Part shown: positions 1 through 64,000 of the stretch, piece after piece | Numbering within the stretch: the stretch's first letter is position 1 | Layout: each line of letters starts with the position of its first letter | Source: Acidobacteriota bacterium | GTDB taxonomy: Bacteria > Acidobacteriota > Vicinamibacteria > Vicinamibacterales > UBA2999 | DNA: 64,000 nucleotides | Reading direction: 5' to 3' | Assembly: GCA_021730945.1 (NCBI GenBank) | Contig: JAKFYH010000012.1 | Location: 1 to 64,000, forward strand | Notes under the pieces: generated by a model | What the model saw: only the letters and a program-made list of their open reading frames with translations | What the model was told of the DNA's origin: nothing | The model's database searches: none | Program-made: the position numbers and the translations under genes

Positions 1-1758
1 CCCGCCACCACCGCCCGGTGCGCCGTCGCCACCACCGCCCACCGTGCCGCGGCTCTCGGCCGTGATGCCGGCTTTCTTGGCCGCCTCCGGATACATCTCC
101 ATGGCCGACTTCACCGACTCAGCCGGGCAACCCGCGCTCGTGGCCACCCACGCGGCCACGGTCGTGCCGGTCTGGCCAAAGCAATCGAGCTCGCTGCCCG
201 GCACCACCACCCGCGCGCCGCCGCCGCTATGCGACGGAATGTAGATGATGCCGGTGACCGGGTCGGCTGCCGGCGGATGCGTGATGTTGGTGCCGCCGGT
301 CTCGCCCGGATAGAAGCGGCCGGTGGTGACGCCCTCCTTGTTGCCGCGGTGCACCGGCGGGTTGAACGGCGGCGCCAGCAGGCCCTGCTGCGTGACCCGT
401 GCCAGCGCCAGCGCCTTGATCTCCGGCGTGTAGTCGATCACCTGATCGGCACTGCGGCCGATGAACTCATAGGGCGCCGGCTTGATCGGGAACGGCTGGG
501 TGGGCGACAGCTTCTCGCCCGGAACCTTCGAGGCCGGCACGGGCCGTTCTTCGAAGCCCCAGATCGGCTCGCCGGTGACGCGATTGAAGGCATAGAGAAT
601 CGCCTGCTTGGTCGCCTGGAACACCGCGGGGATCCGGCGGCCGCCGACGGTGACGTCCATGGCGATCGGCGCCGTTGGCGTGTCGTAGTTCCACACGTCG
701 TGATGCACCATCTGGTAGTGCCAGAGCCGCTTGCCGGTTTTGACGTCGAGCGCGATCAGGCTGGCCGCGAACAGGTTGTTGCCGGGCCGGAAGCCGCCGA
801 ACATGTCGACCGTGGCGCTGTTGGTCGGCACATAGACAATGCCGCGCTCGGCATCGGCCGACAGCGGCGCCCACGACGACACGTCGCCAGTGGTTCGCCA
901 CGCGTCGTTCTCCCACGTCTCGTGGCCCACCTCACCCGGTCGCGGAATCACATGGAACTTCCACAGGAACTTTCCATCACGCGCGCTGTAGGCCAGGATG
1001 TCGCCGGGCACGTTCTCGGTCCGGGTCTGGTGATAGCCCTGCTCGGCGGAGTTGCCGACAATGACGACGTCGTTGACGACGATGGGGGGTGAGGAACTGG
1101 TGATGTAGCCCAGTTCAAGCGGCACGCCTTCGTTGGCGTTGTACTTCTGCTTGCGCCGGATCCACGGATCCCAGTCGCGAATCAGGTCTTCCGCCAGGTC
1201 GACGACACCGGAACCCGGAAAGCCGGGCAGGGCGACCTGCCGGCCCCAGTTGGGCAGCGGCTGGCCGGTCTCGGCGTCGAGCGCGACCAGGAAGAAGCCC
1301 GGCGTCGCGATGAAGACCACGCCCTTGCCGTTGATCTCCGAGTAGGCCACACCCTTGCCGTAGGGCGCGCGCATGGAGTACTTCGAGCGATAGGTTTCGG
1401 GCTCGGCCCAACTCCAGAGCAACTTGCCGCTGGTGGGATCCATCGACACGACGTGCCGCCTGGGACCGGCCACGCTCAGCAGTTTGCCGCCGACGTAGCT
1501 GGGGGTCGCCCGAGCCGTCATCGGCCCGACCACGTCGAGCGGGCTGAAGCGCCACGCTTCCTTGAGCGTCTCAAAGTTGGCGGGCGTGATCTGCTCGAGC
1601 GGCGAATAACGGGTATGCCCCATGTCGCCGCCGAGCGTGCGCCACTCGCCGTTCTCAGTGCCGGTCTTGGGTGCCTGGGCCAGCGGCAGCGCCAGGGCCA
1701 CCGCCCCCAGGATGCCGAAGGCAATGATCGATGCGAACGTGCGTGGATGCCTGCTCAT
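1..1758 (-). CDS. PQQ-dependent dehydrogenase, 3' end cut by window edge
   Basis: This is an exported quinoprotein that should oxidise an alcohol or sugar using bound pyrroloquinoline quinone. The minus frame is open from the ATG at 1758 to base 1 without a stop, giving 586 visible residues. An N-terminal signal anchor (about residues 1-25) is followed by the family start [15 protein letters not shown], WxW propeller blades, and [13 protein letters not shown], which matches the region lining the PQQ/calcium site. The visible sequence ends in a Gly-rich linker, often followed in this family by a cytochrome c domain, but that lies outside the window. The start has no Shine-Dalgarno; a promoter-like TTGACC-N17-TAGTCT ends 8 nt upstream. 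The substrate cannot be told from sequence. Confidence 0.85.
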
Positions 1759-1766
1759 GGCCCGAG

Positions 1767-1795
1767 AGACTAAAGCCCCCGGGCATTCCGGTCAA
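1767..1795 (-). promoter_or_regulatory. promoter of the PQQ dehydrogenase, probably leaderless
   Basis: On the minus strand TTGACC (1790-1795) is followed after 17 nt by TAGTCT (1767-1772). Transcription would begin about 7 nt later, at or next to the A of the start codon at 1758, and no ribosome-binding site is present. Confidence 0.5.
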
Positions 1796-1821
1796 TCGAT
1801 TTCGCAGGCCTACGGCCGAGC

Positions 1822-2079
1822 TCAGTTCCCCGACCCGTTGCCGGCAGCTTTCCACCCTTCTGACAGGATTTGCGGCGAGCCGTTGACGTTCCAGTGCTCA
1901 GTCTTGAGTGCCGCCTCGATACTCTGCAACCGCGACCGGTACGCCGAATCCGAGGAGAACCGTTCCGTCTCGGACGAGCCGTCCGGACGATGCCACACCA
2001 GCTCGAACTGGGACGAGGCATTGTCGAATCGCGTTTCGATGCGCAAGACCTCGGGTCCGCGCTCGTACAACCAAATCAT
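1822..2079 (-). CDS. small hypothetical protein
   Basis: An 85-residue soluble protein with no signal peptide or membrane segment. It begins MIWLYERGPEVLRIETRFDN and continues with an alternating beta pattern (FELVWHRPDGSSETERF) and a short amphipathic helix near residues 50-65. The composition looks coding and it sits on the same strand as its neighbours. I do not assign a function; small single-domain proteins with a LYERG...IETRFD...VWHRPDG pattern seem familiar from delta-proteobacterial and acidobacterial genomes. It is separated from the PQQ dehydrogenase by 63 nt and likely transcribed on its own. Confidence 0.6.
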   Translation of the reverse strand: MIWLYERGPEVLRIETRFDNASSQFELVWHRPDGSSETERFSSDSAYRSRLQSIEAALKTEHWNVNGSPQILSEGWKAAGNGSGN

Positions 2080-2290
2080 TCAGTACCGCCGAATATGAAA
2101 GACGGGAACATCCCCGTTGGTGCGCTATCACGGAAGGACAACACATCGTTTGGACGAGTGTAACTCAGCGCGGTCGATGAAGAATACGCGCACACGGGCA
2201 CCGTCGTTTACGCGACCGGTTCGCCGCGATCAAAAGCGGGACCGCCGGCTCATGAACAAGCCGCGCGATCCCGCCGCCGGTGAACTACTG

Positions 2291-2992
2291 CTACGACCCG
2301 CTGCCGATCCGCAGGCCGACACTGCCGCTCAGGCCTCGCAGTTGGTCGCCCAGCCACGGCGCCGAGCCGATGGCCCGGTAGCCCACGCCGAAGCTCACAC
2401 GGTAGCGCTGTGTCATGTTCCACAGCAGATTGAGCTGCGGCTCGAGGACGAGGAAGTCGTCACGAACCGCCACCCGCGTCGTCCCATCGACCGTCCGCTG
2501 GCCAAAGCGCGCCACGCGGCCCTGGTCACGTCCGCCGCGCTCATCAAGGTGGACGAGGTCGCCAAGGGCGCGTGGCAGCGTGGCGGACCCGGCCCCGACC
2601 AGCGTCCGCACACCGAAACCGATCTTGCGATCGCTGCGCGCCATCCACTCGACGACCCCGCCGCCATATGCCACCTTGAAGTCGTCGTCGCGATTGGTGA
2701 GCCAATAGCCGCCGGCGCCAAACACCAGGGTGCGATCGGTGACACGGCCGACATAACCACCGGCCAGCGTGCCGGTGCGGCCGTCGAGGTCGGCCACGCG
2801 GACATCCGGCGAGACCAGCCAGCCGCTCTCGATCTTCTCGACGATCAGCTTGGACGGCGCCGGCGTTGGCGTTTGCGCAAATGCCGGTGTTGCCCCGAGT
2901 ACCAGCGCACCAAGCACCAGCGCCTGGCGCACCGGCACCGGCACCCACCCCGGCACCCAAGGCACTCTATGCACCCTAAGCACCCCGATCAC
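2291..2992 (-). CDS. putative outer-membrane beta-barrel protein
   Basis: A 233-residue exported protein with a signal peptide ending ATPAFAQ near residue 40. The mature part has alternating glycine/aromatic strands (GTLAGGYVGRV, LVFGAGGYWLT, FKVAYGGGVVEWMA, YRVSFGVGYRAIG) and a final strand SGSVGLRIG, as expected of a small outer-membrane barrel. The GTG start overlaps the stop of the upstream PEGA gene as GTGA, so translation is probably coupled. The first 28 codons are built of the dispersed GGGTGCYNR repeat, giving the odd N-terminus MIGVLRVHRVPWVPGWVPVP. Exact family is unknown. Confidence 0.65.
   Translation of the reverse strand: MIGVLRVHRVPWVPGWVPVPVRQALVLGALVLGATPAFAQTPTPAPSKLIVEKIESGWLVSPDVRVADLDGRTGTLAGGYVGRVTDRTLVFGAGGYWLTNRDDDFKVAYGGGVVEWMARSDRKIGFGVRTLVGAGSATLPRALGDLVHLDERGGRDQGRVARFGQRTVDGTTRVAVRDDFLVLEPQLNLLWNMTQRYRVSFGVGYRAIGSAPWLGDQLRGLSGSVGLRIGSGS
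2920..2987. repeat. GGTGC short tandem repeat inside a signal-peptide coding region
   Basis: On the minus strand GGGTGCTTA, GGGTGCATA, GAGTGCCTT and GGGTGCCGG follow one another with a 9-nt step and stay in frame. It belongs to the same family as the repeats near 11.5, 13.0, 14.2, 14.8, 26.0, 36.5 and 59.5 kb. Confidence 0.7.
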
Positions 2993-3807
2993 TGTTCCCC
3001 CTTCGTCAGACTCACATTGACGGGAGTAGTCTGTCCGGCCGTGATCTGCACGGTGGTCGAGAAGGGCAGGTAGCCGTCCTTGCGTACTTCAACGCGATGC
3101 GCGCCGGCGGTCACCTGCAGATCCAGGCGCGCCCCGCCTGAGGCCTGCCACTGCTCGCCGTCGACGAGAACGGTGGCGTCCACCGGCTGCACGCGGATGG
3201 CGAGCACGCCGCCGCCTTGCGCGGCCGGTGCGGCTGGGGCGTTTGGGTTGGGGCGGCCGAAGGCGTCGTAGTGCATCGGCGGCGGAGCCGGCGTGGCGCC
3301 CGGCATGGGCCGTGGCGGCGCCGCCTCGCCCGGCGGCAACGGTTCCATCGTGTGGCGCAGGCGGTAGGTCTCGCCGGGTTGGAACAGGACGTTCTCGGTG
3401 ATCGAGCGGTAGCCGTCCAGGTAGAGCTCAATCACGTGCTCGCCCGGCGCCAGCCGCAGGCGCTGCGCAAAGCCGTCGAAGTCGTCGACGATCCCGGCGC
3501 GGAAGCCGTCGACATAGACCTCGGTCTCGCGCGGCGTCACCTGGATGCGCGCGGCGCTGTCGCCGGCAAAGCCGCGGCGATAGAAGTCGGGCGGGTACTG
3601 GCCCGGGTAGCCCCAGACATATGAATCCCAGAAGAACGGGTTGTAGTACGGGGCATAGAACGGGCTGTAGTAGGGCGCGACGACGATGGTGCGGCCACCG
3701 CCGCCGCGCCCGCCGCGGCCGCGTTGCGCGTGAGCGCTCGCGGGAAACAGCATCAGCGCCATGGCGGCGATGCTGACGAGCGAAATGAGTTTCTTGGTCC
3801 AGGACAA
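2989..3807 (-). CDS. secreted protein with two PEGA domains
   Basis: An exported envelope protein with a signal peptide (LISLVSIAAMALMLFPASAHA), then a Gly/Arg-rich stretch and a Tyr/Pro-rich segment (YYSPFYAPYYNPFF). The first PEGA domain is at about residues 85-155 (RIQVTPRETEVYVDGFRAG ... GEHVIELYLDGY) and the second at about 200-270 (VLAIRVQPVDATVLVDGEQW ... GAHRVEVRKDGY). PEGA repeats are surface beta modules with an unclear ligand. I chose the TTG at 3807 because GGAGGA lies 6 nt upstream; a GTG at 3861 would add 18 residues containing a lipobox-like LAGC but has no ribosome-binding site. The stop overlaps the next gene's GTG. Confidence 0.75.
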   Translation of the reverse strand: MSWTKKLISLVSIAAMALMLFPASAHAQRGRGGRGGGGRTIVVAPYYSPFYAPYYNPFFWDSYVWGYPGQYPPDFYRRGFAGDSAARIQVTPRETEVYVDGFRAGIVDDFDGFAQRLRLAPGEHVIELYLDGYRSITENVLFQPGETYRLRHTMEPLPPGEAAPPRPMPGATPAPPPMHYDAFGRPNPNAPAAPAAQGGGVLAIRVQPVDATVLVDGEQWQASGGARLDLQVTAGAHRVEVRKDGYLPFSTTVQITAGQTTPVNVSLTKGEQ

Positions 3808-3916
3808 AACGCTTCCTCCGGCAAGCAGGCACCCGGCAAGAAGCAAGGGCAGTGCCACCACTTTTCGTCGTCTTTGCAGGACACGGCCGCCACACTCTTT
3901 TCACATCTCGCGCTCG

Positions 3917-3922
3917 TATAAT
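3917..3922 (+). promoter_or_regulatory. consensus -10 box of the S1/P1 nuclease gene
   Basis: TATAAT lies 8 nt before the ATG at 3931 in a stretch without a Shine-Dalgarno, which points to a leaderless transcript. The -35 region is not convincing. Confidence 0.5.
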
Positions 3923-3930
3923 CAACGGCG

Positions 3931-4794
3931 ATGAGGCAAACACGATGGGCAGCGGCGTGCGTGGTGCTGGCGGCCGTCGGCGGCGGCAGCGCGCTGATGG
4001 CGTGGGGCGGGCAGGGGCATCGGCTGGTCGGCCTGGTCGCGGCCAATCACCTGTCGCGCGTGGCCACCGACAACGTGGCCTGGCTGCTCGACGGCCAGAG
4101 CCTGGCCGACGTCTCGAGCTGGGCCGATGGGCAGGTCACTGACTGGCAGCAGACCGCGCCGTGGCATTACCTGAACATTCCGCCCACGGCCGCTGGCTAC
4201 GATCGCGATCGCGATTGTCCGCGCGCGGCCGGGGTGTCAGCCGGCAGCCGCAACGACGCGTGGCGCGACTGCGCGGTCGATCGCATCACCTATTTCGAAC
4301 AGCGCGCCGCTGACGTCAAGCTCGATCGTGCTGACCGCGCCACCGCGCTCAAGTTCCTGGTGCACTTCATTGGCGACCTGCATCAGCCGTTTCATGCGCT
4401 CGGCGTGGGACGGGGCGGCAACGATGTGACCGTGCGCGTCTTTGGTGTCAGCAATTGCGGCACCGACCCGTCGCGGCCGCCGCTGCCCTGCAACCTGCAC
4501 TCGGTGTGGGACAGCCGTTTGATCGCCCGTCGCGACCTGTCCGACAAGGAATATGTGGCCGTCCTCGAGACGCTGATCAAGCAGAGGGGCTGGTTTCAGC
4601 AGCCGCCCGGCACGCCGAAGGACTGGGCCGAGCAGTCGTGGACGCTTGGCAAGGCGGCGCTCGTGGCCAACGACACCAATATCGACGAGGCCTACTACCA
4701 GAAGCACATCGGATCGATCGATGAACGGCTGGCGCTCGGCGGCGTGCGCCTCGCCGTCGTGCTCAACCGCATCCTGGTCACCGCGCCACGGTAG
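3931..4794 (+). CDS. S1/P1-type zinc-dependent nuclease
   Basis: An exported endonuclease of the S1/P1 family that cleaves single-stranded nucleic acids with a trinuclear zinc centre. The signal peptide should be cut after Ala24, exposing Trp25 (WGGQGH), whose amino group is a zinc ligand in this family. Other ligands are visible: the Asp of SSWAD, the His of WHYLN, the HFIGDLHQPFH motif, and HSVWD near residue 192. Length (287 residues) is normal. It is transcribed alone and convergent with the permease gene at 4801. The likely role is periplasmic or extracellular nucleotide scavenging. Confidence 0.9.
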   Translation: MRQTRWAAACVVLAAVGGGSALMAWGGQGHRLVGLVAANHLSRVATDNVAWLLDGQSLADVSSWADGQVTDWQQTAPWHYLNIPPTAAGYDRDRDCPRAAGVSAGSRNDAWRDCAVDRITYFEQRAADVKLDRADRATALKFLVHFIGDLHQPFHALGVGRGGNDVTVRVFGVSNCGTDPSRPPLPCNLHSVWDSRLIARRDLSDKEYVAVLETLIKQRGWFQQPPGTPKDWAEQSWTLGKAALVANDTNIDEAYYQKHIGSIDERLALGGVRLAVVLNRILVTAPR

Positions 4795-4800
4795 CGGCTC

Positions 4801-7455
4801 CTACTCGCTTCGCAAGGCCGTCGCCGGATCGACACGGGCGGCCTTACGCACCGGTAACAGGCACGCCGCCATCGACACTGAGGCGAGCACAAGGGTGATC
4901 GCGATCAGCGTGACCGGGTCATCCGCTTCGACCTCGACCAACCGGAAGCGGGCAAGCCGGGCCAGCGCGAGTGCAGCCGGCACGCCCAGGACCAGGCCGG
5001 CCGCCAGTTGGGCCAAGGCGCGCTTGAGAAACAGCCACGACACCTGCCAGCGCGCTGCGCCGATGGCCATGCGCACGCCGATCTCGTGCGTGCGCTGGGT
5101 GACGGCGTAGGCCATGACGCCGTAAATGCCGACGGCCGAAAGCACCAGCGCGATTGCACCGAGCACCGCGAACAGGGTGGCGAAGACGCGGTAGATGAGG
5201 CGCTCCTCATCGAATGCTTGCGCCAGCGTCTGCACGGTGAAGACCGGTTGATCTGCGTCCAGCGATTGAACGGTGGCGCGCACGGCGGCCATGACCTCGG
5301 CCGGCGGCAGCGCGCTGCGGATGAGCAGTGAGGCGGTGCGCGGCGGCGACTGGCGGAAGGGCACATACACCACGGCGCTCCTGAACGCTTCGTCGGCCGA
5401 CCCCTGCCGGAGGGCCGCGATGACACCAACGATGGTTCGCCAAGGCTGGGGCGGCTCGCCCTGTTCGCGCCGCGCGGTGAAGCGCAGGCGCTGGCCGATC
5501 GGATCCTGGTCGCCGAAATAGCGATCGGCCATCACCTGGCTGATGATCACGTGTTCCGATCCGGGTGCTCCGTCCATCTCGTTGAATGCGCGGCCGCGGG
5601 TCAGGGCGACGCCGAGCACGGTGAAGTAGTCGGGCGTGATGGTCACGGTCGCCACGAATGGCCGCCGTTCCTCTTCGGGGATGGGCTGGCCGTCGATCTC
5701 GAAGCGCCACTGCTCGTCGTCGAGCGGCGGCACGCTGGTGGTGATGGCGGCGGCCTGGACGCCGGGGATGGCGGCGAGCCGGGGCTGCAACTGCGTGTAG
5801 AAACGCAGCCGGCCATCGGCGGTGGGGTAGTTGGATGGCGGCAGCTGCATTCGCATGCGCATCAAGCCGTCGACCGTGAAACCAGGATCGGTGTTGCCCA
5901 GCGCCGCGAAGCTGCGCAGCATCAGGCCGGCGCCGCAAAGCAGGACCACGGTGAGGGCGAGTTCGGCCACCACCAGGCTGTTGCCGAGGCGGCGCGACCC
6001 ACGGCCAGTGCTGCCGCGCGCGCCATCTTTGAGCGTATCGTGCTGGTCGCGCGACACATGCAGCGCCGGCGCCAGGCCGAACAGCACGGCGGTGGCGATG
6101 CAGACGCCGGCCACATACGTCAACACGCGGTAGTCGATGGTGAAGCGCAGCCAGTACGGCGGCTGCGAAAGCTGGATGGCGGCGTCGAACGCGCCGACGC
6201 TGATGGTGGCGAGGACCAGCCCGAGCACGCCGCCGATGGCCGACAGGGCAAGGCTCTCGATCAGCAACTGCCGCACCACCCGCCAGCGCGTGGCACCGAG
6301 CGAATAGCGGACCGCGACTTCGCGCGTGCGATACATGGCTCGTGACAACAGCAGGTTGGCGACATTGGCGCAGGCAATCAGCAGCACGAAGATCACGGCG
6401 CCCATGACGGTGATGAACATGGGACGGGCGGCGCCGCCCATGAACCGTTCGACCAGCGTCTCCACCCGCGCGCCGGCCAGTGCCCGGGTATCGTCGACGT
6501 GGGCCGCCATGACGCGCCGGGCAATCCCGTCGATCTCGGCCAGCGCCGAGGTCTTGGTGACGCCGCCCGACAGGCGGCCGAACACGCCGAGCCGGCGCGC
6601 GCTGCGCGCCAGTTGCGCATCGGTTGGCACAAACGGCATCCACAGCTCGCTGTTGTCGGGGAATTTCATTCCCTCGGGCATGACGCCGACGATGGTGGCG
6701 GGACGGCCGTTGACGCGCAACATCCGGCCGAGCACGGCGGGATCCTGCTGGAAGCGGAGTCTCCAGATGTCGTGGCCAATGATCACCACCGGCTCGGCAC
6801 CGCGCTGGTCGTCGCCAGCCGTGAAGCCGCGTCCCACCAGCGGCGACTGCCGCAGGACCGTGAAATGGTTCGCCGTGACCCACGCCCCCTGAGTCTGCTC
6901 GGGCGCCGCGACGTCGTCGCTGATGTTGACGGCGCCGAAGTCATAGGCGGCCAGGTCCGAGAAGGTGCGTGTCGCGCTGCGCCAGTCCTGGTAGTCGGCG
7001 AACGAGAGCGGCACGCGCCGGCCCTGCTCGTGCCGCCACGACACGGCGTGCAGTTCCTGTGCCTGGTCGAACGAGAACCCGCGGATGAACGCGGCGTTGA
7101 TGATGGTGAAGCCCAGCGTGTTGGCGCCGATGCCCAGCGCGATGGCGGCCACGGCCGCGGCGGAGAACCAGCGATCCTTGACGATCAACCGGCTTGCGAA
7201 ACGGAGGTCCTGCCACAGGTCGTCAAGCAGCGGCAGGCCGCGGGCGTCGCGATGCCGCTGGCGAAGCGCATTGACGTTGCCCACGGTTACCGCGGCCAAT
7301 CGCCTGGCTTCGGCCGGGGCCAGGCCCCGCCGCAGATGTTGGTCGGCCAGCAGCTCGATGTGCGACTCGAGTTCAGCCGTGAAGTCATCGTCGTGGCGCC
7401 GGTCGGTCACAAGCGCGCGCAGGCGGGCCAGCATTAAGCGGAGGCGGGTCACCAT
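4801..7455 (-). CDS. FtsX/MacB-like ABC permease (acidobacterial ADOP type)
   Basis: An 884-residue inner-membrane protein made of a short cytoplasmic prefix (about 1-70, with RHDDDFTAELESHIELLADQ), a first membrane segment (about 85-110), a MacB-like periplasmic core, an FtsX four-helix unit in the middle (AVIFVLLIACANVANLLLSR), a second core domain and a C-terminal FtsX unit. Such permeases in Acidobacteriota carry no ATPase and their substrate is unknown. The ATG at 7455 has GAGG 6 nt upstream and follows the PadR stop by 2 nt, so the two genes are one operon and probably translationally coupled. Confidence 0.88.
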   Translation of the reverse strand: MVTRLRLMLARLRALVTDRRHDDDFTAELESHIELLADQHLRRGLAPAEARRLAAVTVGNVNALRQRHRDARGLPLLDDLWQDLRFASRLIVKDRWFSAAAVAAIALGIGANTLGFTIINAAFIRGFSFDQAQELHAVSWRHEQGRRVPLSFADYQDWRSATRTFSDLAAYDFGAVNISDDVAAPEQTQGAWVTANHFTVLRQSPLVGRGFTAGDDQRGAEPVVIIGHDIWRLRFQQDPAVLGRMLRVNGRPATIVGVMPEGMKFPDNSELWMPFVPTDAQLARSARRLGVFGRLSGGVTKTSALAEIDGIARRVMAAHVDDTRALAGARVETLVERFMGGAARPMFITVMGAVIFVLLIACANVANLLLSRAMYRTREVAVRYSLGATRWRVVRQLLIESLALSAIGGVLGLVLATISVGAFDAAIQLSQPPYWLRFTIDYRVLTYVAGVCIATAVLFGLAPALHVSRDQHDTLKDGARGSTGRGSRRLGNSLVVAELALTVVLLCGAGLMLRSFAALGNTDPGFTVDGLMRMRMQLPPSNYPTADGRLRFYTQLQPRLAAIPGVQAAAITTSVPPLDDEQWRFEIDGQPIPEEERRPFVATVTITPDYFTVLGVALTRGRAFNEMDGAPGSEHVIISQVMADRYFGDQDPIGQRLRFTARREQGEPPQPWRTIVGVIAALRQGSADEAFRSAVVYVPFRQSPPRTASLLIRSALPPAEVMAAVRATVQSLDADQPVFTVQTLAQAFDEERLIYRVFATLFAVLGAIALVLSAVGIYGVMAYAVTQRTHEIGVRMAIGAARWQVSWLFLKRALAQLAAGLVLGVPAALALARLARFRLVEVEADDPVTLIAITLVLASVSMAACLLPVRKAARVDPATALRSE

Positions 7456-7457
7456 GC

Positions 7458-7799
7458 TTACCTCTTCGACAGTTGCAGCACGCGGTCCATCACGCCGGCG
7501 ATGCGCTCCCAGTTGCGGGTTTCCTCGGCCAGTTGCTTCTTGCCGGCCTTCGAAATGCTGTAAAACTTGGCGCGGCGATTGTTGTCGGAGGTGCCCCATT
7601 CGGCGTCGATCCACCCCTGCTGGACCAGCCGGATCAGGCACAGGTAGATGGTCCCCTGGTTGACCTGCAGGGCGTCCTCGCCAATCTGCTCGAGGCGGCG
7701 GGCGATGCCAAAGCCGTGCATAGGCCCCATGGCATCGAGGGTCTTGAGGACCATGAGGTCGAGGGTGCCCTGGAGGATGTCGGATTTCGGTTCGCCCAC
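7458..7799 (-). CDS. PadR family transcriptional regulator
   Basis: A 113-residue winged-helix repressor-type regulator. The PadR signature is clear: LQGTLDLMVLKTL, MHGFGIARRL, VNQGTIYLCLIRLVQQGWI and the wing around DNNRRAKFYSISKAGKKQL. It starts at GTG with AGGAG upstream. It lies immediately upstream of the permease and most likely controls that operon. Two 23-base direct repeats 30 nt apart precede the start and are candidate operators for autoregulation. Confidence 0.9.
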   Translation of the reverse strand: MGEPKSDILQGTLDLMVLKTLDAMGPMHGFGIARRLEQIGEDALQVNQGTIYLCLIRLVQQGWIDAEWGTSDNNRRAKFYSISKAGKKQLAEETRNWERIAGVMDRVLQLSKR

Positions 7800-7803
7800 G
7801 TGT

Positions 7804-7856
7804 GCTCCTGTTGGATGGTTAGAGGAGTATCTTGCTCCTGTGGGACGAATAGAGGA
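7804..7856 (-). promoter_or_regulatory. putative PadR operator: two direct repeats with 30-nt period
   Basis: The plus-strand text gctcctg...gga(t/c)g...tagagga occurs at 7804-7826 and again at 7834-7856, exactly 30 nt apart. Each copy also has CTCCT/AGGAG dyad symmetry. The position right before the padR start suggests an operator; binding is inferred only. Confidence 0.45.
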
Positions 7857-7887
7857 AGGGAAATGTTCCGGGCCGGGAAGGATGGGG

Positions 7888-7920
7888 AAAGAAAAGGGCC
7901 GCCAGGTTAGCTGGCGGCCC
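7888..7920 (-). terminator. intrinsic terminator of the LVIVD operon
   Basis: A perfect 10-bp stem GGGCCGCCAG/CTGGCGGCCC with a 5-nt loop (7896-7920) is followed on the minus strand by TTTTCTTTC. It lies 40 nt beyond the stop of the LVIVD gene. Confidence 0.8.
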
Positions 7921-7959
7921 TTCTGATGCGGCGGGGAGTCGGGAGCCGGGAGTCGCGCG

Positions 7960-9885
7960 TTAGCGCAGCGCCTGCGCCCGTCCCTTGAGGGTTTCGGCCA
8001 GCGCGGCCAGGCGTGTGGCGTCGCGGCCCGATGCCGTCTTGGCGTCGGCTTCCACCTGGGCCGCCACCGCGTCGAGCGCGGCGAGCGACGCTTGGGCGCT
8101 GCCTTCCTTGCCGGTGCGCAGTTGATCGACCTTGCCCAGGCTGCTGAGCACGGCGCTGGCGCGCGCCGCCGAGATGCCCTTGGTGCGGTTCAGTTGATCC
8201 AGGTAGGCCTTGGCCACCGCCGACGAAGCCGGCCACGTCACCTTGGGCTGGTTTTGCGAGTTGAACTCCTGCAGCCGGAACTGCATGGCCGCGTCAATCT
8301 CGTTCTGCGACAGGAACTCGCTCGGCTTCAGTCGGAACACGTCGATGCCGCGCGCCATCTCGGAGCCGTAGAGGTTGCCGTTGTACCAGTAGGTCGACCA
8401 GTAGCCGCCCGACAGCATGGCGTCGCCGTTGATCGGGCCACGGTCAAAGTAGGCGATTTCCTTCGCATTCGCCGAATCGGTGAAGTCGAACACCGACAGG
8501 CCGCCCTGGTACCACGCCTGCACCATGACGTCGCGGCCGGGAATCGGGATGAGTGAGCCGTTGTGGGCGACGCAGTTCTCCTGTTCGGTCTGCGCTGCCG
8601 GCATCTTGTAGTAGCCCTTGAACACCAGCTTCTTGTCGACGATGTCGTAGATGGCATCGGCGCCCCAGGTCAGCGGATCGACCGCGCGGCAGCGCGGCCG
8701 GCCGCCGCCGCCCCACTCGTCGGTGAAGAGCACCTTGGTGCCGTCGTTGTTGAAGGTGGCCGAGTGCCAGTAGGCAAAGCCGGTGTCCGACACGAAGTCC
8801 AGACGCTTCGGGTTCTGCGGGTCGCTGATGTCCATCAGGATGCCGTTACCCGAGCAGGCGCCGGCCGCCAGGCCCATCTCCGAGTACACCGTGATGTCGT
8901 GGCACTGGTTGGTGGTGCTGGTGCGCTGGGTGTTGGGGCCGTGATCGCCGCCCATCCACAGGCCGGCAATGTTGCCGTTGTCGTTGGCGAACAGCCGCGG
9001 CTGGTTGACGATGCGCGACTTCTCGGGCGCCGCCAGCGGCACCTCGATCACGTCGATGCTGAAGAGCGAGGTGTTGGGATCTTCCTTGGCGTCCTTGCCC
9101 GAGCAGCCCGCCAGCTCCTCGCCCGAGCGGACGCCGCCGGTGCCCGAGGCATACAGGAAGATGCGGCTCTTGTCCTTCGGATCAGGCACCAGCGTGTGGG
9201 TGTGCGAACCGCGGCAGGTCTGCACCGCCGCCACCTGCTTGGGATTCTTCAGATCGCTGATGTCGAACACGCGCACGCCGCGGAAGCGTTCGTTGCTGAC
9301 CGGCGGCACCACGCCCTGCAGGCCGCAGTCGAGCCGGCCGCGCGTCTGTTCGACCGACATGAAGAGCAGGTTGCCCCAGGTCGAGACGTCGCCCTGGCCG
9401 CCCGGGCAGACCACCGAGGCGATGAGCTGCGGCTTGTTGGCGCGCTCGATGTTGTAGGTGTTGAAGCCGTGGTAGTTGCCCACGATCACATTGGTGCCGC
9501 TGAACGCCAGGTCCGAGTTGGTGTAGGACAACTGGTTCGGGTTGGGCGGCGTGCGCGGCGCGCCGGCCGCGGCCGGCGGCGCCTCGGGCGGTCGGGTGCC
9601 GAGCGGCTGGTCCGCATCGAAGAAGCCCTCCGGCTTCGGCAGGTTCGAGACCAACTCCATGTTCCAGGCCGCCTCGGCCGCCTTGGCGCCGGGCCCGCCC
9701 GGCTTCAGGTTGGCGCGCGGGTCGGTGGTGGACGGCCGCGGCAGGTTTTCGGGCGGCACCGGATCGGGCCGCTGTTGTGGCGGTGTCTGGGCTGCCGGCG
9801 CCGGCGCCGCAGGTTGTTGCGCCTGGCCGACGGCGATCGCCGAAACCAGGATGGCGGCGCCTGCAAAAACTGTGGTCAATCTCAT
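7960..9885 (-). CDS. LVIVD-repeat secreted beta-propeller protein (copy 1)
   Basis: A 641-residue exported protein. A signal peptide (MRLTTVFAGAAILVSAIAVGQA) and Pro-rich linker are followed by a seven-bladed-propeller-like region with LVIVD repeats (VRVFDISDLKNPKQVAAVQ, ILMDISDPQNPKRLDFV) and conserved motifs CRGSHTHTLVP and YWHSATFNNDGTKVLFTDEW. The end is an alpha-helical Ala-rich segment (about 530-641). The family may be adhesive or cell-surface; no enzyme activity is known to me. The ATG at 9885 is preferred over GTG at 9891 because GAGGAG lies 5 nt upstream. It follows its paralogue by 10 nt. Confidence 0.82.
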   Translation of the reverse strand: MRLTTVFAGAAILVSAIAVGQAQQPAAPAPAAQTPPQQRPDPVPPENLPRPSTTDPRANLKPGGPGAKAAEAAWNMELVSNLPKPEGFFDADQPLGTRPPEAPPAAAGAPRTPPNPNQLSYTNSDLAFSGTNVIVGNYHGFNTYNIERANKPQLIASVVCPGGQGDVSTWGNLLFMSVEQTRGRLDCGLQGVVPPVSNERFRGVRVFDISDLKNPKQVAAVQTCRGSHTHTLVPDPKDKSRIFLYASGTGGVRSGEELAGCSGKDAKEDPNTSLFSIDVIEVPLAAPEKSRIVNQPRLFANDNGNIAGLWMGGDHGPNTQRTSTTNQCHDITVYSEMGLAAGACSGNGILMDISDPQNPKRLDFVSDTGFAYWHSATFNNDGTKVLFTDEWGGGGRPRCRAVDPLTWGADAIYDIVDKKLVFKGYYKMPAAQTEQENCVAHNGSLIPIPGRDVMVQAWYQGGLSVFDFTDSANAKEIAYFDRGPINGDAMLSGGYWSTYWYNGNLYGSEMARGIDVFRLKPSEFLSQNEIDAAMQFRLQEFNSQNQPKVTWPASSAVAKAYLDQLNRTKGISAARASAVLSSLGKVDQLRTGKEGSAQASLAALDAVAAQVEADAKTASGRDATRLAALAETLKGRAQALR

Positions 9886-9895
9886 GGTCACTCCT

Positions 9896-11821
9896 CTAAC
9901 GAAGCCGCGCCGTGCGGCCCTTCAACGTGTCTGACAAAGCCTGCAAGCGCATGGCGTCGCGGCCGGACGCCGCCTTGGCATCGGTGGCCAACTGCCCGGC
10001 CACCGCATCCAACCCATCAAGCGCGGCGGCGGCGTTACGTTCCTTGCCGGTGCGCAGCTCGTCCACCTTCGCCAGGCCATCGGTCACCGCCTTGGCGCGT
10101 TCGGCCGAGATGCTCTTCGACCGGTTCAATTGATCCAGATACGCCTTGGCCACCACCGACGTGGCTTCGAACTTCACCAGCGGCTGGTTCTGGGCGTTGA
10201 ACTCGGTCACGCGCCACTGGGTGGCGGCGTCGATTTCGTTCTGCGACAGGTGCTGCGTGGGCAGCAGCTTGAAGATGTCCATGCCGCGCGCGATCTCCGA
10301 GGCGTAGAGGTTGCCGTTGTACCAGTAGGTCGACCAGTAGCCGCCGACGATCAGGTTGTTGGCGTCGAGCGGACCGCGGTCGAAGTAGGCAATCTCCACC
10401 GGATTGGCCGCATCGGTGAAGTCGAACACCGAGACGCCGCCCTGGTACCAACCCTGCACCATGATGTCGCGGCCGGGCACCGGGATGAGCGAGCCGTTGT
10501 GGGCCACGCAGTTCTCGGTCTCGGTCTGCGCCGCCGGCATCTTGAAGTAGCCGCCGAACTGCATCTTCTTGTCGACGATGTTGAAGATGGCGTTGGCGCC
10601 CCAGTTGGGCAGGTCGGTCGCGCGGCAGCGCGGGCGGGTGCCGCCGCCCCACTCGTCGGTGAAGATCACCTTGGTGCCGTCGTTATTGAAGGTGGCCGAA
10701 TGCCAGTAGGCGAAGTTCTTGTCCGACACGTGATCGAGCCGCTTCGGAAAAGCGGGATCCGAGATGTCGAGCAGGATGCCGTTGCCCGAGCAGGCGCCGG
10801 CCGCCAGGCCCACTTCCGGGAACACGGTGATGTCGTGGCACTGGTTGGTGGTGCTGCTGCGCTGGGTGCCCGGTCCGCTGTCGCCGCCGGGGTTCAAGCC
10901 GGCGATCGCGCCGGTCTTCTCATCCGCGAAGATGCGCGGGCGGTTGACCACGCGCGCCTTCTCGGGGGCGCCGAGCGGCACTTCGATCACGTCGATGCTG
11001 AACATCGCGGTGTTGGGGTTGACCTTGGGATCGCCGCCCGAGCAGTCCTGCAGCTCCTCGCCCGAGCGCACGCCGCCGGTGCCCGAGCCGTAGACGTAGA
11101 GCGTCTGCTTGTCTTTCGGCACCAGCGTGTGAGTGTGCGACCCGCGGCAGGTCTGCACCGCCGCCACTTGCCGGGGCTTGGTGATGTCGGTGATGTCGAA
11201 GATACGCACGCCGCGGAAGCGCTCCTTGCTCACCGGCTCCTGCACACCCTGGACGCCGCAGTCGATGCGGCCGCGGGTCTGCTCAACCGACATGAACAGC
11301 AGGTTGCCGTAAATCGAGACGTCGCCCTGGCCGCCCGGGCAGACCACCGAGGCCAGCAGCCGCGGGCTCTTGGCGCTTTCAATGTCGTAGGCGTTGAAAC
11401 CGTGGAAGTTGCCGATCACCATGCGCTGGCCGCTGAAGGCGATGTCGGAGTTGGCGAAGTCGAGGGCGCCGGGACCGGCGGGCGGCGCGGGACGCGCACC
11501 GGCAGGGGCACCGGCACCGGTGCCGGCACTGGTGCCGGGTGCCTGGGGTGCCGGGGTTGGTGCTGGTGCCGGTGCGCCGGCGGGACGTTCCGGCGGCATC
11601 GCCTCACCGGCGGGCTTGGCCGGGTCGAAGAAGCCATCGGGCCGCGGCCGCGTCGAGACCAGCTCCATGCCCATGGCCGCGACGCCGGCGTCGCGCAGCC
11701 CGGCCTTGAGGCCGGTGCGCGGATCCTTGGGATCCATCGGCTTCTGCTGGGCGGAGCCAGCCACGGCGAGCGAGACGATGAGGGCCGAGAGAGTCAGGAC
11801 TTTCGTGGCAACCGATTTCAT
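9896..11821 (-). CDS. LVIVD-repeat secreted beta-propeller protein (copy 2)
   Basis: A 641-residue tandem paralogue of the gene at 7960, colinear throughout with the same signal peptide, LVIVD blades (VRIFDITDITKPRQVAAVQ, ILLDISDPAFPKRLDHV), CRGSHTHTLVP motif and helical C-terminus. It differs most in the linker at about residues 80-115, which is a low-complexity Ala/Pro/Gly/Thr stretch encoded by the dispersed GGTGCC repeat. The ATG overlaps the stop of the upstream DUF305 gene (ATGA), with AAGGAG 8 nt before it. It is part of the operon 12922-7960. Confidence 0.82.
   Translation of the reverse strand: MKSVATKVLTLSALIVSLAVAGSAQQKPMDPKDPRTGLKAGLRDAGVAAMGMELVSTRPRPDGFFDPAKPAGEAMPPERPAGAPAPAPTPAPQAPGTSAGTGAGAPAGARPAPPAGPGALDFANSDIAFSGQRMVIGNFHGFNAYDIESAKSPRLLASVVCPGGQGDVSIYGNLLFMSVEQTRGRIDCGVQGVQEPVSKERFRGVRIFDITDITKPRQVAAVQTCRGSHTHTLVPKDKQTLYVYGSGTGGVRSGEELQDCSGGDPKVNPNTAMFSIDVIEVPLGAPEKARVVNRPRIFADEKTGAIAGLNPGGDSGPGTQRSSTTNQCHDITVFPEVGLAAGACSGNGILLDISDPAFPKRLDHVSDKNFAYWHSATFNNDGTKVIFTDEWGGGTRPRCRATDLPNWGANAIFNIVDKKMQFGGYFKMPAAQTETENCVAHNGSLIPVPGRDIMVQGWYQGGVSVFDFTDAANPVEIAYFDRGPLDANNLIVGGYWSTYWYNGNLYASEIARGMDIFKLLPTQHLSQNEIDAATQWRVTEFNAQNQPLVKFEATSVVAKAYLDQLNRSKSISAERAKAVTDGLAKVDELRTGKERNAAAALDGLDAVAGQLATDAKAASGRDAMRLQALSDTLKGRTARLR
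11495..11578. repeat. GGTGCC short tandem repeat within a coding linker
   Basis: Repeats of GGTGCC/GGCACC (for example ggcaccggcaccggtgccgg) encode the Ala/Pro/Gly/Thr linker of the second LVIVD protein. The other LVIVD copy has no such run at this place. Confidence 0.6.
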
Positions 11822-12474
11822 TTCTGCAGCTCCTTGAGCATTGCGCCCATCCGGTCAATTTCCATGCGCTGGTCGGAGTCGACGTCGGAGGCGAAGGCAA
11901 AGATCTCGCCGTCCTGTCCGGCTCCGGGGGTCTTGAACAGTTCGTCCACCATGGTGATGGCGCCCATGTGGTGCTTGATCATGCCCATGAGGAAGAGCCG
12001 ATCGAAGGCCTCGCCCTTGGCGGCGGCCAGCGCCGCCATCTCGTCGGCGCTCAGCATGCCGGGCATCATGCCGCCGGGTTCGTGGTGCGCGTGCGGGCCG
12101 GGGATGGCCTGGCCGCGGGCCTCGAGCCACCCGCGCATCATGTTCATTTCGTCGGCCTGCGAGATGTCGATGCGCTGGCCGAGCAGCTTCATGTAGGGGT
12201 TCTGGGTGCGCGACGGGATGAGCGCCACCATCTCCACCGCCTGGGCGTGGTGGCCGATCATGCCCTGCATGAACTTGGTGTCGGCTTCGGTGAAGCGCAC
12301 CCGCGACAGGTCGGTCGCGGCGGCAACGCCGATGGTCTTGGTGGCTTGCCCGGGCGCGCCCGGCTGAAGGATCTGGGTGGCCGGTGGGGCCCCGGTGGAC
12401 GCCGATCGGCAGGCGGCCGCGGCGGCCAGGGTACAGAGGACTAGGACAAGTCGGGAAAACGGAGTGTGTGACAC
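11818..12474 (-). CDS. DUF305 family secreted protein
   Basis: A 218-residue exported helical protein. The DUF305 fold (ferritin-like four-helix bundle) is shown by two paired-histidine motifs, FMQGMIGHHAQAVEM near residue 75 and LMGMIKHHMGAITMV near residue 165, which could bind metal. The start is placed at GTG 12474, giving the export signal VSHTPFSRLVLVLCTLAAAAAC with a possible lipobox at Cys22; there is no strong ribosome-binding site. It is 19 nt downstream of the lipoprotein gene and overlaps the LVIVD gene (ATGA). DUF305 proteins often accompany copper or redox stress genes; none is obvious here. Confidence 0.85.
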   Translation of the reverse strand: MSHTPFSRLVLVLCTLAAAAACRSASTGAPPATQILQPGAPGQATKTIGVAAATDLSRVRFTEADTKFMQGMIGHHAQAVEMVALIPSRTQNPYMKLLGQRIDISQADEMNMMRGWLEARGQAIPGPHAHHEPGGMMPGMLSADEMAALAAAKGEAFDRLFLMGMIKHHMGAITMVDELFKTPGAGQDGEIFAFASDVDSDQRMEIDRMGAMLKELQK

Positions 12475-12493
12475 CCGACAAGAATACTCAAAA

Positions 12494-12922
12494 TCAGGGC
12501 TTGGCGGGCGATGCAGACGAGGCCGGGGGGACATACTCGCCGGTGGTCTCGTCGACCCGGAACTTCCAGTCGAGGTTGGCCGATTCCACCAGAAAATCGT
12601 AGGTTCTGGGGCCTTCGTCGTAGTCGGCGATGCCGGCGCCCACCCCCTTGTGGTCAACCACCAGTTGCAGGGGCCGGCCGCTGATGGCCGATCGCATGGT
12701 GAGCTTGAAGCTGCCGGTGCCGGCGGGGGACTCGTTGGCGGTTTCCCAGTGGATGCGAAAGCGCCCGGTTTCGCTGGGAATATCGCCGACGGTGGCGGTG
12801 CCGTGGCCCTGCCACGACCCCACCTGCCGGGTGACCGCGACGATGTCTTGCGGCTTGGTCGGGGCGGGGGAGCAGGCCGACAGGGCGGCGGCCAGGGCGA
12901 GGACGAAGGGAACGCGACGCAC
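12494..12922 (-). CDS. putative lipoprotein
   Basis: A 142-residue protein with a good lipobox (LALAAALSAC, Cys17) and a beta-rich body: VGSWQGHGTATVGD, GRFRIHWETANE, GSFKLTMRSAISGRPLQLVVDHKG and RTYDFLVES. It looks like a single small beta-sandwich domain anchored to a membrane. It is the first gene of the DUF305/LVIVD operon. I do not recognise the family. Confidence 0.7.
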   Translation of the reverse strand: MRRVPFVLALAAALSACSPAPTKPQDIVAVTRQVGSWQGHGTATVGDIPSETGRFRIHWETANESPAGTGSFKLTMRSAISGRPLQLVVDHKGVGAGIADYDEGPRTYDFLVESANLDWKFRVDETTGEYVPPASSASPAKP

Positions 12923-12954
12923 GGTTCTACTTTACTCGGCCACCTTCGAAGGTG

Positions 12955-13076
12955 CTTAGGGTGCGTACGGGTGCCTGGGGTGCCAAGGGGAGTGTGCTTG
13001 GGTGCTTGGGTGCTTGGGTGCTTGGGTGCTGGGGTGCTGGGGTGCTGAGGTGCTGAGGTGCTGAGGTGCTGAGGAA
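12955..13076. repeat. GTGCTTGG/GTGCTGAG tandem repeat array, 8-nt unit
   Basis: About 120 nt of head-to-tail units read on the plus strand as GTGCTTGG (four), GTGCTGGG (two) and GTGCTGAG (four), preceded by degenerate units with a 9-10-nt step. It is the longest array of this family in the window and abuts a degraded MITE copy. Confidence 0.85.
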
Positions 13077-13110
13077 TGTGGGCCACCCTTTATGGGCGGC
13101 CGCCAAGCTG

Positions 13111-13290
13111 GCGCGCGCCGCGCCGCTTGCCATCAGGTTCCGCGTTCGCTCCACACGGCTGTCAACTCGCCGGGCCCGCCGTTCAACGGCCCTGGCGCGC
13201 CCGGCGAGGTTGTCTGTCAGCAACCTGCCCGTCGGGGCGCTGTTGATTCCCATCGGTCCAAACAGTGATCGTCCCCCCCGACTCCCGACC
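13111..13290 (-). mobile_element. MITE-like element, copy 1 (inverted, degraded)
   Basis: In reverse orientation this stretch matches the interior of the elements at 13504 and 14886: CGGCTGTCAACTCGC, GAGGTTGTCTG, CCTGCCCGTCGGGGCGC and CATCGGTCCAAACA appear in the same order. The terminus at 13111 is eroded and the other terminus is missing. Confidence 0.65.
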
Positions 13291-13503
13291 TTCGACGGTG
13301 CTCAGGTCGCCCCGAGCAAAGTCGAGGGGTACAAGCGAGGACTTCATTCGCATTGGCCAGCAAAAGGTCCTCGCCCGAGAGTACGCAGTGCTGCTCTTGG
13401 TCCTCTCCGTTCGCCCTCGGGCGACCGAGCTAAAAGACATACGACTCCGTTTGGAGGTGTTCAACGATGCCTAACGACGAATTCTCGGCCCGCTCGCTCT
13501 AGC
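13291..13503. other. intergenic stretch with no recognisable gene
   Basis: About 210 nt between two oppositely oriented MITE copies. A short plus-strand frame ending KDIRLRLEVFNDA at 13474 may be the remnant of a gene, but it has no start signal and no recognised family. Nothing else is supported. Confidence 0.4.
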
Positions 13504-13719
13504 ACGCGAGGGCCGCTCGCCGTCCGCTGGAACACGAACGAAAGCCGGCGGGAGTCGGGGCGGCCGATCTTTGTTTGGACCGATGGGCATCAGCAGCGCC
13601 CCGACGGGCAGGTTACTGGCAGACAATCTCGCGGCACGGCATCCGCGAATCCAGGCCGCGTCGCGAGTTGACAGCCGTCTGGAGTGAGTGTGGAAGCGGA
13701 CGGCGAGCGGCCGTCGCGC
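13504..13719 (+). mobile_element. MITE-like element, copy 2
   Basis: A 216-nt element bounded by inverted repeats of about 24 nt (left core CCGCTCGCCGTCCGC at 13513-13527, right core GCGGACGGCGAGCGG at 13696-13710). The interior is nearly identical to the copy at 14886-15103. It encodes no protein of its own, so a transposase would act in trans. Confidence 0.75.
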
Positions 13720-13814
13720 AGAGCCTTGTTGGCCCACGACCAGACGTGCTTTATCATTCGAGCCGTCGCCCAATCTGCCGACAGTCTTACCGCAAGCCGA
13801 ACGAGGAGTTTCTG

Positions 13815-14180
13815 ATGAAGCGTTTGCTGTTTGCCGCCGCCATTGTCGCCATCGCCGGCGGGTTCGCGCTCGCGGCGCAAGGCGCGCCGAAGAAGGCCTA
13901 CATGGTCGCCCAGGTCGAGGTCACCAACCCGGAGCAGTACGGCGAGTACACGAAGCTGTCACCCGGCATCATCGAGAAGTTTGGCGGCCGCTTCGTTGCC
14001 CGCGGCGGCCGGAGCATGACACTGGAAGGACCGGCCGCGAAAGGGCGGCTGGTGGTGGTGGAATTCCCCAGCTTCGAGCGCGCGCAGGAGTTTTATAACT
14101 CGCCGGAATACCAAGCAGCGAAGAAAGTGCGGGCCGGTGCGGCCGAAGGGCAGTTTGTCCTGGTCGAGGGGATGAACTAA
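13815..14180 (+). CDS. secreted DUF1330 family protein
   Basis: A 121-residue protein with a signal peptide (MKRLLFAAAIVAIAGGFALA) and one DUF1330 domain of the dimeric alpha/beta-barrel fold: AYMVAQVEVTNPEQYGEYTK, FGGRFVARGG, RLVVVEFPSFERAQEFYNSP and EYQAAKKVR. Most family members are cytoplasmic, so the export signal is unusual. The ATG has GAGGA 9 nt upstream. It sits alone between MITE copies. The reaction is unknown. Confidence 0.85.
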   Translation: MKRLLFAAAIVAIAGGFALAAQGAPKKAYMVAQVEVTNPEQYGEYTKLSPGIIEKFGGRFVARGGRSMTLEGPAAKGRLVVVEFPSFERAQEFYNSPEYQAAKKVRAGAAEGQFVLVEGMN

Positions 14181-14216
14181 GTGCTGGGGTGCTGAGGTGC
14201 TGAGGTGCTGAAGTGC
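14181..14216. repeat. GTGCTGAG tandem repeat, 8-nt unit
   Basis: Four units (GTGCTGGG, GTGCTGAG, GTGCTGAG, GTGCTGAA) begin directly after the stop of the DUF1330 gene and run into the left end of the next MITE copy. Confidence 0.75.
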
Positions 14217-14318
14217 GCGCGACGGACGCTCGCCGCCCGCTCTGCGAAGTCAGGCCGAGCTGCGAGTTGACAGCCGTCTGGAGTGAGTGTGGAAGCGGAC
14301 GGCGAGCGGCCGTCGCAC
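14217..14318 (+). mobile_element. MITE-like element, copy 3 (internal deletion)
   Basis: A 102-nt version with both ends kept (GACGGACGCTCGCCGCCCGC on the left, GCGGACGGCGAGCGGCCGTC on the right) and the right-hand interior (GCGAGTTGACAGCCGTCTGG), but lacking the central part present in the 216-218-nt copies. Internal deletion is typical of non-autonomous elements. Confidence 0.7.
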
Positions 14319-14346
14319 CCAGGCTGCAGCATAGGGAGGAGCGAAC

Positions 14347-14772
14347 ATGAAGACGATCATTTCACTGGCGTTCGTACTTTCGATGGTGTCCACATCGGCA
14401 GTTGCCCAGCAGTGCCTGCACGGCACCGGCGAGTCCGCCGAGCAGACCGCCCGCCGGCGCGAAGCGCTGATGGCGACACGGACCATCAACAACCTGCAGA
14501 TGAACCAACCGAAGTCGCTCTCGAGAATCTTCTTCACGCATGCGCAGCTCGCCGACTCCCCATGGGCCGCGAGCATGCGCGCAAAGCCCACCGAGTTCTC
14601 GCAGCGGATCTCGTTCAGCCCCGACGCCGAGATCCTGCCGGGGCGGAAGCTGACGCTGGATGTCACGGCCAGCGGCTACTGGTTCTCGATCACCGACACC
14701 ACCGACCCGTGCGGGTTTGCCTACATCAGCAACCACGTCGGCGTGATTTACACGGCCGAGCCGCTGCGCTGA
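14347..14772 (+). CDS. small secreted protein, duplicated copy A
   Basis: A 141-residue exported protein with signal peptide MKTIISLAFVLSMVSTSAVA and a mature start QQCLHGTGE. Two conserved cysteines (QQCLHG and TDPCGFAY) could form a disulfide. A helical part (SAEQTARRREALMATRTINN) precedes a beta-rich part (RKLTLDVTASGYWFSITDT, YISNHVGVIYTAE). It differs from the copy at 16182 at about 22 of 141 positions. The ribosome-binding site GGGAGGAGCG is 6-10 nt before the ATG and the right end of a MITE copy lies 28 nt before it. Function unknown. Confidence 0.75.
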   Translation: MKTIISLAFVLSMVSTSAVAQQCLHGTGESAEQTARRREALMATRTINNLQMNQPKSLSRIFFTHAQLADSPWAASMRAKPTEFSQRISFSPDAEILPGRKLTLDVTASGYWFSITDTTDPCGFAYISNHVGVIYTAEPLR

Positions 14773-14795
14773 GCGGCCGCGCGTGCGGCTTCTAC

Positions 14796-14887
14796 GGTGC
14801 TTAGGGTGCCTAGGGTGCTTAGGGTGCCAAGGGGAGGGTGCCGGGGTGCTGAGGTGCTAGGGCTGAAGTGCTGGGCTGCTCGGGTGC
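14796..14887. repeat. GGTGCTTAG tandem repeat, 9-nt then 8-nt unit
   Basis: Units GGTGCTTAG, GGTGCCTAG and GGTGCTTAG are followed by degenerate GTGCCGGG/GTGCTGAG units. The array ends at the left inverted repeat of MITE copy 4. Confidence 0.75.
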
Positions 14888-15103
14888 GCGCGACGGTCGC
14901 TCGCCGTCCGCTGGAACACGAACGAAAGCCGGCGAGAGTCGGGGCGGCCGATCTTTGTTTGGACCGATGGGTATCAACAGCGCCCCGACGGGCAGGTTAC
15001 TGGCAGACAACCTCGCGGCGCGGCGTCAGCGAAGGCAGGCCGAGCCGCGAGTTGACAGCCGTCTGGAGTGAGTGTGGAAGCGGACGGCGAGCGGCCGTCG
15101 CGC
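14886..15103 (+). mobile_element. MITE-like element, copy 4 (best preserved)
   Basis: A 218-nt element with terminal inverted repeats at 14888-14911 and 15080-15103 that match at 23 of 24 positions (left core GTCGCTCGCCGTCCGC, right core GCGGACGGCGAGCGGC). The interior contains TTTGTTTGGACCGATGGG and AACAGCGCCCCGACGGGCAG, shared with copies 1 and 2. No open frame is supported inside. Confidence 0.8.
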
Positions 15104-15204
15104 CCAGGCGCAGTAGACCATCATGCAGAGTCCGCCGCTGATTCGCAAGCAAGGCAGGTTCGCGCAGTTTGGGTTTATTATCAACCGAACGGAAGGGGTG
15201 AAGC

Positions 15205-15576
15205 ATGACCCGGTCAACAGCCGCGGCGTTTGTTGTGTCCTTCGCACTATCCGCGCTACCCACGCGGGTGTGGGCGGATCAGTCGCCCGGGTTCCATGGC
15301 CTGTCGACTCAGCCTCCGCGGCAAACCGGCCGGGTTGCCGATCGCGCCAATCCTTATCGCCGGTTGTTCGAGCCGGTCGCGAAACCATCAGCCCGTGTTC
15401 CGGCTCCAGAGCGCGCTCCGAAGCCAACCATCAAGTGCGGCATGATGCTGATTCCGGCCGATCACAGCGTCGATCCGGGCATGATCGTGAAACCCTTGCT
15501 TCCAGACTCGACCCGATTCACCATTCGGGCCATCGCGCCGCCCGTGTGCAAGTTGCCGGCGGCCCTGCTGCCATGA
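15205..15576 (+). CDS. small secreted hypothetical protein
   Basis: A 123-residue protein with a signal peptide MTRSTAAAFVVSFALSALPTRVWA and a Pro/Arg-rich mature part. Near residue 75 it has KPTIKCGMMLIPADHSVDPGMIV, and it ends FTIRAIAPPVCKLPAALLP; the two cysteines could pair. GAAGGGG lies 6 nt before the ATG. Composition (Pro, Arg, disorder) suggests an envelope or periplasmic protein without an enzymatic core. No family recognised. Confidence 0.6.
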   Translation: MTRSTAAAFVVSFALSALPTRVWADQSPGFHGLSTQPPRQTGRVADRANPYRRLFEPVAKPSARVPAPERAPKPTIKCGMMLIPADHSVDPGMIVKPLLPDSTRFTIRAIAPPVCKLPAALLP

Positions 15577-15619
15577 AAATTGCTCGGACGTGTAGCGGCG
15601 CTGCCGCTTGAGGTTGTCG

Positions 15620-16075
15620 ATGAGACGCAAGGTTGTATCCCGGGAATCCAACCCGCGAGATCGTTTCGCGTCTCTCCTATCGCAGCACTATCAGCGCACA
15701 AAGGATGAACGAAAGGCGTATGTGAACCTGCTGTTGGGCTTCTGCGGCGGTGCGATTCTGCTCAGCGTCGCATTCATGGAGCAACTGGCGCCATCGAGGC
15801 TGGCGAGGCCAGTCATTCTCGTTGCCTGGTTACTCTTTGGTCTGGCAATGCTGCTCGGAGTGTTGCTTCAGGTACGGTTACTCAGTGTCAGCATCAGGTA
15901 TCAGCAAGAACAGCATCGCAAGTTATCTGAAGGTCACCAGGAGTTGGAACAAGCACCATGGCCCGTGTCGGCCAGTTTGTATCAGATGCTGGGGGCAGAC
16001 GGCGCCATGACCCTCCTGGCAGTAATGGGCGCGATCGCCCTCGCCATCTTTGCCGCCATTAACTTGTGGCGCTAG
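15620..16075 (+). CDS. integral membrane protein, three predicted helices
   Basis: A 151-residue inner-membrane protein. Membrane segments are seen at about residues 37-56 (YVNLLLGFCGGAILLSVAFM), 64-86 (RPVILVAWLLFGLAMLLGVLL) and 126-148 (TLLAVMGAIALAIFAAINL), with a charged N-terminus (RRKVVSRESNPRDRF) and a Gln/Glu-rich loop (RYQQEQHRKLSEGHQELEQ). The start is the ATG at 15620 with GAGG 6 nt upstream. GC is lower than in neighbouring genes. No family recognised. Confidence 0.65.
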   Translation: MRRKVVSRESNPRDRFASLLSQHYQRTKDERKAYVNLLLGFCGGAILLSVAFMEQLAPSRLARPVILVAWLLFGLAMLLGVLLQVRLLSVSIRYQQEQHRKLSEGHQELEQAPWPVSASLYQMLGADGAMTLLAVMGAIALAIFAAINLWR

Positions 16076-16132
16076 ACTGCGCGACCAATCGAATTGAGCT
16101 TGTCGAAGCGGTTGCCGGGCAATCGTTCAGCA

Positions 16133-16155
16133 GCGGATGACGAGCGGCCGTCGCG
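16133..16155 (+). mobile_element. MITE-like element, copy 5 (right end only)
   Basis: GCGGATGACGAGCGGCCGTC matches the right terminus of the other copies, and the distance from it to the next start codon is like that in front of the paralogous gene at 14347. It is a remnant suggesting that gene and element were duplicated together. Confidence 0.5.
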
Positions 16156-16181
16156 AACATGCGGTAGCAGAGGGAGCGATC

Positions 16182-16607
16182 ATGAGAACAATCTTTTTAC
16201 TGGGGTTTGTGCTTTCGATGGTGTCTACATCCGCAGCCGCGCAGCAGTGTCTCCATGGCACCGGCGAAACAGCAGAGCAGACGGCGCGCCGGCGCGAGGC
16301 GCTCACCGCCACGCGCACCATCAACAACCTCCAGTTCAATCAACCCAACTCGCTCGCGCGGGTGTTCTTCACCCATGCGCAGCTGGCCGACTCGCCGTGG
16401 GCCGCGAGCATGCGCGCCAATCCGAACGAATTCTCGAAACGCATCTCGTTCAGCCCCGATGCGGAAATTCTGCCCGGCTGGAAGCTGACGCTGGATGTCA
16501 CGTCTGGTGGTTATTGGTTCGCCATCAAAGACACCACCGATCCGTGCGGGTTCGCCTACATCAGCAATCATTCGGGGCTGATCTATACGGCCGAGCCAAT
16601 TCGCTGA
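16182..16607 (+). CDS. small secreted protein, duplicated copy B
   Basis: A 141-residue paralogue of the protein at 14347, with signal peptide MRTIFLLGFVLSMVSTSAAA, both conserved cysteines and the same length. Most changes are conservative and spread out, so both copies look to be under selection. AGGGAGCG precedes the ATG. As with the other copy, a MITE right end sits just upstream. Function unknown. Confidence 0.75.
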   Translation: MRTIFLLGFVLSMVSTSAAAQQCLHGTGETAEQTARRREALTATRTINNLQFNQPNSLARVFFTHAQLADSPWAASMRANPNEFSKRISFSPDAEILPGWKLTLDVTSGGYWFAIKDTTDPCGFAYISNHSGLIYTAEPIR

Positions 16608-16616
16608 TCGTTCTGG

Positions 16617-16637
16617 CCGCCCATAAAGGACGGCCTT
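16617..16637. repeat. short hairpin repeat
   Basis: GGCCGCCCATAAAGGACGGC folds into a short stem with an ATAA loop, 10 nt after a stop codon. A related sequence in inverted form (CCCTTTATGGGCGGCC) occurs at 13087-13102. It might act as a weak terminator, but there is no U-run. Confidence 0.4.
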
Positions 16638-16663
16638 ACCGAGGTCGCGATAGAATCCGCCGC

Positions 16664-17125
16664 ATGTCGTCGAAAACCTTCAAGGCCAAGATCGTTCGCG
16701 AAGGCTCGGCGTGTTTCATCCCGCTGACCTTCGATCCGAAGGCGGTGTTCGGCAAGGCGCGGGCGCCGGTCAAGGTCACCCTTAACGGCTACACCTACCG
16801 CAGCACCATCTTCGTCATGGGCGGGCCAGCGTTCGTGCCACTGCGGAAGAGTCATCGCGAGGCGGCCGGACTCGAGGGCGGCGAAACCCTCGACGTGCGC
16901 CTGACTCTCGACACCGAGAAGCGCGAAGTCACGCCGCCCCCAGACTTGGTGCGAGCGCTAAAGGCAGAACCAGGGGCGTCAGCTCGCTGGCAAGCGCTCA
17001 GCTACACCCATCAACGTGAATACGTGGAAGCGATCGAAGACGCCAAAAAGCCGGAGACGCGGGCTCGCCGCATTGCCGGCGCCATCAACATGCTTCAAGG
17101 CGCAGCCAAGAAGCGTAAGGCATGA
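16664..17125 (+). CDS. DUF1905 / YdeI-type OmpD-associated protein
   Basis: A 153-residue cytoplasmic protein. The N-terminal DUF1905 beta-barrel (FKAKIVREGSACFIPLTFDP, RAPVKVTLNGYTYRSTIFV, FVPLRKSHREAAGLEGGETLDVRL) is followed by a YdeI/OmpD-associated helical domain with the diagnostic W-x-L-S-Y-THQREYVEAIEDAKKPETRARRI. The role is unknown. The start lacks a Shine-Dalgarno but TAGAAT is 7 nt upstream, so the transcript is probably leaderless. It overlaps the next gene by ATGA. Confidence 0.88.
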   Translation: MSSKTFKAKIVREGSACFIPLTFDPKAVFGKARAPVKVTLNGYTYRSTIFVMGGPAFVPLRKSHREAAGLEGGETLDVRLTLDTEKREVTPPPDLVRALKAEPGASARWQALSYTHQREYVEAIEDAKKPETRARRIAGAINMLQGAAKKRKA

Positions 17126-18135
17126 AACGACGAATCGTATTGCTCACGGCCGTGCTGGTGAGCGTGTCGTGGGTGACGGCGGCGCAAGTGCCCGCCCCGG
17201 GTTTGGAGGCCGCCGCCAAGTCAGCGTCGGCGTTGCCGCGGCTGCGGAGCCTGCTCGTCAGTCATCGCGGCGAGCTGGTGCTGGAGCGCTACTTCGGCGG
17301 GGCGCGGGCGGCGCAGGCGGCCAACATCAAGTCGGCGTCGAAGAGCATCATTTCGGCACTGGTCGGCATTGCCGTGTCGCGCGGGATCATTGCGTCGATC
17401 GATCAACCGATCGCCACCTACTTCCCGGAACTGGCGAAGGATCCCGAGGCGCGCAAGCGCGCGATCACGGTTGAGGATCTGTTGACCATGCGGTCGGGGC
17501 TGGCCTCGACCAGCGGGCGCGGCTATGGCGCCTGGGTGCAGAGTGCCAACTGGGTGCGCTATGCGCTCACCCGGCCGCTGATCGATCCGCCGGGCACGCG
17601 CGTGGAGTACAGCACCGGGACCACGCACCTGCTGTCGGCCATCCTGACCAAGGCTGCCAAGGTCAGCACCTGGCAGTTCGCGCAGGACGCGCTGGCCCGG
17701 CCGCTCGGGTTCTCGCTGCCGCGCTGGCTGCAAGATCCGCAGGGGGTCTACTTCGGCGGCAACGAGATGTCGATGACGCCGCGGCAGATGGTGCGCTTTG
17801 GCGAGCTGTACTTGAACGACGGACGCGCCGGCGGCGTGCAGGTGTTGCCGCGGGAGTGGATCGCGCAGACACAGGTGCCGAGAGGCAAGTCACGCTGGGG
17901 CAGCGACCGCGAATACGGTTACGGGTTCTGGATTCGTGACTTCGCCGGCCACCCAAGCTATTACGCCTGGGGCTACGGCGGCCAGTTCATCTTCATCGTC
18001 CCCGGGCTGGAGCTGGTGGTGGTGACGACCTCGCGGTCGGACGTGAGCACCGAGCGGCGCGACCACCTGGGAGCCATCTACGACTTAGTCGAGCAACAGA
18101 TCATCCCAGCCCTCGGGCCGCGCCTTGGGTTATGA
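17122..18135 (+). CDS. secreted serine hydrolase, beta-lactamase/class C PBP-like
   Basis: A 337-residue exported hydrolase with a signal peptide (MKRRIVLLTAVLVSVSWVTAA). The active-site SxxK is SASK near residue 71 (NIKSASKSIISALVG). The second motif is YST (RVEYSTGTTHLLSAIL) in place of the usual YxN, and the third-motif region is YAWGYGGQFIFIVPG. The family includes esterases, peptidases and beta-lactamases, and sequence does not decide among them. The ATG overlaps the stop of the DUF1905 gene (ATGA), so the two are coupled. Confidence 0.87.
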   Translation: MKRRIVLLTAVLVSVSWVTAAQVPAPGLEAAAKSASALPRLRSLLVSHRGELVLERYFGGARAAQAANIKSASKSIISALVGIAVSRGIIASIDQPIATYFPELAKDPEARKRAITVEDLLTMRSGLASTSGRGYGAWVQSANWVRYALTRPLIDPPGTRVEYSTGTTHLLSAILTKAAKVSTWQFAQDALARPLGFSLPRWLQDPQGVYFGGNEMSMTPRQMVRFGELYLNDGRAGGVQVLPREWIAQTQVPRGKSRWGSDREYGYGFWIRDFAGHPSYYAWGYGGQFIFIVPGLELVVVTTSRSDVSTERRDHLGAIYDLVEQQIIPALGPRLGL

Positions 18136-18146
18136 TGGTGAGTCCT

Positions 18147-18223
18147 GCGCCCATAGCTCAATTGGATAGAGCGTTGGTCTCCGAAGCCAAAGGTTGTAAG
18201 TTCAAGTCTTACTGGGCGCACCA
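18147..18223 (+). tRNA. tRNA-Arg (anticodon CCG)
   Basis: A full cloverleaf: acceptor GCGCCCA/TGGGCGC, D arm GCTC...GAGC, anticodon stem TTGGT/GCCAA with loop CTCCGAA (anticodon CCG, codon CGG), and T arm around GTTCAAGTC. CCA is encoded. A -10-like TATGAT (18131-18136) overlaps the stop of the serine hydrolase gene. Confidence 0.95.
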
Positions 18224-18345
18224 TTCGACTCGATGGCAAGTCGCGTCGCGACCCGCCATCTCGCTCATGGCAGGCCCCGAATCTCGCTCATCGCCGGCCC
18301 CGACGTGCTCATGGCCGTCCCCGCCCCCTCACTTTCGTTCCCCGC

Positions 18346-20631
<2,286 letters not shown>

Positions 20632-20639
20632 GTCGAATA

Positions 20640-20657
20640 AAGAATAGCGTTATTCTT
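20640..20657. promoter_or_regulatory. palindromic divergent promoter between pgi fusion and tal
   Basis: AAGAATAGCGTTATTCTT is an 18-nt palindrome (16 of 18 positions) filling most of the 32-nt gap between two divergent start codons. Each half contains TATTCT on one strand, a plausible -10 box 7 nt from tal and 9 nt from pgi. Neither gene has a Shine-Dalgarno. Confidence 0.55.
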
Positions 20658-20663
20658 CTTGGT

Positions 20664-21638
20664 ATGACATTGCTTGAGTCCTTGAAGCGGGTGACCACGG
20701 TGGTGGCCGATACGGGCGACATCGAGGCCATGCGCCAGTTCCGGCCTCAGGACGCCACCACCAATCCTTCACTCTTGCTGAAGGCCGCGCAGCAGCCGGC
20801 CTACCGTCCGCTCGTCGATGCGGCGCTCGGGGCGGCCGACCGGACCGGGCTCGCCGGCGCCGGGCGCACCGAGGCGTTCATGGATCGCCTGGCGGTCAAC
20901 TTCGGCCTGGAGATCCTGAAGATTGTGCCCGGCCGGGTGTCGACCGAGGTCGATGCGCGGCTGAGCTTCGATACCGCCGGCACGGTGGCCAAGGCGCGGG
21001 AACTGATCGGCCTGTACGAGCAGGCCGGCATCGCCCGCGAGCGCATCCTGATCAAAGTGGGCAGCACCTGGGAAGGCATTCGCGCCGCGGCCACGCTCGA
21101 GCGGGAAGGCATCCACTGCAACCTGACGCTGCTTTTCAGCTTCGCGCAGGCGGTGGCGTGCGCCGAGGCCGGCGTCACCTTGATTTCGCCCTTTGTCGGC
21201 CGCATCTATGACTACTACCGCAAGGAGCGCGGCGCCGAGATTGAGGCCGACCAGGATCCTGGCGTGCAGTCGGTCACCCGCATCTACCACTACTACAAGA
21301 AGTTCGGCTACCAGACCCAGGTCATGGGCGCCAGCTTCCGCAAGGTCGAGCAGATCACGGGTCTCGCCGGCTGCGACTTGCTGACCATCAGCCCCGACCT
21401 GCTCGAGACGCTCCAGGCCACTACCGGCGAGATCACGCCGCGCCTGACCCCGGACGCGGCCCGCGCCTCGGCCGAAGAGCGCATCACGCTGGACGAGCCG
21501 CGTTACCGCTTCCTGCACAACCAGGACGCGATGGCGGTGGAGAAACTGTCGGACGGCATCCGCCGCTTCTACGACGATGGCCGCAAGCTGGAGCAGTGGG
21601 CGTTGTCGCAGGTGTCTGATTCGATTGCCCGGAGTTAG
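20664..21638 (+). CDS. tal: transaldolase
   Basis: A 324-residue cytoplasmic enzyme of the non-oxidative pentose phosphate pathway that moves a dihydroxyacetone unit from sedoheptulose 7-phosphate to glyceraldehyde 3-phosphate. Motifs of the TalB class are intact: [24 protein letters not shown], and the Schiff-base lysine Lys131 in [12 protein letters not shown], followed by [12 protein letters not shown] and ISPFVGRI. Length matches TalB. The start has no ribosome-binding site; TATTCT lies 7 nt upstream. The divergent kinase-isomerase fusion feeds the same hexose-phosphate pool. Confidence 0.95.
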
Positions 21639-21647
21639 GAGGGGACC

Positions 21648-22151
21648 GTGTCAGGCCCCGTGAACCTCCCGGCCGGCTCGCCGCTGAACGATCTCGGCGG
21701 CGCCCCCACCCTGGTCGTCTTGCTGCGATCGTTTGGGTGCACGTTCTGCCGCGAGGCGATGGCGGATGTCGCCGCGATCCTGCCGCAATTGACGGCCGCC
21801 GGCGCCCGGGTGGCGTTCGTCCATGGCGGGTCGCCGGCCGAGGCGGAACCCTGGTTCGCCAAGTACCGCCTGGCCGACGCCGTCCAGATCAGCGATCCCG
21901 GCCTGGACCACTATCGCGCCTTCGCGCTGGGACGAACCGGCGTCGAGGCCCTGGTGGATCCGGTGGTGTGGGCGCGCGGCGCGGTGTGCGCGCTCTCGCA
22001 TGGGTTCGGCTCGCAACCGGCGGCGTTGATGCGGCAACTGCCCGGGGTGTTCGTGCTGAAGCGGGGTGAAGTGGTGGCCGAATACCGGCACCGCTCGCCG
22101 GCCGACCGGCCCGACTACCTGAAACTCATCGGCAAGGCGTTACCGGATTAG
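21648..22151 (+). CDS. AhpC/TSA-like thiol peroxidase-type protein
   Basis: A 167-residue cytoplasmic thioredoxin-fold protein of the AhpC/TSA-like group. The redox motif is CTFCREA (FGCTFCREAMADVAAIL, Cys about 30 and 33), followed by VAFVHGGSPAEAEPWF and a C-terminal GVFVLKRGEVVAEYRHRSPADRP. It starts at GTG with AGGAGGGG ahead and lies 9 nt after tal, so it probably shares the tal transcript. A role in peroxide reduction is inferred from the fold. Confidence 0.82.
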   Translation: MSGPVNLPAGSPLNDLGGAPTLVVLLRSFGCTFCREAMADVAAILPQLTAAGARVAFVHGGSPAEAEPWFAKYRLADAVQISDPGLDHYRAFALGRTGVEALVDPVVWARGAVCALSHGFGSQPAALMRQLPGVFVLKRGEVVAEYRHRSPADRPDYLKLIGKALPD

Positions 22152-22194
22152 AATACGCAGTGTGTTCCATGCACGTTCCTTCCCTGGAGGCTCC

Positions 22195-24345
22195 ATGACG
22201 GCTCGCCGTTTGGCGGTTTGCTCGACCCTGGCTTTCGCCCTGGCCAGCACGACCGCTGTGTTCGCCCAAGCACCCACCACCCCGCAACAGCCCAAGCCTG
22301 AGGAGAAGCCGGTCTACGAAGAGCAGGTGGTCGTCACCGCTTCGAAGGTCGAGCAGCAGCTCGTCAACGCGCCGGCCACCGTCTCGGTGGTGACCGCCGA
22401 CGTGATTGCCTCGACGCCGGCCACCAACTACGCCGAGCTGTTTCGATCCGTGCCCGGCGTCAATTTGTCGCAGACCTCGGCACGCGACTTCAACATCACC
22501 ATGCGGGGGGCGACCTCGACGCTGGCGACCTCGACGCTGGCGCTACTGGATGGCCGCAGCCTCTATCTCGACTTCTTCGGCTTCGTGGCCTGGGACCTGC
22601 TGCCGGTCAATCCGAACGAGTTGAAGCAGATCGAAGTGATCCGCGGCCCGGCCTCGGCGGTGTGGGGCGCCAACGCCATGAACGGCGTGGTCAACTTCAT
22701 CTCCAAGACGCCGCGCGAGCTGAACGGCAACAGCGCCACCTTCACCTTCGGCTCGTTCGACCGCACGGCCAAGAACGGCGAAAAGCTCGACGCCGGCACC
22801 ATGTTCGGGATGAACGGCACGCACGCCCGCGCGGTGAATGATCGCTGGGCGTACAAGATTTCGGCCGGTGGCTACACCGCCGATCCGTTCCCGCGGCCGA
22901 CCGGCGCCATCCCCAACGGCAGCGGCACGCAGTACCCGTCGTTCGCCAACCAGGGCACGACGCAGCCCAAGGTGGACGGCCGGGTCGACTACGACGCGGC
23001 CGACGGGCAGTCCAAGGTGGTCTTCGCCGGCGGCTACTCGGGCACCGACGGCATCATCCACACCGGCATCGGCCCGTTTGACATGACCGGCGTCGCCGTG
23101 ACCTACGGCACCATGCGCTACACGCGCAACGCCTTCAAGTTCAACTTCTTCACCAACATGTTGAACGGCGACGCCTCGGGCCTGCTGGCCATTGGCGTCG
23201 ATGGCAAGCCGATCCTCTTCAAGTTCGACACCAAGACCTACGACTTCGAGGTCGGCAACATCAACACCTTCGGCGGCCGCCACGTGGTCAGCTACGGCGG
23301 CAACGTCCGCTTCAACATGTTCGATCTGTCGATTGCGCCGCGCGGCGACAACCGCACGGAAATGGGCGGCTACGTGCAGGATGAAATCTTCCTGAACAAC
23401 TACCTGCGCTTCAGCTTCGGCGCCCGCGTCGACAAGTACGGCAACATCGACGACCCGGTGTTCTCGCCGCGCGTCGCCGTGATCCTGAAGCCGGCGGCCG
23501 ACCACGCGGTGCGCGTCTCGTTCAACAAGGCGTTCCGCTCGCCGTCGCTGATCAACAACTACCTCGAGACGCGGATCATCAACCAGTTGAACCTCGGCGC
23601 GATCAACCCGGCGCTCAACGGCGTGATCTATAACTTCCCGGTGGCGGCCAACGGCAACGAGTCGCTGACCGAGGAGTCGACCGAGTCGTTCGAGGTGGCC
23701 TACACCGGCGTGATTGCCAACCGGGCCACGGTGTCGGCCTCGGTCTACTTCACCACCAACAAGGACGAGATCTTCTTCACCCAGGTGGGCCGCTACCGCG
23801 CCACCGGTCCGCCCCCCGGGTGGCCGCTGCCCGCAGTGGTCCTCGAAGTGCTGCCGCCCGCGTGCGTGACCGCGACCTGCATCAGCGGCGGCCTGCCGTC
23901 GGAGTTCAGTTATCGCAACCTGGGCACGGTCAAGAACAAGGGCTTCGAGCTTGGCATCGACGGCGCCGTCAACCAGGCGTTGAACCTGTTTGCCAACTAC
24001 TCCTACCAGGCCGAACCCGACCCCGACTTCGCGCTGTCGGAAGTCAACCTGCCGCCGCAGAACCGCTTCAACGCCGGGTTGAGCTTCAGCGAGGGCCGCT
24101 TCCTGGGCAACGTCTCGTTGAGCTACGTCGACGCCGCGTATTGGCAGGATGTGCTCGACTCCCGCTTCTCCGGGCCCACCGAGGCCTACACGCAGATCAA
24201 CGGCGCCTTCGGCGTGAAGTTTGCGCGGGAAAAGATCACCGCCACCATCAAGGGGATCAACCTGACCAACCAGGACATCCAGTCGCACGTGTTCGGCGAC
24301 ATCCTCAAGCGTCAGGTGCTCGGCGAGCTGCGTTTCGCGTTCTAG
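22195..24345 (+). CDS. TonB-dependent receptor
   Basis: A 716-residue outer-membrane receptor. The signal peptide (MTARRLAVCSTLAFALASTTAVFA) precedes a TonB box-like EEQVVVTASK at about residue 45, a plug domain (NAPATVSVVTADVI, YAELFRSVPGVNLSQTSARDFNITMRG, IEVIRGPASAVWGANAMNGVVNFISK), and a 22-strand-type barrel ending in the strand VLGELRFAF with C-terminal Phe. The start has GGAGG 4 nt upstream. The ligand is unknown; no siderophore or cobalamin genes or riboswitch are adjacent. Confidence 0.93.
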   Translation: MTARRLAVCSTLAFALASTTAVFAQAPTTPQQPKPEEKPVYEEQVVVTASKVEQQLVNAPATVSVVTADVIASTPATNYAELFRSVPGVNLSQTSARDFNITMRGATSTLATSTLALLDGRSLYLDFFGFVAWDLLPVNPNELKQIEVIRGPASAVWGANAMNGVVNFISKTPRELNGNSATFTFGSFDRTAKNGEKLDAGTMFGMNGTHARAVNDRWAYKISAGGYTADPFPRPTGAIPNGSGTQYPSFANQGTTQPKVDGRVDYDAADGQSKVVFAGGYSGTDGIIHTGIGPFDMTGVAVTYGTMRYTRNAFKFNFFTNMLNGDASGLLAIGVDGKPILFKFDTKTYDFEVGNINTFGGRHVVSYGGNVRFNMFDLSIAPRGDNRTEMGGYVQDEIFLNNYLRFSFGARVDKYGNIDDPVFSPRVAVILKPAADHAVRVSFNKAFRSPSLINNYLETRIINQLNLGAINPALNGVIYNFPVAANGNESLTEESTESFEVAYTGVIANRATVSASVYFTTNKDEIFFTQVGRYRATGPPPGWPLPAVVLEVLPPACVTATCISGGLPSEFSYRNLGTVKNKGFELGIDGAVNQALNLFANYSYQAEPDPDFALSEVNLPPQNRFNAGLSFSEGRFLGNVSLSYVDAAYWQDVLDSRFSGPTEAYTQINGAFGVKFAREKITATIKGINLTNQDIQSHVFGDILKRQVLGELRFAF

Positions 24346-24390
24346 GGCCGCAGATGACGGGCCGCAGATGACACCGATAACGCAGATGCT

Positions 24391-24987
24391 CTAAGTGCCA
24401 GGAGGGCGGCGCTTCAGGGCCGCCCGCTCCAAGTCGTCCGGCGTATTGCAGCTGAGGAAGCTCACCAGATCCGGGTCGATGTCGCGAAATACCGCGGCAT
24501 CGACCCGTTTCGTTTCTACCCGATCCAGCAGCGCCATCACGCGCCGTTCGCCCGCGGCCAGCAGGTCTTGGGCCACCCGGGCGACGCCGGCCCGATAAAC
24601 CGCGCACAGCGGGCTGGGGCGGCCGTCGATCACGGCGACGCAGATGTCATGATCGCCCCGCAACTCCATCAACCGCTGCAGGACGAGCGGACTGGCCAGT
24701 GGCATGTCGCAGGCCAGCACCAGGTTGACGTCACCAGGCGAGGCGGCCAGGCCGGCGGCGAGGCCGGCCAGCGGCCCCAGGCCTTCAACCGGATCGTGGA
24801 TGACGCGGACGGCCAGCCCCGACACGTCCTGATCCGCCCGGCCGACCACGATCACGTCGCCAGTCAATGCCTGGAGCACGCGGACGGCGCGAGCGCGCAG
24901 GGTCTCGCCGGCGAAGAGCAGCGCCGCCTTGTCCTGTCCCATTCGCGTCGAGCGGCCGCCGCACAGCACGATGCCGGTGATGCTCAC
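24391..24987 (-). CDS. mobA: molybdenum cofactor guanylyltransferase
   Basis: A 198-residue cytoplasmic enzyme that transfers GMP to molybdopterin. The nucleotide-binding start GIVLCGGRSTRMGQDKAAL, the middle motif LACDMPLASP and the sugar-nucleotidyltransferase fold are clear. The GTG start overlaps the stop of the upstream ligD gene (GTGA), so the two are coupled although unrelated in function. It ends 46 nt from the convergent TonB receptor gene; that gap contains two copies of GGGCCGCAGATGAC. Confidence 0.87.
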   Translation of the reverse strand: MSITGIVLCGGRSTRMGQDKAALLFAGETLRARAVRVLQALTGDVIVVGRADQDVSGLAVRVIHDPVEGLGPLAGLAAGLAASPGDVNLVLACDMPLASPLVLQRLMELRGDHDICVAVIDGRPSPLCAVYRAGVARVAQDLLAAGERRVMALLDRVETKRVDAAVFRDIDPDLVSFLSCNTPDDLERAALKRRPPGT

Positions 24988-27059
24988 TTGCTCAACTTGT
25001 CGATGGCCGCCAGCAGGTCGGCGCCGGTGTGGGTGAGCAGCGGCGTCCACAGATCGCCCTTCTGTTGCAGTCGCGCCGCGATGGTGTCGATGGTGAAGTC
25101 CTGCGGCGCCGGCGCGTCGTGCACTTCCGTCCAGGTCAGCGGCGTGGACACGCCGGCAAAGGCGCTGGCGCGGGCACTATAGGCGCACGCCAGCGTCTTG
25201 CCCTGGATGTTCTGCAGGTAGTCGACGTAGATCGTCTTGTCTTTCCGCTTGCGCACCGTCCGCTCAACGGTCGCCACCGTGGGGTGCTTCATCGCCACCA
25301 TGGTCGCGATGATCTGGCAGAACAGCATGCCGGCCTGATAGGGCGTGCCCTTGGGGAGGGGAATGAAAATGTGCAGGCCCTCGGAGCCGGAGGTCTTGGG
25401 AAAACCGGGAACGTTGACGCGGTCGAGTTCGTCCTGCACCCACCGCGCCACGTCGAGGATCTGGGCGAAGGTGGCACCCGGCTGCGGGTCGAGATCGATG
25501 GCGACCTGATCGGCCGAAGCCAGGTCGGACATGGTCGAAAACCACGGGTCCATGGAAATCGATGCCAGTTGCGCCATGTACAGCAGCGTCTTCAGCGAGC
25601 CGCCAATCAACCGCGACGGCACGTCATCGTCCGGGAGTGTTTCGCTGCGGACGCCAGCCGGCGGAGTCTCCGGTGCGCGGTGCTGGTAGAAGTGCGGCGC
25701 GTCGACGCCGTTGGGCAGCCGCTTCATGACGAGCGGCCGATCGTGAATCACGGGGAGGATAGACGGCGCCACGCGCGCGTAGTGACGGATCAGGTCGCCC
25801 TTGGTGTGCTTGCCCTGCGGCCAGAACACCTTGTGGAGGTTGGTCACCTCCAGCGTGTCGCCGTCGGGCAGCAGCAACGTGCCGTTCTTGCGCGCCTTCT
25901 CGATCGCATCGAGTTGCTCGATCAGCGAGTCCACGCCCTTCGTGGTGACGGTCTCTATCGGCACCATTGGCACCATTGGCACCATTGGCACCATTGGCAC
26001 CAACCCCTTTGGCACCAACCCCCTTGGCACCGTAGGCACCGTACGCACCCTAGGCACCTTAACCATCCTGGCCGCCTTGTCGTCGCGCAGGCCGAGGTAG
26101 GAGGGATGACGCAGCCGTCCTTCGTCGGTCATCTCGGTGTAGCGGACCTGCGCCACCAGCAGCGGCTTGACCCAATGGACAGTGTCCTTGACCTTCGGCT
26201 TAACGGCGAACGGACAGGTCGGCGTCTCGATCCGCTTGAGCAGGCCCATCAGGCGCTCGAGCTCGGCGCCGGTGAAGCCGGTGCCGACGTCGCCGGCGTA
26301 CTCCAGCCCGCCGGACTCGCCTTTCGCGCCGAGGAGGAGCGCGCCGAAATGCAGGCGGGTGCCTTGCGGCGCGGTCCAGCCGCCGATCACGAACTCATCC
26401 TGCTTCTGCAGCTTCAGCTTCATCCACTCGGGGCTGCGCTTGCCGGCGCGGTAGGGTGCGCGGGCCAGCTTCACCAGCAGGCCTTCCCAGTCCTCCTGCA
26501 CCGCGCGGGCCATCAGGGCCTCGCCGCTGCCGGCGCTGTGTTCGATCAGGCGGATGGCGCTGGTCGGTTTGTGTTTCTTGAATAACGCTTCGAGCCTGGC
26601 GCGCCGCTCGGTGAGCGGCAGCGCGCGCAGATCGTCCTGATCGTGGCGCAGCAGGTCGAACACGATCAGCGCCGCCGGCTGTTGGTCGGCGGTGAGTTGG
26701 GCCTTGGTCGATCGGTAGCCGGGCACGCTGATGTTGATGCGGTGCTGCAGCCGCTGGAAGCCGGTGGGCCGGCCGCCGGCATCAAGCGCCGTCACCTCAC
26801 CGTCGAGCACGACGGCGCCTGGCAGCCGGCGCCCCCAGGCGCCAACGGCGGCGACAATCTCTGGAAACTGCGCGGTCTTCTCGTTGCCATTGCGCGACCA
26901 CAGCCGGACGCTCGCCGCCTTGGCCGCGCCCGGCACCACCTCGACGATCGCGCGGATGCCGTCGTACTTGGGTTCGTAGACAAACCCCGCCACCGTCAGC
27001 GAGGGCGGCTGCGCCGGCAGGGTCGCCAGCATGGGCCGCAGGTCCTTCGCGATGAACAT
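24984..27059 (-). CDS. ligD: ATP-dependent DNA ligase D (ligase + polymerase, no phosphoesterase)
   Basis: A 691-residue end-joining protein. The ligase domain (1-330) has the nucleotidyl lysine Lys31 in EPKYDGIRAIVE, VLDGEVTAL, EGLLVKL and KLKLQ motifs. The polymerase/primase domain (about 390-690) has HFYQHRAPETPPAG, the metal motif VAIDLDPQPG and SGSEGLHIFIPLP. The order (ligase then polymerase) and absence of a 3'-phosphoesterase domain are one known LigD layout. Residues 333-366 between domains are a repeat-encoded (MVP)n linker. Partner Ku is not in the window. Confidence 0.93.
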   Translation of the reverse strand: MFIAKDLRPMLATLPAQPPSLTVAGFVYEPKYDGIRAIVEVVPGAAKAASVRLWSRNGNEKTAQFPEIVAAVGAWGRRLPGAVVLDGEVTALDAGGRPTGFQRLQHRINISVPGYRSTKAQLTADQQPAALIVFDLLRHDQDDLRALPLTERRARLEALFKKHKPTSAIRLIEHSAGSGEALMARAVQEDWEGLLVKLARAPYRAGKRSPEWMKLKLQKQDEFVIGGWTAPQGTRLHFGALLLGAKGESGGLEYAGDVGTGFTGAELERLMGLLKRIETPTCPFAVKPKVKDTVHWVKPLLVAQVRYTEMTDEGRLRHPSYLGLRDDKAARMVKVPRVRTVPTVPRGLVPKGLVPMVPMVPMVPMVPIETVTTKGVDSLIEQLDAIEKARKNGTLLLPDGDTLEVTNLHKVFWPQGKHTKGDLIRHYARVAPSILPVIHDRPLVMKRLPNGVDAPHFYQHRAPETPPAGVRSETLPDDDVPSRLIGGSLKTLLYMAQLASISMDPWFSTMSDLASADQVAIDLDPQPGATFAQILDVARWVQDELDRVNVPGFPKTSGSEGLHIFIPLPKGTPYQAGMLFCQIIATMVAMKHPTVATVERTVRKRKDKTIYVDYLQNIQGKTLACAYSARASAFAGVSTPLTWTEVHDAPAPQDFTIDTIAARLQQKGDLWTPLLTHTGADLLAAIDKLSK
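25960..26060. repeat. GGCACCATT tandem repeat, 9-nt unit, inside ligD
   Basis: Five GGCACCATT-like units followed by GGCACCAAC, GGCACCGTA and related units keep the ligD frame and encode Met-Val-Pro / Leu-Val-Pro triplets. The core GGTGCC is shared with the intergenic 8-nt arrays. Confidence 0.85.
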
Positions 27060-27079
27060 CTCTCAGGGATGTTATCCCG

Positions 27080-27105
27080 GCCGTCGGGAGCCGGGAGCCG
27101 GGATC
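27080..27105. repeat. GGGAGCC short repeat
   Basis: CGGGAGCCGGGAGCCGGGA, a 7-nt unit repeat between divergent genes. A related run (GGGAGTCGGGAGCCGGGAGT) occurs at 7935-7954. Confidence 0.5.
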
Positions 27106-27152
27106 GCGTCGGATTCTGGTAATACCAGCGCCTTCTTCATTATCATCTGCCC

Positions 27153-28721
27153 ATGCGATTTGAGTTCGTCGTCCGGTCCGGCAAAGAGGCCGGGCGGTCC
27201 GTGGTGCTCGCGACCGGACAAACCATCGCCCTGGGGCGCCTCAAGGATTGTGACGTGGTCGTGGATGACGAGGCCGCCTCGCGGCGGCACTGCACGGTCA
27301 CGGCGCGCGCGGAGGTGTGCGTGGTTGCCGACCTGCAATCGGCCAACGGCACCTTCGTCAACGAGCGCCGTATCACCACCACCGAACTGGCCAAGGGCGA
27401 CAAGGTTCGCATCGGCTCGACCGTGCTCGAGCTGATCGACGTCAACGTGCCCGGCACGGCGGTGCGCGGCATGCACAGCACCACCTCGCTCAGCCTGGTC
27501 GAAGCCAGCAGCCAGACCATGGTGCAGCGCGCGGTCGATCCGACCAAGCTCGAGTTTTTGTCGCAGGTCTCCAAGCGCAAGGACGAGGCCGGCCTGCTGG
27601 CGTCGGCGCAGAAGTACCTCACCACGCTGCACAAGGTGTCGGAGATCCTGTCGCGCGCCAGCAGCGTCGAAGCGCTGTTTGATTCCATCCTGATGGCCAT
27701 CCTCGAGGTCAGCGGCGGCGATCGGGCCGCCATCCTCATGCGCCCCTCCGAGGGTGAGGGTGCCGAGGTCGACCTGGTAGCAGTGCGGACCAAGGACGGC
27801 GGCGCCGGCGGCGCGGTGACCTTGTCGCGCACGGTGGTCAAGGACGTGCTGGACAAGGGCATTTCGGTCTTCACCGACGATGCGCTCGCCGACGAGCGCT
27901 ACGGCGGCGGCGAAAGCATCGTCCGGCAGCGCATTCGCTCGGTGATGTGCGCGCCGATGCGGACCACCGACCAGATTCTCGGCGTGCTGTATGTCGACAG
28001 CCAGGTGGCCCGCGAGTTCAGCGAGGCCGAACTGGAGTTGCTGGCGGCGGTGGGCAACCAGGCCGGCATTGCGCTGCACCGCGCGCGCCTGATGGCCGAG
28101 GTCGAGCGGCTGTTCCTCGACGTCATGAAGGCGATCGCCTCGATCATCGACGCCAAGGACGGCTACACCCACAAGCACTCGGAGCGGGTCGCGGCCTTCG
28201 GCGTGCGGCTGGCCCATCACCTGGGCTTCGACGCCGACAGCCGGGCGGTGGTGGAGCTGTCGGGCCTGCTGCACGATGTCGGCAAGATTGGCGTGCCCGA
28301 CGCCATCCTCAACAAGCCTGGCAAGCTGACCGATTCCGAGTTCGGCGAGATGCGCCTGCATCCGCTGCACGGCGCCCGCATCCTGTCGAACATCCAGAGC
28401 CAGAAAGTGGTGAACCTGCTGCCGGGCGTGAAGTATCACCACGAGCGCTGGGACGGCAAAGGTTATCCGGAAGGCCTGGCCGGCGAGAGCATCCCGCTGC
28501 TCGGCCGCCTGCTCGGCGTCGCCGACTTCCTCGACGCGCTGACCTCGGATCGCTCCTACCGCAAGGGCCTGCCGCTCGAAGAAGCGCTGGCCATGGTGAT
28601 TGAGCTCGAAGGCAAGGCGTTCGATCCGGTGGTGGTCAAGGCCGCGGTCGAACTGCACGCCAAGGGCGAGCTGGCGCTGCCGACCGCGCCCAATCCCGAC
28701 CCCCTGAAGGTGGGCGGCTAG
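27153..28721 (+). CDS. FHA-GAF-HD-GYP signalling protein
   Basis: A 522-residue cytoplasmic signalling protein. The FHA domain (about 5-90; GRLKDCDVVVDD, SRRHC, SANGTFVN) reads phosphothreonine. The GAF domain (about 150-310; VMCAPMRTTDQILGVLYVDS) senses a small ligand. The HD-GYP domain (about 325-505) is intact: HSERVAAF, LLHDVGKIGVPD, HHERWDGKGYPEGL, so it should hydrolyse cyclic-di-GMP. TATCAT lies 6 nt before the ATG with no Shine-Dalgarno. Its stop shares the CTAG palindrome with the convergent gene. Confidence 0.92.
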   Translation: MRFEFVVRSGKEAGRSVVLATGQTIALGRLKDCDVVVDDEAASRRHCTVTARAEVCVVADLQSANGTFVNERRITTTELAKGDKVRIGSTVLELIDVNVPGTAVRGMHSTTSLSLVEASSQTMVQRAVDPTKLEFLSQVSKRKDEAGLLASAQKYLTTLHKVSEILSRASSVEALFDSILMAILEVSGGDRAAILMRPSEGEGAEVDLVAVRTKDGGAGGAVTLSRTVVKDVLDKGISVFTDDALADERYGGGESIVRQRIRSVMCAPMRTTDQILGVLYVDSQVAREFSEAELELLAAVGNQAGIALHRARLMAEVERLFLDVMKAIASIIDAKDGYTHKHSERVAAFGVRLAHHLGFDADSRAVVELSGLLHDVGKIGVPDAILNKPGKLTDSEFGEMRLHPLHGARILSNIQSQKVVNLLPGVKYHHERWDGKGYPEGLAGESIPLLGRLLGVADFLDALTSDRSYRKGLPLEEALAMVIELEGKAFDPVVVKAAVELHAKGELALPTAPNPDPLKVGG

Positions 28722-29491
28722 CGGGGTTTTGACACGAACAAGCTGCGCGCCGTCAGGGCGTCGGGCCTGAGGCTTGACGCCTTGGCCAGGCGCTTGACGA
28801 TCGGCGGCAGGTCGACCCGCAACTTCCATTCGTCGGCGCGCCCGCCCATGAGCAGGAACGCCGCCGCCCACTCTTCCCACCACGGCGAAATCCGCAGCGA
28901 GATCGGCTCGACAATCAGCACCGCGGCACCGCGTGCGGTGGCCGCCTGCAATTCGCGCAGCAGGTCGTCGCGTTCGGCCGGCTTCAGCTCGTTGACCACG
29001 AAGGCGCCGACCACGAACGTGGCGTGATCGGGAATCCGGGTGCGGCCGGCAAAGCCGCGCCGGGCCTCGCCCTGGAGGCCGAGCGCGCGATAGGTGAAGC
29101 GGGCCTCATCGAGTGTCCACGGATGGGTGTCGATGCCGACCACCCGCGAGCGCGGCGTGGTGAGGGTGGCCACGGCAGCGCCGGCGACACCGGTGCCGCA
29201 GCCCAGGTCGAGTACGAGCCCCGGCGCGAGCCGCGCGGCGTCGCTGGCCGCGGTCAGCCGCTCGGTTATCGCGCGGATCAACTCGAAATGAATGGGACCG
29301 TAGTAGAGGGCAAAGGCGGCGCGTTTGCCGGCGCCATCGAGCGCGCGGTGATCGGCGAGCGCGCTTTCGCGGCGCTCGACGTAGGCCGACGACAGTGCCC
29401 GCAGCGCCCGCGTGACCTCGCTGAAGCGGAGATTGGCAAAGTGCCGCGCCTCGAGTTCGCGCAACCAGTCGTCAACCTGTACTTCAATCAT
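28718..29491 (-). CDS. class I SAM-dependent methyltransferase
   Basis: A 257-residue cytoplasmic methyltransferase. The AdoMet site is VLDLGCGTGVAGAA (about residue 95), with the acidic loop VVGIDTHPW and post-motif VGAFVVNELKPAER. An N-terminal helical part (EARHFANLRFSEVTRALRAL) precedes the Rossmann domain. The layout recalls Rsm22-like ribosome-associated methyltransferases, but zinc-binding cysteines are missing, so the substrate stays open. I start at Met 29491 (MIEVQVDDWL); Met 29503 is an alternative. Confidence 0.75.
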   Translation of the reverse strand: MIEVQVDDWLRELEARHFANLRFSEVTRALRALSSAYVERRESALADHRALDGAGKRAAFALYYGPIHFELIRAITERLTAASDAARLAPGLVLDLGCGTGVAGAAVATLTTPRSRVVGIDTHPWTLDEARFTYRALGLQGEARRGFAGRTRIPDHATFVVGAFVVNELKPAERDDLLRELQAATARGAAVLIVEPISLRISPWWEEWAAAFLLMGGRADEWKLRVDLPPIVKRLAKASSLRPDALTARSLFVSKPR

Positions 29492-29556
29492 CCAGTCAGC
29501 CAATCATCAAACAGCAATCAGCCGTTCACCAAATCACGAATTCACTAATTGAAGAA

Positions 29557-29632
29557 TGGGGTGAGTGACGGGATTCGAACCCGCGACGGCCGGATCCACA
29601 ATCCGGGGCTCTACCCCTGAGCTACACTCACC
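29557..29632 (-). tRNA. tRNA-His (anticodon GTG)
   Basis: On the minus strand the acceptor is GTGAGTG/CACTCAC with the extra G(-1) opposite C73 that marks tRNA-His. Other arms: D arm GCTC...GAGC, anticodon stem CCGGA/TCCGG with loop TTGTGGA (GTG), and T arm CGGGTTCGAATCCCG. CCA is encoded. A TACAAT box lies at 29651-29656. Confidence 0.96.
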
Positions 29633-29670
29633 ATGGGGTCGGAGTTCATGATTGTAGCAAATTTCGAGGC

Positions 29671-30396
29671 ATGATCCCTTTTTTGGGTCCCGCCGACCCC
29701 TTTCCACCGGTGGCCGAGGCGCTCGACGAGCCCGACGGGTTACTGGCGGCCGGCGCCGACTTGTCGCCGCAGCGGCTGATTGACGCCTATCGCCAGGGCA
29801 TCTTCCCGTGGTTTAACGACGGCGATCCGATTTTGTGGTGGTCGCCCGACCCGCGCGTGGTGCTGGCGCCACGCGCCTTCCACGTCTCGCACTCCCTGAA
29901 GAAGCGGCTGCGACAACGCCGTTTCTCAGTGACAATCGATACCGCGTTTGCCGCCGTGCTCGACGCCTGCGCGGCGCCGCGGCCAGACGAAGGCGGTACC
30001 TGGCTGACCGCGACGATGAAGCAGGCCTACCTGGCACTGCACCGCGCCGGTCTGGCTCATTCGATGGAAGTGTGGATGGACGGCGAGCTGGCCGGAGGCA
30101 TTTACGGCGTGGCGCTGGGCCGGATGTTCTTCGGCGAGTCCATGTTCTCTCGCCGCACCGACGGCTCGAAGATTGCGCTGGCCGTCCTGGCGGCGCAGCT
30201 CGATCGCTGGGGCTTCCCGTGGATCGACTGCCAGATGGAGACCGAGCACTTGCTGTCGCTCGGCGCCACCGCCGTACCGCGGCAGCGCTTTGTGGCGGAA
30301 CTGGCACGGCTGATCCAGGAGCCGGCGCCGGGTTGGACGCTCGACCGCGACCTGGCGGCGCCGCCGGCCGGCGGCGGCCGTTCCCCGTCCGGCTGA
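29671..30396 (+). CDS. aat: leucyl/phenylalanyl-tRNA--protein transferase
   Basis: A 241-residue cytoplasmic enzyme that adds Leu or Phe from tRNA to proteins with N-terminal Arg or Lys, marking them for ClpS-ClpAP. The family pattern is complete: DGLLAAGADLSPQRLIDAYRQGIFPWF, ILWWSPDPR, HVSHSLKKRLRQ, GTWLTATMKQAYLALHRAGLAHS, GGIYGVALGRMFFGESMFS, and FPWIDCQMETEHLLSLGA. It is followed after 21 nt by clpS and clpA, so the full bacterial N-degron pathway is encoded in order. Confidence 0.95.
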   Translation: MIPFLGPADPFPPVAEALDEPDGLLAAGADLSPQRLIDAYRQGIFPWFNDGDPILWWSPDPRVVLAPRAFHVSHSLKKRLRQRRFSVTIDTAFAAVLDACAAPRPDEGGTWLTATMKQAYLALHRAGLAHSMEVWMDGELAGGIYGVALGRMFFGESMFSRRTDGSKIALAVLAAQLDRWGFPWIDCQMETEHLLSLGATAVPRQRFVAELARLIQEPAPGWTLDRDLAAPPAGGGRSPSG

Positions 30397-30405
30397 TCCC
30401 CGCAG

Positions 30406-30411
30406 TATTAT
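30406..30411 (+). promoter_or_regulatory. -10 box of clpS-clpA, probably leaderless
   Basis: TATTAT ends 6 nt before the GTG start at 30418; no Shine-Dalgarno is present. It indicates that clpS-clpA may be transcribed independently of aat. Confidence 0.45.
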
Positions 30412-30417
30412 CAGAGC

Positions 30418-30750
30418 GTGGCTGTGCCGAAGACTGCGGACGGGGTCCAGACCGAGTCCCGCGCCGACGAGCGAGTGGAGCACCCGCGCCTGTGGCGCGT
30501 CCTGCTGCACAACGACGACTACACCACCCAGGAGTTCGTGGTGTGGGTGCTTGAGACCGTCTTCAACCTGCCGTCGGCGGAGGCCTTCTCGGTGATGATG
30601 CACGTGCACCAGGCCGGGGTTGGCGTGGCCGGCCACTTTACCCGCGATGTCGCCGAAACCAAGGTCAAGGCCACCCAGACACTGGCCGAGCAGCACGAGT
30701 TCCCGTTGCTGGTCACGATCGAACCCGACCCCGAGGGAGCCCGCGCATGA
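30418..30750 (+). CDS. clpS: ATP-dependent Clp protease adaptor ClpS
   Basis: A 110-residue adaptor that binds N-degron residues and hands substrates to ClpA. After a flexible 25-residue tail it shows the ClpS core: LWRVLLHNDDYTTQEFVVWVLETVF, AFSVMMHVHQAGVGVAGHFTRDVAETKV and a final strand FPLLVTIEPD. The NDDYT motif and the His of VMMHVHQ that form the pocket are present. It starts at GTG and overlaps clpA (ATGA). Confidence 0.95.
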   Translation: MAVPKTADGVQTESRADERVEHPRLWRVLLHNDDYTTQEFVVWVLETVFNLPSAEAFSVMMHVHQAGVGVAGHFTRDVAETKVKATQTLAEQHEFPLLVTIEPDPEGARA

Positions 30751-32993
30751 GCCGCACGCCCGTCCCGTTCGCCCCCGACACGCTCGAGAGCATCCGGCGC
30801 GCCTTCCGCGTCGCGGCCGATCGCCGGCACGACCTGGTCAGCCTGGAGCACATGCTGCACGCGTTGATCGAGGATCAGCAGGCCCGCGCGATTCTGGGCG
30901 CCTGCCGCGTCGACCTGGTGGCGTTGCGCAAGGACCTGGAAGAAGTCCTCGATCGCGCGTTTACGCCGGTGCCGGGACGCAAGGCGGTCAAGCCCGAATC
31001 CACCCTCGGCTTCGATCGCGTAGTCGAGCGCTCGGTGGTGCACGCCGCTTCGTCGAGCGCGCAGCAGGTGGAGAGCGGCGCGCTGCTGGTCTTCCTGCTG
31101 CAGGAAGAAGACAGCCACGCCGCCTACTTCCTGCGCAAGCAGGGCGTCGATCGGCTCACGCTGTTGCGAGCCATCTCGCACGGTGGCGATCAGGACGGCG
31201 CGCTGGCGCCCGACGGCGGCGAGGCCGGCGTGGCGAGGGACCCACTCGAGGCCTACGCCACCGACCTGGTCGCCAAGGCCGCGGCCGGTGGGATCGATCC
31301 GCTGATCGGCCGCCACCTGGAACTCGAGCGGATGATCCAGGTCCTCTGCCGCCGCCGCAAGAACAACCCGCTGCTGGTCGGCGAGCCCGGTGTCGGCAAG
31401 ACGGCGCTGGCCGAAGGACTTGCCCTGCGCATTCACCAGGACGATGTGCCGGCGCCGCTCAAGGGGATCCGGGTGTTCGCGCTCGACATGGGGTCGCTCG
31501 TGGCCGGCACGCGCTACCGCGGCGACTTCGAAGAGCGGGTCAAGCAGGTGCTCGATGCGCTGGCCAAGCACCAGCACGCCATCCTGTTCATTGACGAAAT
31601 TCACACCATGGTCGGCGCCGGTTCGGCCTCAGGCGGGACCATGGATGCCGGCAACCTGCTGAAGCCGGCGCTGGCATCGGGGGCGCTGCGCTGCATCGGG
31701 TCGTCGACGTTCGCCGACGTGAAGCAGTCGTTCGACAAGGACCGGGCATTGTCGCGACGGTTCCAGAAGATCGAAGTGCTCGAGCCGTCGGCGGCCGAGA
31801 CCATGGAGATTCTCAAGGGCCTCAAGGACTCGTACGAGAAACACCACGGCGTGACCTACACGGACGAGGCGATCGAGGCGGCGGTGACGTTGTCGACCCG
31901 GCACCTGAAGGATCTGCACCTGCCCGACAAGGCCATCGACGTGTTGGATGAGGCCGGCGCGGCGCTGAAGCTGGCACCGCCGCCGTCCCCGATCCCTGAT
32001 CCCCGATCCCTGATCGTCACCGTCGCCGATGTCGAACGCATTGTCGCCAAGATGGCGCGGGTGCCGGTGCAGGCGGTGTCGAGCGACGACAAGGTGGCGC
32101 TCAAGAACATCGAGAGCGAGCTGCGCGCCGCCATTTTCGGGCAGGACGCGGCAATCGATGAAGTGGCGTCGGCCATCAAGCTGTCGCGCTCGGGACTGCG
32201 CGCCGCCGATAAGCCGATGGGCAGCTTCCTGTTTGCCGGCCCTACCGGCGTTGGCAAGACCGAACTGGCGCGGCAACTGGCCCGCGTGCTCAAGGTTGAG
32301 TTCCTGCGCTTCGACATGTCGGAGTACATGGAGAAGCACGCGGTGTCGCGGCTGATCGGCGCGCCGCCGGGCTATGTCGGCTACGAAGAGGGCGGGCTGC
32401 TGATCGATGCCGTCCGCAAGGCGCCGCACGCCGTGCTGCTGCTCGATGAAATCGAGAAGGCGCATCCGGACCTGTTCGCCATCCTGCTGCAGGTGATGGA
32501 TCACGCCACGCTCACCGACACCCACGGCCGGCACGCCGACTTCCGCCATGTGATCCTGATCATGACCACCAACGCCGGCGCCCGCGATCTGTCGGGCCGC
32601 CGCATGGGCTTCAAGGAAGCCGGCGAGGGCTCCAAGGCAACCGGCGTGCTGGAGCGGATGTTCGCGCCGGAGTTCCGCAACCGGCTGGATGCCACCGTGC
32701 ACTTCCTGCCGCTCGGCGCCCGCGAGATTGAGCTGGTGGTCGACAAGCACGTCGATGAGTTGCGCGCGCTGGTGGCCGGCCGCAAGATTCAAATCGACCT
32801 CACCCCCGCCGCGCGGGCGTGGCTGGCGGAAAAAGGCTTCGACCGCGCCTTCGGCGCCCGGCCGATGGCGCGGCTGGTGGAGAAGTCGATCAAGAAGCCG
32901 CTGTCGGAATTGCTGCTGTTTGGCGAAGTTCCAGATGGCGGCCGCATTGTCGTGGACGTCCACGATGGGCACCTGCGCGTCACCCAGATGTAG
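30747..32993 (+). CDS. clpA: ATP-dependent Clp protease ATP-binding subunit ClpA
   Basis: A 748-residue AAA+ unfoldase. An N-terminal Clp_N domain (1-145) binds ClpS. The D1 module has Walker [11 protein letters not shown] (about residue 211) and Walker B ILFIDEIH, and D2 has [10 protein letters not shown] (about 497) and [12 protein letters not shown]. There is no ClpB-type coiled-coil middle domain, and an MGF tripeptide ([11 protein letters not shown]) occupies the ClpP-docking loop, so ClpA rather than ClpB. The D1-D2 linker includes a duplicated 14-nt repeat. No clpP is in the window. Confidence 0.95.
31986..32014. repeat. two 14-nt units (CCCGATCCCTGATC) in the clpA linker
   Basis: CCCGATCCCTGATC is repeated head to tail in frame, encoding part of [11 protein letters not shown] between the two ATPase modules. 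Confidence 0.6.
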
Positions 32994-33043
32994 TTGCCCG
33001 TCGTGGCCTTGACAGCAAGCTGACAAAATGTAAGAGTGGCGCC

Positions 33044-33355
33044 GTGACCGACCCACGGCTGCCCTCGATGTCGCGGACCGAGTCGCTGGTGATGGCCCTG
33101 CTGGGTCGTGCCGAGCGATACGGCCTGGAACTGGTGGACGCTTCTGGCGGGACGCTCAAGCGCGGATCCGTCTATGTGACGCTGGCCCGGATGGAAGAGA
33201 AGGGCTTCGTCGATTCCTGGCAGGAAGAGCGCGAGCCTGGCGCCAGCGGCCTGCCGCGCCGCCTCTATCGCGCCACCCCCTATGGCCTGAAGGTGCACGA
33301 AGCGTTCGCCACCCTGCGCGAAGCGCTCGCCTTGAAGCCGGCGGAGGCGCAATGA
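33044..33355 (+). CDS. PadR-like winged-helix regulator
   Basis: A 103-residue regulator. Visible PadR features: RTESLVMALLGRAERYGLELVDASGGTLKRGSVYVTLARMEEKGFVDSW, followed by the wing LPRRLYRATPYGLKVHEAF. It starts at GTG (an ATG at 33068 is an alternative); TTGACA is at 33009-33014, and the -10 is poor. Its stop overlaps the next gene (ATGA). It heads a run of four tightly packed genes ending in an ABC-2 exporter and likely regulates it. Confidence 0.82.
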   Translation: MTDPRLPSMSRTESLVMALLGRAERYGLELVDASGGTLKRGSVYVTLARMEEKGFVDSWQEEREPGASGLPRRLYRATPYGLKVHEAFATLREALALKPAEAQ

Positions 33356-33738
33356 CGTTCGAATCCGGCGTCCTGGCGTTCGCGGAGCGGTTCCTGTCCG
33401 ACCGTACCGCTCAACTGATCGTGGCGCCGGCGTTGGCCGACCTGCAGTTTGCCGGCCGGACGTCGCGGTCGCGTCAAGTATCGGACCGGGCGGCCGTGCT
33501 CCGGGCGGTCGCCGGCGGGCTGTGCGACGAACTGGCGGGCGCGTCCGGGCACTTTGTCCTGCTGACGCTGGTGCCCGCCACGTACTTCGTGACCATGCTG
33601 GTCATGTTTGTCGATTTCTTCACCACGTTGACCGGCGCCGCCATGGGCGCCTCGCTGGTCGTGATCGCGCTGCTGTCGCTGGCCCCGGCGATGATTTGCT
33701 GCTGGCCTGAGCGGCGCCGCGTGCCGCGGATCGACTGA
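33352..33738 (+). CDS. small membrane protein of the ABC-2 operon
   Basis: A 128-residue protein with two hydrophobic segments at about residues 68-90 (FVLLTLVPATYFVTMLVMFVDFF) and 95-115 (AAMGASLVVIALLSLAPAMICC). The cytoplasmic N-terminus (FAERFLSDRTAQLIVAPALADLQF) resembles the prefix found on some acidobacterial permeases. The ATG overlaps the regulator's stop and the next gene starts 7 nt downstream. Probably an accessory subunit; not a known family. Confidence 0.65.
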   Translation: MTFESGVLAFAERFLSDRTAQLIVAPALADLQFAGRTSRSRQVSDRAAVLRAVAGGLCDELAGASGHFVLLTLVPATYFVTMLVMFVDFFTTLTGAAMGASLVVIALLSLAPAMICCWPERRRVPRID

Positions 33739-33745
33739 GCCGGCC

Positions 33746-34522
33746 GTGCGCGATCTCCACGCCCATCGGCTGACGAAGCATTACTTCGGCGTGCGGGTCG
33801 TCAAGGACGTGGAGTTCACGCTGCGTCCGGGCGAGATCGTCGGTTACCTCGGCCCCAACGGCTCGGGCAAGACGACGACGGCGAAGATGCTGGCGGGCTT
33901 GCTCGAACCCTCGACCGGGACGGTCGAGTACGGCGGCCGCGACATCCGCGACGACCTCGTGGCCTTTCGGCGCGAGCTCGGTTACATCCCCGAAGAGCCG
34001 TACCTGTATCCGTTTCTCTCCGGCAGCGAATACCTGCAACTGGTCGGCCGCCTGCGGGAAATGCCTGAAGCGCTGCTGACCAGGAAGATCGAGGGTTTCC
34101 TCGACGTGTTCGGCCTGCGATCGGCCGCCGATCAAGCCATTGCCTCGTACTCGAAGGGCATGCGGCAGAAGATTGTCATCTCGGCCGCGCTCCTGCACGA
34201 CCCCTCGGTCGTACTCTTCGACGAACCCGAGACCGGCCTCGATGTGGCGACCACGCTGATGCTGCGCCATCTGGTGCGGTTGCTGGCCGCGCGTGGCAAG
34301 GCGATTCTCTACAGCTCACACATCCTGGAAGTGGTGGAGCGGGTCTGCGACAAGGTGATCGTGCTCCACAAGGGCGAAGTGGTGGCCGACGACTCCATTG
34401 CCAACCTGCGCACGCTGCTGTCGCGCAACTCACTCGAGGGCGTGTTCTCGGAACTGGTCATTCGCGAAGACCCCGAGCGGCTGGCGCGCGACCTGGCCGG
34501 TATCTCGGCCCTGGGAGAATAG
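33746..34522 (+). CDS. ABC transporter ATP-binding protein
   Basis: A 258-residue ATPase of the ABC-2/CcmA type. Walker A is GPNGSGKTTTAK, the Q-loop region GYIPEEPYLYPFLSG, the signature YSKGMRQKI (SKGM in place of SGGQ, as in many ABC-2 ATPases), Walker B VVLFDEPETGLD and the switch His in YSSHILEVVERV. It starts at GTG. The stop is directly followed by the GTG of the permease gene without a gap. Confidence 0.93.
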   Translation: MRDLHAHRLTKHYFGVRVVKDVEFTLRPGEIVGYLGPNGSGKTTTAKMLAGLLEPSTGTVEYGGRDIRDDLVAFRRELGYIPEEPYLYPFLSGSEYLQLVGRLREMPEALLTRKIEGFLDVFGLRSAADQAIASYSKGMRQKIVISAALLHDPSVVLFDEPETGLDVATTLMLRHLVRLLAARGKAILYSSHILEVVERVCDKVIVLHKGEVVADDSIANLRTLLSRNSLEGVFSELVIREDPERLARDLAGISALGE

Positions 34523-36283
34523 GTGACCGGCGCCCGCCTGCAGACGCCCTACCGCCAGCTGACCCGGCTGTTCCTGCGGCAGTTTCTCGAGAACGACCTG
34601 ATTTCGCCCGACGCCGATCGCTTGCAGTTGCTGGCCGTGGTCGGCGGCATGGTCGTGTCGCTGACGCTGTTTGCCTGCACGTTCATGTCGTTCACTTACG
34701 TCGGCGCCATGCTGACGCCGGGGCAGACGGCAGTGCGCTCGCTCGACGACAAGTTCTTCTACCTGGCGCTGGCCATGCTGGCCACCGCGCTGGTCGCCGC
34801 CTCGCAGTGGGACGTGCTTGCAATTGACTCGCGCGACGCCGCCATTCTCGAGCCACTGCCGATTCCGCCCGGCACCATCCGGCGCGCCAAGCTGACGGCC
34901 GTCGCCGTCCTCGGGGCCGCGGTGGCGGTCACGGTCAACCTGGCGCCAAGTATTTTGTTCCCGTGGCTGCTGGTGTTCGGGTTCAGGCAGATCAGCATGA
35001 TCGGGCTGCTGCAACTCAACCTCACCCATGCGGTGGTCACGGTTGCCGCGGCGGCGTTTGGCTATTTCACGGTGATCGCGTGCCGGGAGATGCTGGCCGC
35101 CCTGTTCGGACCTCGCGGTTTCACCCGCGTCTCGCCGTGGGCACAGGGCGCGCTCATCGTGCTGTTGGGCAGCGCGTTGCTGCTGCTGGCACCCGCCTCG
35201 GATGGCATCGCCCGGCGCGGATTCGACGGGTGGCGGGCTCACTCGCCGCCGATGTGGTTCCTCGGAATCTACGAGGCGACGTCGGGCGGCATCATTGCCG
35301 ACCTGCCACGCCGCCGCATGACGCCGCGACAGGCGAACAACGATCGCATCACCAGCCGGCTTTATGCCGAGCGGCGGGCGCAGTTTCCGGCGATGGCCGG
35401 CCGTGCCGGCCTGGCCCTGGTGCTGATGTTGGTATTGGCCATCACGGCCTACGCGTGGAATGCGCGGCAAGTGCCGGCGCTGGCCGCGGCGCTGCCGTCG
35501 GCCACGCGGCGGCGCTGGCGACTGGGCGCGCGGGCCGCCAATGTCCTGCTGGTCCGCGATCCGGCGGCCCGGGCGGGGTTCTATTTCACCTTCGCGGCGC
35601 TCTGGCGCAGCAACACCCATCGCTTGACCCTGGCGGGTGCCGCCGCGGCGGGACTGGCAATGGCGGTGGTCGCGCTTTCGGGCGCCGAGGTGACGCGGTC
35701 AGGAGGGGCCTCGGTGCGGCTCCTCTTGGTGCAGCCGTTGGTTTACGGCGCGCTGCTGGTCGGGTTCCGCCACCTGATCCGCGTGCCTGCCGAACTACGC
35801 GCCAACTGGGGTTTTCAACTGGCCTGGCAGGGCCGCCACCGCGCCTTCACCGAGGGCGTCAAGCGCGCCGCGGTGGTGGCCCTGGTGCTGCCCGCACTGG
35901 CCGTGCTGTGGCCGCTGTTTGCGTTCGCGCTTGGTCCCCGGCTGGCGATTGCACATGCCGCCCTGGGATTGGCCGGCGCGATCGTGCTGCTTGAAGCCGT
36001 GATGTTGCAGTACGACAAGGTGCCGTTCACGTGCACCTACGTGCCCAGCGAGCACGCCAAAGTGATGGCGCCCATCTACACGCTCGCGTTCTTCGTCGGC
36101 CTCTCGGTCTTCGTGCGCCTGCAGCACGCGGCGTTGGCGGGCACGGGCGTGGTGGCCGTTCTCGTCACGCTGGCCGTAGTGTTCGTGGTGCTGCGCCTGA
36201 TCCTGGTCATGCGCCCGCGAGTGCCACCGGTTGAATTTGACGAAGCGCCGGCCGGTTTCCAGGGCCTGGGCCTCAATACCTAG
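34523..36283 (+). CDS. ABC-2-type multi-spanning permease
   Basis: A 586-residue inner-membrane protein with about 12 hydrophobic segments, for example LQLLAVVGGMVVSLTLFACT, LTAVAVLGAAVAVTVNLAPS, LIVLLGSALLLLAPA, LALVLMLVLAITAYAW and VVALVLPALAVLWPLFAFAL. It has no ATPase and is paired with the ATP-binding gene just upstream (zero spacing). The substrate is unknown. The long form suggests a fusion of two six-helix halves, so one chain could pair with an ATPase dimer. Confidence 0.82.
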   Translation: MTGARLQTPYRQLTRLFLRQFLENDLISPDADRLQLLAVVGGMVVSLTLFACTFMSFTYVGAMLTPGQTAVRSLDDKFFYLALAMLATALVAASQWDVLAIDSRDAAILEPLPIPPGTIRRAKLTAVAVLGAAVAVTVNLAPSILFPWLLVFGFRQISMIGLLQLNLTHAVVTVAAAAFGYFTVIACREMLAALFGPRGFTRVSPWAQGALIVLLGSALLLLAPASDGIARRGFDGWRAHSPPMWFLGIYEATSGGIIADLPRRRMTPRQANNDRITSRLYAERRAQFPAMAGRAGLALVLMLVLAITAYAWNARQVPALAAALPSATRRRWRLGARAANVLLVRDPAARAGFYFTFAALWRSNTHRLTLAGAAAAGLAMAVVALSGAEVTRSGGASVRLLLVQPLVYGALLVGFRHLIRVPAELRANWGFQLAWQGRHRAFTEGVKRAAVVALVLPALAVLWPLFAFALGPRLAIAHAALGLAGAIVLLEAVMLQYDKVPFTCTYVPSEHAKVMAPIYTLAFFVGLSVFVRLQHAALAGTGVVAVLVTLAVVFVVLRLILVMRPRVPPVEFDEAPAGFQGLGLNT

Positions 36284-36301
36284 ATCGACGGTCCACCGAA
36301 C

Positions 36302-36329
36302 TTGCCCGGTTTTGCACCGCTCGTATAAT
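36302..36329 (+). promoter_or_regulatory. promoter of the small protein at 36336
   Basis: TTGCCC (36302-36307), a 16-nt spacer and consensus TATAAT (36324-36329) end 6 nt before an ATG lacking a Shine-Dalgarno; CGCTCGTATAAT is identical to the box before the S1/P1 nuclease gene. Confidence 0.6.
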
Positions 36330-36335
36330 TTCGGA

Positions 36336-36557
36336 ATGGAAATCGCCCGAGAGCGCTTTCTCGACGACACCCGCACCTATCACCTGTCGGCCGGCATCCG
36401 CAGCCGGACCACCGCCGCGCACAGTTTGCTGTCGGCGTTGACCGACGAAGAGAAGGCGCAAGTCAGCGCCGCGATCGTCCGCGCCCTCGACGAAGTGGAG
36501 CGCATCGTCCGGCACCGCGTCCCAGGCATGTCGGCACCTGAGCACCCGAGCACCTGA
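36336..36557 (+). CDS. small helical hypothetical protein
   Basis: A 73-residue acidic helical protein (MEIARERFLDDTRTYHLSAG, then SALTDEEKAQVSAAIVRALDEVERIV). A strong leaderless-type promoter sits directly before it. The last six codons (APEHPST) are made of the dispersed GAGCACC repeat, so the repeat has probably replaced or extended the original C-terminus. No family recognised. Confidence 0.55.
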   Translation: MEIARERFLDDTRTYHLSAGIRSRTTAAHSLLSALTDEEKAQVSAAIVRALDEVERIVRHRVPGMSAPEHPST

Positions 36558-36580
36558 GCACCTGAGCACCCCAGCACCAC
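36531..36580. repeat. GAGCACCT tandem repeat (8-nt unit, reverse orientation)
   Basis: Units CTGAGCAC, CCGAGCAC, CTGAGCAC and CTGAGCAC are the reverse complement of the GTGCTCAG/GTGCTGAG arrays elsewhere. The array crosses the stop codon of the gene at 36336. Confidence 0.75.
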
Positions 36581-36628
36581 CCCTTGTGGTACATTCCGTC
36601 CGCCTCCGCTCGCTCATGAATGTCGCGA

Positions 36629-36652
36629 GCTACGGCGAGACCTCGCCGTAGC
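36629..36652. repeat. perfect hairpin in the leader of the VPS10-like gene
   Basis: GCTACGGCGAG and CTCGCCGTAGC form an 11-bp stem with a 2-nt loop, followed by CGGCCTCCGGCCG, a second small stem. It lies 46 nt before the ATG at 36698 and could be a REP-type element or an mRNA-structure element. Confidence 0.55.
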
Positions 36653-36697
36653 GGCCTCCGGCCGCGAAGGCGGGCCATGTATACGGAGGATCCCCGG

Positions 36698-39600
36698 ATG
36701 TTGCGAAAGCCCTGCTTGATTGTTCTGCTTGCCGCCCTGGTTGTCATCAGCGGCGACACTCGCGTTCGTGCCGAACAGGGGGCGGCGGCGCGTCCGCCTG
36801 CCGCCGCGGCCGATGCCGATCCGTTTGCCGGCCTGGTCTTCCGCAACATCGGCCCCGCCACCATGGGCGGCCGGGTCGACGACCTTGCCGTGCTCGAGTC
36901 GAACCCGGCCGTGTTCTACGTCGGCACCGCCACCGGCGGGTTGTGGAAGACCGTCAACAACGGTACCACCTGGGACGTGTTGTTCGACGACCTTGACGAC
37001 GCGGTGTCGATTGGCGACATTGCCATCAATCCCAACGACGCCAACACCGTGTGGGTGGGGAGTGGCGAGAACAACAACCGCCAGAGCGGCTCGTGGGGCA
37101 ACGGCCTCTACAAGTCGATCGACGGCGGCCGCACCTGGAAGAACGTCGGACTCGCCACCTCGAAGCACATCGCCCGCATCATCGTCGACCCGATCGATCA
37201 CGACGTGGTCTACGTGGCGGCGCTCGGGAGCCTCTGGGGGCCCGGCGGCGAGCGCGGCGTCTACAAGACCACTGACGGCGGCCTGACCTGGTCGCGCATC
37301 CTGTTTGTCGACAACGACACCGGCGCCACCGAATTGGTGATGGATCCTTCAAACAACAAAGTGATCTACGCCGCGACCTACCAGCGGCGCCGCGCCACCT
37401 GGGGTTTCAACGGCGGTGGCCCCGGCAGCGCCATGTGGAAGTCGAGCGATGCCGGCCGCACCTGGGTCAAGCTCACCGAAGGCGTGCCGGCCGGTCCGCT
37501 GGGCCGCATCGGCATGGACGTCTGGCGCAAGGACCCCAACGTGCTCTACGCCCGGATCGAGCACGAGACGGAAAGCGGCACCTACCGGTCGGATAACGCC
37601 GGCCGGTCGTGGAAGAAGATGTCGAACGTCAATCCGCGGCCGATGTACTTCAGCCAGGTCCGGATCGACCCGACCAACGATGCCCGCATCTACGTGCTCG
37701 GCGTGCAGCTCCACATCTCGGACGATGGCGGCAGGACGTTCATCGAGAACGGCGCCATGCACTCGGATCACCACGCCATGTGGATCAACCCGGCGAATCC
37801 GAACCACATCATCGACGGCAACGACGGCGGCATCGGTGTCAGTTATGACAAGGGGGCGACGTGGGAGGGTGTCTACAACATGGACATCGGCCAGTTCTAC
37901 CACGTCACCTACGACATGGAGACGCCCTACAACGTCTACGGCGGCCTGCAGGACAACTACACGTGGGGTGGCCCGAGTGCCGTGCGCAGCCGCCAGGGCA
38001 TCGTCAACGACGACTGGTTCTCGATCCATGGCGGCGACGGGTTCGAGGCGCAGGTCGATCCCAAGGACACCCGCACGATCTACGCGGAGTCGCAGGACGG
38101 CAACATCTCGAGGGTCGATCGCATCAGCAATGAACGCAAGTCAATCCGGCCGCTGCCGGCGCGCGGCGACGCGCCCCTGCGCTGGAACTGGAACACCCCG
38201 ATCCTGATCTCGCCGCACGACTCGAACACGATCTATGTCGGCGCCAACAGGGTGTTCAAGTCCACCGATCGCGGCCAGAGCTGGACCGCGATCAGCCCCG
38301 ACCTGTCGGAGGCGACCGACCGCGAAGGCCTGGCGCTGATGGGGGTGGCGGCGAAGGACGTCAAGATCGCCAAGAACGACGGCGTGCAGTCATACGGCAA
38401 CATCGTGCAGCTGGTGGAGTCGCCGAAGCAGGCCGGCGTGCTCTATGCCGGCACGGACGACGGCCAGGTGCACATGACCAAGGACGGCAAGAGCTGGACC
38501 AACATCACCGGCAAGTTCCCCGGGGTGCCGAAGAACGCCTACGTGTCGCGGCTGTCGCCGTCGAATCACGAAGTGAACGTCGTCTACGCCAGCTTCGACA
38601 ATCATCGTAACGACGACATGGGCACCTACGTGTATGCCAGCGTCGACGGCGGCAACAACTTCCGGTCGATTGGCGAGGGCATTCCGAAGGGCCATGCGGT
38701 GACCGCGATGACCGAGGATCCGAGGAACCCGAATGTGCTGTACTCCGGCACCGAGTTCGGCTTGTTCATCAGCCCCGATCGCGGCGGCAAGTGGATGCGC
38801 ATCAAGTCCAATCTGCCCACGGTGCCGATCCACGAAATCGTCTTCCATCCGCGCGACAACGACATGATTGTCGCTACCCACGGCCGCAGCATCTGGATTC
38901 TCGATGACGCGACGCCGCTGCAGCAGGCGGCTGAGGCGATGAAGGCCGACGCCTACCTGTTCGACATGCGCGGCGGCATGCAGTTCAACCAGGCCAACGA
39001 TCGCGGCTTTGTCACCGACAAGCCGTTTTTTGGCAAGAACCCCACCTACGGCGCGCCGATCAGCTTTTACCTGGCGAAGCCGCAGACCAACGTGACGCTG
39101 CGCATTCGCGACGGGGCCGGTAACCAGATCCGCGAGATCACCGGCGCCGAACTGAGCGCAGCGCGCGGGGCCGGGATCAACCGCGTGCACTGGGACCTGC
39201 GCCACCAGCCGCTGGCCCCGCTGGCGGGCCAGCCGGCCGGCGGTGGCGGCGGTGGCTTTGGCGGCGGCGGTAACAACGGTCCCAACGTGCTGCCCGGCGA
39301 GTACCGGGTGACGCTGGTCGTGGACGGCAAAGACGTCGCCACCAAGCCGGTGCGTGTGTCCGGCGACAGGGACATGCCGATGACCGATGCCGAGCGCAAG
39401 ACCTGGCACGACACCGCGCTCGACCTGCATCACCTGCAGCGCCTCGCCAACACCGCTGCCGAGGGGGTGACGACGCTCGGTGCGCAAGTGACGGCGGCGG
39501 AAGCGCTGATGAAGACCGCGGCAAGTGTGCCGGCGGCGGGCAAGGCGGCGCTGGCCGACGTGAACACCAAGATCGCCGATCTGCGCCGCCGGCTTGGCCT

Positions 39601-39871
39601 CGGCCAGGGTCAAGGCGGTGGTGGTGGCGGCTTTGGCGGCCAGCAGGCCAACGTGCGTGGTCAACTCGGCCAGACCAAGGGGCAGATCATGGGCTCGACG
39701 TCGATGCCGACGGTGCAGCAGGTCCGCATTGCCGGTGAGTTGCGCGGCGACATGGTCAAGCTGGTGGCCGATACCAACGATCTGATCGCGGCGGTGCCGG
39801 CGCTCTACGACGCGCTCGGCGCGGCGGGGGCGAAGCCGGCCGCCGTCAAGACGGTCGGGCCGCTGCCCTGA
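36698..39871 (+). CDS. VPS10/sortilin-like secreted beta-propeller protein
   Basis: A 1057-residue exported protein with signal peptide (MLRKPCLIVLLAALVVISG) and many BNR/VPS10 repeats with the Asp-box pattern S-x-D-x-G-x-T-W: KSIDGGRTWKNV, KTTDGGLTWSRI, KSSDAGRTWVKL, RSDNAGRSWKKM, HISDDGGRTF, KSTDRGQSWTAI, ASVDGGNNF. The propeller covers about residues 50-770. A beta-sandwich-like part (ISFYLAKPQTNVTLRIRDGAG) and a helical C-terminus with a Gly-rich insert follow. Often annotated as glycosyl hydrolase, but no catalytic residues are evident. GGAGG precedes the chosen ATG. Confidence 0.87.
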   Translation: MLRKPCLIVLLAALVVISGDTRVRAEQGAAARPPAAAADADPFAGLVFRNIGPATMGGRVDDLAVLESNPAVFYVGTATGGLWKTVNNGTTWDVLFDDLDDAVSIGDIAINPNDANTVWVGSGENNNRQSGSWGNGLYKSIDGGRTWKNVGLATSKHIARIIVDPIDHDVVYVAALGSLWGPGGERGVYKTTDGGLTWSRILFVDNDTGATELVMDPSNNKVIYAATYQRRRATWGFNGGGPGSAMWKSSDAGRTWVKLTEGVPAGPLGRIGMDVWRKDPNVLYARIEHETESGTYRSDNAGRSWKKMSNVNPRPMYFSQVRIDPTNDARIYVLGVQLHISDDGGRTFIENGAMHSDHHAMWINPANPNHIIDGNDGGIGVSYDKGATWEGVYNMDIGQFYHVTYDMETPYNVYGGLQDNYTWGGPSAVRSRQGIVNDDWFSIHGGDGFEAQVDPKDTRTIYAESQDGNISRVDRISNERKSIRPLPARGDAPLRWNWNTPILISPHDSNTIYVGANRVFKSTDRGQSWTAISPDLSEATDREGLALMGVAAKDVKIAKNDGVQSYGNIVQLVESPKQAGVLYAGTDDGQVHMTKDGKSWTNITGKFPGVPKNAYVSRLSPSNHEVNVVYASFDNHRNDDMGTYVYASVDGGNNFRSIGEGIPKGHAVTAMTEDPRNPNVLYSGTEFGLFISPDRGGKWMRIKSNLPTVPIHEIVFHPRDNDMIVATHGRSIWILDDATPLQQAAEAMKADAYLFDMRGGMQFNQANDRGFVTDKPFFGKNPTYGAPISFYLAKPQTNVTLRIRDGAGNQIREITGAELSAARGAGINRVHWDLRHQPLAPLAGQPAGGGGGGFGGGGNNGPNVLPGEYRVTLVVDGKDVATKPVRVSGDRDMPMTDAERKTWHDTALDLHHLQRLANTAAEGVTTLGAQVTAAEALMKTAASVPAAGKAALADVNTKIADLRRRLGLGQGQGGGGGGFGGQQANVRGQLGQTKGQIMGSTSMPTVQQVRIAGELRGDMVKLVADTNDLIAAVPALYDALGAAGAKPAAVKTVGPLP

Positions 39872-40015
39872 AAAAGGGGTCGGGGATCTTTTTCCGGTTG
39901 GCATCGCATTTATTGGTGCTTATTTCAGAATCTGGGTCAGGACCTGGCCTCAGGTGTAGAGGTAAGTAGGGTGGTTTTCGACAGCACGGCCGGGAAAAGA
40001 TCCCCGACCCCTTTT
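39872..40015. repeat. 144-nt inverted-repeat (REP/MITE-like) element
   Basis: Arms of about 26 nt (39872-39898 and 39990-40015; core GGGGTCGGGGATCTTTT / AAAAGATCCCCGACCCC) match at all but one position and flank 91 nt that include GGGTCAGGACCTGGCCTC. It fills the gap between the VPS10 gene and the histidine kinase and reaches 45 nt into the kinase coding region. It resembles elements moved by REP-associated tyrosine transposases, but no such gene is here. Confidence 0.75.
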
Positions 40016-42442
40016 CTCGCCGGGCTTCCCCATGGCACGCTTGCGATCGCAAGCGTCACGGCCCTGCTCGTCGCCGGGATCTGGGCGTACACGCTCGATC
40101 GCGGGCGCACCGAACGGGGCGAAGCGAGCGCCGCCGAGTTCAGCAAGAACGCCAACCTGGCCCTGGCTCTCGACCTCCACACCAACCAGTTACTGAAGGG
40201 CATTGACCAGTTCCTGCTGCTGATGAAGGCGCAGCACGAGGGCGCCGGCGCGGTCGCGCCGATTTCGCTCCAGCGATTGGTCGTGCCGGCCTTTGCCGGC
40301 TCCTCGTCGATTACCTTCATTGGCGTCACCAATGAAAAGGGCGACATCGTCGACTCGCTGCAGCCGTTTGCGCCCACCAATGTCGCCGACCGCGAGTTCT
40401 TCCAGCAGCACCAGCGAGGCGAGGCGGTGGGCCTGCTGGTCTCGGAGCCGGTGCTGGGCCGTGTCAGCGGACGCTGGGCCATTACCCTGACGCGGCGGCT
40501 CGACCGGCCCGACCGCTCGTTCGGCGGCATCGTAGCCATCTCGATCGAGCCGCGCTACCTCACCGAATTGTTCGAGTCCTCGACGCTGGGGCCGCTGGAT
40601 GTGATGGCGCTGGTGCTGGAGAACGGCGTGACCCTGGCCCGCCGCCGCGGACCTTCGCTTGAATTTGGCGAGAACATCTCGCGGGCGCAGCTCTTTGTCG
40701 AATACGCGCGCGTGCCGGTGGGCAGCTACACCGGGCCGGGCGGGGTCGACGGCCGGCAGCGGATGTTCAACTATCGCCGCATGCGCGACTATCCGATTCT
40801 GGCGACCATCGGGACACTCGAAGACGACGTCATGGCGCCGGTGCGCCGGCGCGCCCAGCGCAACTTCCTGACCGCGGGCCTCGCCACCGCGTTCCTCATG
40901 CTGGTCAGCGCCGGTGCCATCGTGATGCTGGGCCGGCAACAGCGCGCCAACCAGCGCCTGGCCGAGCAGGCCTCGCTGCTCGACAAGGCCCAGGACGCGA
41001 TCATCGTCACCGATCTCGACCGGCGCATCACCTACTGGAACCGGAGCGCGGAGCGCTTGTACGGCTGGACCTCAGACGAAACGATCGGCCGGATCATTGG
41101 CGACTTGTTCGCTGTCGGCACGGATCCCGCCGATGCGGCGGTGGCGTTTGAGACCGTTCTTCGCACTGGCGAGTGGACCGGCGAGTTGCGCCCGCACGAT
41201 CGGCGCGGACAGCCGGTGATCGTCGAGAGCCGGTTCACACTGGTCCGCGACCGGGATGGCCGGCCCCAGAGCGTGCTGTCGATCAATACCGATGTCACCG
41301 ACCGGCGCCAACTTGAACAGCAGTTTTACCGGGCCCAGCGGCTGGAGAGCATCGGCACGCTGGCCGGCGGCATTGCCCACGACCTGAACAACGTGCTGAC
41401 GCCGATCATGATGGCGATCGAACTGCTCAAGGATCGGGTGACGGCGCCCGCCGATCGGGAAGTGCTGATGATGCTGGGCGCCAGTGCCGGGCGGGGCGCC
41501 GAGATGGTGAAGCAGGTGCTGTCGTACGCCCGCGGACTCGAGGGCCGGCGGGTGCCGATTGCCCCGGCCGACCTGGTGGCCGAAGTCGCCGGCATCGCAC
41601 GCGACATCCTGCCCAAGACCATCGCCATTCAAACGGAAGTTGCCGCCCAGTTGCCCTCGATCCTCGGCGACCCGACCCAGTATCACCAGGTGCTGCTCAA
41701 CCTGTGCGTTAACGCGCGCGATGCCATGCCCGAGGGCGGCGAATTGACGATCACGGCGGCGGTCGCGCTGATTGATGCCGCTCCCGGGGGCGACCTGCCG
41801 GCGGGAACGTACGTCAGGATCGAGGTGGCCGACACCGGCACCGGCATTCCCCGCGAGATCGCCGACCGAATCTTCGATCCGTTCTTCACCACCAAGGAAC
41901 CGGGGAAGGGCACCGGCCTCGGACTGTCGACTTCGCTGACCATCGTCAAGAGCCATGGCGGGCAGATTCGCGTCTCGAGCACTCCGGGCCGGACCTGCTT
42001 TGCCGTCTACCTGCCGGTAATGGCCGGCACTGGCGACTCACGAGCGATGGGTGCGCCGGCGCCGCACGTGTCTGGTGACGGACAGACGGTTCTGGTGGTC
42101 GACGATGAGGCGGCCATTCGGATGGTGGCGCAGCGGACGCTGGAGAGCGCCGGCTTTCGGGTGCTCACGGCGTCGGACGGCGCCGAGGCGGTGGCCACCT
42201 TCGGCGCCAACCACCGCGCGATCGCCGCCGTGCTGCTGGACATGACCATGCCGGTGTTGGCCGGGGTGCCGACGATCCAGGCGATGGCGCGCATCAACGG
42301 TTCGGTGCCGATCATCGCGGTGAGCGGCATCAGCGCCAACGAACCGGTGGCGCTCGCGGCCAGCCCACAGGTTCGGATGTTCATGCCCAAGCCCTTCACC
42401 ACCGAGACCCTGCTCAAGGCCCTGGCGCACGCGCTCGCGTAG
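39971..42442 (+). CDS. hybrid sensor histidine kinase / response regulator
   Basis: An 823-residue membrane kinase. Layout: membrane segment (about 24-42), extracytoplasmic dCache/PAS-like sensor (about 60-300), second membrane segment (about 303-322), PAS domain (about 340-450; DAIIVTDLDRRITYWNRSAERLYGW), HisKA with AGGIAHDLNNVLTPI, HATPase (LNLCVNARDAMPEGG, FFTTKEPGKGTGLGLS), and a receiver with VVDDEAAIR and phospho-Asp in LLDMTMPVL. No DNA-binding domain. The start codon, its GAGG site and the first 15 residues (GKRSPTPF) lie inside the inverted-repeat element. Confidence 0.9.
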   Translation: MVFDSTAGKRSPTPFLAGLPHGTLAIASVTALLVAGIWAYTLDRGRTERGEASAAEFSKNANLALALDLHTNQLLKGIDQFLLLMKAQHEGAGAVAPISLQRLVVPAFAGSSSITFIGVTNEKGDIVDSLQPFAPTNVADREFFQQHQRGEAVGLLVSEPVLGRVSGRWAITLTRRLDRPDRSFGGIVAISIEPRYLTELFESSTLGPLDVMALVLENGVTLARRRGPSLEFGENISRAQLFVEYARVPVGSYTGPGGVDGRQRMFNYRRMRDYPILATIGTLEDDVMAPVRRRAQRNFLTAGLATAFLMLVSAGAIVMLGRQQRANQRLAEQASLLDKAQDAIIVTDLDRRITYWNRSAERLYGWTSDETIGRIIGDLFAVGTDPADAAVAFETVLRTGEWTGELRPHDRRGQPVIVESRFTLVRDRDGRPQSVLSINTDVTDRRQLEQQFYRAQRLESIGTLAGGIAHDLNNVLTPIMMAIELLKDRVTAPADREVLMMLGASAGRGAEMVKQVLSYARGLEGRRVPIAPADLVAEVAGIARDILPKTIAIQTEVAAQLPSILGDPTQYHQVLLNLCVNARDAMPEGGELTITAAVALIDAAPGGDLPAGTYVRIEVADTGTGIPREIADRIFDPFFTTKEPGKGTGLGLSTSLTIVKSHGGQIRVSSTPGRTCFAVYLPVMAGTGDSRAMGAPAPHVSGDGQTVLVVDDEAAIRMVAQRTLESAGFRVLTASDGAEAVATFGANHRAIAAVLLDMTMPVLAGVPTIQAMARINGSVPIIAVSGISANEPVALAASPQVRMFMPKPFTTETLLKALAHALA

Positions 42443-42463
42443 GCGGTGCCTCGTCTCCGGCCA

Positions 42464-42469
42464 TACAAT
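42464..42469 (+). promoter_or_regulatory. -10 box of the ThDP-enzyme gene
   Basis: TACAAT lies 5 nt before the ATG at 42475; no Shine-Dalgarno. Leaderless-type start. Confidence 0.4.
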
Positions 42470-42474
42470 GCCGC

Positions 42475-44094
42475 ATGACCACAGCGGCGGTAGTGGCGAG
42501 GGCACTGGCGCAAGCCGGTATCGATCGGGTGTTCGGCTTGCCAGGCGGCGAAGTGCTCGTCCTGATCGACGAGTTGCGCCAGGCAGGCATCGACTTCGTG
42601 TTGATGCGCCACGAGGCCAACGCCGGCATGGCCGCCGCGGTCTACGGCAAGTTGCGGCGGCAGCCGGGCGTCGTGCTGGCGACGCTCGGGCCCGGGGCCG
42701 CCAACCTGCTGTTGCCGGTGGCGAGCGCGTATCTCGATCAGGAACCGCTGCTGGCCATCACCGCGCAGTTGCCACCCGAACTGCCGGCCAGTCACACCCA
42801 CCAGTTGCTGCCGCTCCACGATATTTATCGACCGGTATGCCGCCTGACCGATGCCATCACCGCTGACCACGCCGCCACTTCGGTGGCGCGCGCGCTGGCG
42901 GCCTGCATGGAGCGTCCCTATGGGGCCGCACTCCTGACCCTGCCGGCGCGAGAGGCCGTGAAGGACAGCCAATCGTCCGGCGAGTCGGTGCCGGCCAGCG
43001 GCGAGGCGCCCGATCGGCGCCATGCGGCACCGGCGGCGGCTGCCGCGGCCGCGCGTCTTCGCACCCGCCTGGCCGGGGCCGAGCGGCCGCTGGTGCTGGT
43101 CGGCCTTGGCTTCGATTCCATCAACGCCGCGCACCTGCGCCGCTGGCTCGACCAGTGGGATCTGCCGGTTGCCGTGACGCCAAAACTGAAGGGCATTGTC
43201 GACGAGACCGGCGCGAATTTTGTCGGCGTGATCAGCGGCATGGCCGCCGATGGTTTGATGGTTGAGGCGCTCAAGTCCTCCGATTTGCTGATTGGTGTCG
43301 GCCTGGATCCGGTCGAGATCGACAAGACCTGGCATGCCGAATTGCCAATCGAGTGGGTCCTCGAGGCGCCCAACGTGGCGGGACGGGTTCCGGCGGGTGT
43401 GCAGCTGGTCGACCACGCCACCTTCCTGGACGCCATGACGAGTGCGCCGCCGCCCCGCCGGTGGTCACGCCCCTTCGCCGAGGTTCAGCGCGCGCGGCTC
43501 GACTTGTTGCAGGCGCGGCCGGGCGCGGACGTCCGTGGAGACGCGGCGGGGATGTGGCCCGGTGACTTGATCGGCGCGCTGGTCGCGGCGGTGCCGGCCA
43601 ACACGATCGTGACCACGGACGTCGGCTCCCACAAGTACCTGTTCGGCCAGTTCTGGCCCAGCCGCCATCCCGACACCTTCTGGATGTCGAACGGGTTGTC
43701 GGGCATGGCCTATGGCCTGAGCGCGGCGATTGGCGCCAAGCTCGCGCACCCCGATCGGCCGGTGCTGGCCGCGGTCGGCGACGGCGGCTTCTCGATGAAC
43801 GCGCAGGAACTGGAGACCGCCGAACGGGTCGGCGCACCGTTCATCACCGTGGTCCTCGAGGACGGCAGCTATTCGCTGATCAAGCTGGCCCAGGAGAACC
43901 GCAAGCTGCCGCCGCACCGCATGGACTTCGGGCGGATCGACACTGTGAAGATGGCCGAGGCCTGCGGCGTGCGGGCGCTGAGGACGGCCGATCCGGCGGA
44001 GTTGACGAACGCGGTCCACGAGGCCGCGGCTGACAACCGCAGCCTGGTGGTTGGCGTGCCGGTGAATTACGCCGACTACAGGCTGCTGTTCTGA
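42475..44094 (+). CDS. thiamine diphosphate-dependent enzyme, acetolactate synthase-like
   Basis: A 539-residue cytoplasmic enzyme with the three-domain ThDP decarboxylase fold. The N-terminal PYR domain has VFGLPGGEVLVLIDEL and the catalytic-Glu motif MRHEANAGMAAAVYGK; a central domain follows; the PP domain has GDGGFSMNAQELETAERVGA ending VVLEDGSYSLIKL, where the usual NN/DN cofactor pair reads ED. The family includes acetolactate synthase, benzoylformate decarboxylase and sulfopyruvate decarboxylase. No small regulatory subunit is adjacent, so catabolic use is as likely as branched-chain synthesis. Confidence 0.83.
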   Translation: MTTAAVVARALAQAGIDRVFGLPGGEVLVLIDELRQAGIDFVLMRHEANAGMAAAVYGKLRRQPGVVLATLGPGAANLLLPVASAYLDQEPLLAITAQLPPELPASHTHQLLPLHDIYRPVCRLTDAITADHAATSVARALAACMERPYGAALLTLPAREAVKDSQSSGESVPASGEAPDRRHAAPAAAAAAARLRTRLAGAERPLVLVGLGFDSINAAHLRRWLDQWDLPVAVTPKLKGIVDETGANFVGVISGMAADGLMVEALKSSDLLIGVGLDPVEIDKTWHAELPIEWVLEAPNVAGRVPAGVQLVDHATFLDAMTSAPPPRRWSRPFAEVQRARLDLLQARPGADVRGDAAGMWPGDLIGALVAAVPANTIVTTDVGSHKYLFGQFWPSRHPDTFWMSNGLSGMAYGLSAAIGAKLAHPDRPVLAAVGDGGFSMNAQELETAERVGAPFITVVLEDGSYSLIKLAQENRKLPPHRMDFGRIDTVKMAEACGVRALRTADPAELTNAVHEAAADNRSLVVGVPVNYADYRLLF

Positions 44095-44154
44095 GATGGC
44101 CCTACGCCTCGCCCGCCAGCTGAGCCGTCGTTCGCGTATGCTAGTGAGCCGCGC

Positions 44155-45882
44155 ATGGTGAAGTTGTTGAGGTTCGTCTCGCCGTTTCGCGGTTCGGTCG
44201 CGGTTGTCCTGGTCCTGGCGTTCGCGCAGTCACTGGCCACTCTGTACCTGCCGCGCCTGATGGCCGACATCGTCGACTTCGGCATCGTCCCGGGCGACAC
44301 CACGAAGATTCTGGAGATCGGCGGCTTGATGCTGCTGGTCGCCGTCATCGGCACCGGCTGTGCGATCGCGGGCAGCTTCGTCGGGTCGAAGGTCGCGACC
44401 GGCTTCGGCCGGGTGATTCGCGGCAAGGTCTTCGACCGTGTGTCCCACCTGTCGGTCCACCAGTTCGGTCAGTTCGGCACGGCCTCGCTGATAACCCGGA
44501 CCACCAACGACACCACGCAGGTCCAGCAGGTCATGCTGATGCTGCTCAGCATGGCGATCCCCGCGCCGATGATGGCAATCGGCGGCATCACGCTGTCGCT
44601 CTCGCAGGACGCGCGCCTGGCGCGGGTGCTGATGGCGGTGATCCCGGTGCTGGCGGTGGTCTTCTTCACCATCATGTGGAAGGCGGTGCCGCTCTTCCAG
44701 GCGATGCAGCACAAGATTGACCGTCTCAACCTGGTGCTCGACGAAGGGCTGTCGGGCGTGCGCGTGATTCGGGCCTTCGACCGCGGCGCCGATCAGAGCC
44801 GCCGGTTCGATGCCGCCAATCTCGACGTCACCGGCACGGCCATCACCGTCAACCGGCTGATGGCGCTGCTGATGCCGGCGATGTTCTTCATGATGAACCT
44901 GACCAGCGTCTTGATCCTCTGGTTCGGTGCCGTCCGCATCGACGCCGGCCAGATGCACGTCGGGGCAATGATGGCCTCGATCCAGTACGCCATCCAGATC
45001 CTGTTCGCGGTGTTCATGGTGACGGCGGTATTCGTGATGCTGCCGCGGGCGGCGGCCTCGGCCGAACGCATCAATGCCGTGCTTGACGTCGCGCCGGAGG
45101 TGACCGATCCGGCGCCGCCGCAGACGGCCGTGGCCGGGCGCGGCCGCGTCGAGTTTCAGAATGTCACGTTCCAGTACCCCGGCGCTGAGGAACCCGCGCT
45201 GAGCGACGTGTCGTTCACGGCACTGCCGGGCCAGGTGACGGCCATCATCGGCGGCACGGGCTCAGGCAAGTCCACCGTCGCCGGATTGGTCCCGCGCTTC
45301 TACGACGTGCACCGCGGCCGATTGCTGGTGGACGGCGTGGATGTCCGCGAAATGCCGCAGGCCGATCTGCGCGCCCGGATCGGCTACGTGCCGCAGAAGG
45401 CGGTGCTGTTTTCCGGCACGGTGGCCAGCAACATTCGCTTCGGCCGAGACGAGGCGACCGACGACCAGGTGCGGCACGCGGCCCAGGTGGCGCAGGCCGC
45501 CGAATTCATCGATCAGATGGCCGACGGCTACCAGTCGCCGGTGTCGCAGGGCGGCACCAACTTGTCGGGCGGCCAGAAACAGCGCCTCGCCATCGCTCGT
45601 GCCATTGCCAGGCGCGCGGGTATCTACGTGTTCGACGACAGTTTCTCGGCGCTTGACTTCGCCACCGACGCGCGTCTGCGCGCGGCGCTCAAGCAGGACC
45701 TCGCGCACGCCACGGTGATTCTCGTGTCGCAGCGCATCGGCACGGTGATGACCGCCGACCGCATTGTCGTGCTGGACGAGGGCCGGGTGGCGGGCACCGG
45801 GACGCACGCGGACCTGCTGGCGAGTTGCGAGGTCTATCGGCAGATTGCCGAGTCGCAGGCGTCGCTCGAGGAGGTGGCATGA
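44155..45882 (+). CDS. heterodimeric ABC exporter, subunit with degenerate ATP site
   Basis: A 575-residue half-transporter: six membrane helices (1-310) and a nucleotide-binding domain. Walker A is GGTGSGKSTVAG and the signature LSGGQKQRLAIARA. The Walker B reads YVFDDSFSALD, with Asp where the catalytic Glu should be, and the switch motif VSQRIG has Gln in place of His. This is the pattern of the partner that carries the degenerate site in TM287/288- or LmrCD-like exporters. Substrates of such pumps are lipids or drugs. It overlaps the next gene (ATGA). Confidence 0.92.
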   Translation: MVKLLRFVSPFRGSVAVVLVLAFAQSLATLYLPRLMADIVDFGIVPGDTTKILEIGGLMLLVAVIGTGCAIAGSFVGSKVATGFGRVIRGKVFDRVSHLSVHQFGQFGTASLITRTTNDTTQVQQVMLMLLSMAIPAPMMAIGGITLSLSQDARLARVLMAVIPVLAVVFFTIMWKAVPLFQAMQHKIDRLNLVLDEGLSGVRVIRAFDRGADQSRRFDAANLDVTGTAITVNRLMALLMPAMFFMMNLTSVLILWFGAVRIDAGQMHVGAMMASIQYAIQILFAVFMVTAVFVMLPRAAASAERINAVLDVAPEVTDPAPPQTAVAGRGRVEFQNVTFQYPGAEEPALSDVSFTALPGQVTAIIGGTGSGKSTVAGLVPRFYDVHRGRLLVDGVDVREMPQADLRARIGYVPQKAVLFSGTVASNIRFGRDEATDDQVRHAAQVAQAAEFIDQMADGYQSPVSQGGTNLSGGQKQRLAIARAIARRAGIYVFDDSFSALDFATDARLRAALKQDLAHATVILVSQRIGTVMTADRIVVLDEGRVAGTGTHADLLASCEVYRQIAESQASLEEVA

Positions 45883-47777
45883 GCGGCGAACGCACGGCGG
45901 TGCGCCAGCCGTCGCAGTCGGCCAACATGTTCGGCCGCGGGCCGATGGGCGGCCTCGGTCTGCCGGTGCAGAAGGCCAAGGACTTCAAGGGCACCTTGCG
46001 CCGCCTGACCGGCTACCTGCAGCCGCATCGGCCGGCGCTGGTCGTGGTGGTGACGGCCGGCGTCATCTCCACCCTGTTCAGCGTGCTCGGCCCCAAGTTG
46101 ATGGGCCTGGCCACGACCAGGATCTTCGAGGGCTATCTCGCGCGCACGGTGGGCGGGGCCGACGGCATCGACTTCGGCTACGTCGGCAACATGCTGTGGA
46201 CACTGCTTGCGCTCTACCTGGTCAGCGCCCTGTTCCTGTATCTGCAGCAGTACTTGATGTCGGGCGTGGCGCAGAAGACGGTCTACGCGCTGCGCCGCGA
46301 TGTCGAGGCCAAGTTCAGCCGGCTGCCGCTGCGTTTCTTCGACACCAAGACCCACGGCGAGATTTTGAGCCGGGCGGTGAACGACCTCGACAACATCAGC
46401 AGCACACTGCAGCAGAACCTGACCCAGCTCATCACCTCGGTGCTGTCAGTCGTCGGCATCATCATCATGATGCTGACGATCAGTTGGATCCTTACGATCG
46501 TGGTGGTCGTGACGCTGCCGCTCAGCATGGCGATCGTGGCGGCCATTGCCCGGCGTTCCCAGGCGTTCTTCGTGCGGCAGCAAAAGGCGTTGGGCGACCT
46601 GAACGGACACGTCGCCGAAATGTATGCCGGCCACACCATCGTCACGGCCTACGGCCACGAGGCGCGGTCGGTCGGGAGATTCGATGATCTCAACGAGAAG
46701 TACTACGACGGCGCCTGGCGCGCGCAGTTTGCCACCGGCGTGATGTTTCCGATCATGCAGTTTGTCGGCAACCTCGGCTACGTCGCGGTGGCGGTGATCG
46801 GCGGTTTCCTGGTCACGCGCCGGGCGATTGCGCTCGGCGACATCCAGGCGTTCATCCAGTACAGCCGCCAGTTCTCGATGCCGATCGCGCAGTTGAGCAG
46901 CATTGCCAACACCATTCAACTGACCATTGCCTCGGCCGAACGGGTGTTCGAGCTGCTGGACGAACCCGAAGAGCCGGCCGACCTGGCGTCGGCCATCATG
47001 CCGGTGCGGACCGGCGGGCACGTGCAATTCGATCGTGTCGCCTTCCGCTACCAACCCGAGGCGCCGCTGATCGACGAGATGTCGCTGGACGTGGCATCGG
47101 GCCAGATGGTGGCGATCGTGGGACCGACCGGCGCCGGCAAGACCACGCTGGTCAATCTGCTGATGCGGTTCTACGATGTGGGCCGCGGTGCCATCCGCGT
47201 GGACGGGGTCGACATTCGCGAACTTGGCCGCGGCGGATTGCGGCGGATGTTCGGCATGGTGCTGCAGGACACGTGGCTGTTCTCCGGGACCATTCGCGAC
47301 AACATCGCCTATGGCCGGGTCGAAGCGAGCGAGGAGGCGATTGTCGAGGCGGCCAGGGCGGCGCAGGCCGACCACTTCATCCGCACCCTGCCCGACAACT
47401 ACGACACGCTGATTAACGAGGAAGCCAGCAACCTGTCGCAAGGGCAGAAGCAGTTGTTGACGATTGCGCGGGCGTTTTTGGCCGACCCGGCCATCCTGAT
47501 CCTGGACGAGGCGACCAGCAGCGTCGACACCCGCACCGAAGTGCTGATCCAGGAGGCCATGGGCCGGTTGATGAAGGGGCGCACGACCTTCGTGATCGCG
47601 CACCGCCTCTCGACCATTCGCAACGCCGGCGTGATTCTGATGATGGAGCAGGGCCGGATTGTCGAGCAGGGCACGCACGAGGAATTGCTGGACGCCGGCG
47701 GCCGCTACGCCAAGCTCTACCAGAGCCAGTTTGCCGGCCGGGCGGCGGCCGGCGTGCCCACGGCGCCGCCGGCGTGA
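45879..47777 (+). CDS. heterodimeric ABC exporter, catalytic subunit
   Basis: A 632-residue half-transporter. A cytoplasmic N-terminal extension of about 60 residues precedes six membrane helices and an ATPase with Walker A GPTGAGKTTLVN, Walker B ILILDEATSSVD (catalytic Glu intact), switch VIAHRLSTI, and an LSQGQKQ signature. It complements the degenerate sites of the upstream partner, so the pair should make one working exporter. The ATG overlaps the partner's stop, giving equal expression. Confidence 0.92.
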   Translation: MSGERTAVRQPSQSANMFGRGPMGGLGLPVQKAKDFKGTLRRLTGYLQPHRPALVVVVTAGVISTLFSVLGPKLMGLATTRIFEGYLARTVGGADGIDFGYVGNMLWTLLALYLVSALFLYLQQYLMSGVAQKTVYALRRDVEAKFSRLPLRFFDTKTHGEILSRAVNDLDNISSTLQQNLTQLITSVLSVVGIIIMMLTISWILTIVVVVTLPLSMAIVAAIARRSQAFFVRQQKALGDLNGHVAEMYAGHTIVTAYGHEARSVGRFDDLNEKYYDGAWRAQFATGVMFPIMQFVGNLGYVAVAVIGGFLVTRRAIALGDIQAFIQYSRQFSMPIAQLSSIANTIQLTIASAERVFELLDEPEEPADLASAIMPVRTGGHVQFDRVAFRYQPEAPLIDEMSLDVASGQMVAIVGPTGAGKTTLVNLLMRFYDVGRGAIRVDGVDIRELGRGGLRRMFGMVLQDTWLFSGTIRDNIAYGRVEASEEAIVEAARAAQADHFIRTLPDNYDTLINEEASNLSQGQKQLLTIARAFLADPAILILDEATSSVDTRTEVLIQEAMGRLMKGRTTFVIAHRLSTIRNAGVILMMEQGRIVEQGTHEELLDAGGRYAKLYQSQFAGRAAAGVPTAPPA

Positions 47778-47834
47778 CGCCCGCGCGGCTTCGCCGCCGT
47801 TGATGCTACTATTCGCCACACACGGAGGGCAGCC

Positions 47835-49001
47835 ATGGCGTTTTCACGTCGAGAGTTCGTTCGCAGGTTTGGCGTTGGCGGGGTGGCAGCAGCCTCCGCG
47901 GCGCATATCATCGGCTACGGCCGGGAAGAATTGCTGGCCTTTGTCGGCGAGCAGGGGCGGGGCGGCGGCCGGCCGGCCGGGCCACCCATCACCATTCGCA
48001 TCAGCAGCAACGAGAACATGCGCGGGCCCAGTCCCAAGGTGATTGAGGCGCTGCGGCAGCACCCCTCGAAGGATCTGGGGCTCGGCTACCCGCCGCCCGC
48101 GCTCAGCACTTTTGTGGAGACCGTGGCCACCTTCTCGGGCGCCAAACCCGAGAACGTCATCCTCTCCACCGGGTCGGGTGAGATCCTGACCGCGGCCGTC
48201 ATGGCGTACTGCAACAAGGACCGCGCCTTCGTGACTGCGGATCCGTCGTACTCCCAGCCGGCCGGCACCGCCCGCCAGATCAACGCACCGGTCAAGCTGA
48301 CACCGGTGGACGCCAAGCTGCGCCTCGATCTGGAGGCGTTGATTCGTGGCGCCGTCGGCTCGGGCCTCGTCTTCCTGTGCAATCCCAACAACCCGACGTC
48401 GAGCGTCCACACGATGTCGGACATCGAGCAGGCGGTCCGCATCATCAAGCAGCGTTCGCCCGAGACCGGCGTCCTGATCGACGAGGCCTACCTCGAGTAC
48501 GCCACCTTGCCCGGGTCGGGGACCATGGCCAAGCTGGCGCTGGACCTGCCGGGCGTATTCATCTCGCGCACGTTCTCGAAGGCCTACGGCATGGCCGGGA
48601 TGCGGATGGGCTACGCCGTCGGCCAGCAGGCGACCGTGGAGAAGGTCGGGCGCGCCTGGGGCCTGGGCAGCATCAACGAGCTGCAGGCCGTGGCCGGCAT
48701 CGCCGCGCTGAAGGACACCGCGCACATGGAGTGGGAGAAGCAGGAGAACAAGCGCGTGCGCGACTGGACACAGGGCCAGTTCAAGGCGATGGGCTACGAC
48801 TCGCCCGATTCGCAGACCAACTTCATCTTCGTCAACATCCGCCGGCCCGCGGTCGAGTTCCGCGACGGCTGCCGCGCGATGGGCGTGGCGGTCGGCCGCG
48901 ACTTCCCGCCGATGGAGAAGACCTACGCCCGCATCTCGCTCGGCACGATGGAGCAGATGGAACAGGCGATGGTGGTGTTCAAGAAGGTGCTGGGCGCCTA
49001 A
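47835..49001 (+). CDS. Tat-exported PLP-dependent aminotransferase (HisC-like)
   Basis: A 388-residue class I/II aminotransferase close to histidinol-phosphate aminotransferase. PLP residues are intact: STGSGEILTAAV, CNPNNPTSSVHT, IDEAYLEYA and the Schiff-base lysine in SRTFSKAYGMAGMRMGYAVG. Unusually, the N-terminus MAFSRREFVRRFGVGGVAAAS is a twin-arginine signal, so the folded PLP enzyme appears to be exported. CGGAGGG precedes the ATG. It is followed after 19 nt by another Tat-type protein; a shared periplasmic pathway is inferred. Confidence 0.87.
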   Translation: MAFSRREFVRRFGVGGVAAASAAHIIGYGREELLAFVGEQGRGGGRPAGPPITIRISSNENMRGPSPKVIEALRQHPSKDLGLGYPPPALSTFVETVATFSGAKPENVILSTGSGEILTAAVMAYCNKDRAFVTADPSYSQPAGTARQINAPVKLTPVDAKLRLDLEALIRGAVGSGLVFLCNPNNPTSSVHTMSDIEQAVRIIKQRSPETGVLIDEAYLEYATLPGSGTMAKLALDLPGVFISRTFSKAYGMAGMRMGYAVGQQATVEKVGRAWGLGSINELQAVAGIAALKDTAHMEWEKQENKRVRDWTQGQFKAMGYDSPDSQTNFIFVNIRRPAVEFRDGCRAMGVAVGRDFPPMEKTYARISLGTMEQMEQAMVVFKKVLGA

Positions 49002-49020
49002 GCGGGCAACGAGGCAGACC

Positions 49021-50103
49021 GTGGATCACAACCTGGCGCAGCTCTTCAACGACTTCGACCGCGGTGTCGTGTCACGCCGGCAATTGCTGCAGGCGCTCGG
49101 CATGGCCGCGCTGGTGCAACCCGCCTCGGCCTTTGCGCAAGGCCAATGCGGCGGAGCGAAGAAGGGCACGCCAGAGTGTGATCCCACGCCGGCCAAGGCG
49201 CCGTTTGCGCCGACCGGCTGGAAGACGGTGATGCTCGACCACCTGTCATGCCAGGCGGCCGACTACGCCAGGGAAGCCGCCTTCTATGCCGCGCTCATGA
49301 ACTGGAAGATCCGGAGCGACGATGGCAGGCAAGCGGTGCTTGACATCGGCAATTGGGGTGGCGTGATCTTCCGCGGCGGCTACCAGGCGCCGCCGGCACC
49401 ACCCGCGGCCGCTGCACCGCCGGCCGGTTCCGCCGGCCGCGGCGGCCCGCGCGTGCCGCGCACCGCGGCCTTCGATGGTTTCTGCTGGGGCATCGATCAG
49501 TGGGATGCGACGAAGGTGGAAGCCGCCCTCAAGGCGCGCGGGCTCTCGCCGCTTGCTGACAACCACGGCGACTTCCAGAGCTTCCACGTGAAGGATCCCG
49601 GCGGCTTCGACCTGCAAATCAGCAACGGCACCGTGAAGAACCGGCGCCAGGGGCCGGCCACCGGGAAGACTTCAGCGCCGGCGCCGTTTGCGCCGACCGG
49701 CTGGAACACGGTGTGGCTGGATCACATCTCGTTTGAGGTCTCGAACTACAAGCAGACCGTGGCGTTCTATGCGGCGCTGCTTGGCTGGACACCCGGAGAA
49801 GATGAAGGCAGCCAGAGCCAGATGCGGATTGGCGACGTCGGCGACATCATCATCCGGCGCGGCAATATTCCGCCCGGCGCACCGCCGCGGCCAGCGTCGA
49901 TCGGCCACATTTCGTACGGCATCTCGTCGTTCGATCCTGACACGGTGAAGGCCGAGCTCGAGAAGCGCGGACTGAACGCCCGCGAGGATACCGGCGGCCG
50001 CGGCGACATTCATACCTCGCCCTACAAGAGCTATCACACGACGACGCCCAACGGGCTCGATCTGCAGATCAGCGCCACGACCAGAGCGTCGCGTGACGCC
50101 TAA
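49021..50103 (+). CDS. Tat-type secreted protein with two VOC domains
   Basis: A 360-residue protein. The N-terminus VVSRRQLLQALGMAALVQPASAFA is a twin-arginine-like signal. Two glyoxalase/bleomycin-resistance (VOC) domains follow at about residues 65-200 (WKTVMLDHLSCQAADYAREAAFY) and 235-355 (WNTVWLDHISFEVSNYKQTVAFY), each ending in a G-[FL]-D-LQIS motif. The tandem pair could form one metal site within a chain. It starts at GTG with GAGG upstream and is 19 nt after the aminotransferase gene. The reaction is unknown. Confidence 0.83.
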   Translation: MDHNLAQLFNDFDRGVVSRRQLLQALGMAALVQPASAFAQGQCGGAKKGTPECDPTPAKAPFAPTGWKTVMLDHLSCQAADYAREAAFYAALMNWKIRSDDGRQAVLDIGNWGGVIFRGGYQAPPAPPAAAAPPAGSAGRGGPRVPRTAAFDGFCWGIDQWDATKVEAALKARGLSPLADNHGDFQSFHVKDPGGFDLQISNGTVKNRRQGPATGKTSAPAPFAPTGWNTVWLDHISFEVSNYKQTVAFYAALLGWTPGEDEGSQSQMRIGDVGDIIIRRGNIPPGAPPRPASIGHISYGISSFDPDTVKAELEKRGLNAREDTGGRGDIHTSPYKSYHTTTPNGLDLQISATTRASRDA

Positions 50104-50115
50104 CCCCTCCTGCGC

Positions 50116-50137
50116 GGGCGCCGTTCACGGGGCGCCC
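50116..50137. terminator. possible bidirectional hairpin between convergent genes
   Basis: GGGCGCC and GGCGCCC form a 7-bp GC stem with an 8-nt loop between the VOC gene and the convergent response-regulator gene. There is no U-tract, so termination is uncertain. Confidence 0.35.
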
Positions 50138-50829
50138 GTCGACTCGCCGGCGAACCGGTAGCCGACCCAGGGCTCGGTAATCACGAAGCGCGGGCGGCCG
50201 GGGTCGGGTTCGATCTTCTTCCGCAATTGCCCAACGAGCACCCGCAGGTGCTCCTGCCCGCTGCCGCCCGAGTTGCCCCACAAGCTCTTGATGATCGCCC
50301 GATGGGTGAGCACGCGCCCGTCGTGGGACGCGAGGAGCGTCAGAAGTTCAAGCTCCTTCGGCGTCAGCTTGATCTCCGCCTCGCCGCGGCGCACCGACCG
50401 ACGGTCGAAGTCGATCGACAAGTCGCCCCGTTCGAGCCGGCCGTGCATTTCCTGCCCGCGGCCGGCCGATCGCCTCAGACTGGCGCGCACCCGCGCCAGC
50501 AACTCTTCGGGGCCGTAGGGCTTGGTGATGTAATCATCCGCGCCCGCATCGAGCGCCTCGACCTTGACGCGTTCCTCGCCTCTGACCGAGACGACCAGAA
50601 TGGGCACGTCGGCCCGCTCACGCAGGCGCCGACAGACGATGGTGCCGTCCATATCGGGCAGACCCAAGTCGAGAATCACGAGCCCCGGCCGGTCGCGATC
50701 GAAGAGGCTGATCGCCTCCGCGCCGGTTCCGGCCACGGTCACGGCGTAGCCTCGCGATCGAAGCAGGGTCGCCGCCGCCCGTTGAATCGACGGGTCATCG
50801 TCGACGAGTAACAGCACCAGGGGACTCAT
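50125..50829 (-). CDS. KdpE-like OmpR-family response regulator
   Basis: A 234-residue DNA-binding regulator. The receiver (1-120) has LLVDDDPSIQR, phospho-Asp in VILDLGLPDMDG, and ADDYITKPYGPEEL. The winged-helix domain (about 135-230) has KLTPKELELLTLLASHDGRVLTH, LWGNSGGSGQEHLRVLVGQLRKKIE and GYRF. The pattern is closest to KdpE. Its ATG overlaps the stop of the kinase gene (ATGA). No kdpFABC genes are adjacent; the nearest potassium gene is the divergent permease. Confidence 0.88.
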   Translation of the reverse strand: MSPLVLLLVDDDPSIQRAAATLLRSRGYAVTVAGTGAEAISLFDRDRPGLVILDLGLPDMDGTIVCRRLRERADVPILVVSVRGEERVKVEALDAGADDYITKPYGPEELLARVRASLRRSAGRGQEMHGRLERGDLSIDFDRRSVRRGEAEIKLTPKELELLTLLASHDGRVLTHRAIIKSLWGNSGGSGQEHLRVLVGQLRKKIEPDPGRPRFVITEPWVGYRFAGESTGAP

Positions 50830-51824
50830 GACGCCGCCCCCACCGCGGCGCTGTCGCGGGCGCGCACCGGTACGCGGATGGTGAAGATGGCGCCACCGTC
50901 CGGGTGATTGGCCGCCGTCACCTGGCCGCCCTGGATGGCGATCAGCCCGCGGGCAATGGCCAGGCCGAGGCCGCTGCCGAACCGGTTCTGCGTGGTCGCG
51001 CCCCGGTAAAAGCGATCAAACACGCGCTCGAGATCTTCAGGCGGCACGCCTGGGCCGTGATCGCGGACCGCGATCTCCAGCATGCCCGGCTCGAGCCGCG
51101 CACGGATCGCGATCGGGCCGTCGGCAGGAGAGTAGGCGGCGGCGTTCTCGAGCAAATGCGCCAGCGCCGCCGACGTCAGTCGCGGCTCCAGTTGGATCAG
51201 CTTTTCCCCGGCCTCGTCGGACACGGCCATGGAGCGCGACTGCAGCGTGCCCTCGGCCTGGTGACGCGCCGCGGCGACCAGGTCGGCCGCCTCGACCCAC
51301 TCGAGTTCGGTGTGCATGGCGCCGGTCTCGACGCTGGCCATGTCAACGACATTGTCGAACAGACGCTTGAGGCGCGCGAGTTCGGCTCGCACGATCTGCG
51401 CCTGCTCGGCGCGCTCGCTCTCGGGGAGATCGGGATTGGCGAGGTTCCCGGTGGCGACCGTCAACGCCGTGAGCGGCGTCTTGAGATCGTGGCTGAGCGA
51501 GGCCACCAGCGCGGAGCGCGCTTCGGCGCCCTTGCGGGCCAGCTCGGCCTGGTTGCGCTGCTGCGCCAGCGCCAGTGCCTCCTGGGCGCGGCGCCTGGCA
51601 ACATGCGACAACTGGCTGCCGATCACACCGACCGCCAGCAACACGAACAACGCAATCAGGTCGTCCTGGCTGGCAATGGCAAAGGTCCCCACCGGTGGCA
51701 GGAAAAAGAAGTTGAAGCCGGCGAATGCGAGCAGCGCGGCAACAATGGCGCCTCCCCGGCTGCTCACCGCGGCGACGGCGAGCACTGCCAACAGAAGCAA
51801 CAACGCGGCCGTCGTTTCGTTCAT
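50826..51824 (-). CDS. KdpD-like sensor histidine kinase lacking the KdpD/USP sensor half
   Basis: A 332-residue membrane kinase matching only the C-terminal half of KdpD (about 900 residues in Escherichia coli). It contains a DUF4118 membrane region (1-95; AALLLLLAVLAVAAVSS, LLAFAGFNFFFLPPVG), HisKA with LSHDLKTPLTALTV, and HATPase motifs HLLENAAAYSP, DHGPGVPPEDLERVFDRFYRG and GSGLGLAIARGL. The cytoplasmic KdpD and universal-stress domains are absent. The ATG at 51824 is chosen because translation further upstream would run into the riboswitch region. Confidence 0.85.
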   Translation of the reverse strand: MNETTAALLLLLAVLAVAAVSSRGGAIVAALLAFAGFNFFFLPPVGTFAIASQDDLIALFVLLAVGVIGSQLSHVARRRAQEALALAQQRNQAELARKGAEARSALVASLSHDLKTPLTALTVATGNLANPDLPESERAEQAQIVRAELARLKRLFDNVVDMASVETGAMHTELEWVEAADLVAAARHQAEGTLQSRSMAVSDEAGEKLIQLEPRLTSAALAHLLENAAAYSPADGPIAIRARLEPGMLEIAVRDHGPGVPPEDLERVFDRFYRGATTQNRFGSGLGLAIARGLIAIQGGQVTAANHPDGGAIFTIRVPVRARDSAAVGAAS

Positions 51825-51864
51825 CTCTACAGAGATGATACGGCCGGCACGAGCGGCGCGCGCC

Positions 51865-51881
51865 CTTACGAATTTCTTACG
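51865..51881. promoter_or_regulatory. direct-repeat operator candidate for the KdpE-like regulator
   Basis: CTTACGAATTTCTTACG holds CTTACG twice with an 11-nt step, the geometry used by OmpR/PhoB/KdpE dimers. It lies 41 nt upstream of the kinase start and upstream of the riboswitch, so it could control both divergent units. Confidence 0.45.
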
Positions 51882-51916
51882 TCTTTCGGGGCTACAACAG
51901 GAACAGCAGCCTAATT

Positions 51917-52040
51917 CGCGCCGCCATGGCGCGATACGGGGGACCCAATGGGACGCATGGCGCGTCCCCGGGGCGAATCCGGTCGGCGTGACCGGTAGAG
52001 GACTCCAACCTCGAGCCCGCCAGCTAACCCCGTCGGCGTC
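51917..52040 (+). ncRNA. c-di-AMP riboswitch (ydaO/yuaA type)
   Basis: The conserved blocks occur in order: CGGGGGACCCAAT, CGGGGCGAATCCGG, CCGGTAGAGGACTCC, CTCGAGCCCGCCAGC and AGCTAACCCCGTCGGCG. The ends pair as P1 (CGCCG at 51919-51923 with CGGCG at 52034-52038). The class binds cyclic di-AMP and typically turns off potassium uptake or cell-wall genes. It sits 10 nt before the GTG of a KimA-like permease, with the ribosome-binding site GGAGG just after P1, so translational control is plausible. Confidence 0.88.
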
Positions 52041-52050
52041 TGGAGGAACC

Positions 52051-55011
52051 GTGTTCGAAGAGTCATTCCTGTCGCAGGTGAGGCGGCTGATCGTTGGCGC
52101 TCGCATTCCGTCGCATCTCGCGCACCGCGAGCGCTTTTCCAGGGTCACCGGCCTGGCCGTGTTGTCATCGGATCCGCTGTCGTCGGTGGCCTACGCGACC
52201 GAGGAAATTCTGCGCGTCCTGACCATGGGCGGCATTGCCGCGCTGAGCCTGGTCACGCCGATTGGCGCGATCATCGCCGCCATGCTGGCGGTGGTGGTGT
52301 TTTCCTACCGGCAGACGATTCACGCATACCCGAATGGCGGCGGCGCCTACATGGTCGCCAAGGAGAATCTCGGTCGCATGCCCAGCCTGATCGCAGCGGC
52401 GGCACTGCTGATCGATTACGTGCTCACCGTCGCCGTCAGCATTGCCGCGGGGGTCGCGGCCATCACCTCGGCCGTGCCCGCCTGGCACCTGAACACGGTG
52501 GAAGTCTCGCTGGCCTTCGTGGCCCTGCTGACCATCGGCAACCTGCGCGGCGTCCGCGAGTCGGGACGGTTGTTTGCGGCGCCCACCTACTTCTTCATCG
52601 TCAGCATTCTCGCCATGCTCGGTGTCGGCGCGTGGCGCTACCTGGCGGGGAGCCTGGTGCCGATGCCGCTGCCGGCGGATGCGTTGCCCCTGGGGTCGGG
52701 CGGGGTCGATGCGCTGGGGCTGTTCGTGATCCTGACCGCGTTCTCGAACGGCTGCACCGCCATGACCGGGGTCGAAGCGGTCTCGAACGGGGTGCCGGCG
52801 TTCCGCCCACCCGAGAGCCGCAATGCCGCCGCCACGCTGGTCGCCATGGCGGTGATGTCGATCACCATGTTCATGGGGATTACGCTGCTGGCCCACGCAT
52901 ACGGGATCATCCCCAGTGCCACCGAGACGGTGGTGTCGCAGATCGCGCGCGGGACGTTCGGCGCCGGCAGCCCCCTTTACTATTCAGTCCAGGCGGCGAC
53001 CATGCTGATCCTGGTGCTGGCGGCGAATACCGCCTACGCTGATTTCCCCCGGCTGGCCTCGATCGTCGCGCGCGATGGCTTCCTGCCTCGGCAGTTCATG
53101 AACCAGGGCGACCGGCTCGCGTTCTCGAATGGCATCGTCATTCTGAGCGTCCTGGCGGGCCTGTTGCTGGTGGTGTTCGGCGGCGACACCCACTCGCTGA
53201 TCCCGTTGTACATGATTGGCGTATTCGTGTCGTTCACGCTGTCGCAGTCGGGCATGGTGGTGCACTGGTGGCGGCTGCGGACGAGCGGCTGGCGCAGCAG
53301 TGCGGCCATCAACGGCTTTGGCGCGATCGTGACCGGAATCGTGCTGCTGATCGTGGCGACGACCAAGGCGTTTGAGGGCGCGTGGATTGTGCTGGTGATG
53401 ATTCCGACCCTGGTCATGATCTTCACGGTGACCCGGCGTCATTACGACCACGTGGCCACCGAACTGACACTGCAGGACTGGCACCAGGAACCGGCCGGGC
53501 ACCACACGGTCATCGTGCCGATTGGCGGCATCCAGCGGGCCGTCGTCAAGGCGCTGCAATACGCGTGCACCCTGTCGGCCGACGTCCGGGCGGTCTATGT
53601 CGACATCGATCCGGCGGCCACGGCGAGCCTGCGGCAACAGTGGGATCGGTGGGGGCACGGGGTGGAGCTCGTCGTGCTGCCGTCGCCGTACCGGTCGTTG
53701 ATGGAGCCGCTGCTTGGCTATCTCGACCAGGTGCAGGCAGCCAGCCCGAACGGCTATCTCACCGTGATTCTGCCGGAGTTCATGCCGCGGCGTCTCTGGC
53801 ATCACTTGCTCCACAACCAGCACGCGTTGCTGATCAAGGGCGCGCTGCTGTTCAAGCCGAACGTGATCGTGACCAGCGTGCCGTTCCACCTGGGACGGCG
53901 GGCGGGAACCGCGGCGGTGGTGGCGCTCCTGGTTCTCGGTTCTGCAGCTGCTGCGTCGGCCGAACAAGCCCAACCCTCGGAGTCGTCGTGGCAGTGGGGC
54001 GGCTTTGCCGATGTCGGCGCGTTGTTCGACCTGGCCGATCCCGAGAACACCGTGTTTCGTGGTCGCGGCACCACCTGGCACCTCGGCCAGCCACACTTGA
54101 ACATGGCCGCCGTCGCGGTGAAGCGCAAGCCCTCACCGCTCTCACGCTGGGGCACCGAACTGTTGGCGCAGGCCGGCAAGGACAGCGAACTGTTTGCACT
54201 CTCGGCGACGGCGCCCAGTCTCGCGGGACACGAGTGGCTGCGACATGTCGGGCTGGCCAACGTCTCGTATCTCGCGCCGGCCGGCCACGGGCTGACGATT
54301 CAAGCCGGAATCTTCGCCAGCCTGATTGGCTACGATTCCCTGTATGCCAGGGACAACGCCAGCTACACGCGGCCCTGGAGCGCCGATTTCACGCCGTTCC
54401 TCATGATGGGCGTGAATGCCGCTTACCCGTTGTCGCCGCGGCTCACACTCACGGGTGCGGTGACGAATGGGTATTGGCACCTCGCCCACGCCAACAACGT
54501 CCCGAACGGCTCTGCTCAACTGGCCTTTCAGATTTCGCCCCAACTACTGCTCAAGGAGACGATCCTGGCCGGGCCGCATCAGGCCGCCACGTCGCCGTCG
54601 CGCTGGCGCTTTCTCTCTGACACGGTGGTCGAACGCCGCACTGAACGGGCAGTGGCGGCATTGGAATGGCAGGTGGCCACCGAGCGAATCGACTCGCCGG
54701 CCGGCGACCGGGCGTGGTGGCTCGCCGCGCAGGCGCCCATGCAGTGGATACCGTCTGAGCGGTGGAGCATGGCCCTGCGCCCCGAACTGGCCTGGGATTC
54801 CCAGGGCCGCTGGACGCTGGCTCGTCAGACCGTGATCGCCCTCACCACCACGCTGCAATATCGCGCCTCGTTTCCTCGAGCGGGCGCACAGCTCAGACTT
54901 GAGCACCGGGTCGATGTCTCGCGCGGGCCTGACGGCGGTTTTTTTCGCGGTGACGCCGGACGCAAGGCCACGCAGCACCTGCTGGTCCTGGCGTTGATCG
55001 CCAGCGTGTAA
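52051..55011 (+). CDS. KimA-like APC potassium permease fused in frame to an outer-membrane porin
   Basis: One 986-residue open frame. Residues 1-614 form an APC-superfamily permease (GLAVLSSDPLSSVAYATEEI, YPNGGGAYMVAKENLG, TAFSNGCTAMTGVEAVSNG) with about 12 helices and a C-terminal cytoplasmic domain that ends, as usual for the family, at NVIVTSVPFHL. The frame then continues without a stop into a second export signal (about 615-636; GRRAGTAAVVALLVLGSAAA) and a beta-barrel of about 350 residues (WQWGGFADVGALFDLADP) like OmpL/BBP2 porins. It begins at GTG with GGAGG 4 nt upstream. Internal initiation near GTG 53878 would separate the two parts. Confidence 0.8.
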   Translation: MFEESFLSQVRRLIVGARIPSHLAHRERFSRVTGLAVLSSDPLSSVAYATEEILRVLTMGGIAALSLVTPIGAIIAAMLAVVVFSYRQTIHAYPNGGGAYMVAKENLGRMPSLIAAAALLIDYVLTVAVSIAAGVAAITSAVPAWHLNTVEVSLAFVALLTIGNLRGVRESGRLFAAPTYFFIVSILAMLGVGAWRYLAGSLVPMPLPADALPLGSGGVDALGLFVILTAFSNGCTAMTGVEAVSNGVPAFRPPESRNAAATLVAMAVMSITMFMGITLLAHAYGIIPSATETVVSQIARGTFGAGSPLYYSVQAATMLILVLAANTAYADFPRLASIVARDGFLPRQFMNQGDRLAFSNGIVILSVLAGLLLVVFGGDTHSLIPLYMIGVFVSFTLSQSGMVVHWWRLRTSGWRSSAAINGFGAIVTGIVLLIVATTKAFEGAWIVLVMIPTLVMIFTVTRRHYDHVATELTLQDWHQEPAGHHTVIVPIGGIQRAVVKALQYACTLSADVRAVYVDIDPAATASLRQQWDRWGHGVELVVLPSPYRSLMEPLLGYLDQVQAASPNGYLTVILPEFMPRRLWHHLLHNQHALLIKGALLFKPNVIVTSVPFHLGRRAGTAAVVALLVLGSAAAASAEQAQPSESSWQWGGFADVGALFDLADPENTVFRGRGTTWHLGQPHLNMAAVAVKRKPSPLSRWGTELLAQAGKDSELFALSATAPSLAGHEWLRHVGLANVSYLAPAGHGLTIQAGIFASLIGYDSLYARDNASYTRPWSADFTPFLMMGVNAAYPLSPRLTLTGAVTNGYWHLAHANNVPNGSAQLAFQISPQLLLKETILAGPHQAATSPSRWRFLSDTVVERRTERAVAALEWQVATERIDSPAGDRAWWLAAQAPMQWIPSERWSMALRPELAWDSQGRWTLARQTVIALTTTLQYRASFPRAGAQLRLEHRVDVSRGPDGGFFRGDAGRKATQHLLVLALIASV

Positions 55012-55128
55012 GGCAGTCGTGTGGCTCGTGATAGCTGCTGCTGGCCGAAGTTCTTGCCCGTCAGCGAGACCAGGTGGAATTGCCTGTTAAGGGTGGTCAC
55101 AGGACGGATTCCAGCCGCCTGCCCCTGC

Positions 55129-55134
55129 TAAGAT
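55129..55134 (+). promoter_or_regulatory. -10 box of tRNA-Arg(TCT)
   Basis: TAAGAT lies 8 nt before the tRNA 5' end. The -35 region is weak. Confidence 0.4.
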
Positions 55135-55142
55135 TGCCAGAC

Positions 55143-55219
55143 GCGCCCGTAGCTCAGTTGGATAGAGCACCGACCTTCTAAGTCGGGGGTCCCAGGTTCG
55201 ATCCCTGGCGGGCGCGCCA
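55143..55219 (+). tRNA. tRNA-Arg (anticodon TCT)
   Basis: Acceptor GCGCCCG/CGGGCGC, D arm GCTC...GAGC, anticodon stem CCGAC/GTCGG with loop CTTCTAA (TCT, codon AGA), T arm CCAGG/CCTGG with loop TTCGATC, encoded CCA. The last 20 nt recur twice downstream at exact 100-nt steps. Confidence 0.96.
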
Positions 55220-55418
55220 ATTCACTTCGTGACTTGGCTGCTCCCGCCAGGGCTCGGGTTCAAGCCGCTCCTTCGCTAACGCTCGGAGCGAGCCAGTGCG
55301 ATCCCTGGCGGGCGCGCCACCTCGCTTTGCGACGTCGGCGCTCCCGCCAGAGCTCGGGTTCAAGCCGCTCCTTCGCTAACGCTCGGAGCGAGCCAGTGCG
55401 ATCCCTGGCGGGCGCGCA
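55220..55418. repeat. two 100-nt tandem units carrying the tRNA-Arg 3' end
   Basis: GATCCCTGGCGGGCGCGCCA (the tRNA 3' end) recurs at 55300-55319 and, shortened by one C, at 55400-55418. Each unit also carries CTCCCGCCAG(G/A)GCTCGGG, the complement of the T-arm side, and a hairpin GCTCC...GGAGC. The first 20 nt of the units are less alike. No integrase or cargo lies between copies. Confidence 0.8.
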
Positions 55419-55431
55419 CCAAGGAGTAACT

Positions 55432-55917
55432 ATGAAAATGTTCAGCATTGCCATCGCGATCGTGATCCTGACGGGAGCCATGCGGGCGCAGGCGCCCGCG
55501 CCGCCACCACCGACCGACCGCACCAAGGCCACGGTCTTCACCGCCGCCCAACTGCAGGCCGGAATGGCCAAGCTGCCGGCCGATCGGCCGGCGTCGTCGG
55601 TCCGGGTGTTCTCGCTGGCCCCCTACAATGTCGGCGTGGAGCGGCGGATGCCGTTGCCGCAGGGCGCATCGCTGCACGAGGCGCAGGCCGAGCTGTTCTA
55701 CGTCATCGAGGGGGCGGCGACCATGCTGACTGGTGGGACGTTGGTGGCGCCGACGCGCAACGGCACCAACCTGTCGGGAACCGGCATCGAGGGCGGAACC
55801 CGGAACCCCTTCCAGAAGGGCGACTTCATCATGGTGCCCTCGGGCGTGCCGCACCAGTTCGTCGATCTCACCTCGCCGGTGCAGGTCATGTCGATGTACC
55901 TGCCCAATCCGCAATAG
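55432..55917 (+). CDS. secreted cupin-domain protein
   Basis: A 161-residue exported protein with signal peptide (MKMFSIAIAIVILTGAMRAQA). A single cupin barrel is seen at about residues 70-155: motif 1 SLHEAQAELFYVIEGAATML and motif 2 GDFIMVPSGVPHQFVDL supply the His/Glu metal ligands. The function may be isomerase, dioxygenase or binding. The AAGGAG ribosome site begins directly where the tRNA-derived repeat ends. Confidence 0.85.
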   Translation: MKMFSIAIAIVILTGAMRAQAPAPPPPTDRTKATVFTAAQLQAGMAKLPADRPASSVRVFSLAPYNVGVERRMPLPQGASLHEAQAELFYVIEGAATMLTGGTLVAPTRNGTNLSGTGIEGGTRNPFQKGDFIMVPSGVPHQFVDLTSPVQVMSMYLPNPQ

Positions 55918-55930
55918 CCACGGCGAGGCG

Positions 55931-56275
55931 CTAGCCCTTGATGGCGTAGCCCTTCTGGCGGAACACGTCGCGGACGCGGTCGCGCAGGTCGCCCTGGATC
56001 TCCACGGTGTCGTCGCGCACCGCGCCGCCGCTGCCGCAGGCGCGCTTCAGCTCTCCGCACAGCTCTTTCAGGAACGCCGCGTTGCGTGGCAGGTCGTAGA
56101 CCACCGTCACCGACTTGCCACCACGTCCCGCCTTCTCAAGCCGGATCTTGGCGACGATGCGCGGCGGCACCGGCTGGTCGATGCCCTTCTGTTTGCTGCA
56201 CTGGCAGTTGCCCACCGGCCATCCGCACTTCGGGCACGTCTGAGTCTTATCGGTGGAGTAGACGAGGCGGGACAT
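55931..56275 (-). CDS. SUI1/YciH family translation factor
   Basis: A 114-residue protein. An N-terminal four-cysteine knuckle (CPKCGWPVGNCQC) is followed by the SUI1 domain with RGGKSVTVVYDLPRNAAFLKE, CGSGGAVRDDTVEIQGD and VRDVFRQKGYAIKG. YciH homologues bind the small ribosomal subunit and influence start-codon choice. That is of interest here because many genes of this genome look leaderless. Confidence 0.93.
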   Translation of the reverse strand: MSRLVYSTDKTQTCPKCGWPVGNCQCSKQKGIDQPVPPRIVAKIRLEKAGRGGKSVTVVYDLPRNAAFLKELCGELKRACGSGGAVRDDTVEIQGDLRDRVRDVFRQKGYAIKG

Positions 56276-56312
56276 TAGATGAATAAATCAGATTTGATGA
56301 ACTGGTGAGCTG

Positions 56313-56432
56313 GTGATGTGATGATCGAACTCAGGATCGATCGATCTGGTGGTCTGTTGAACCATCTTGCGATCGACAGACCGGTCAACAGTTCGTCACA
56401 TCGAGCGATCAACTGCTCGATCATCACATCAC
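56313..56432. repeat. 16-nt perfect inverted repeat enclosing an AT-richer gap
   Basis: GTGATGTGATGATCGA (56313-56328) and TCGATCATCACATCAC (56417-56432) are exact inverses. The enclosed 88 nt hold further dyads (GGTCTGTTGA / GGTCAACAG, GATCGATCGATC). The intergenic region (56276-56469) has no supported gene. Confidence 0.6.
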
Positions 56433-56469
56433 GAGACCACGAGATCGCGAAATGTCTCGACCGGCCGCT

Positions 56470-57039
56470 CTATTTGATGAAGGTAAATTTGGCGGAACCG
56501 CTGGCCGTGCCCGAGAAGGGCCACAGCGAGGCGGTGCTGCGCGGGCGCGCATCGGCTCGGACCTGGACGTAGTATTCGCGGTTGGCCTCGAGCACCTTGG
56601 TGTCGAACAGCGGCAGGCGATCGAAGTGGGTGACCATCTGCGCCACCTGGTCGGGGTCTTCCACCACGAACGACTCGGCCACACGGCCGTCAAGGGACTG
56701 CGAAATCGTGTGGCGGCGCGTGAGGTTGTCGTAGTCGACGCTGGTCGAAACCACCACCGAAGCCACCGTGCGATCGACCCAGGCCGGTACCTTGAGCTTG
56801 AGCTCGACGGAGTAGGTGAACACCGTGCGCAGGCCACTTTGCACGACGGCCTTCATCTCGTCGGTCAGGCCGCCGTCCAGAGAAAACGTCACCAGCACCT
56901 GGCCGTCGCGAATCAACGGGCGCACACGCAGCGTTTCGGCTGGCTGGGCCGCGGCAGGGACCGCCGACACGATCAGCATGCCGAGCAGGCAGACCGCTCT
57001 CACGAGGTTTTGGGCGTAGTACGGACGGGTTGGGTTCAT
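56470..57039 (-). CDS. secreted DUF4390 protein
   Basis: A 189-residue exported protein with signal peptide ending SAVPAAAQ. The mature part matches DUF4390: VRPLIRDGQVLVTFSLDGGLTDEMKAVVQSGLRTVFTYSVELK, then DNLTRRHTISQSLDGRVAESFVVED and TASLWPFSGTASGSAKFTFIK. In proteobacteria DUF4390 genes neighbour two-component kinase genes; here it is alone and divergent from a serine-hydrolase homologue. ATG 57039 is chosen next to GTG 57042. Confidence 0.82.
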   Translation of the reverse strand: MNPTRPYYAQNLVRAVCLLGMLIVSAVPAAAQPAETLRVRPLIRDGQVLVTFSLDGGLTDEMKAVVQSGLRTVFTYSVELKLKVPAWVDRTVASVVVSTSVDYDNLTRRHTISQSLDGRVAESFVVEDPDQVAQMVTHFDRLPLFDTKVLEANREYYVQVRADARPRSTASLWPFSGTASGSAKFTFIK

Positions 57040-57096
57040 CACCTAAATCGAACTTCCGGCAGACTTTAGCACACGAAACGGCTAATTCGGACTGAT

Positions 57097-57110
57097 ATGA
57101 TCCAGATCAA
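57097..57110. promoter_or_regulatory. FNR/CRP-like half-palindromic box
   Basis: ATGATCCAGATCAA matches TTGATNNNNATCAA at nine of ten specified positions and lies between two divergent genes, 12 nt before the ATG at 57123. No such regulator is in the window, so this rests on the motif alone. Confidence 0.3.
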
Positions 57111-57122
57111 GCCCGGAATTTA

Positions 57123-58181
57123 ATGAAACTCCGCCTATTTTCGCTGATCGCGGCGCTCGGCGCCAGCATTTTGCTGGTTCCGGCCGGATCTGCCCAGGAA
57201 TTGCCCTACCAGATCTTCGAGCGCTACCTGGAACCGCTGGCTCAACAGATCGGCATGCCCGGGCTATCGGCCGTGATCGTCCGCAACGGCCGCATCGAGT
57301 GGGAGAAGGGCTACGGGCACGCCGACCTCGAAAACAAGATTTCGGCGACCCCGGACACCCCTTATCCGATTGGCGGTGTCACCCAAGCCATGACCGCGGT
57401 GCTGCTCGGCGTGTGCACCGACCGGCACCTGCTTGACGTCGATACCGGCATCCGCCGCTGGGTGCCCACCTTTCCGAGTGATGCCTCCGTGCGCCAGGTT
57501 CTGGCCCACGCCTCCGAGGGCCGCTTCGTATTCGACGCGGCGCGCTACCTGGCGCTGACGGCCGTGGTCGAACAGTGCCTGGGCAAGCCGTATCGCGTGG
57601 CGGTCGCCGACGAGCTGCTTGAACGCCTGGCGCTGACCGCATCGGTGCCCGGCCTCGACCTGGGCCAGGCGTCCGGCCAGGCGGCCCGCGAGTTGTTCGA
57701 CGCCGACCGCATCAGCCGCTACCAGCGGCAGTTGGCGCGCGTTGCAGTGCCGTACCGCATCGATCGATCGGGCCGCGCCGTGCGATCCGAGTATCCCGAC
57801 TACGGCGTCGACGCCTCGGGCGGCATGGTGTCGACGGCACGCGATCTCGCGCTGTTTGAATCCGAGCTCGATGACGACAACGGGGTGCCGCTCAGCCTGA
57901 GCACGCTCACCAAGATGTGGACGCCCTTCGTCTCGAGCGACGGCGTGGCGACGCCCACCGGCCAGGGCTGGTTCGTCCAGACGTCGTCCAACGTGCGGTT
58001 GGTGTGGACCTTCGGCCACATCCCCGACGCGGCGTCCGCCCTCATCCTGAAGATGCCGTCGAAACGCCTCACCCTGGTGTTGCTCGCCAACAGCGGCGGC
58101 CTGGCCGACACCTACCGCCTCGAACAGGGCGACATCGCCAATTCGCCGTTTGTGAAGATCTTCCTGCGGCTCTTCATCTAG
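57123..58181 (+). CDS. serine beta-lactamase-like protein lacking the catalytic Ser and Lys
   Basis: A 352-residue exported protein of the class C beta-lactamase/PBP fold with signal peptide (MKLRLFSLIAALGASILLVPAGSA). The fold start is normal (IGMPGLSAVIVRNGRIEWEKGYGHADLE), but the active-site motif expected as IGSVTKxxTA reads IGGVTQAMTA: Gly for Ser and Gln for Lys. The later Tyr motif is also altered (RFVFDAARYLAL). It therefore cannot act by the standard acyl-enzyme mechanism and may be a binding protein. It ends 14 nt before the next gene. Confidence 0.8.
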   Translation: MKLRLFSLIAALGASILLVPAGSAQELPYQIFERYLEPLAQQIGMPGLSAVIVRNGRIEWEKGYGHADLENKISATPDTPYPIGGVTQAMTAVLLGVCTDRHLLDVDTGIRRWVPTFPSDASVRQVLAHASEGRFVFDAARYLALTAVVEQCLGKPYRVAVADELLERLALTASVPGLDLGQASGQAARELFDADRISRYQRQLARVAVPYRIDRSGRAVRSEYPDYGVDASGGMVSTARDLALFESELDDDNGVPLSLSTLTKMWTPFVSSDGVATPTGQGWFVQTSSNVRLVWTFGHIPDAASALILKMPSKRLTLVLLANSGGLADTYRLEQGDIANSPFVKIFLRLFI

Positions 58182-58195
58182 ACTGCGACTGCGGC

Positions 58196-58801
58196 ATGCC
58201 CCCAGCCTTCCCTCGCGCCACCGTGCTGTGCCTGGCGCTGATGGCATTTGCCACACCCGCGCGCGCACAGGATATTTTCGCCACGCCCTTCATGGGCATC
58301 AAGTTTGGCGGCGGCACCTCGATCGTGGACCTGGAGATCGCGGCCGGACAGAAGGCCCTCACCATGGGTGCCTCGGTCGTGGTGCTGGGCGACGGCATCG
58401 TCGGCTACGAGGCCGACTTTGGCTATGTGCCGAACTACTTCAAGCGCGCGGCCAGCCTGCCGCTGATCAAGCCTGGTAGCTACGCGCTCGACCTGAGCGG
58501 CGGGGTGATCGCCGCCTTGCCGGCGGGCGTCACCGGCGGCGGCCTGCGGCCTTACGTCGTCGGCGCGGTAGGCCTGATCAATGCGCAGGCGGCCGACTTG
58601 CTGGAGGTGTTCGTGATTCGCCGGACGGTTCCGGGCTTCAAGCTCGGCATCGGCGCCCAGGGCCTGCTGACCAACAACGTTGGGGTGCGCTTCGATCTCC
58701 GCCACGTTCGCAGCTTCACGGGTGACGATGGGTCGCTGGCCCGGGTGGGGCGGCGCATCAGCTATTCGCGGTTCACGATCGGCTTGCTACTTCGCCTGTA
58801 G
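58196..58801 (+). CDS. small outer-membrane beta-barrel protein
   Basis: A 201-residue exported protein: signal peptide MPPAFPRATVLCLALMAFATPARA, then eight or more amphipathic strands (ATPFMGIKFGGGTSI, LTMGASVVVLGDGIVGYEADFGYVP, YALDLSGGVIAAL, RPYVVGAVGLINA, FKLGIGAQGLLTNNVGVRFDLRHVRSF) and a last strand SYSRFTIGLLLRL. The pattern fits OmpW/OmpA-like eight-strand barrels. It lies 14 nt after the dead serine hydrolase homologue and probably shares its transcript. Confidence 0.75.
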   Translation: MPPAFPRATVLCLALMAFATPARAQDIFATPFMGIKFGGGTSIVDLEIAAGQKALTMGASVVVLGDGIVGYEADFGYVPNYFKRAASLPLIKPGSYALDLSGGVIAALPAGVTGGGLRPYVVGAVGLINAQAADLLEVFVIRRTVPGFKLGIGAQGLLTNNVGVRFDLRHVRSFTGDDGSLARVGRRISYSRFTIGLLLRL

Positions 58802-58804
58802 ATC

Positions 58805-58863
58805 ACAAGAGATCAGGAGACAAAGAGAAAGAGTCCATTCCTCCCTATCTTCTGATCTCTTGT
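58805..58863. terminator. long-loop inverted repeat between convergent genes
   Basis: ACAAGAGATCAG (58805-58816) and CTGATCTCTTGT (58852-58863) pair perfectly over 12 bp with a 35-nt loop, just after one stop and just before the convergent stop at 58869. It may stop both transcripts. Confidence 0.45.
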
Positions 58864-58868
58864 AGTCT

Positions 58869-59444
58869 TCACGCCCGGCCGGCGAATTCGCGGGTCTCGG
58901 TGTGCACCTTCACCAGTTCGCCTTCCTTGATGAACAGCGGCACCTGAATCTCCATGCCGGTCTCGAGCACTGCGGGCTTGGTCACGCTGCCGCTGGCGGT
59001 GTTGCCGCGCACGCCCATCTCGGTCGAGGCCACCTTCAGTTCCACGTGCGGCGGAAAGATGATGCCGATCGGCTGGCCGTTGTAGCGGTGAATCTGCACT
59101 TCCACGTTGTCCACCAGCAGGCCGCGATCCTCGCCGAGGATATCGGCGCCGAGGGTCAGGGTCTCGAACGACGTCTGATCCATGAAGTGGAAGCCGTCGC
59201 CATCGGCGTAGGAGAAGGTGGCCGCCGACATAACCAGATCCGGTTCGGCGAACTTCTCCCCGGCCTTGAAGGTCTTGTCGAACACGGCGCGGGTGAGCAG
59301 GTTGCGCATCTTCAGCCTGACCAGGGTTTGCCCGCCACGGGCGGTCGGCTTTGACACCTCGACGTCCAGGCAGTGGTAGGGGGCGCTTTCGTATTCAAAG
59401 TACGCCTTGCGCTTGATCTCGATCGCTTCCATCAGTGCGGCCAT
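58869..59444 (-). CDS. elongation factor P family protein, EfpL/YeiP-like
   Basis: A 191-residue three-domain EF-P homologue that should rescue ribosomes stalled on proline-rich sequences. The modified-loop region reads SKPTARGGQTLVRLKMRN: two residues longer than in EF-P (KPGKG) and matching the PTARG loop of EfpL (YeiP), with Arg at the tip. Other YeiP-like points are FSYADGDGFHFMD and an ending ETREFAGRA. No modification enzyme gene (epmA, earP) is in the window. TAGAAT lies 6 nt before the ATG. Confidence 0.87.
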   Translation of the reverse strand: MAALMEAIEIKRKAYFEYESAPYHCLDVEVSKPTARGGQTLVRLKMRNLLTRAVFDKTFKAGEKFAEPDLVMSAATFSYADGDGFHFMDQTSFETLTLGADILGEDRGLLVDNVEVQIHRYNGQPIGIIFPPHVELKVASTEMGVRGNTASGSVTKPAVLETGMEIQVPLFIKEGELVKVHTETREFAGRA

Positions 59445-59466
59445 CTCACCATTCTATCAAGGGAAA

Positions 59467-59504
59467 GGTGCTGAGGTGCTGGGGTGCTGGGGTGCTAAAG
59501 TGCG
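59467..59504. repeat. GTGCTGGG tandem repeat, 8-nt unit
   Basis: Units GTGCTGAG, GTGCTGGG, GTGCTGGG and GTGCTAAA lie between the EfpL-like start and the ribosome-binding site of the selenoprotein gene. Confidence 0.75.
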
Positions 59505-59518
59505 GGGAGGACATACGC

Positions 59519-59752
59519 ATGATTCGCATTCGCTACTGCGAGGCTTGAAACTACCTGCCGCGCGCCTCCCGGGTGGCGGCGCTGATCGAGCAGGAGACTG
59601 GGCTGGCCGCCGAACTCGAGGTTGGTGGGCGCGGAGAATTGAGCGTCTGGGTGAACGGCCAGAAGGTCGCACACAAGGATCACCGGGGTTTCCCGGCCGA
59701 CGGGGCGCTGATGGCGGCGGTGCGCGCGGCGCTGGCGGCGCCCGGCGCCTGA
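59519..59752 (+). CDS. SelW-like (SelT/SelW/SelH, Rdx family) selenoprotein with in-frame UGA
   Basis: A 77-residue redox protein readable only if UGA at 59546-59548 is selenocysteine: [19 protein letters not shown]. The CxxU motif right after the first beta strand is the hallmark of the Rdx family, and the rest fits it too ([37 protein letters not shown], then a final helix). The frame stays open after the UGA up to TGA 59750-59752. GGGGAGG lies 8 nt before the ATG. A hairpin able to serve as bacterial SECIS begins 8 nt after the UGA. It lies 10 nt before fumC. A point-mutated pseudogene is the alternative. Confidence 0.85.
59557..59580 (+). promoter_or_regulatory. putative SECIS hairpin
   Basis: GCCGC pairs with GCGGC, a G is bulged, then CGCC pairs with GGTG around the loop TCCCG. 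The loop is about 20 nt after the UGA, the range used by bacterial SelB. It is coding, as bacterial SECIS elements are. Confidence 0.5.
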
Positions 59753-59762
59753 GGGGCAGCCG

Positions 59763-61166
59763 ATGCCGCCAACCCGCACCGAACACGACGCACTCGGACC
59801 GGTCGAGGTGCCCGCCGATCGACTGTGGGGCGCGCAGACCGAGCGGTCGCGGCACCATTTCGCAATTGGTGTCGAGCGCCTGACCTGGACGCGGCCGGTG
59901 ATCCGCGCGCTCGGACTGCTGAAGCGGGCCGCCGCTTTGGCCAACACCGAGCTCGGTGAACTGTCGGCCGAGCGGGCGGCGCTCATCACGCAAGCGGCCG
60001 ACGAGGTGATTGCCGGCACGCTTGATGGCGAATTCCCGCTGGTGGTGTTCCAGACCGGGTCGGGCACGCAGTCCAACATGAACGCCAATGAGGTGATCGC
60101 CAACCGGGCGAACCAGTTGGCCGGCCAGCCGCTTGGCTCGCATTCGCCGGTGCATCCCAACGATCACGTCAATCGCGGCCAATCCTCCAACGACGGATTC
60201 CCCGTCGTCATGCACCTGGCCACCGTCGAGCAGATCGTCGGGCGGCTGGTGCCGGCGGTGACGGCGCTGCGGGACACCCTCGCCGGGAAGGCTTCCGCCT
60301 TCGACCCCATTACCATGGTCGGGCGCACGCACCTGCAGGACGCCGTCCCGATTCCGCTCGGCGCGGTGGTGCGCGGATGGGTGGCCCAGATCGACGACAC
60401 GCTGGCCGGTGTCACGGTCACGCTGCCGGGCCTGCATGCCCTCGCGCTTGGCGCGACCGCCGTCGGCACCGGACTCAATGCGCACCCGCACTTCGGCGCC
60501 GTGGCCGCGCGGCACCTGGCGGCGGCCACCGGCCAGCCGTTTCACGAGACCGGCAACCATGTGGCGGCCCTGTCCGGTCACGACGCGATGGCCGCCAGCA
60601 GCGCGGCGCTGCGAGGGTTGGCCGGCGCGCTGATGAAGATGGCCAACGACATCCGCCTCTACGCCTCGGGGCCGCGGGCCGGCCTGGGCGAATTGCGGCT
60701 GCCCGAGAACGAACCCGGCTCGTCGATCATGCCGGGAAAGATCAACCCCACCCAGTGCGAGGCGCTGACCATGGTGGCGGTGCACGTGCACGGCAACGAC
60801 GCCGCGGTGGCGTTCGCCAATTCGCAGGGGCAGTTGCAGTTGAATGTCTACAAGCCGGTGATCCTGCACAACGTGCTGGAGTCGATCGGCCTGCTCGCCG
60901 ATGCCGCGACCTCGTTCGACCGCTTCTGCGCGCGAGGCCTGCAGGCCGACGAGGCGCGGATTGCCGATCACCTGGCGCAGTCGCTGATGCTCGTCACCGC
61001 CCTCGCGCCGCACATCGGCTATGAACGGGCGGCGGCCATCGCGCTGGCCGCCCATCGCAACGGGACCAGCCTGCGCGAGGCGGCGGTCGCCTCCGGCGAG
61101 GTGACCGCGGCGCAGTTCGACGAGTGGGTGCGGCCGGAACAAATGGCCCGGCCGCGCGAAGGTTAG
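59763..61166 (+). CDS. fumC: class II fumarate hydratase
   Basis: A 467-residue cytoplasmic TCA-cycle enzyme interconverting fumarate and malate. The whole fumarase C pattern is present: [69 protein letters not shown] (catalytic His), and the signature [13 protein letters not shown] with the catalytic Ser. Length is normal for class II. It follows the selenoprotein by 10 nt and may share its transcript. Its stop overlaps the convergent glycosyltransferase stop (TTAG). Confidence 0.96.
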
Positions 61167-62572
61167 GCCTTTTCGAACCCCTTGCGCGTCATCGCGCCCC
61201 AGCCCTTCTTGTCACGGAAGAAGTCGATCAGGCCTTTCAGCCGCCAGTAGGTGGCGAGCTGCCGGTAGCCAAAGTTCTCCAGCACGCCGAGCGCCGACAG
61301 CAACAACAGGTGCCGGACCTTGGGGTAGCGGCGAAACGACATCTCTTCGAGCAGCACCGAGGTCAGGGAAATCAGGGCGCCAAACACCACCGCCGCCAGG
61401 AACAGCAGTTGCGCGAACACGACATCGATCATGCCGAACAGCACGGCGATGATCGTGATCACGTAGCCGGTGACTTCGATCACCGGTCCGGCTGCCTCAA
61501 AGATCAGGAAGTAGGGCATGGCAAACCAGCCGACGCTGCCGTACTTGGGGTTGCCTATCATTTTGCGGTGGTAGCTGAGCACCTGGCAGGTGCCGCGTTG
61601 CCAGCGATTGCGCTGGTTGCCCAGGATTTGCCGGTTCTCCGGCACTTCGGTCCAGCACACAGGGTCTGGCTGGAACACGATCCGGTACGGCCGCCTGGTT
61701 TCGCGCCAGTGACGATGGAGGCGGGTGACGATTTCCATGTCCTCGCCGATCGTGTCGTGGCGGAAACCGCCGACCTCGATCACCGCCTCGCGCTTGAACA
61801 TGCCGAACGCCCCGGAGATGATGAGCAGCGCGTTGGTGGCCGACTGCGCCACCCGTCCGCTCAGGAACGCCCGCAGGTATTCGACAACCTGGAAGCGCGC
61901 CAGCCAACTGTCCGGCATGGCAATGCGGACCACCTGGCCGGCGTCGACCGTGCAACCGTTCACCACGCGAATGATGCCGCCGGTGGCCAGGGTGGTGGGA
62001 TGTTCCACGAACGGCAGCGCCGCGCGCATCAGCGCTTCCGGCTCCAGAATCGAATCGGCGTCGATCACGCAGACCAGCGGATGGCGCGCGGCATTGATGC
62101 CGGCATTGATCGCATCGGCCTTGCCGCCATTGTGCTTGTCGATCACCACCAGGTCGGGATAGTCGAGCGAGCGGTAGAGTCCCGCCACCTCCTGGGTGCC
62201 CAGGGGTTGCTGGTAGGCAATCGGCGCCCGCGACAGCCCGAACGCTTTGAGGATGGCCTTGAGCGTGCCGTCCTTCGACCCGTCATTGACGACCACTACC
62301 TCGAAACGCGGGTAGTTCAGGAACAGCAGCGAGCGCAGGCTCTGCTCGATGGTGGCCTCTTCGTTGTAGGCCGGGACGATCAGGGTGACGGCCGGCGTGG
62401 CCGGCGAGCGCATGATGATGTCGAGGGCGCGGCTGGTCCAGCGCCGGCGATGCTGCACCAGCGAGAAGAACGCGACCACCGAGAACACCAGATAGAGCGC
62501 GTTGATGACCAGGAAGTAGGCCAGCACACCCATTTCGAAGGTCATCAGCGCTTGCGAGATCCAGGCCCTCAT
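61163..62572 (-). CDS. family 2 glycosyltransferase, processive membrane type
   Basis: A 469-residue inner-membrane enzyme like BcsA/HasA-type polysaccharide synthases. An N-terminal membrane helix is followed by a GT-A domain with [25 protein letters not shown], the DxD motif [11 protein letters not shown], acceptor-site [10 protein letters not shown] and the processive signature QRNRWQRG. Four more helices are at about 350-440 ([39 protein letters not shown]). The ATG at 62572 overlaps the stop of the HEAT gene. The product is probably an exopolysaccharide. Confidence 0.9.
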
Positions 62573-63621
62573 GCCGGGCCCTGCTCCCACAACATCTGCT
62601 GCGCCAGGTCGTGACCCAGGCCAGGACCGGCCGCCGCGCGTTGGCTGAGCGCGGTCAGGCCCGGCGCCCCGAGCGCCGCGAGCGCCCGGGCCGACTGCGC
62701 CGCCACCTCCCACTCGTCGTCGAGCCGGCGCGCCAGGTGCGGCGCCGCATCCTCGCGGCCGGAGCGGGTCAGCGCCCGTGCCGCCGCCGCCCGCACCGCC
62801 GGCGACTCGTGGTTGAGCGCCTTGAGGGCGTGGTAGTAGGAACGATCGTCGAGGCCGACGCGCGCCAGCGCGCGCCACACCGCCGCGCAGGTCTCGGCAT
62901 TGCCGGAGGTCGACCAACTGAGCAGGGGGACCGCGGCCGCCGCGCCGCCGATCTGGGCCAGCACATCACTGACCTCGCGGCGCGCGTCCGGCCTGGCTTC
63001 GCCGTACTCGATCAGGGCCCCGGTGGCCGGCGGACCTAACGCCCGCAAGGCTTGCACCGCCCGGGTGCGCTCCAGCCGCGTCGGTTCATCCATGTGCGCG
63101 AGCAGGGCCGGCACCGCGGCGGCGTCGCCGATTTCGCCCAGCGCGTCGATCGCGGCCGCGCGCACCTGCTCGTGCTCATCCTCGAGCAGGCCAATGAGCG
63201 CCGGTACTGACTGGCGATCGTGCACCAGGCCGAGCGCCAGCGCCGCCTCGGAGCGGTGCCACCACCGGCGCGAATTGAGGTCAGCGCGCCACTGCGACGA
63301 CAGCGAGAGCGATTCGGCCACCTCGGCCGCGCGTGCCGTCGACGACCCGCGCACCAGGCGGAGGGTGGAGAGCAGCAGGCCGGCGGCGATCCCGCGGTGA
63401 CGAATCGGGATCTTCACCATGCCGGCGATCGGGGCATCGCCGTGGAGTGCCGCGTCGATGTGGGGACGGTAGCGCCGCGCCACCTGGGTGCGGCGCACTT
63501 CGGCGGCCGCGCGTAACAGGCGCTGGCCGATCAGGACGGTCAGCAGCACCAGCAGGACAGCCGTGCCGGCGATCAGAAACGGCACCAGCACTTGCCGCAC
63601 GCCCTCGGCAATGATCAGCAC
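62569..63621 (-). CDS. membrane-anchored HEAT-repeat protein
   Basis: A 350-residue protein: one N-terminal membrane helix (about 11-34, VLVPFLIAGTAVLLVLLTVLI), a linker, then about seven HEAT repeats (SEAALALGLVHDRQSVPALIGLLEDE, VRAAAIDALGEIGDAAAVPALLAHM, ESPAVRAAAARALTRSGREDAAPHLARRL). It should be a protein-interaction scaffold at the inner membrane. It starts at GTG 6 nt after the response-regulator gene and overlaps the glycosyltransferase gene (ATGA), which points to a shared complex. Confidence 0.87.
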   Translation of the reverse strand: MLIIAEGVRQVLVPFLIAGTAVLLVLLTVLIGQRLLRAAAEVRRTQVARRYRPHIDAALHGDAPIAGMVKIPIRHRGIAAGLLLSTLRLVRGSSTARAAEVAESLSLSSQWRADLNSRRWWHRSEAALALGLVHDRQSVPALIGLLEDEHEQVRAAAIDALGEIGDAAAVPALLAHMDEPTRLERTRAVQALRALGPPATGALIEYGEARPDARREVSDVLAQIGGAAAAVPLLSWSTSGNAETCAAVWRALARVGLDDRSYYHALKALNHESPAVRAAAARALTRSGREDAAPHLARRLDDEWEVAAQSARALAALGAPGLTALSQRAAAGPGLGHDLAQQMLWEQGPA

Positions 63622-63627
63622 GTGGGC

Positions 63628-64000
63628 CTACCGGATGAGCCGTGCGACTCGCGCCACCAGTTCGTCGGGATTGAACGGCTTGGTCAGAAAGTCCTCGGCG
63701 CCCAGTTCGAACGCCCGTGCCACGTCGTCTTCCCGCCCGCGGGCCGAGACCACGATGACCTGCGGGCGCAAGGCCTCAGGCTGTGCGCTGACGTGCTTCA
63801 GGATGTCGAACCCGGACAGCTTGGGCAGCATCAGGTCAAGGATCACGACCGCCGGCGCCTCCTTGCCGATCGCCTCGAGCGCGAGCTGGCCGTCGAGGGC
63901 CAGCACCGTGCGGAACCCCTCTGCCCGCAAGCGCGCGTCGATGATGTGGAGCACATCCGGGTCGTCGTCGGCGATCACGAGGGTGGTTTTCGCGACCTGT
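63628..64000 (-). CDS. response regulator receiver protein, 5' end at window edge
   Basis: A single receiver domain: VIADDDPDVLHIID, phospho-Asp in VVILDLMLPKLSG, VVSARGRED and LTKPFNPDEL. No output domain follows. The frame stays open upstream of the GTG at 63978 to the edge (QVAKTTL), so the true start may lie outside. It is the first visible gene of the operon with the HEAT protein and glycosyltransferase and may control exopolysaccharide synthesis by protein contact. Confidence 0.85.
   Translation of the reverse strand, partial: QVAKTTLVIADDDPDVLHIIDARLRAEGFRTVLALDGQLALEAIGKEAPAVVILDLMLPKLSGFDILKHVSAQPEALRPQVIVVSARGREDDVARAFELGAEDFLTKPFNPDELVARVARLIR

Follow-up and report, generated by a model that had tools for sequence, protein, structure and literature searches.

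The inner-membrane step of potassium uptake has been well studied, and when K+ is scarce its passage across the outer membrane is commonly attributed to general porins. A polyprotein that is cleaved at an internal signal sequence is known from FbcH, the cytochrome b/c1 precursor, both products of which remain in one inner-membrane complex. The gene name and the b/c1 product are given in the excerpted text of PMC12456017.

The described importer nearest to the locus considered here is KimA (YdaO) of Bacillus subtilis, a K+/H+ symporter of the KUP family (6s3k, 8b70, 8b71). According to the excerpted text of PMC10284832, kimA of B. subtilis is repressed by c-di-AMP via ydaO, the K+ site of the protein comprises D36, Y43, T230, and Y377, and its c-di-AMP pocket involves R337, Q581, and S582, with the amide groups of Q581 and S582 being named. 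A porin of the BBP2 family occurs downstream of kdpABC in Leptospirillum, as reported in an excerpt of PMC7231039.

Here, we describe a locus in which an importer and a porin of these two families are joined. The window, a stretch of 64,000 nucleotides from an Acidobacteriota bacterium (contig JAKFYH010000012.1, assembly GCA_021730945.1), contains one open reading frame on the forward strand at 52051-55011, which runs for 986 codons from a GTG at 52051 to a TAA at 55009-55011 with no internal stop, as an earlier, sequence-only reading had claimed. This frame holds, in order, a full-length KimA-type K+ importer, a predicted internal signal peptide, and a BBP2 beta-barrel porin. The importer-porin fusion is real in the assembly, derived, and so far a single case. 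The window porin belongs to the same family as kdp-adjacent BBP2 porins, but its partner is kimA, with which it shares one frame behind a c-di-AMP riboswitch.

The KimA part and its riboswitch

The KimA part extends over 52051-53961 (+); with the C-terminal tail and the signal peptide inside the frame counted in, it would comprise 637 amino acids if cleaved after A637. Residues 9-614 align to residues 4-605 of B. subtilis KimA (6s3k, 607 amino acids; phmmer E 3.6e-158). The KimA identity proposed in the sequence-only reading thus holds over the full length, and a ydaO riboswitch stands in front of this kimA as it does in front of that of B. subtilis. All four K+-site residues are kept, as D41, Y48, T239, and Y387. 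Among the c-di-AMP contacts, R337 and Q581 are kept as R347 and Q590, whereas S582 has changed to H591 (all positions hand-counted on the alignment). The window protein further differs from that of B. subtilis in that its C-terminus continues into the signal peptide and porin, and the extra helix behind the domain-swapped cytosolic domain may perturb KimA. The same genome carries a second, ordinary riboswitch-led kimA (C3:73619, locus L002), which ends in FHLKQ and a stop, and also encodes a c-di-AMP synthase domain.

The c-di-AMP (ydaO/yuaA) riboswitch aptamer lies at 51898-52053 (+) and matches RF00379 with 62.4 bits against a gathering score of 38, confirming the riboswitch that had been proposed. 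Its 3' end extends over the GGAGG at 52042-52046 and the start codon of kimA, a GTG. RF00379 was also found ahead of 20 of 35 further KimA loci (9 out of 20 in a set that includes the paralogue L002, and 11 out of 15 in another). The window riboswitch would be expected to bind its ligand and control the gene. The final aptamer helix closes a few bases ahead of the GGAGG, and because this gap is too small for a terminator, control is likely to act at the translation start. A switch at the level of translation would act on the first frame only, so a porin situated in the kimA frame would come under it.

Divergent from kimA, the reverse strand encodes a sensor kinase (50826-51824, with an ATG at 51824) and a KdpE-like response regulator (50125-50829; Response_reg and Trans_reg_C). 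A domain scan of 50829-51821 gave DUF4118, HisKA, and HATPase for the kinase, which is KdpD C-terminal-like, and homologues of the regulator adjoin kimA in three other loci (L052, L053, and L061). Downstream of the frame, behind a tRNA-Arg (55143-55219), 55199-55417 contains 2.2 copies of a 100-base unit, which repeat the 3' end of the tRNA and a short palindrome.

The open frame and its junction

Openness alone is weak evidence in this region, because high GC leaves frames open by chance. The stop-to-stop frame around 52051-55011 measures 1248 codons, and frame 2 past the FHL motif near the end of KimA is likewise open for 241 codons. The evidence for a fusion lies in the homology of each half to a known family within one shared frame, and a chance open frame was rejected on this ground. 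GC3 is coding-like over the entire frame (0.78-0.92).

The sequence-only reading had taken FHL as the normal end of KimA, and relatives agree, stopping shortly after it. The KimA C-terminus was read in 36 loci from the same genome and its relatives, of which all but L041 and L048 reach it, with L002 among those that do. In every one of these 34, a stop follows 1-20 codons past FHL; the distance is 1-2 codons in 31 loci and 18-20 codons in the close relatives L003 and L004 (79%) and L020 (74%). One row among the 34, that of L030, re-reads a neighbouring copy already in L015, and L030's own copy ends in FHLKK and a stop. This tandem kimA pair (L015/L030, G002:C90:1997-5725) is 63% and 59% identical to the window's kimA. 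At L020/L051 (G034:C234), kimA is split at a contig end into two pieces that occupy different frames, and behind it, after one stop, there follows a frame that resembles a Kup importer by motif.

No other fusion through the junction was found in 162 genomes of the order, 193 of the class, and 396 of a phylum sample, sets that overlap. Scoring covered the top 5, 4, and 2 candidates of each genome, respectively, and a fusion could have been missed. The same fusion in related genomes, which the sequence-only reading had advised looking for, was not seen among these candidates. Porin orthologues do occur in relatives as separate genes, and this, along with the stop after FHL in relatives, makes the fusion derived and rare. 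The same reading had counted such an arrangement in relatives against the fusion. The arrangement exists, but the fusion in the window still stands, because no frame stops within 68 codons of FHL and the similarity to KimA tails enters the signal peptide.

The fusion is known from one draft assembly of 67 contigs, and this, together with the uniform endings of the 34 other KimA reads, is what might be expected if a sequence or assembly error concealed a stop between two genes that are truly separate neighbours. We consider such an error improbable. The first stops past FHL in frames 0, 1, and 2 are at 55009, 54098, and 54618, which is 372, 68, and 241 codons away, so no one indel can give a KimA end like that of the relatives, and a single indel at the junction was rejected. 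A substitution creating a stop past FHL would leave the porin to start at GTG 53917 or 53920, without a charged n-region. A chance chimera is also unlikely, because both genes are potassium-locus genes.

The DNA itself suggests how the junction was built. In blastn, similarity to L020 (76%) and L003 (74%) over about 217 bases extends past FHL to 53917-53918, which is the start of the hydrophobic core of the porin signal. The charged n-region of that signal therefore apparently comes from the KimA tail. The porin's original start and n-region appear to be gone from the window frame, the arginines being supplied by the KimA C-tail. After FHL, this tail begins with GRRAGT in the window, GLGGRE in L003, GRGGRD in L004, and GRAVEH in L020.

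The internal signal peptide, GRRAGTAAVVALLVLGSAAAASA, is placed by hydropathy at 53893-53961 (+). Followed by EQ, it has the charge, the hydrophobic core (Kyte-Doolittle mean over 12 residues as high as 2.5), and the ASA of signal peptides. By this pattern, which supports the internal export signal claimed earlier, it is expected to function as one, with a predicted cut after A637. Most of the porin orthologues read have an N-terminal signal peptide with its own start, whereas that of the window porin sits inside a longer frame.

The porin part and its potassium-locus relatives

The mature porin would span 53962-55011 (+) and 349 amino acids. Residues 648-984 match Pfam BBP2 (PF07642) with 136 bits against a gathering cut-off of 26.2, and AlphaFold2 predicts a barrel of 16 strands (hand-counted from the strand list; pLDDT 77.7), of which the first, at residue 647, begins about 10 residues past the cut site. 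Both results bear out the beta-barrel of about 350 residues that the sequence-only reading had described. The nearest folds among PDB matches are OprO (best VIA Z 23.3 over 296 residues, rmsd 3.3) and PorB and OmpF (Z about 21), with OprP also near.

At 58 positions where 24 relatives are invariant, the porin retains 53 of the residues, and the usual FD is missing from the end of its last strand. The five changed residues and the altered C-terminus may mark early decay, as would be the case if the fusion were recent and non-functional, with a working KimA and a porin part that is debris being lost. That the fusion is a single case, and that an ordinary kimA is available elsewhere in the genome, would suit this explanation, which is nevertheless decidedly improbable: the 349 codons of the porin form an unbroken frame, their GC3 is coding-like, and most invariant residues are kept.

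A contig scan with a six-porin alignment yielded 30 loci, whose records bear the titles Acidobacteria or similar names, Nitrospirae/Nitrospira, and in one case Cyanobacteria. By reference proteins, 17 of the 30 have kdpA or a KimA-like gene. Fifteen have kdpA (L065, L068, L071-L074, L076, L078, L080, L082, L085, L087, L090, L092, and L094), and four have a KimA-like gene at 41-70% identity (L071, L075, L090, and L093). Two further loci, L067 and L088, have KdpDE-type regulators only, plus a permease in L067. The reference-protein search gave no potassium gene in 11 of the 30, and ORF starts read by eye in ten of these (not L066) revealed at most a kinase/regulator pair (L069). No riboswitch stands directly ahead of the porin in any of the 30 loci, the sole RF00379 match preceding kimA in L090. 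A KdpA match was not found in the window's own genome. In L080 and L082, two kdpA-like genes flank the porin, one on each side. The record titled Cyanobacteria (L065, JAIEMQ010000025.1) has reference proteins identical to those of G008:C23, from the window's genus, and its label is perhaps wrong.

Two relatives have particularly extended arrangements. In G083 (L090), a riboswitch, kimA, a sensor kinase, a regulator, a domain of about 135 amino acids, the porin, kdpA, kdpB, kdpC, and the N-terminal part of kdpD follow one another in one direction. G092 (L055) likewise has a single direction throughout: riboswitch, kimA, kinase, and regulator come first, then a permease, a lone copy of the small domain, another permease, the small domain joined to the porin, and kdpA. 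The genes of both loci are presumably cotranscribed. Gene neighbourhood thus provides a good argument that the porin serves potassium uptake. It is on this neighbourhood that the potassium path of the sequence-only reading depends. K+ selectivity gains no support from the fold, because OprO and OprP, which are phosphate porins, are among the closest solved structures.

Eight genomes of the class have a porin match of E 1e-50 or better. The porin is in frame with an upstream domain in three (G000, G092, and G098), overlaps one out of frame in G083, stands alone in three (G008, G079, and G166), and is cut off at a contig end in G094. In G092 and G098, the shared frame (L055:1307-2857 (-) and L057:7868-9880 (+)) begins with a domain of about 130 residues that is homologous to a standalone G092 protein (L055:5419-5814) and to the domain of G083, at 33-52% identity and with E values of 1e-20 to 1e-47. 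This domain has no Pfam match above cut-off; we use 'USP' as a working label only and presume a cytosolic place for it from the absent signal. Homology to the cytosolic domain of KimA is not claimed (best blastp E 0.12). In G083, the porin ATG (L090 7914) is inside the last codons of the upstream domain, out of frame, with an overlap of 35 bases (L056/L090). The window is therefore not alone in having a porin that continues from where an upstream gene ends, and the KimA partner is unique so far. The porin frame of 549 codons in G166 was rejected as a further fusion: it has an ordinary ATG and signal, and its upstream part is unrecognisable as a gene. The 17-kb stretch of G166 contains no potassium reference protein besides the porin.

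Proposed synthesis and sorting of the fused product

A mechanism consistent with these observations would begin with a deletion-type fusion that linked the tail of a riboswitch-controlled kimA to the signal-peptide core of a potassium-locus porin. A single ribosome pass from GTG 52051 would then produce KimA, followed by a cleavable thirteenth helix. Because the cytosolic domain of KimA ends on the cytosol side, the stretch of RR, hydrophobic core, and ASA should enter the translocon, and because the tail arginines would remain cytosolic, it would do so as a thirteenth helix. Signal peptidase I would cleave after ASA (A637), so that KimA would keep an additional helix at its C-terminus and the porin would be released to the BAM machinery. 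As the porin lacks a ribosome-binding site and start that are clearly its own, it would be made largely alongside KimA, and its synthesis would be confined to times when a low c-di-AMP level leaves the riboswitch open. We infer the cleavage, the sorting, the co-regulation, and the K+ role of the porin, and tentatively give a fused product that is cleaved into KimA and a co-made, riboswitch-controlled porin a little less than an even chance. Such a product would resemble FbcH in combining a polytopic inner-membrane protein, an internal signal, and an exported second product, but would differ from it in that this second product would reach the outer membrane.

Cleavage, an internal start, and a bridge across the periplasm were the outcomes listed in the sequence-only reading, and as a set of options they were well chosen. 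The bridge, an uncut chain tying importer to pore, would agree with the single frame for both parts, but is extremely unlikely. An AXA site is present, and the roughly 10 residues between it and the first predicted strand are too short for the periplasm. AlphaFold2 of the whole chain (pLDDT 68.9, pTM 0.50, from a shallow alignment, and silent on cleavage) gives two units, the KimA part being separate from the barrel and linked to it by a low-confidence stretch at 612-644.

The main rival to cleavage of a single product is a pair of in-frame overlapping genes, with the porin also or mainly started at GTG 53878-53880 (+) and the long fusion product optional. We regard this as unlikely, although the product of that start (MPFHLGRRAG...) would include a complete signal peptide. 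Relatives offer parallels: the out-of-frame porin ATG of G083 lies within the preceding gene's last codons, and G092 and G098 have candidate in-frame starts at the equivalent place, with purine-rich sequence ahead of them (by eye). By the duplex measure, GTG 53878 has no Shine-Dalgarno sequence (+0.5 kcal/mol, against -9.3 for kimA). GTG 53917 and GTG 53920 reach -6.3 and -4.3 kcal/mol, but the products of either would be without a charged n-region. The measure is weak evidence: of the window's ten presumed gene starts, themselves uncurated, only five reach -5 kcal/mol (one is at +0.6), leaving half without a strong Shine-Dalgarno, whereas the same value is attained by chance at 14 of the 84 start codons that lie internally and in frame. 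Even with an internal start, the long product is expected, because KimA has no stop.

A literature search for KimA together with porin returned matches that are unrelated by title, and we do not claim that the fusion is absent from print. A bolder reading of the single, cleavable product is that it represents a working inner- and outer-membrane polyprotein, with importer and outer-membrane pore serving one ion, made 1:1 from one riboswitch-gated start, and split by signal peptidase, in a porin family whose members repeatedly abandon a separate start and attach themselves to a gene of a potassium locus. The repeated loss is suggested by the two relatives in which the porin is in frame behind another domain, and we hold the reading as a whole to be somewhat unlikely.

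If it is true, c-di-AMP control would reach the outer membrane, and both steps of K+ entry may obey one RNA switch. A chain sorted to two membranes would also be a convenient system in which to examine internal signal peptides. More broadly, a porin that is adjacent to kdp or kimA, and in one instance fused to kimA, would make the outer-membrane step of potassium uptake testable.
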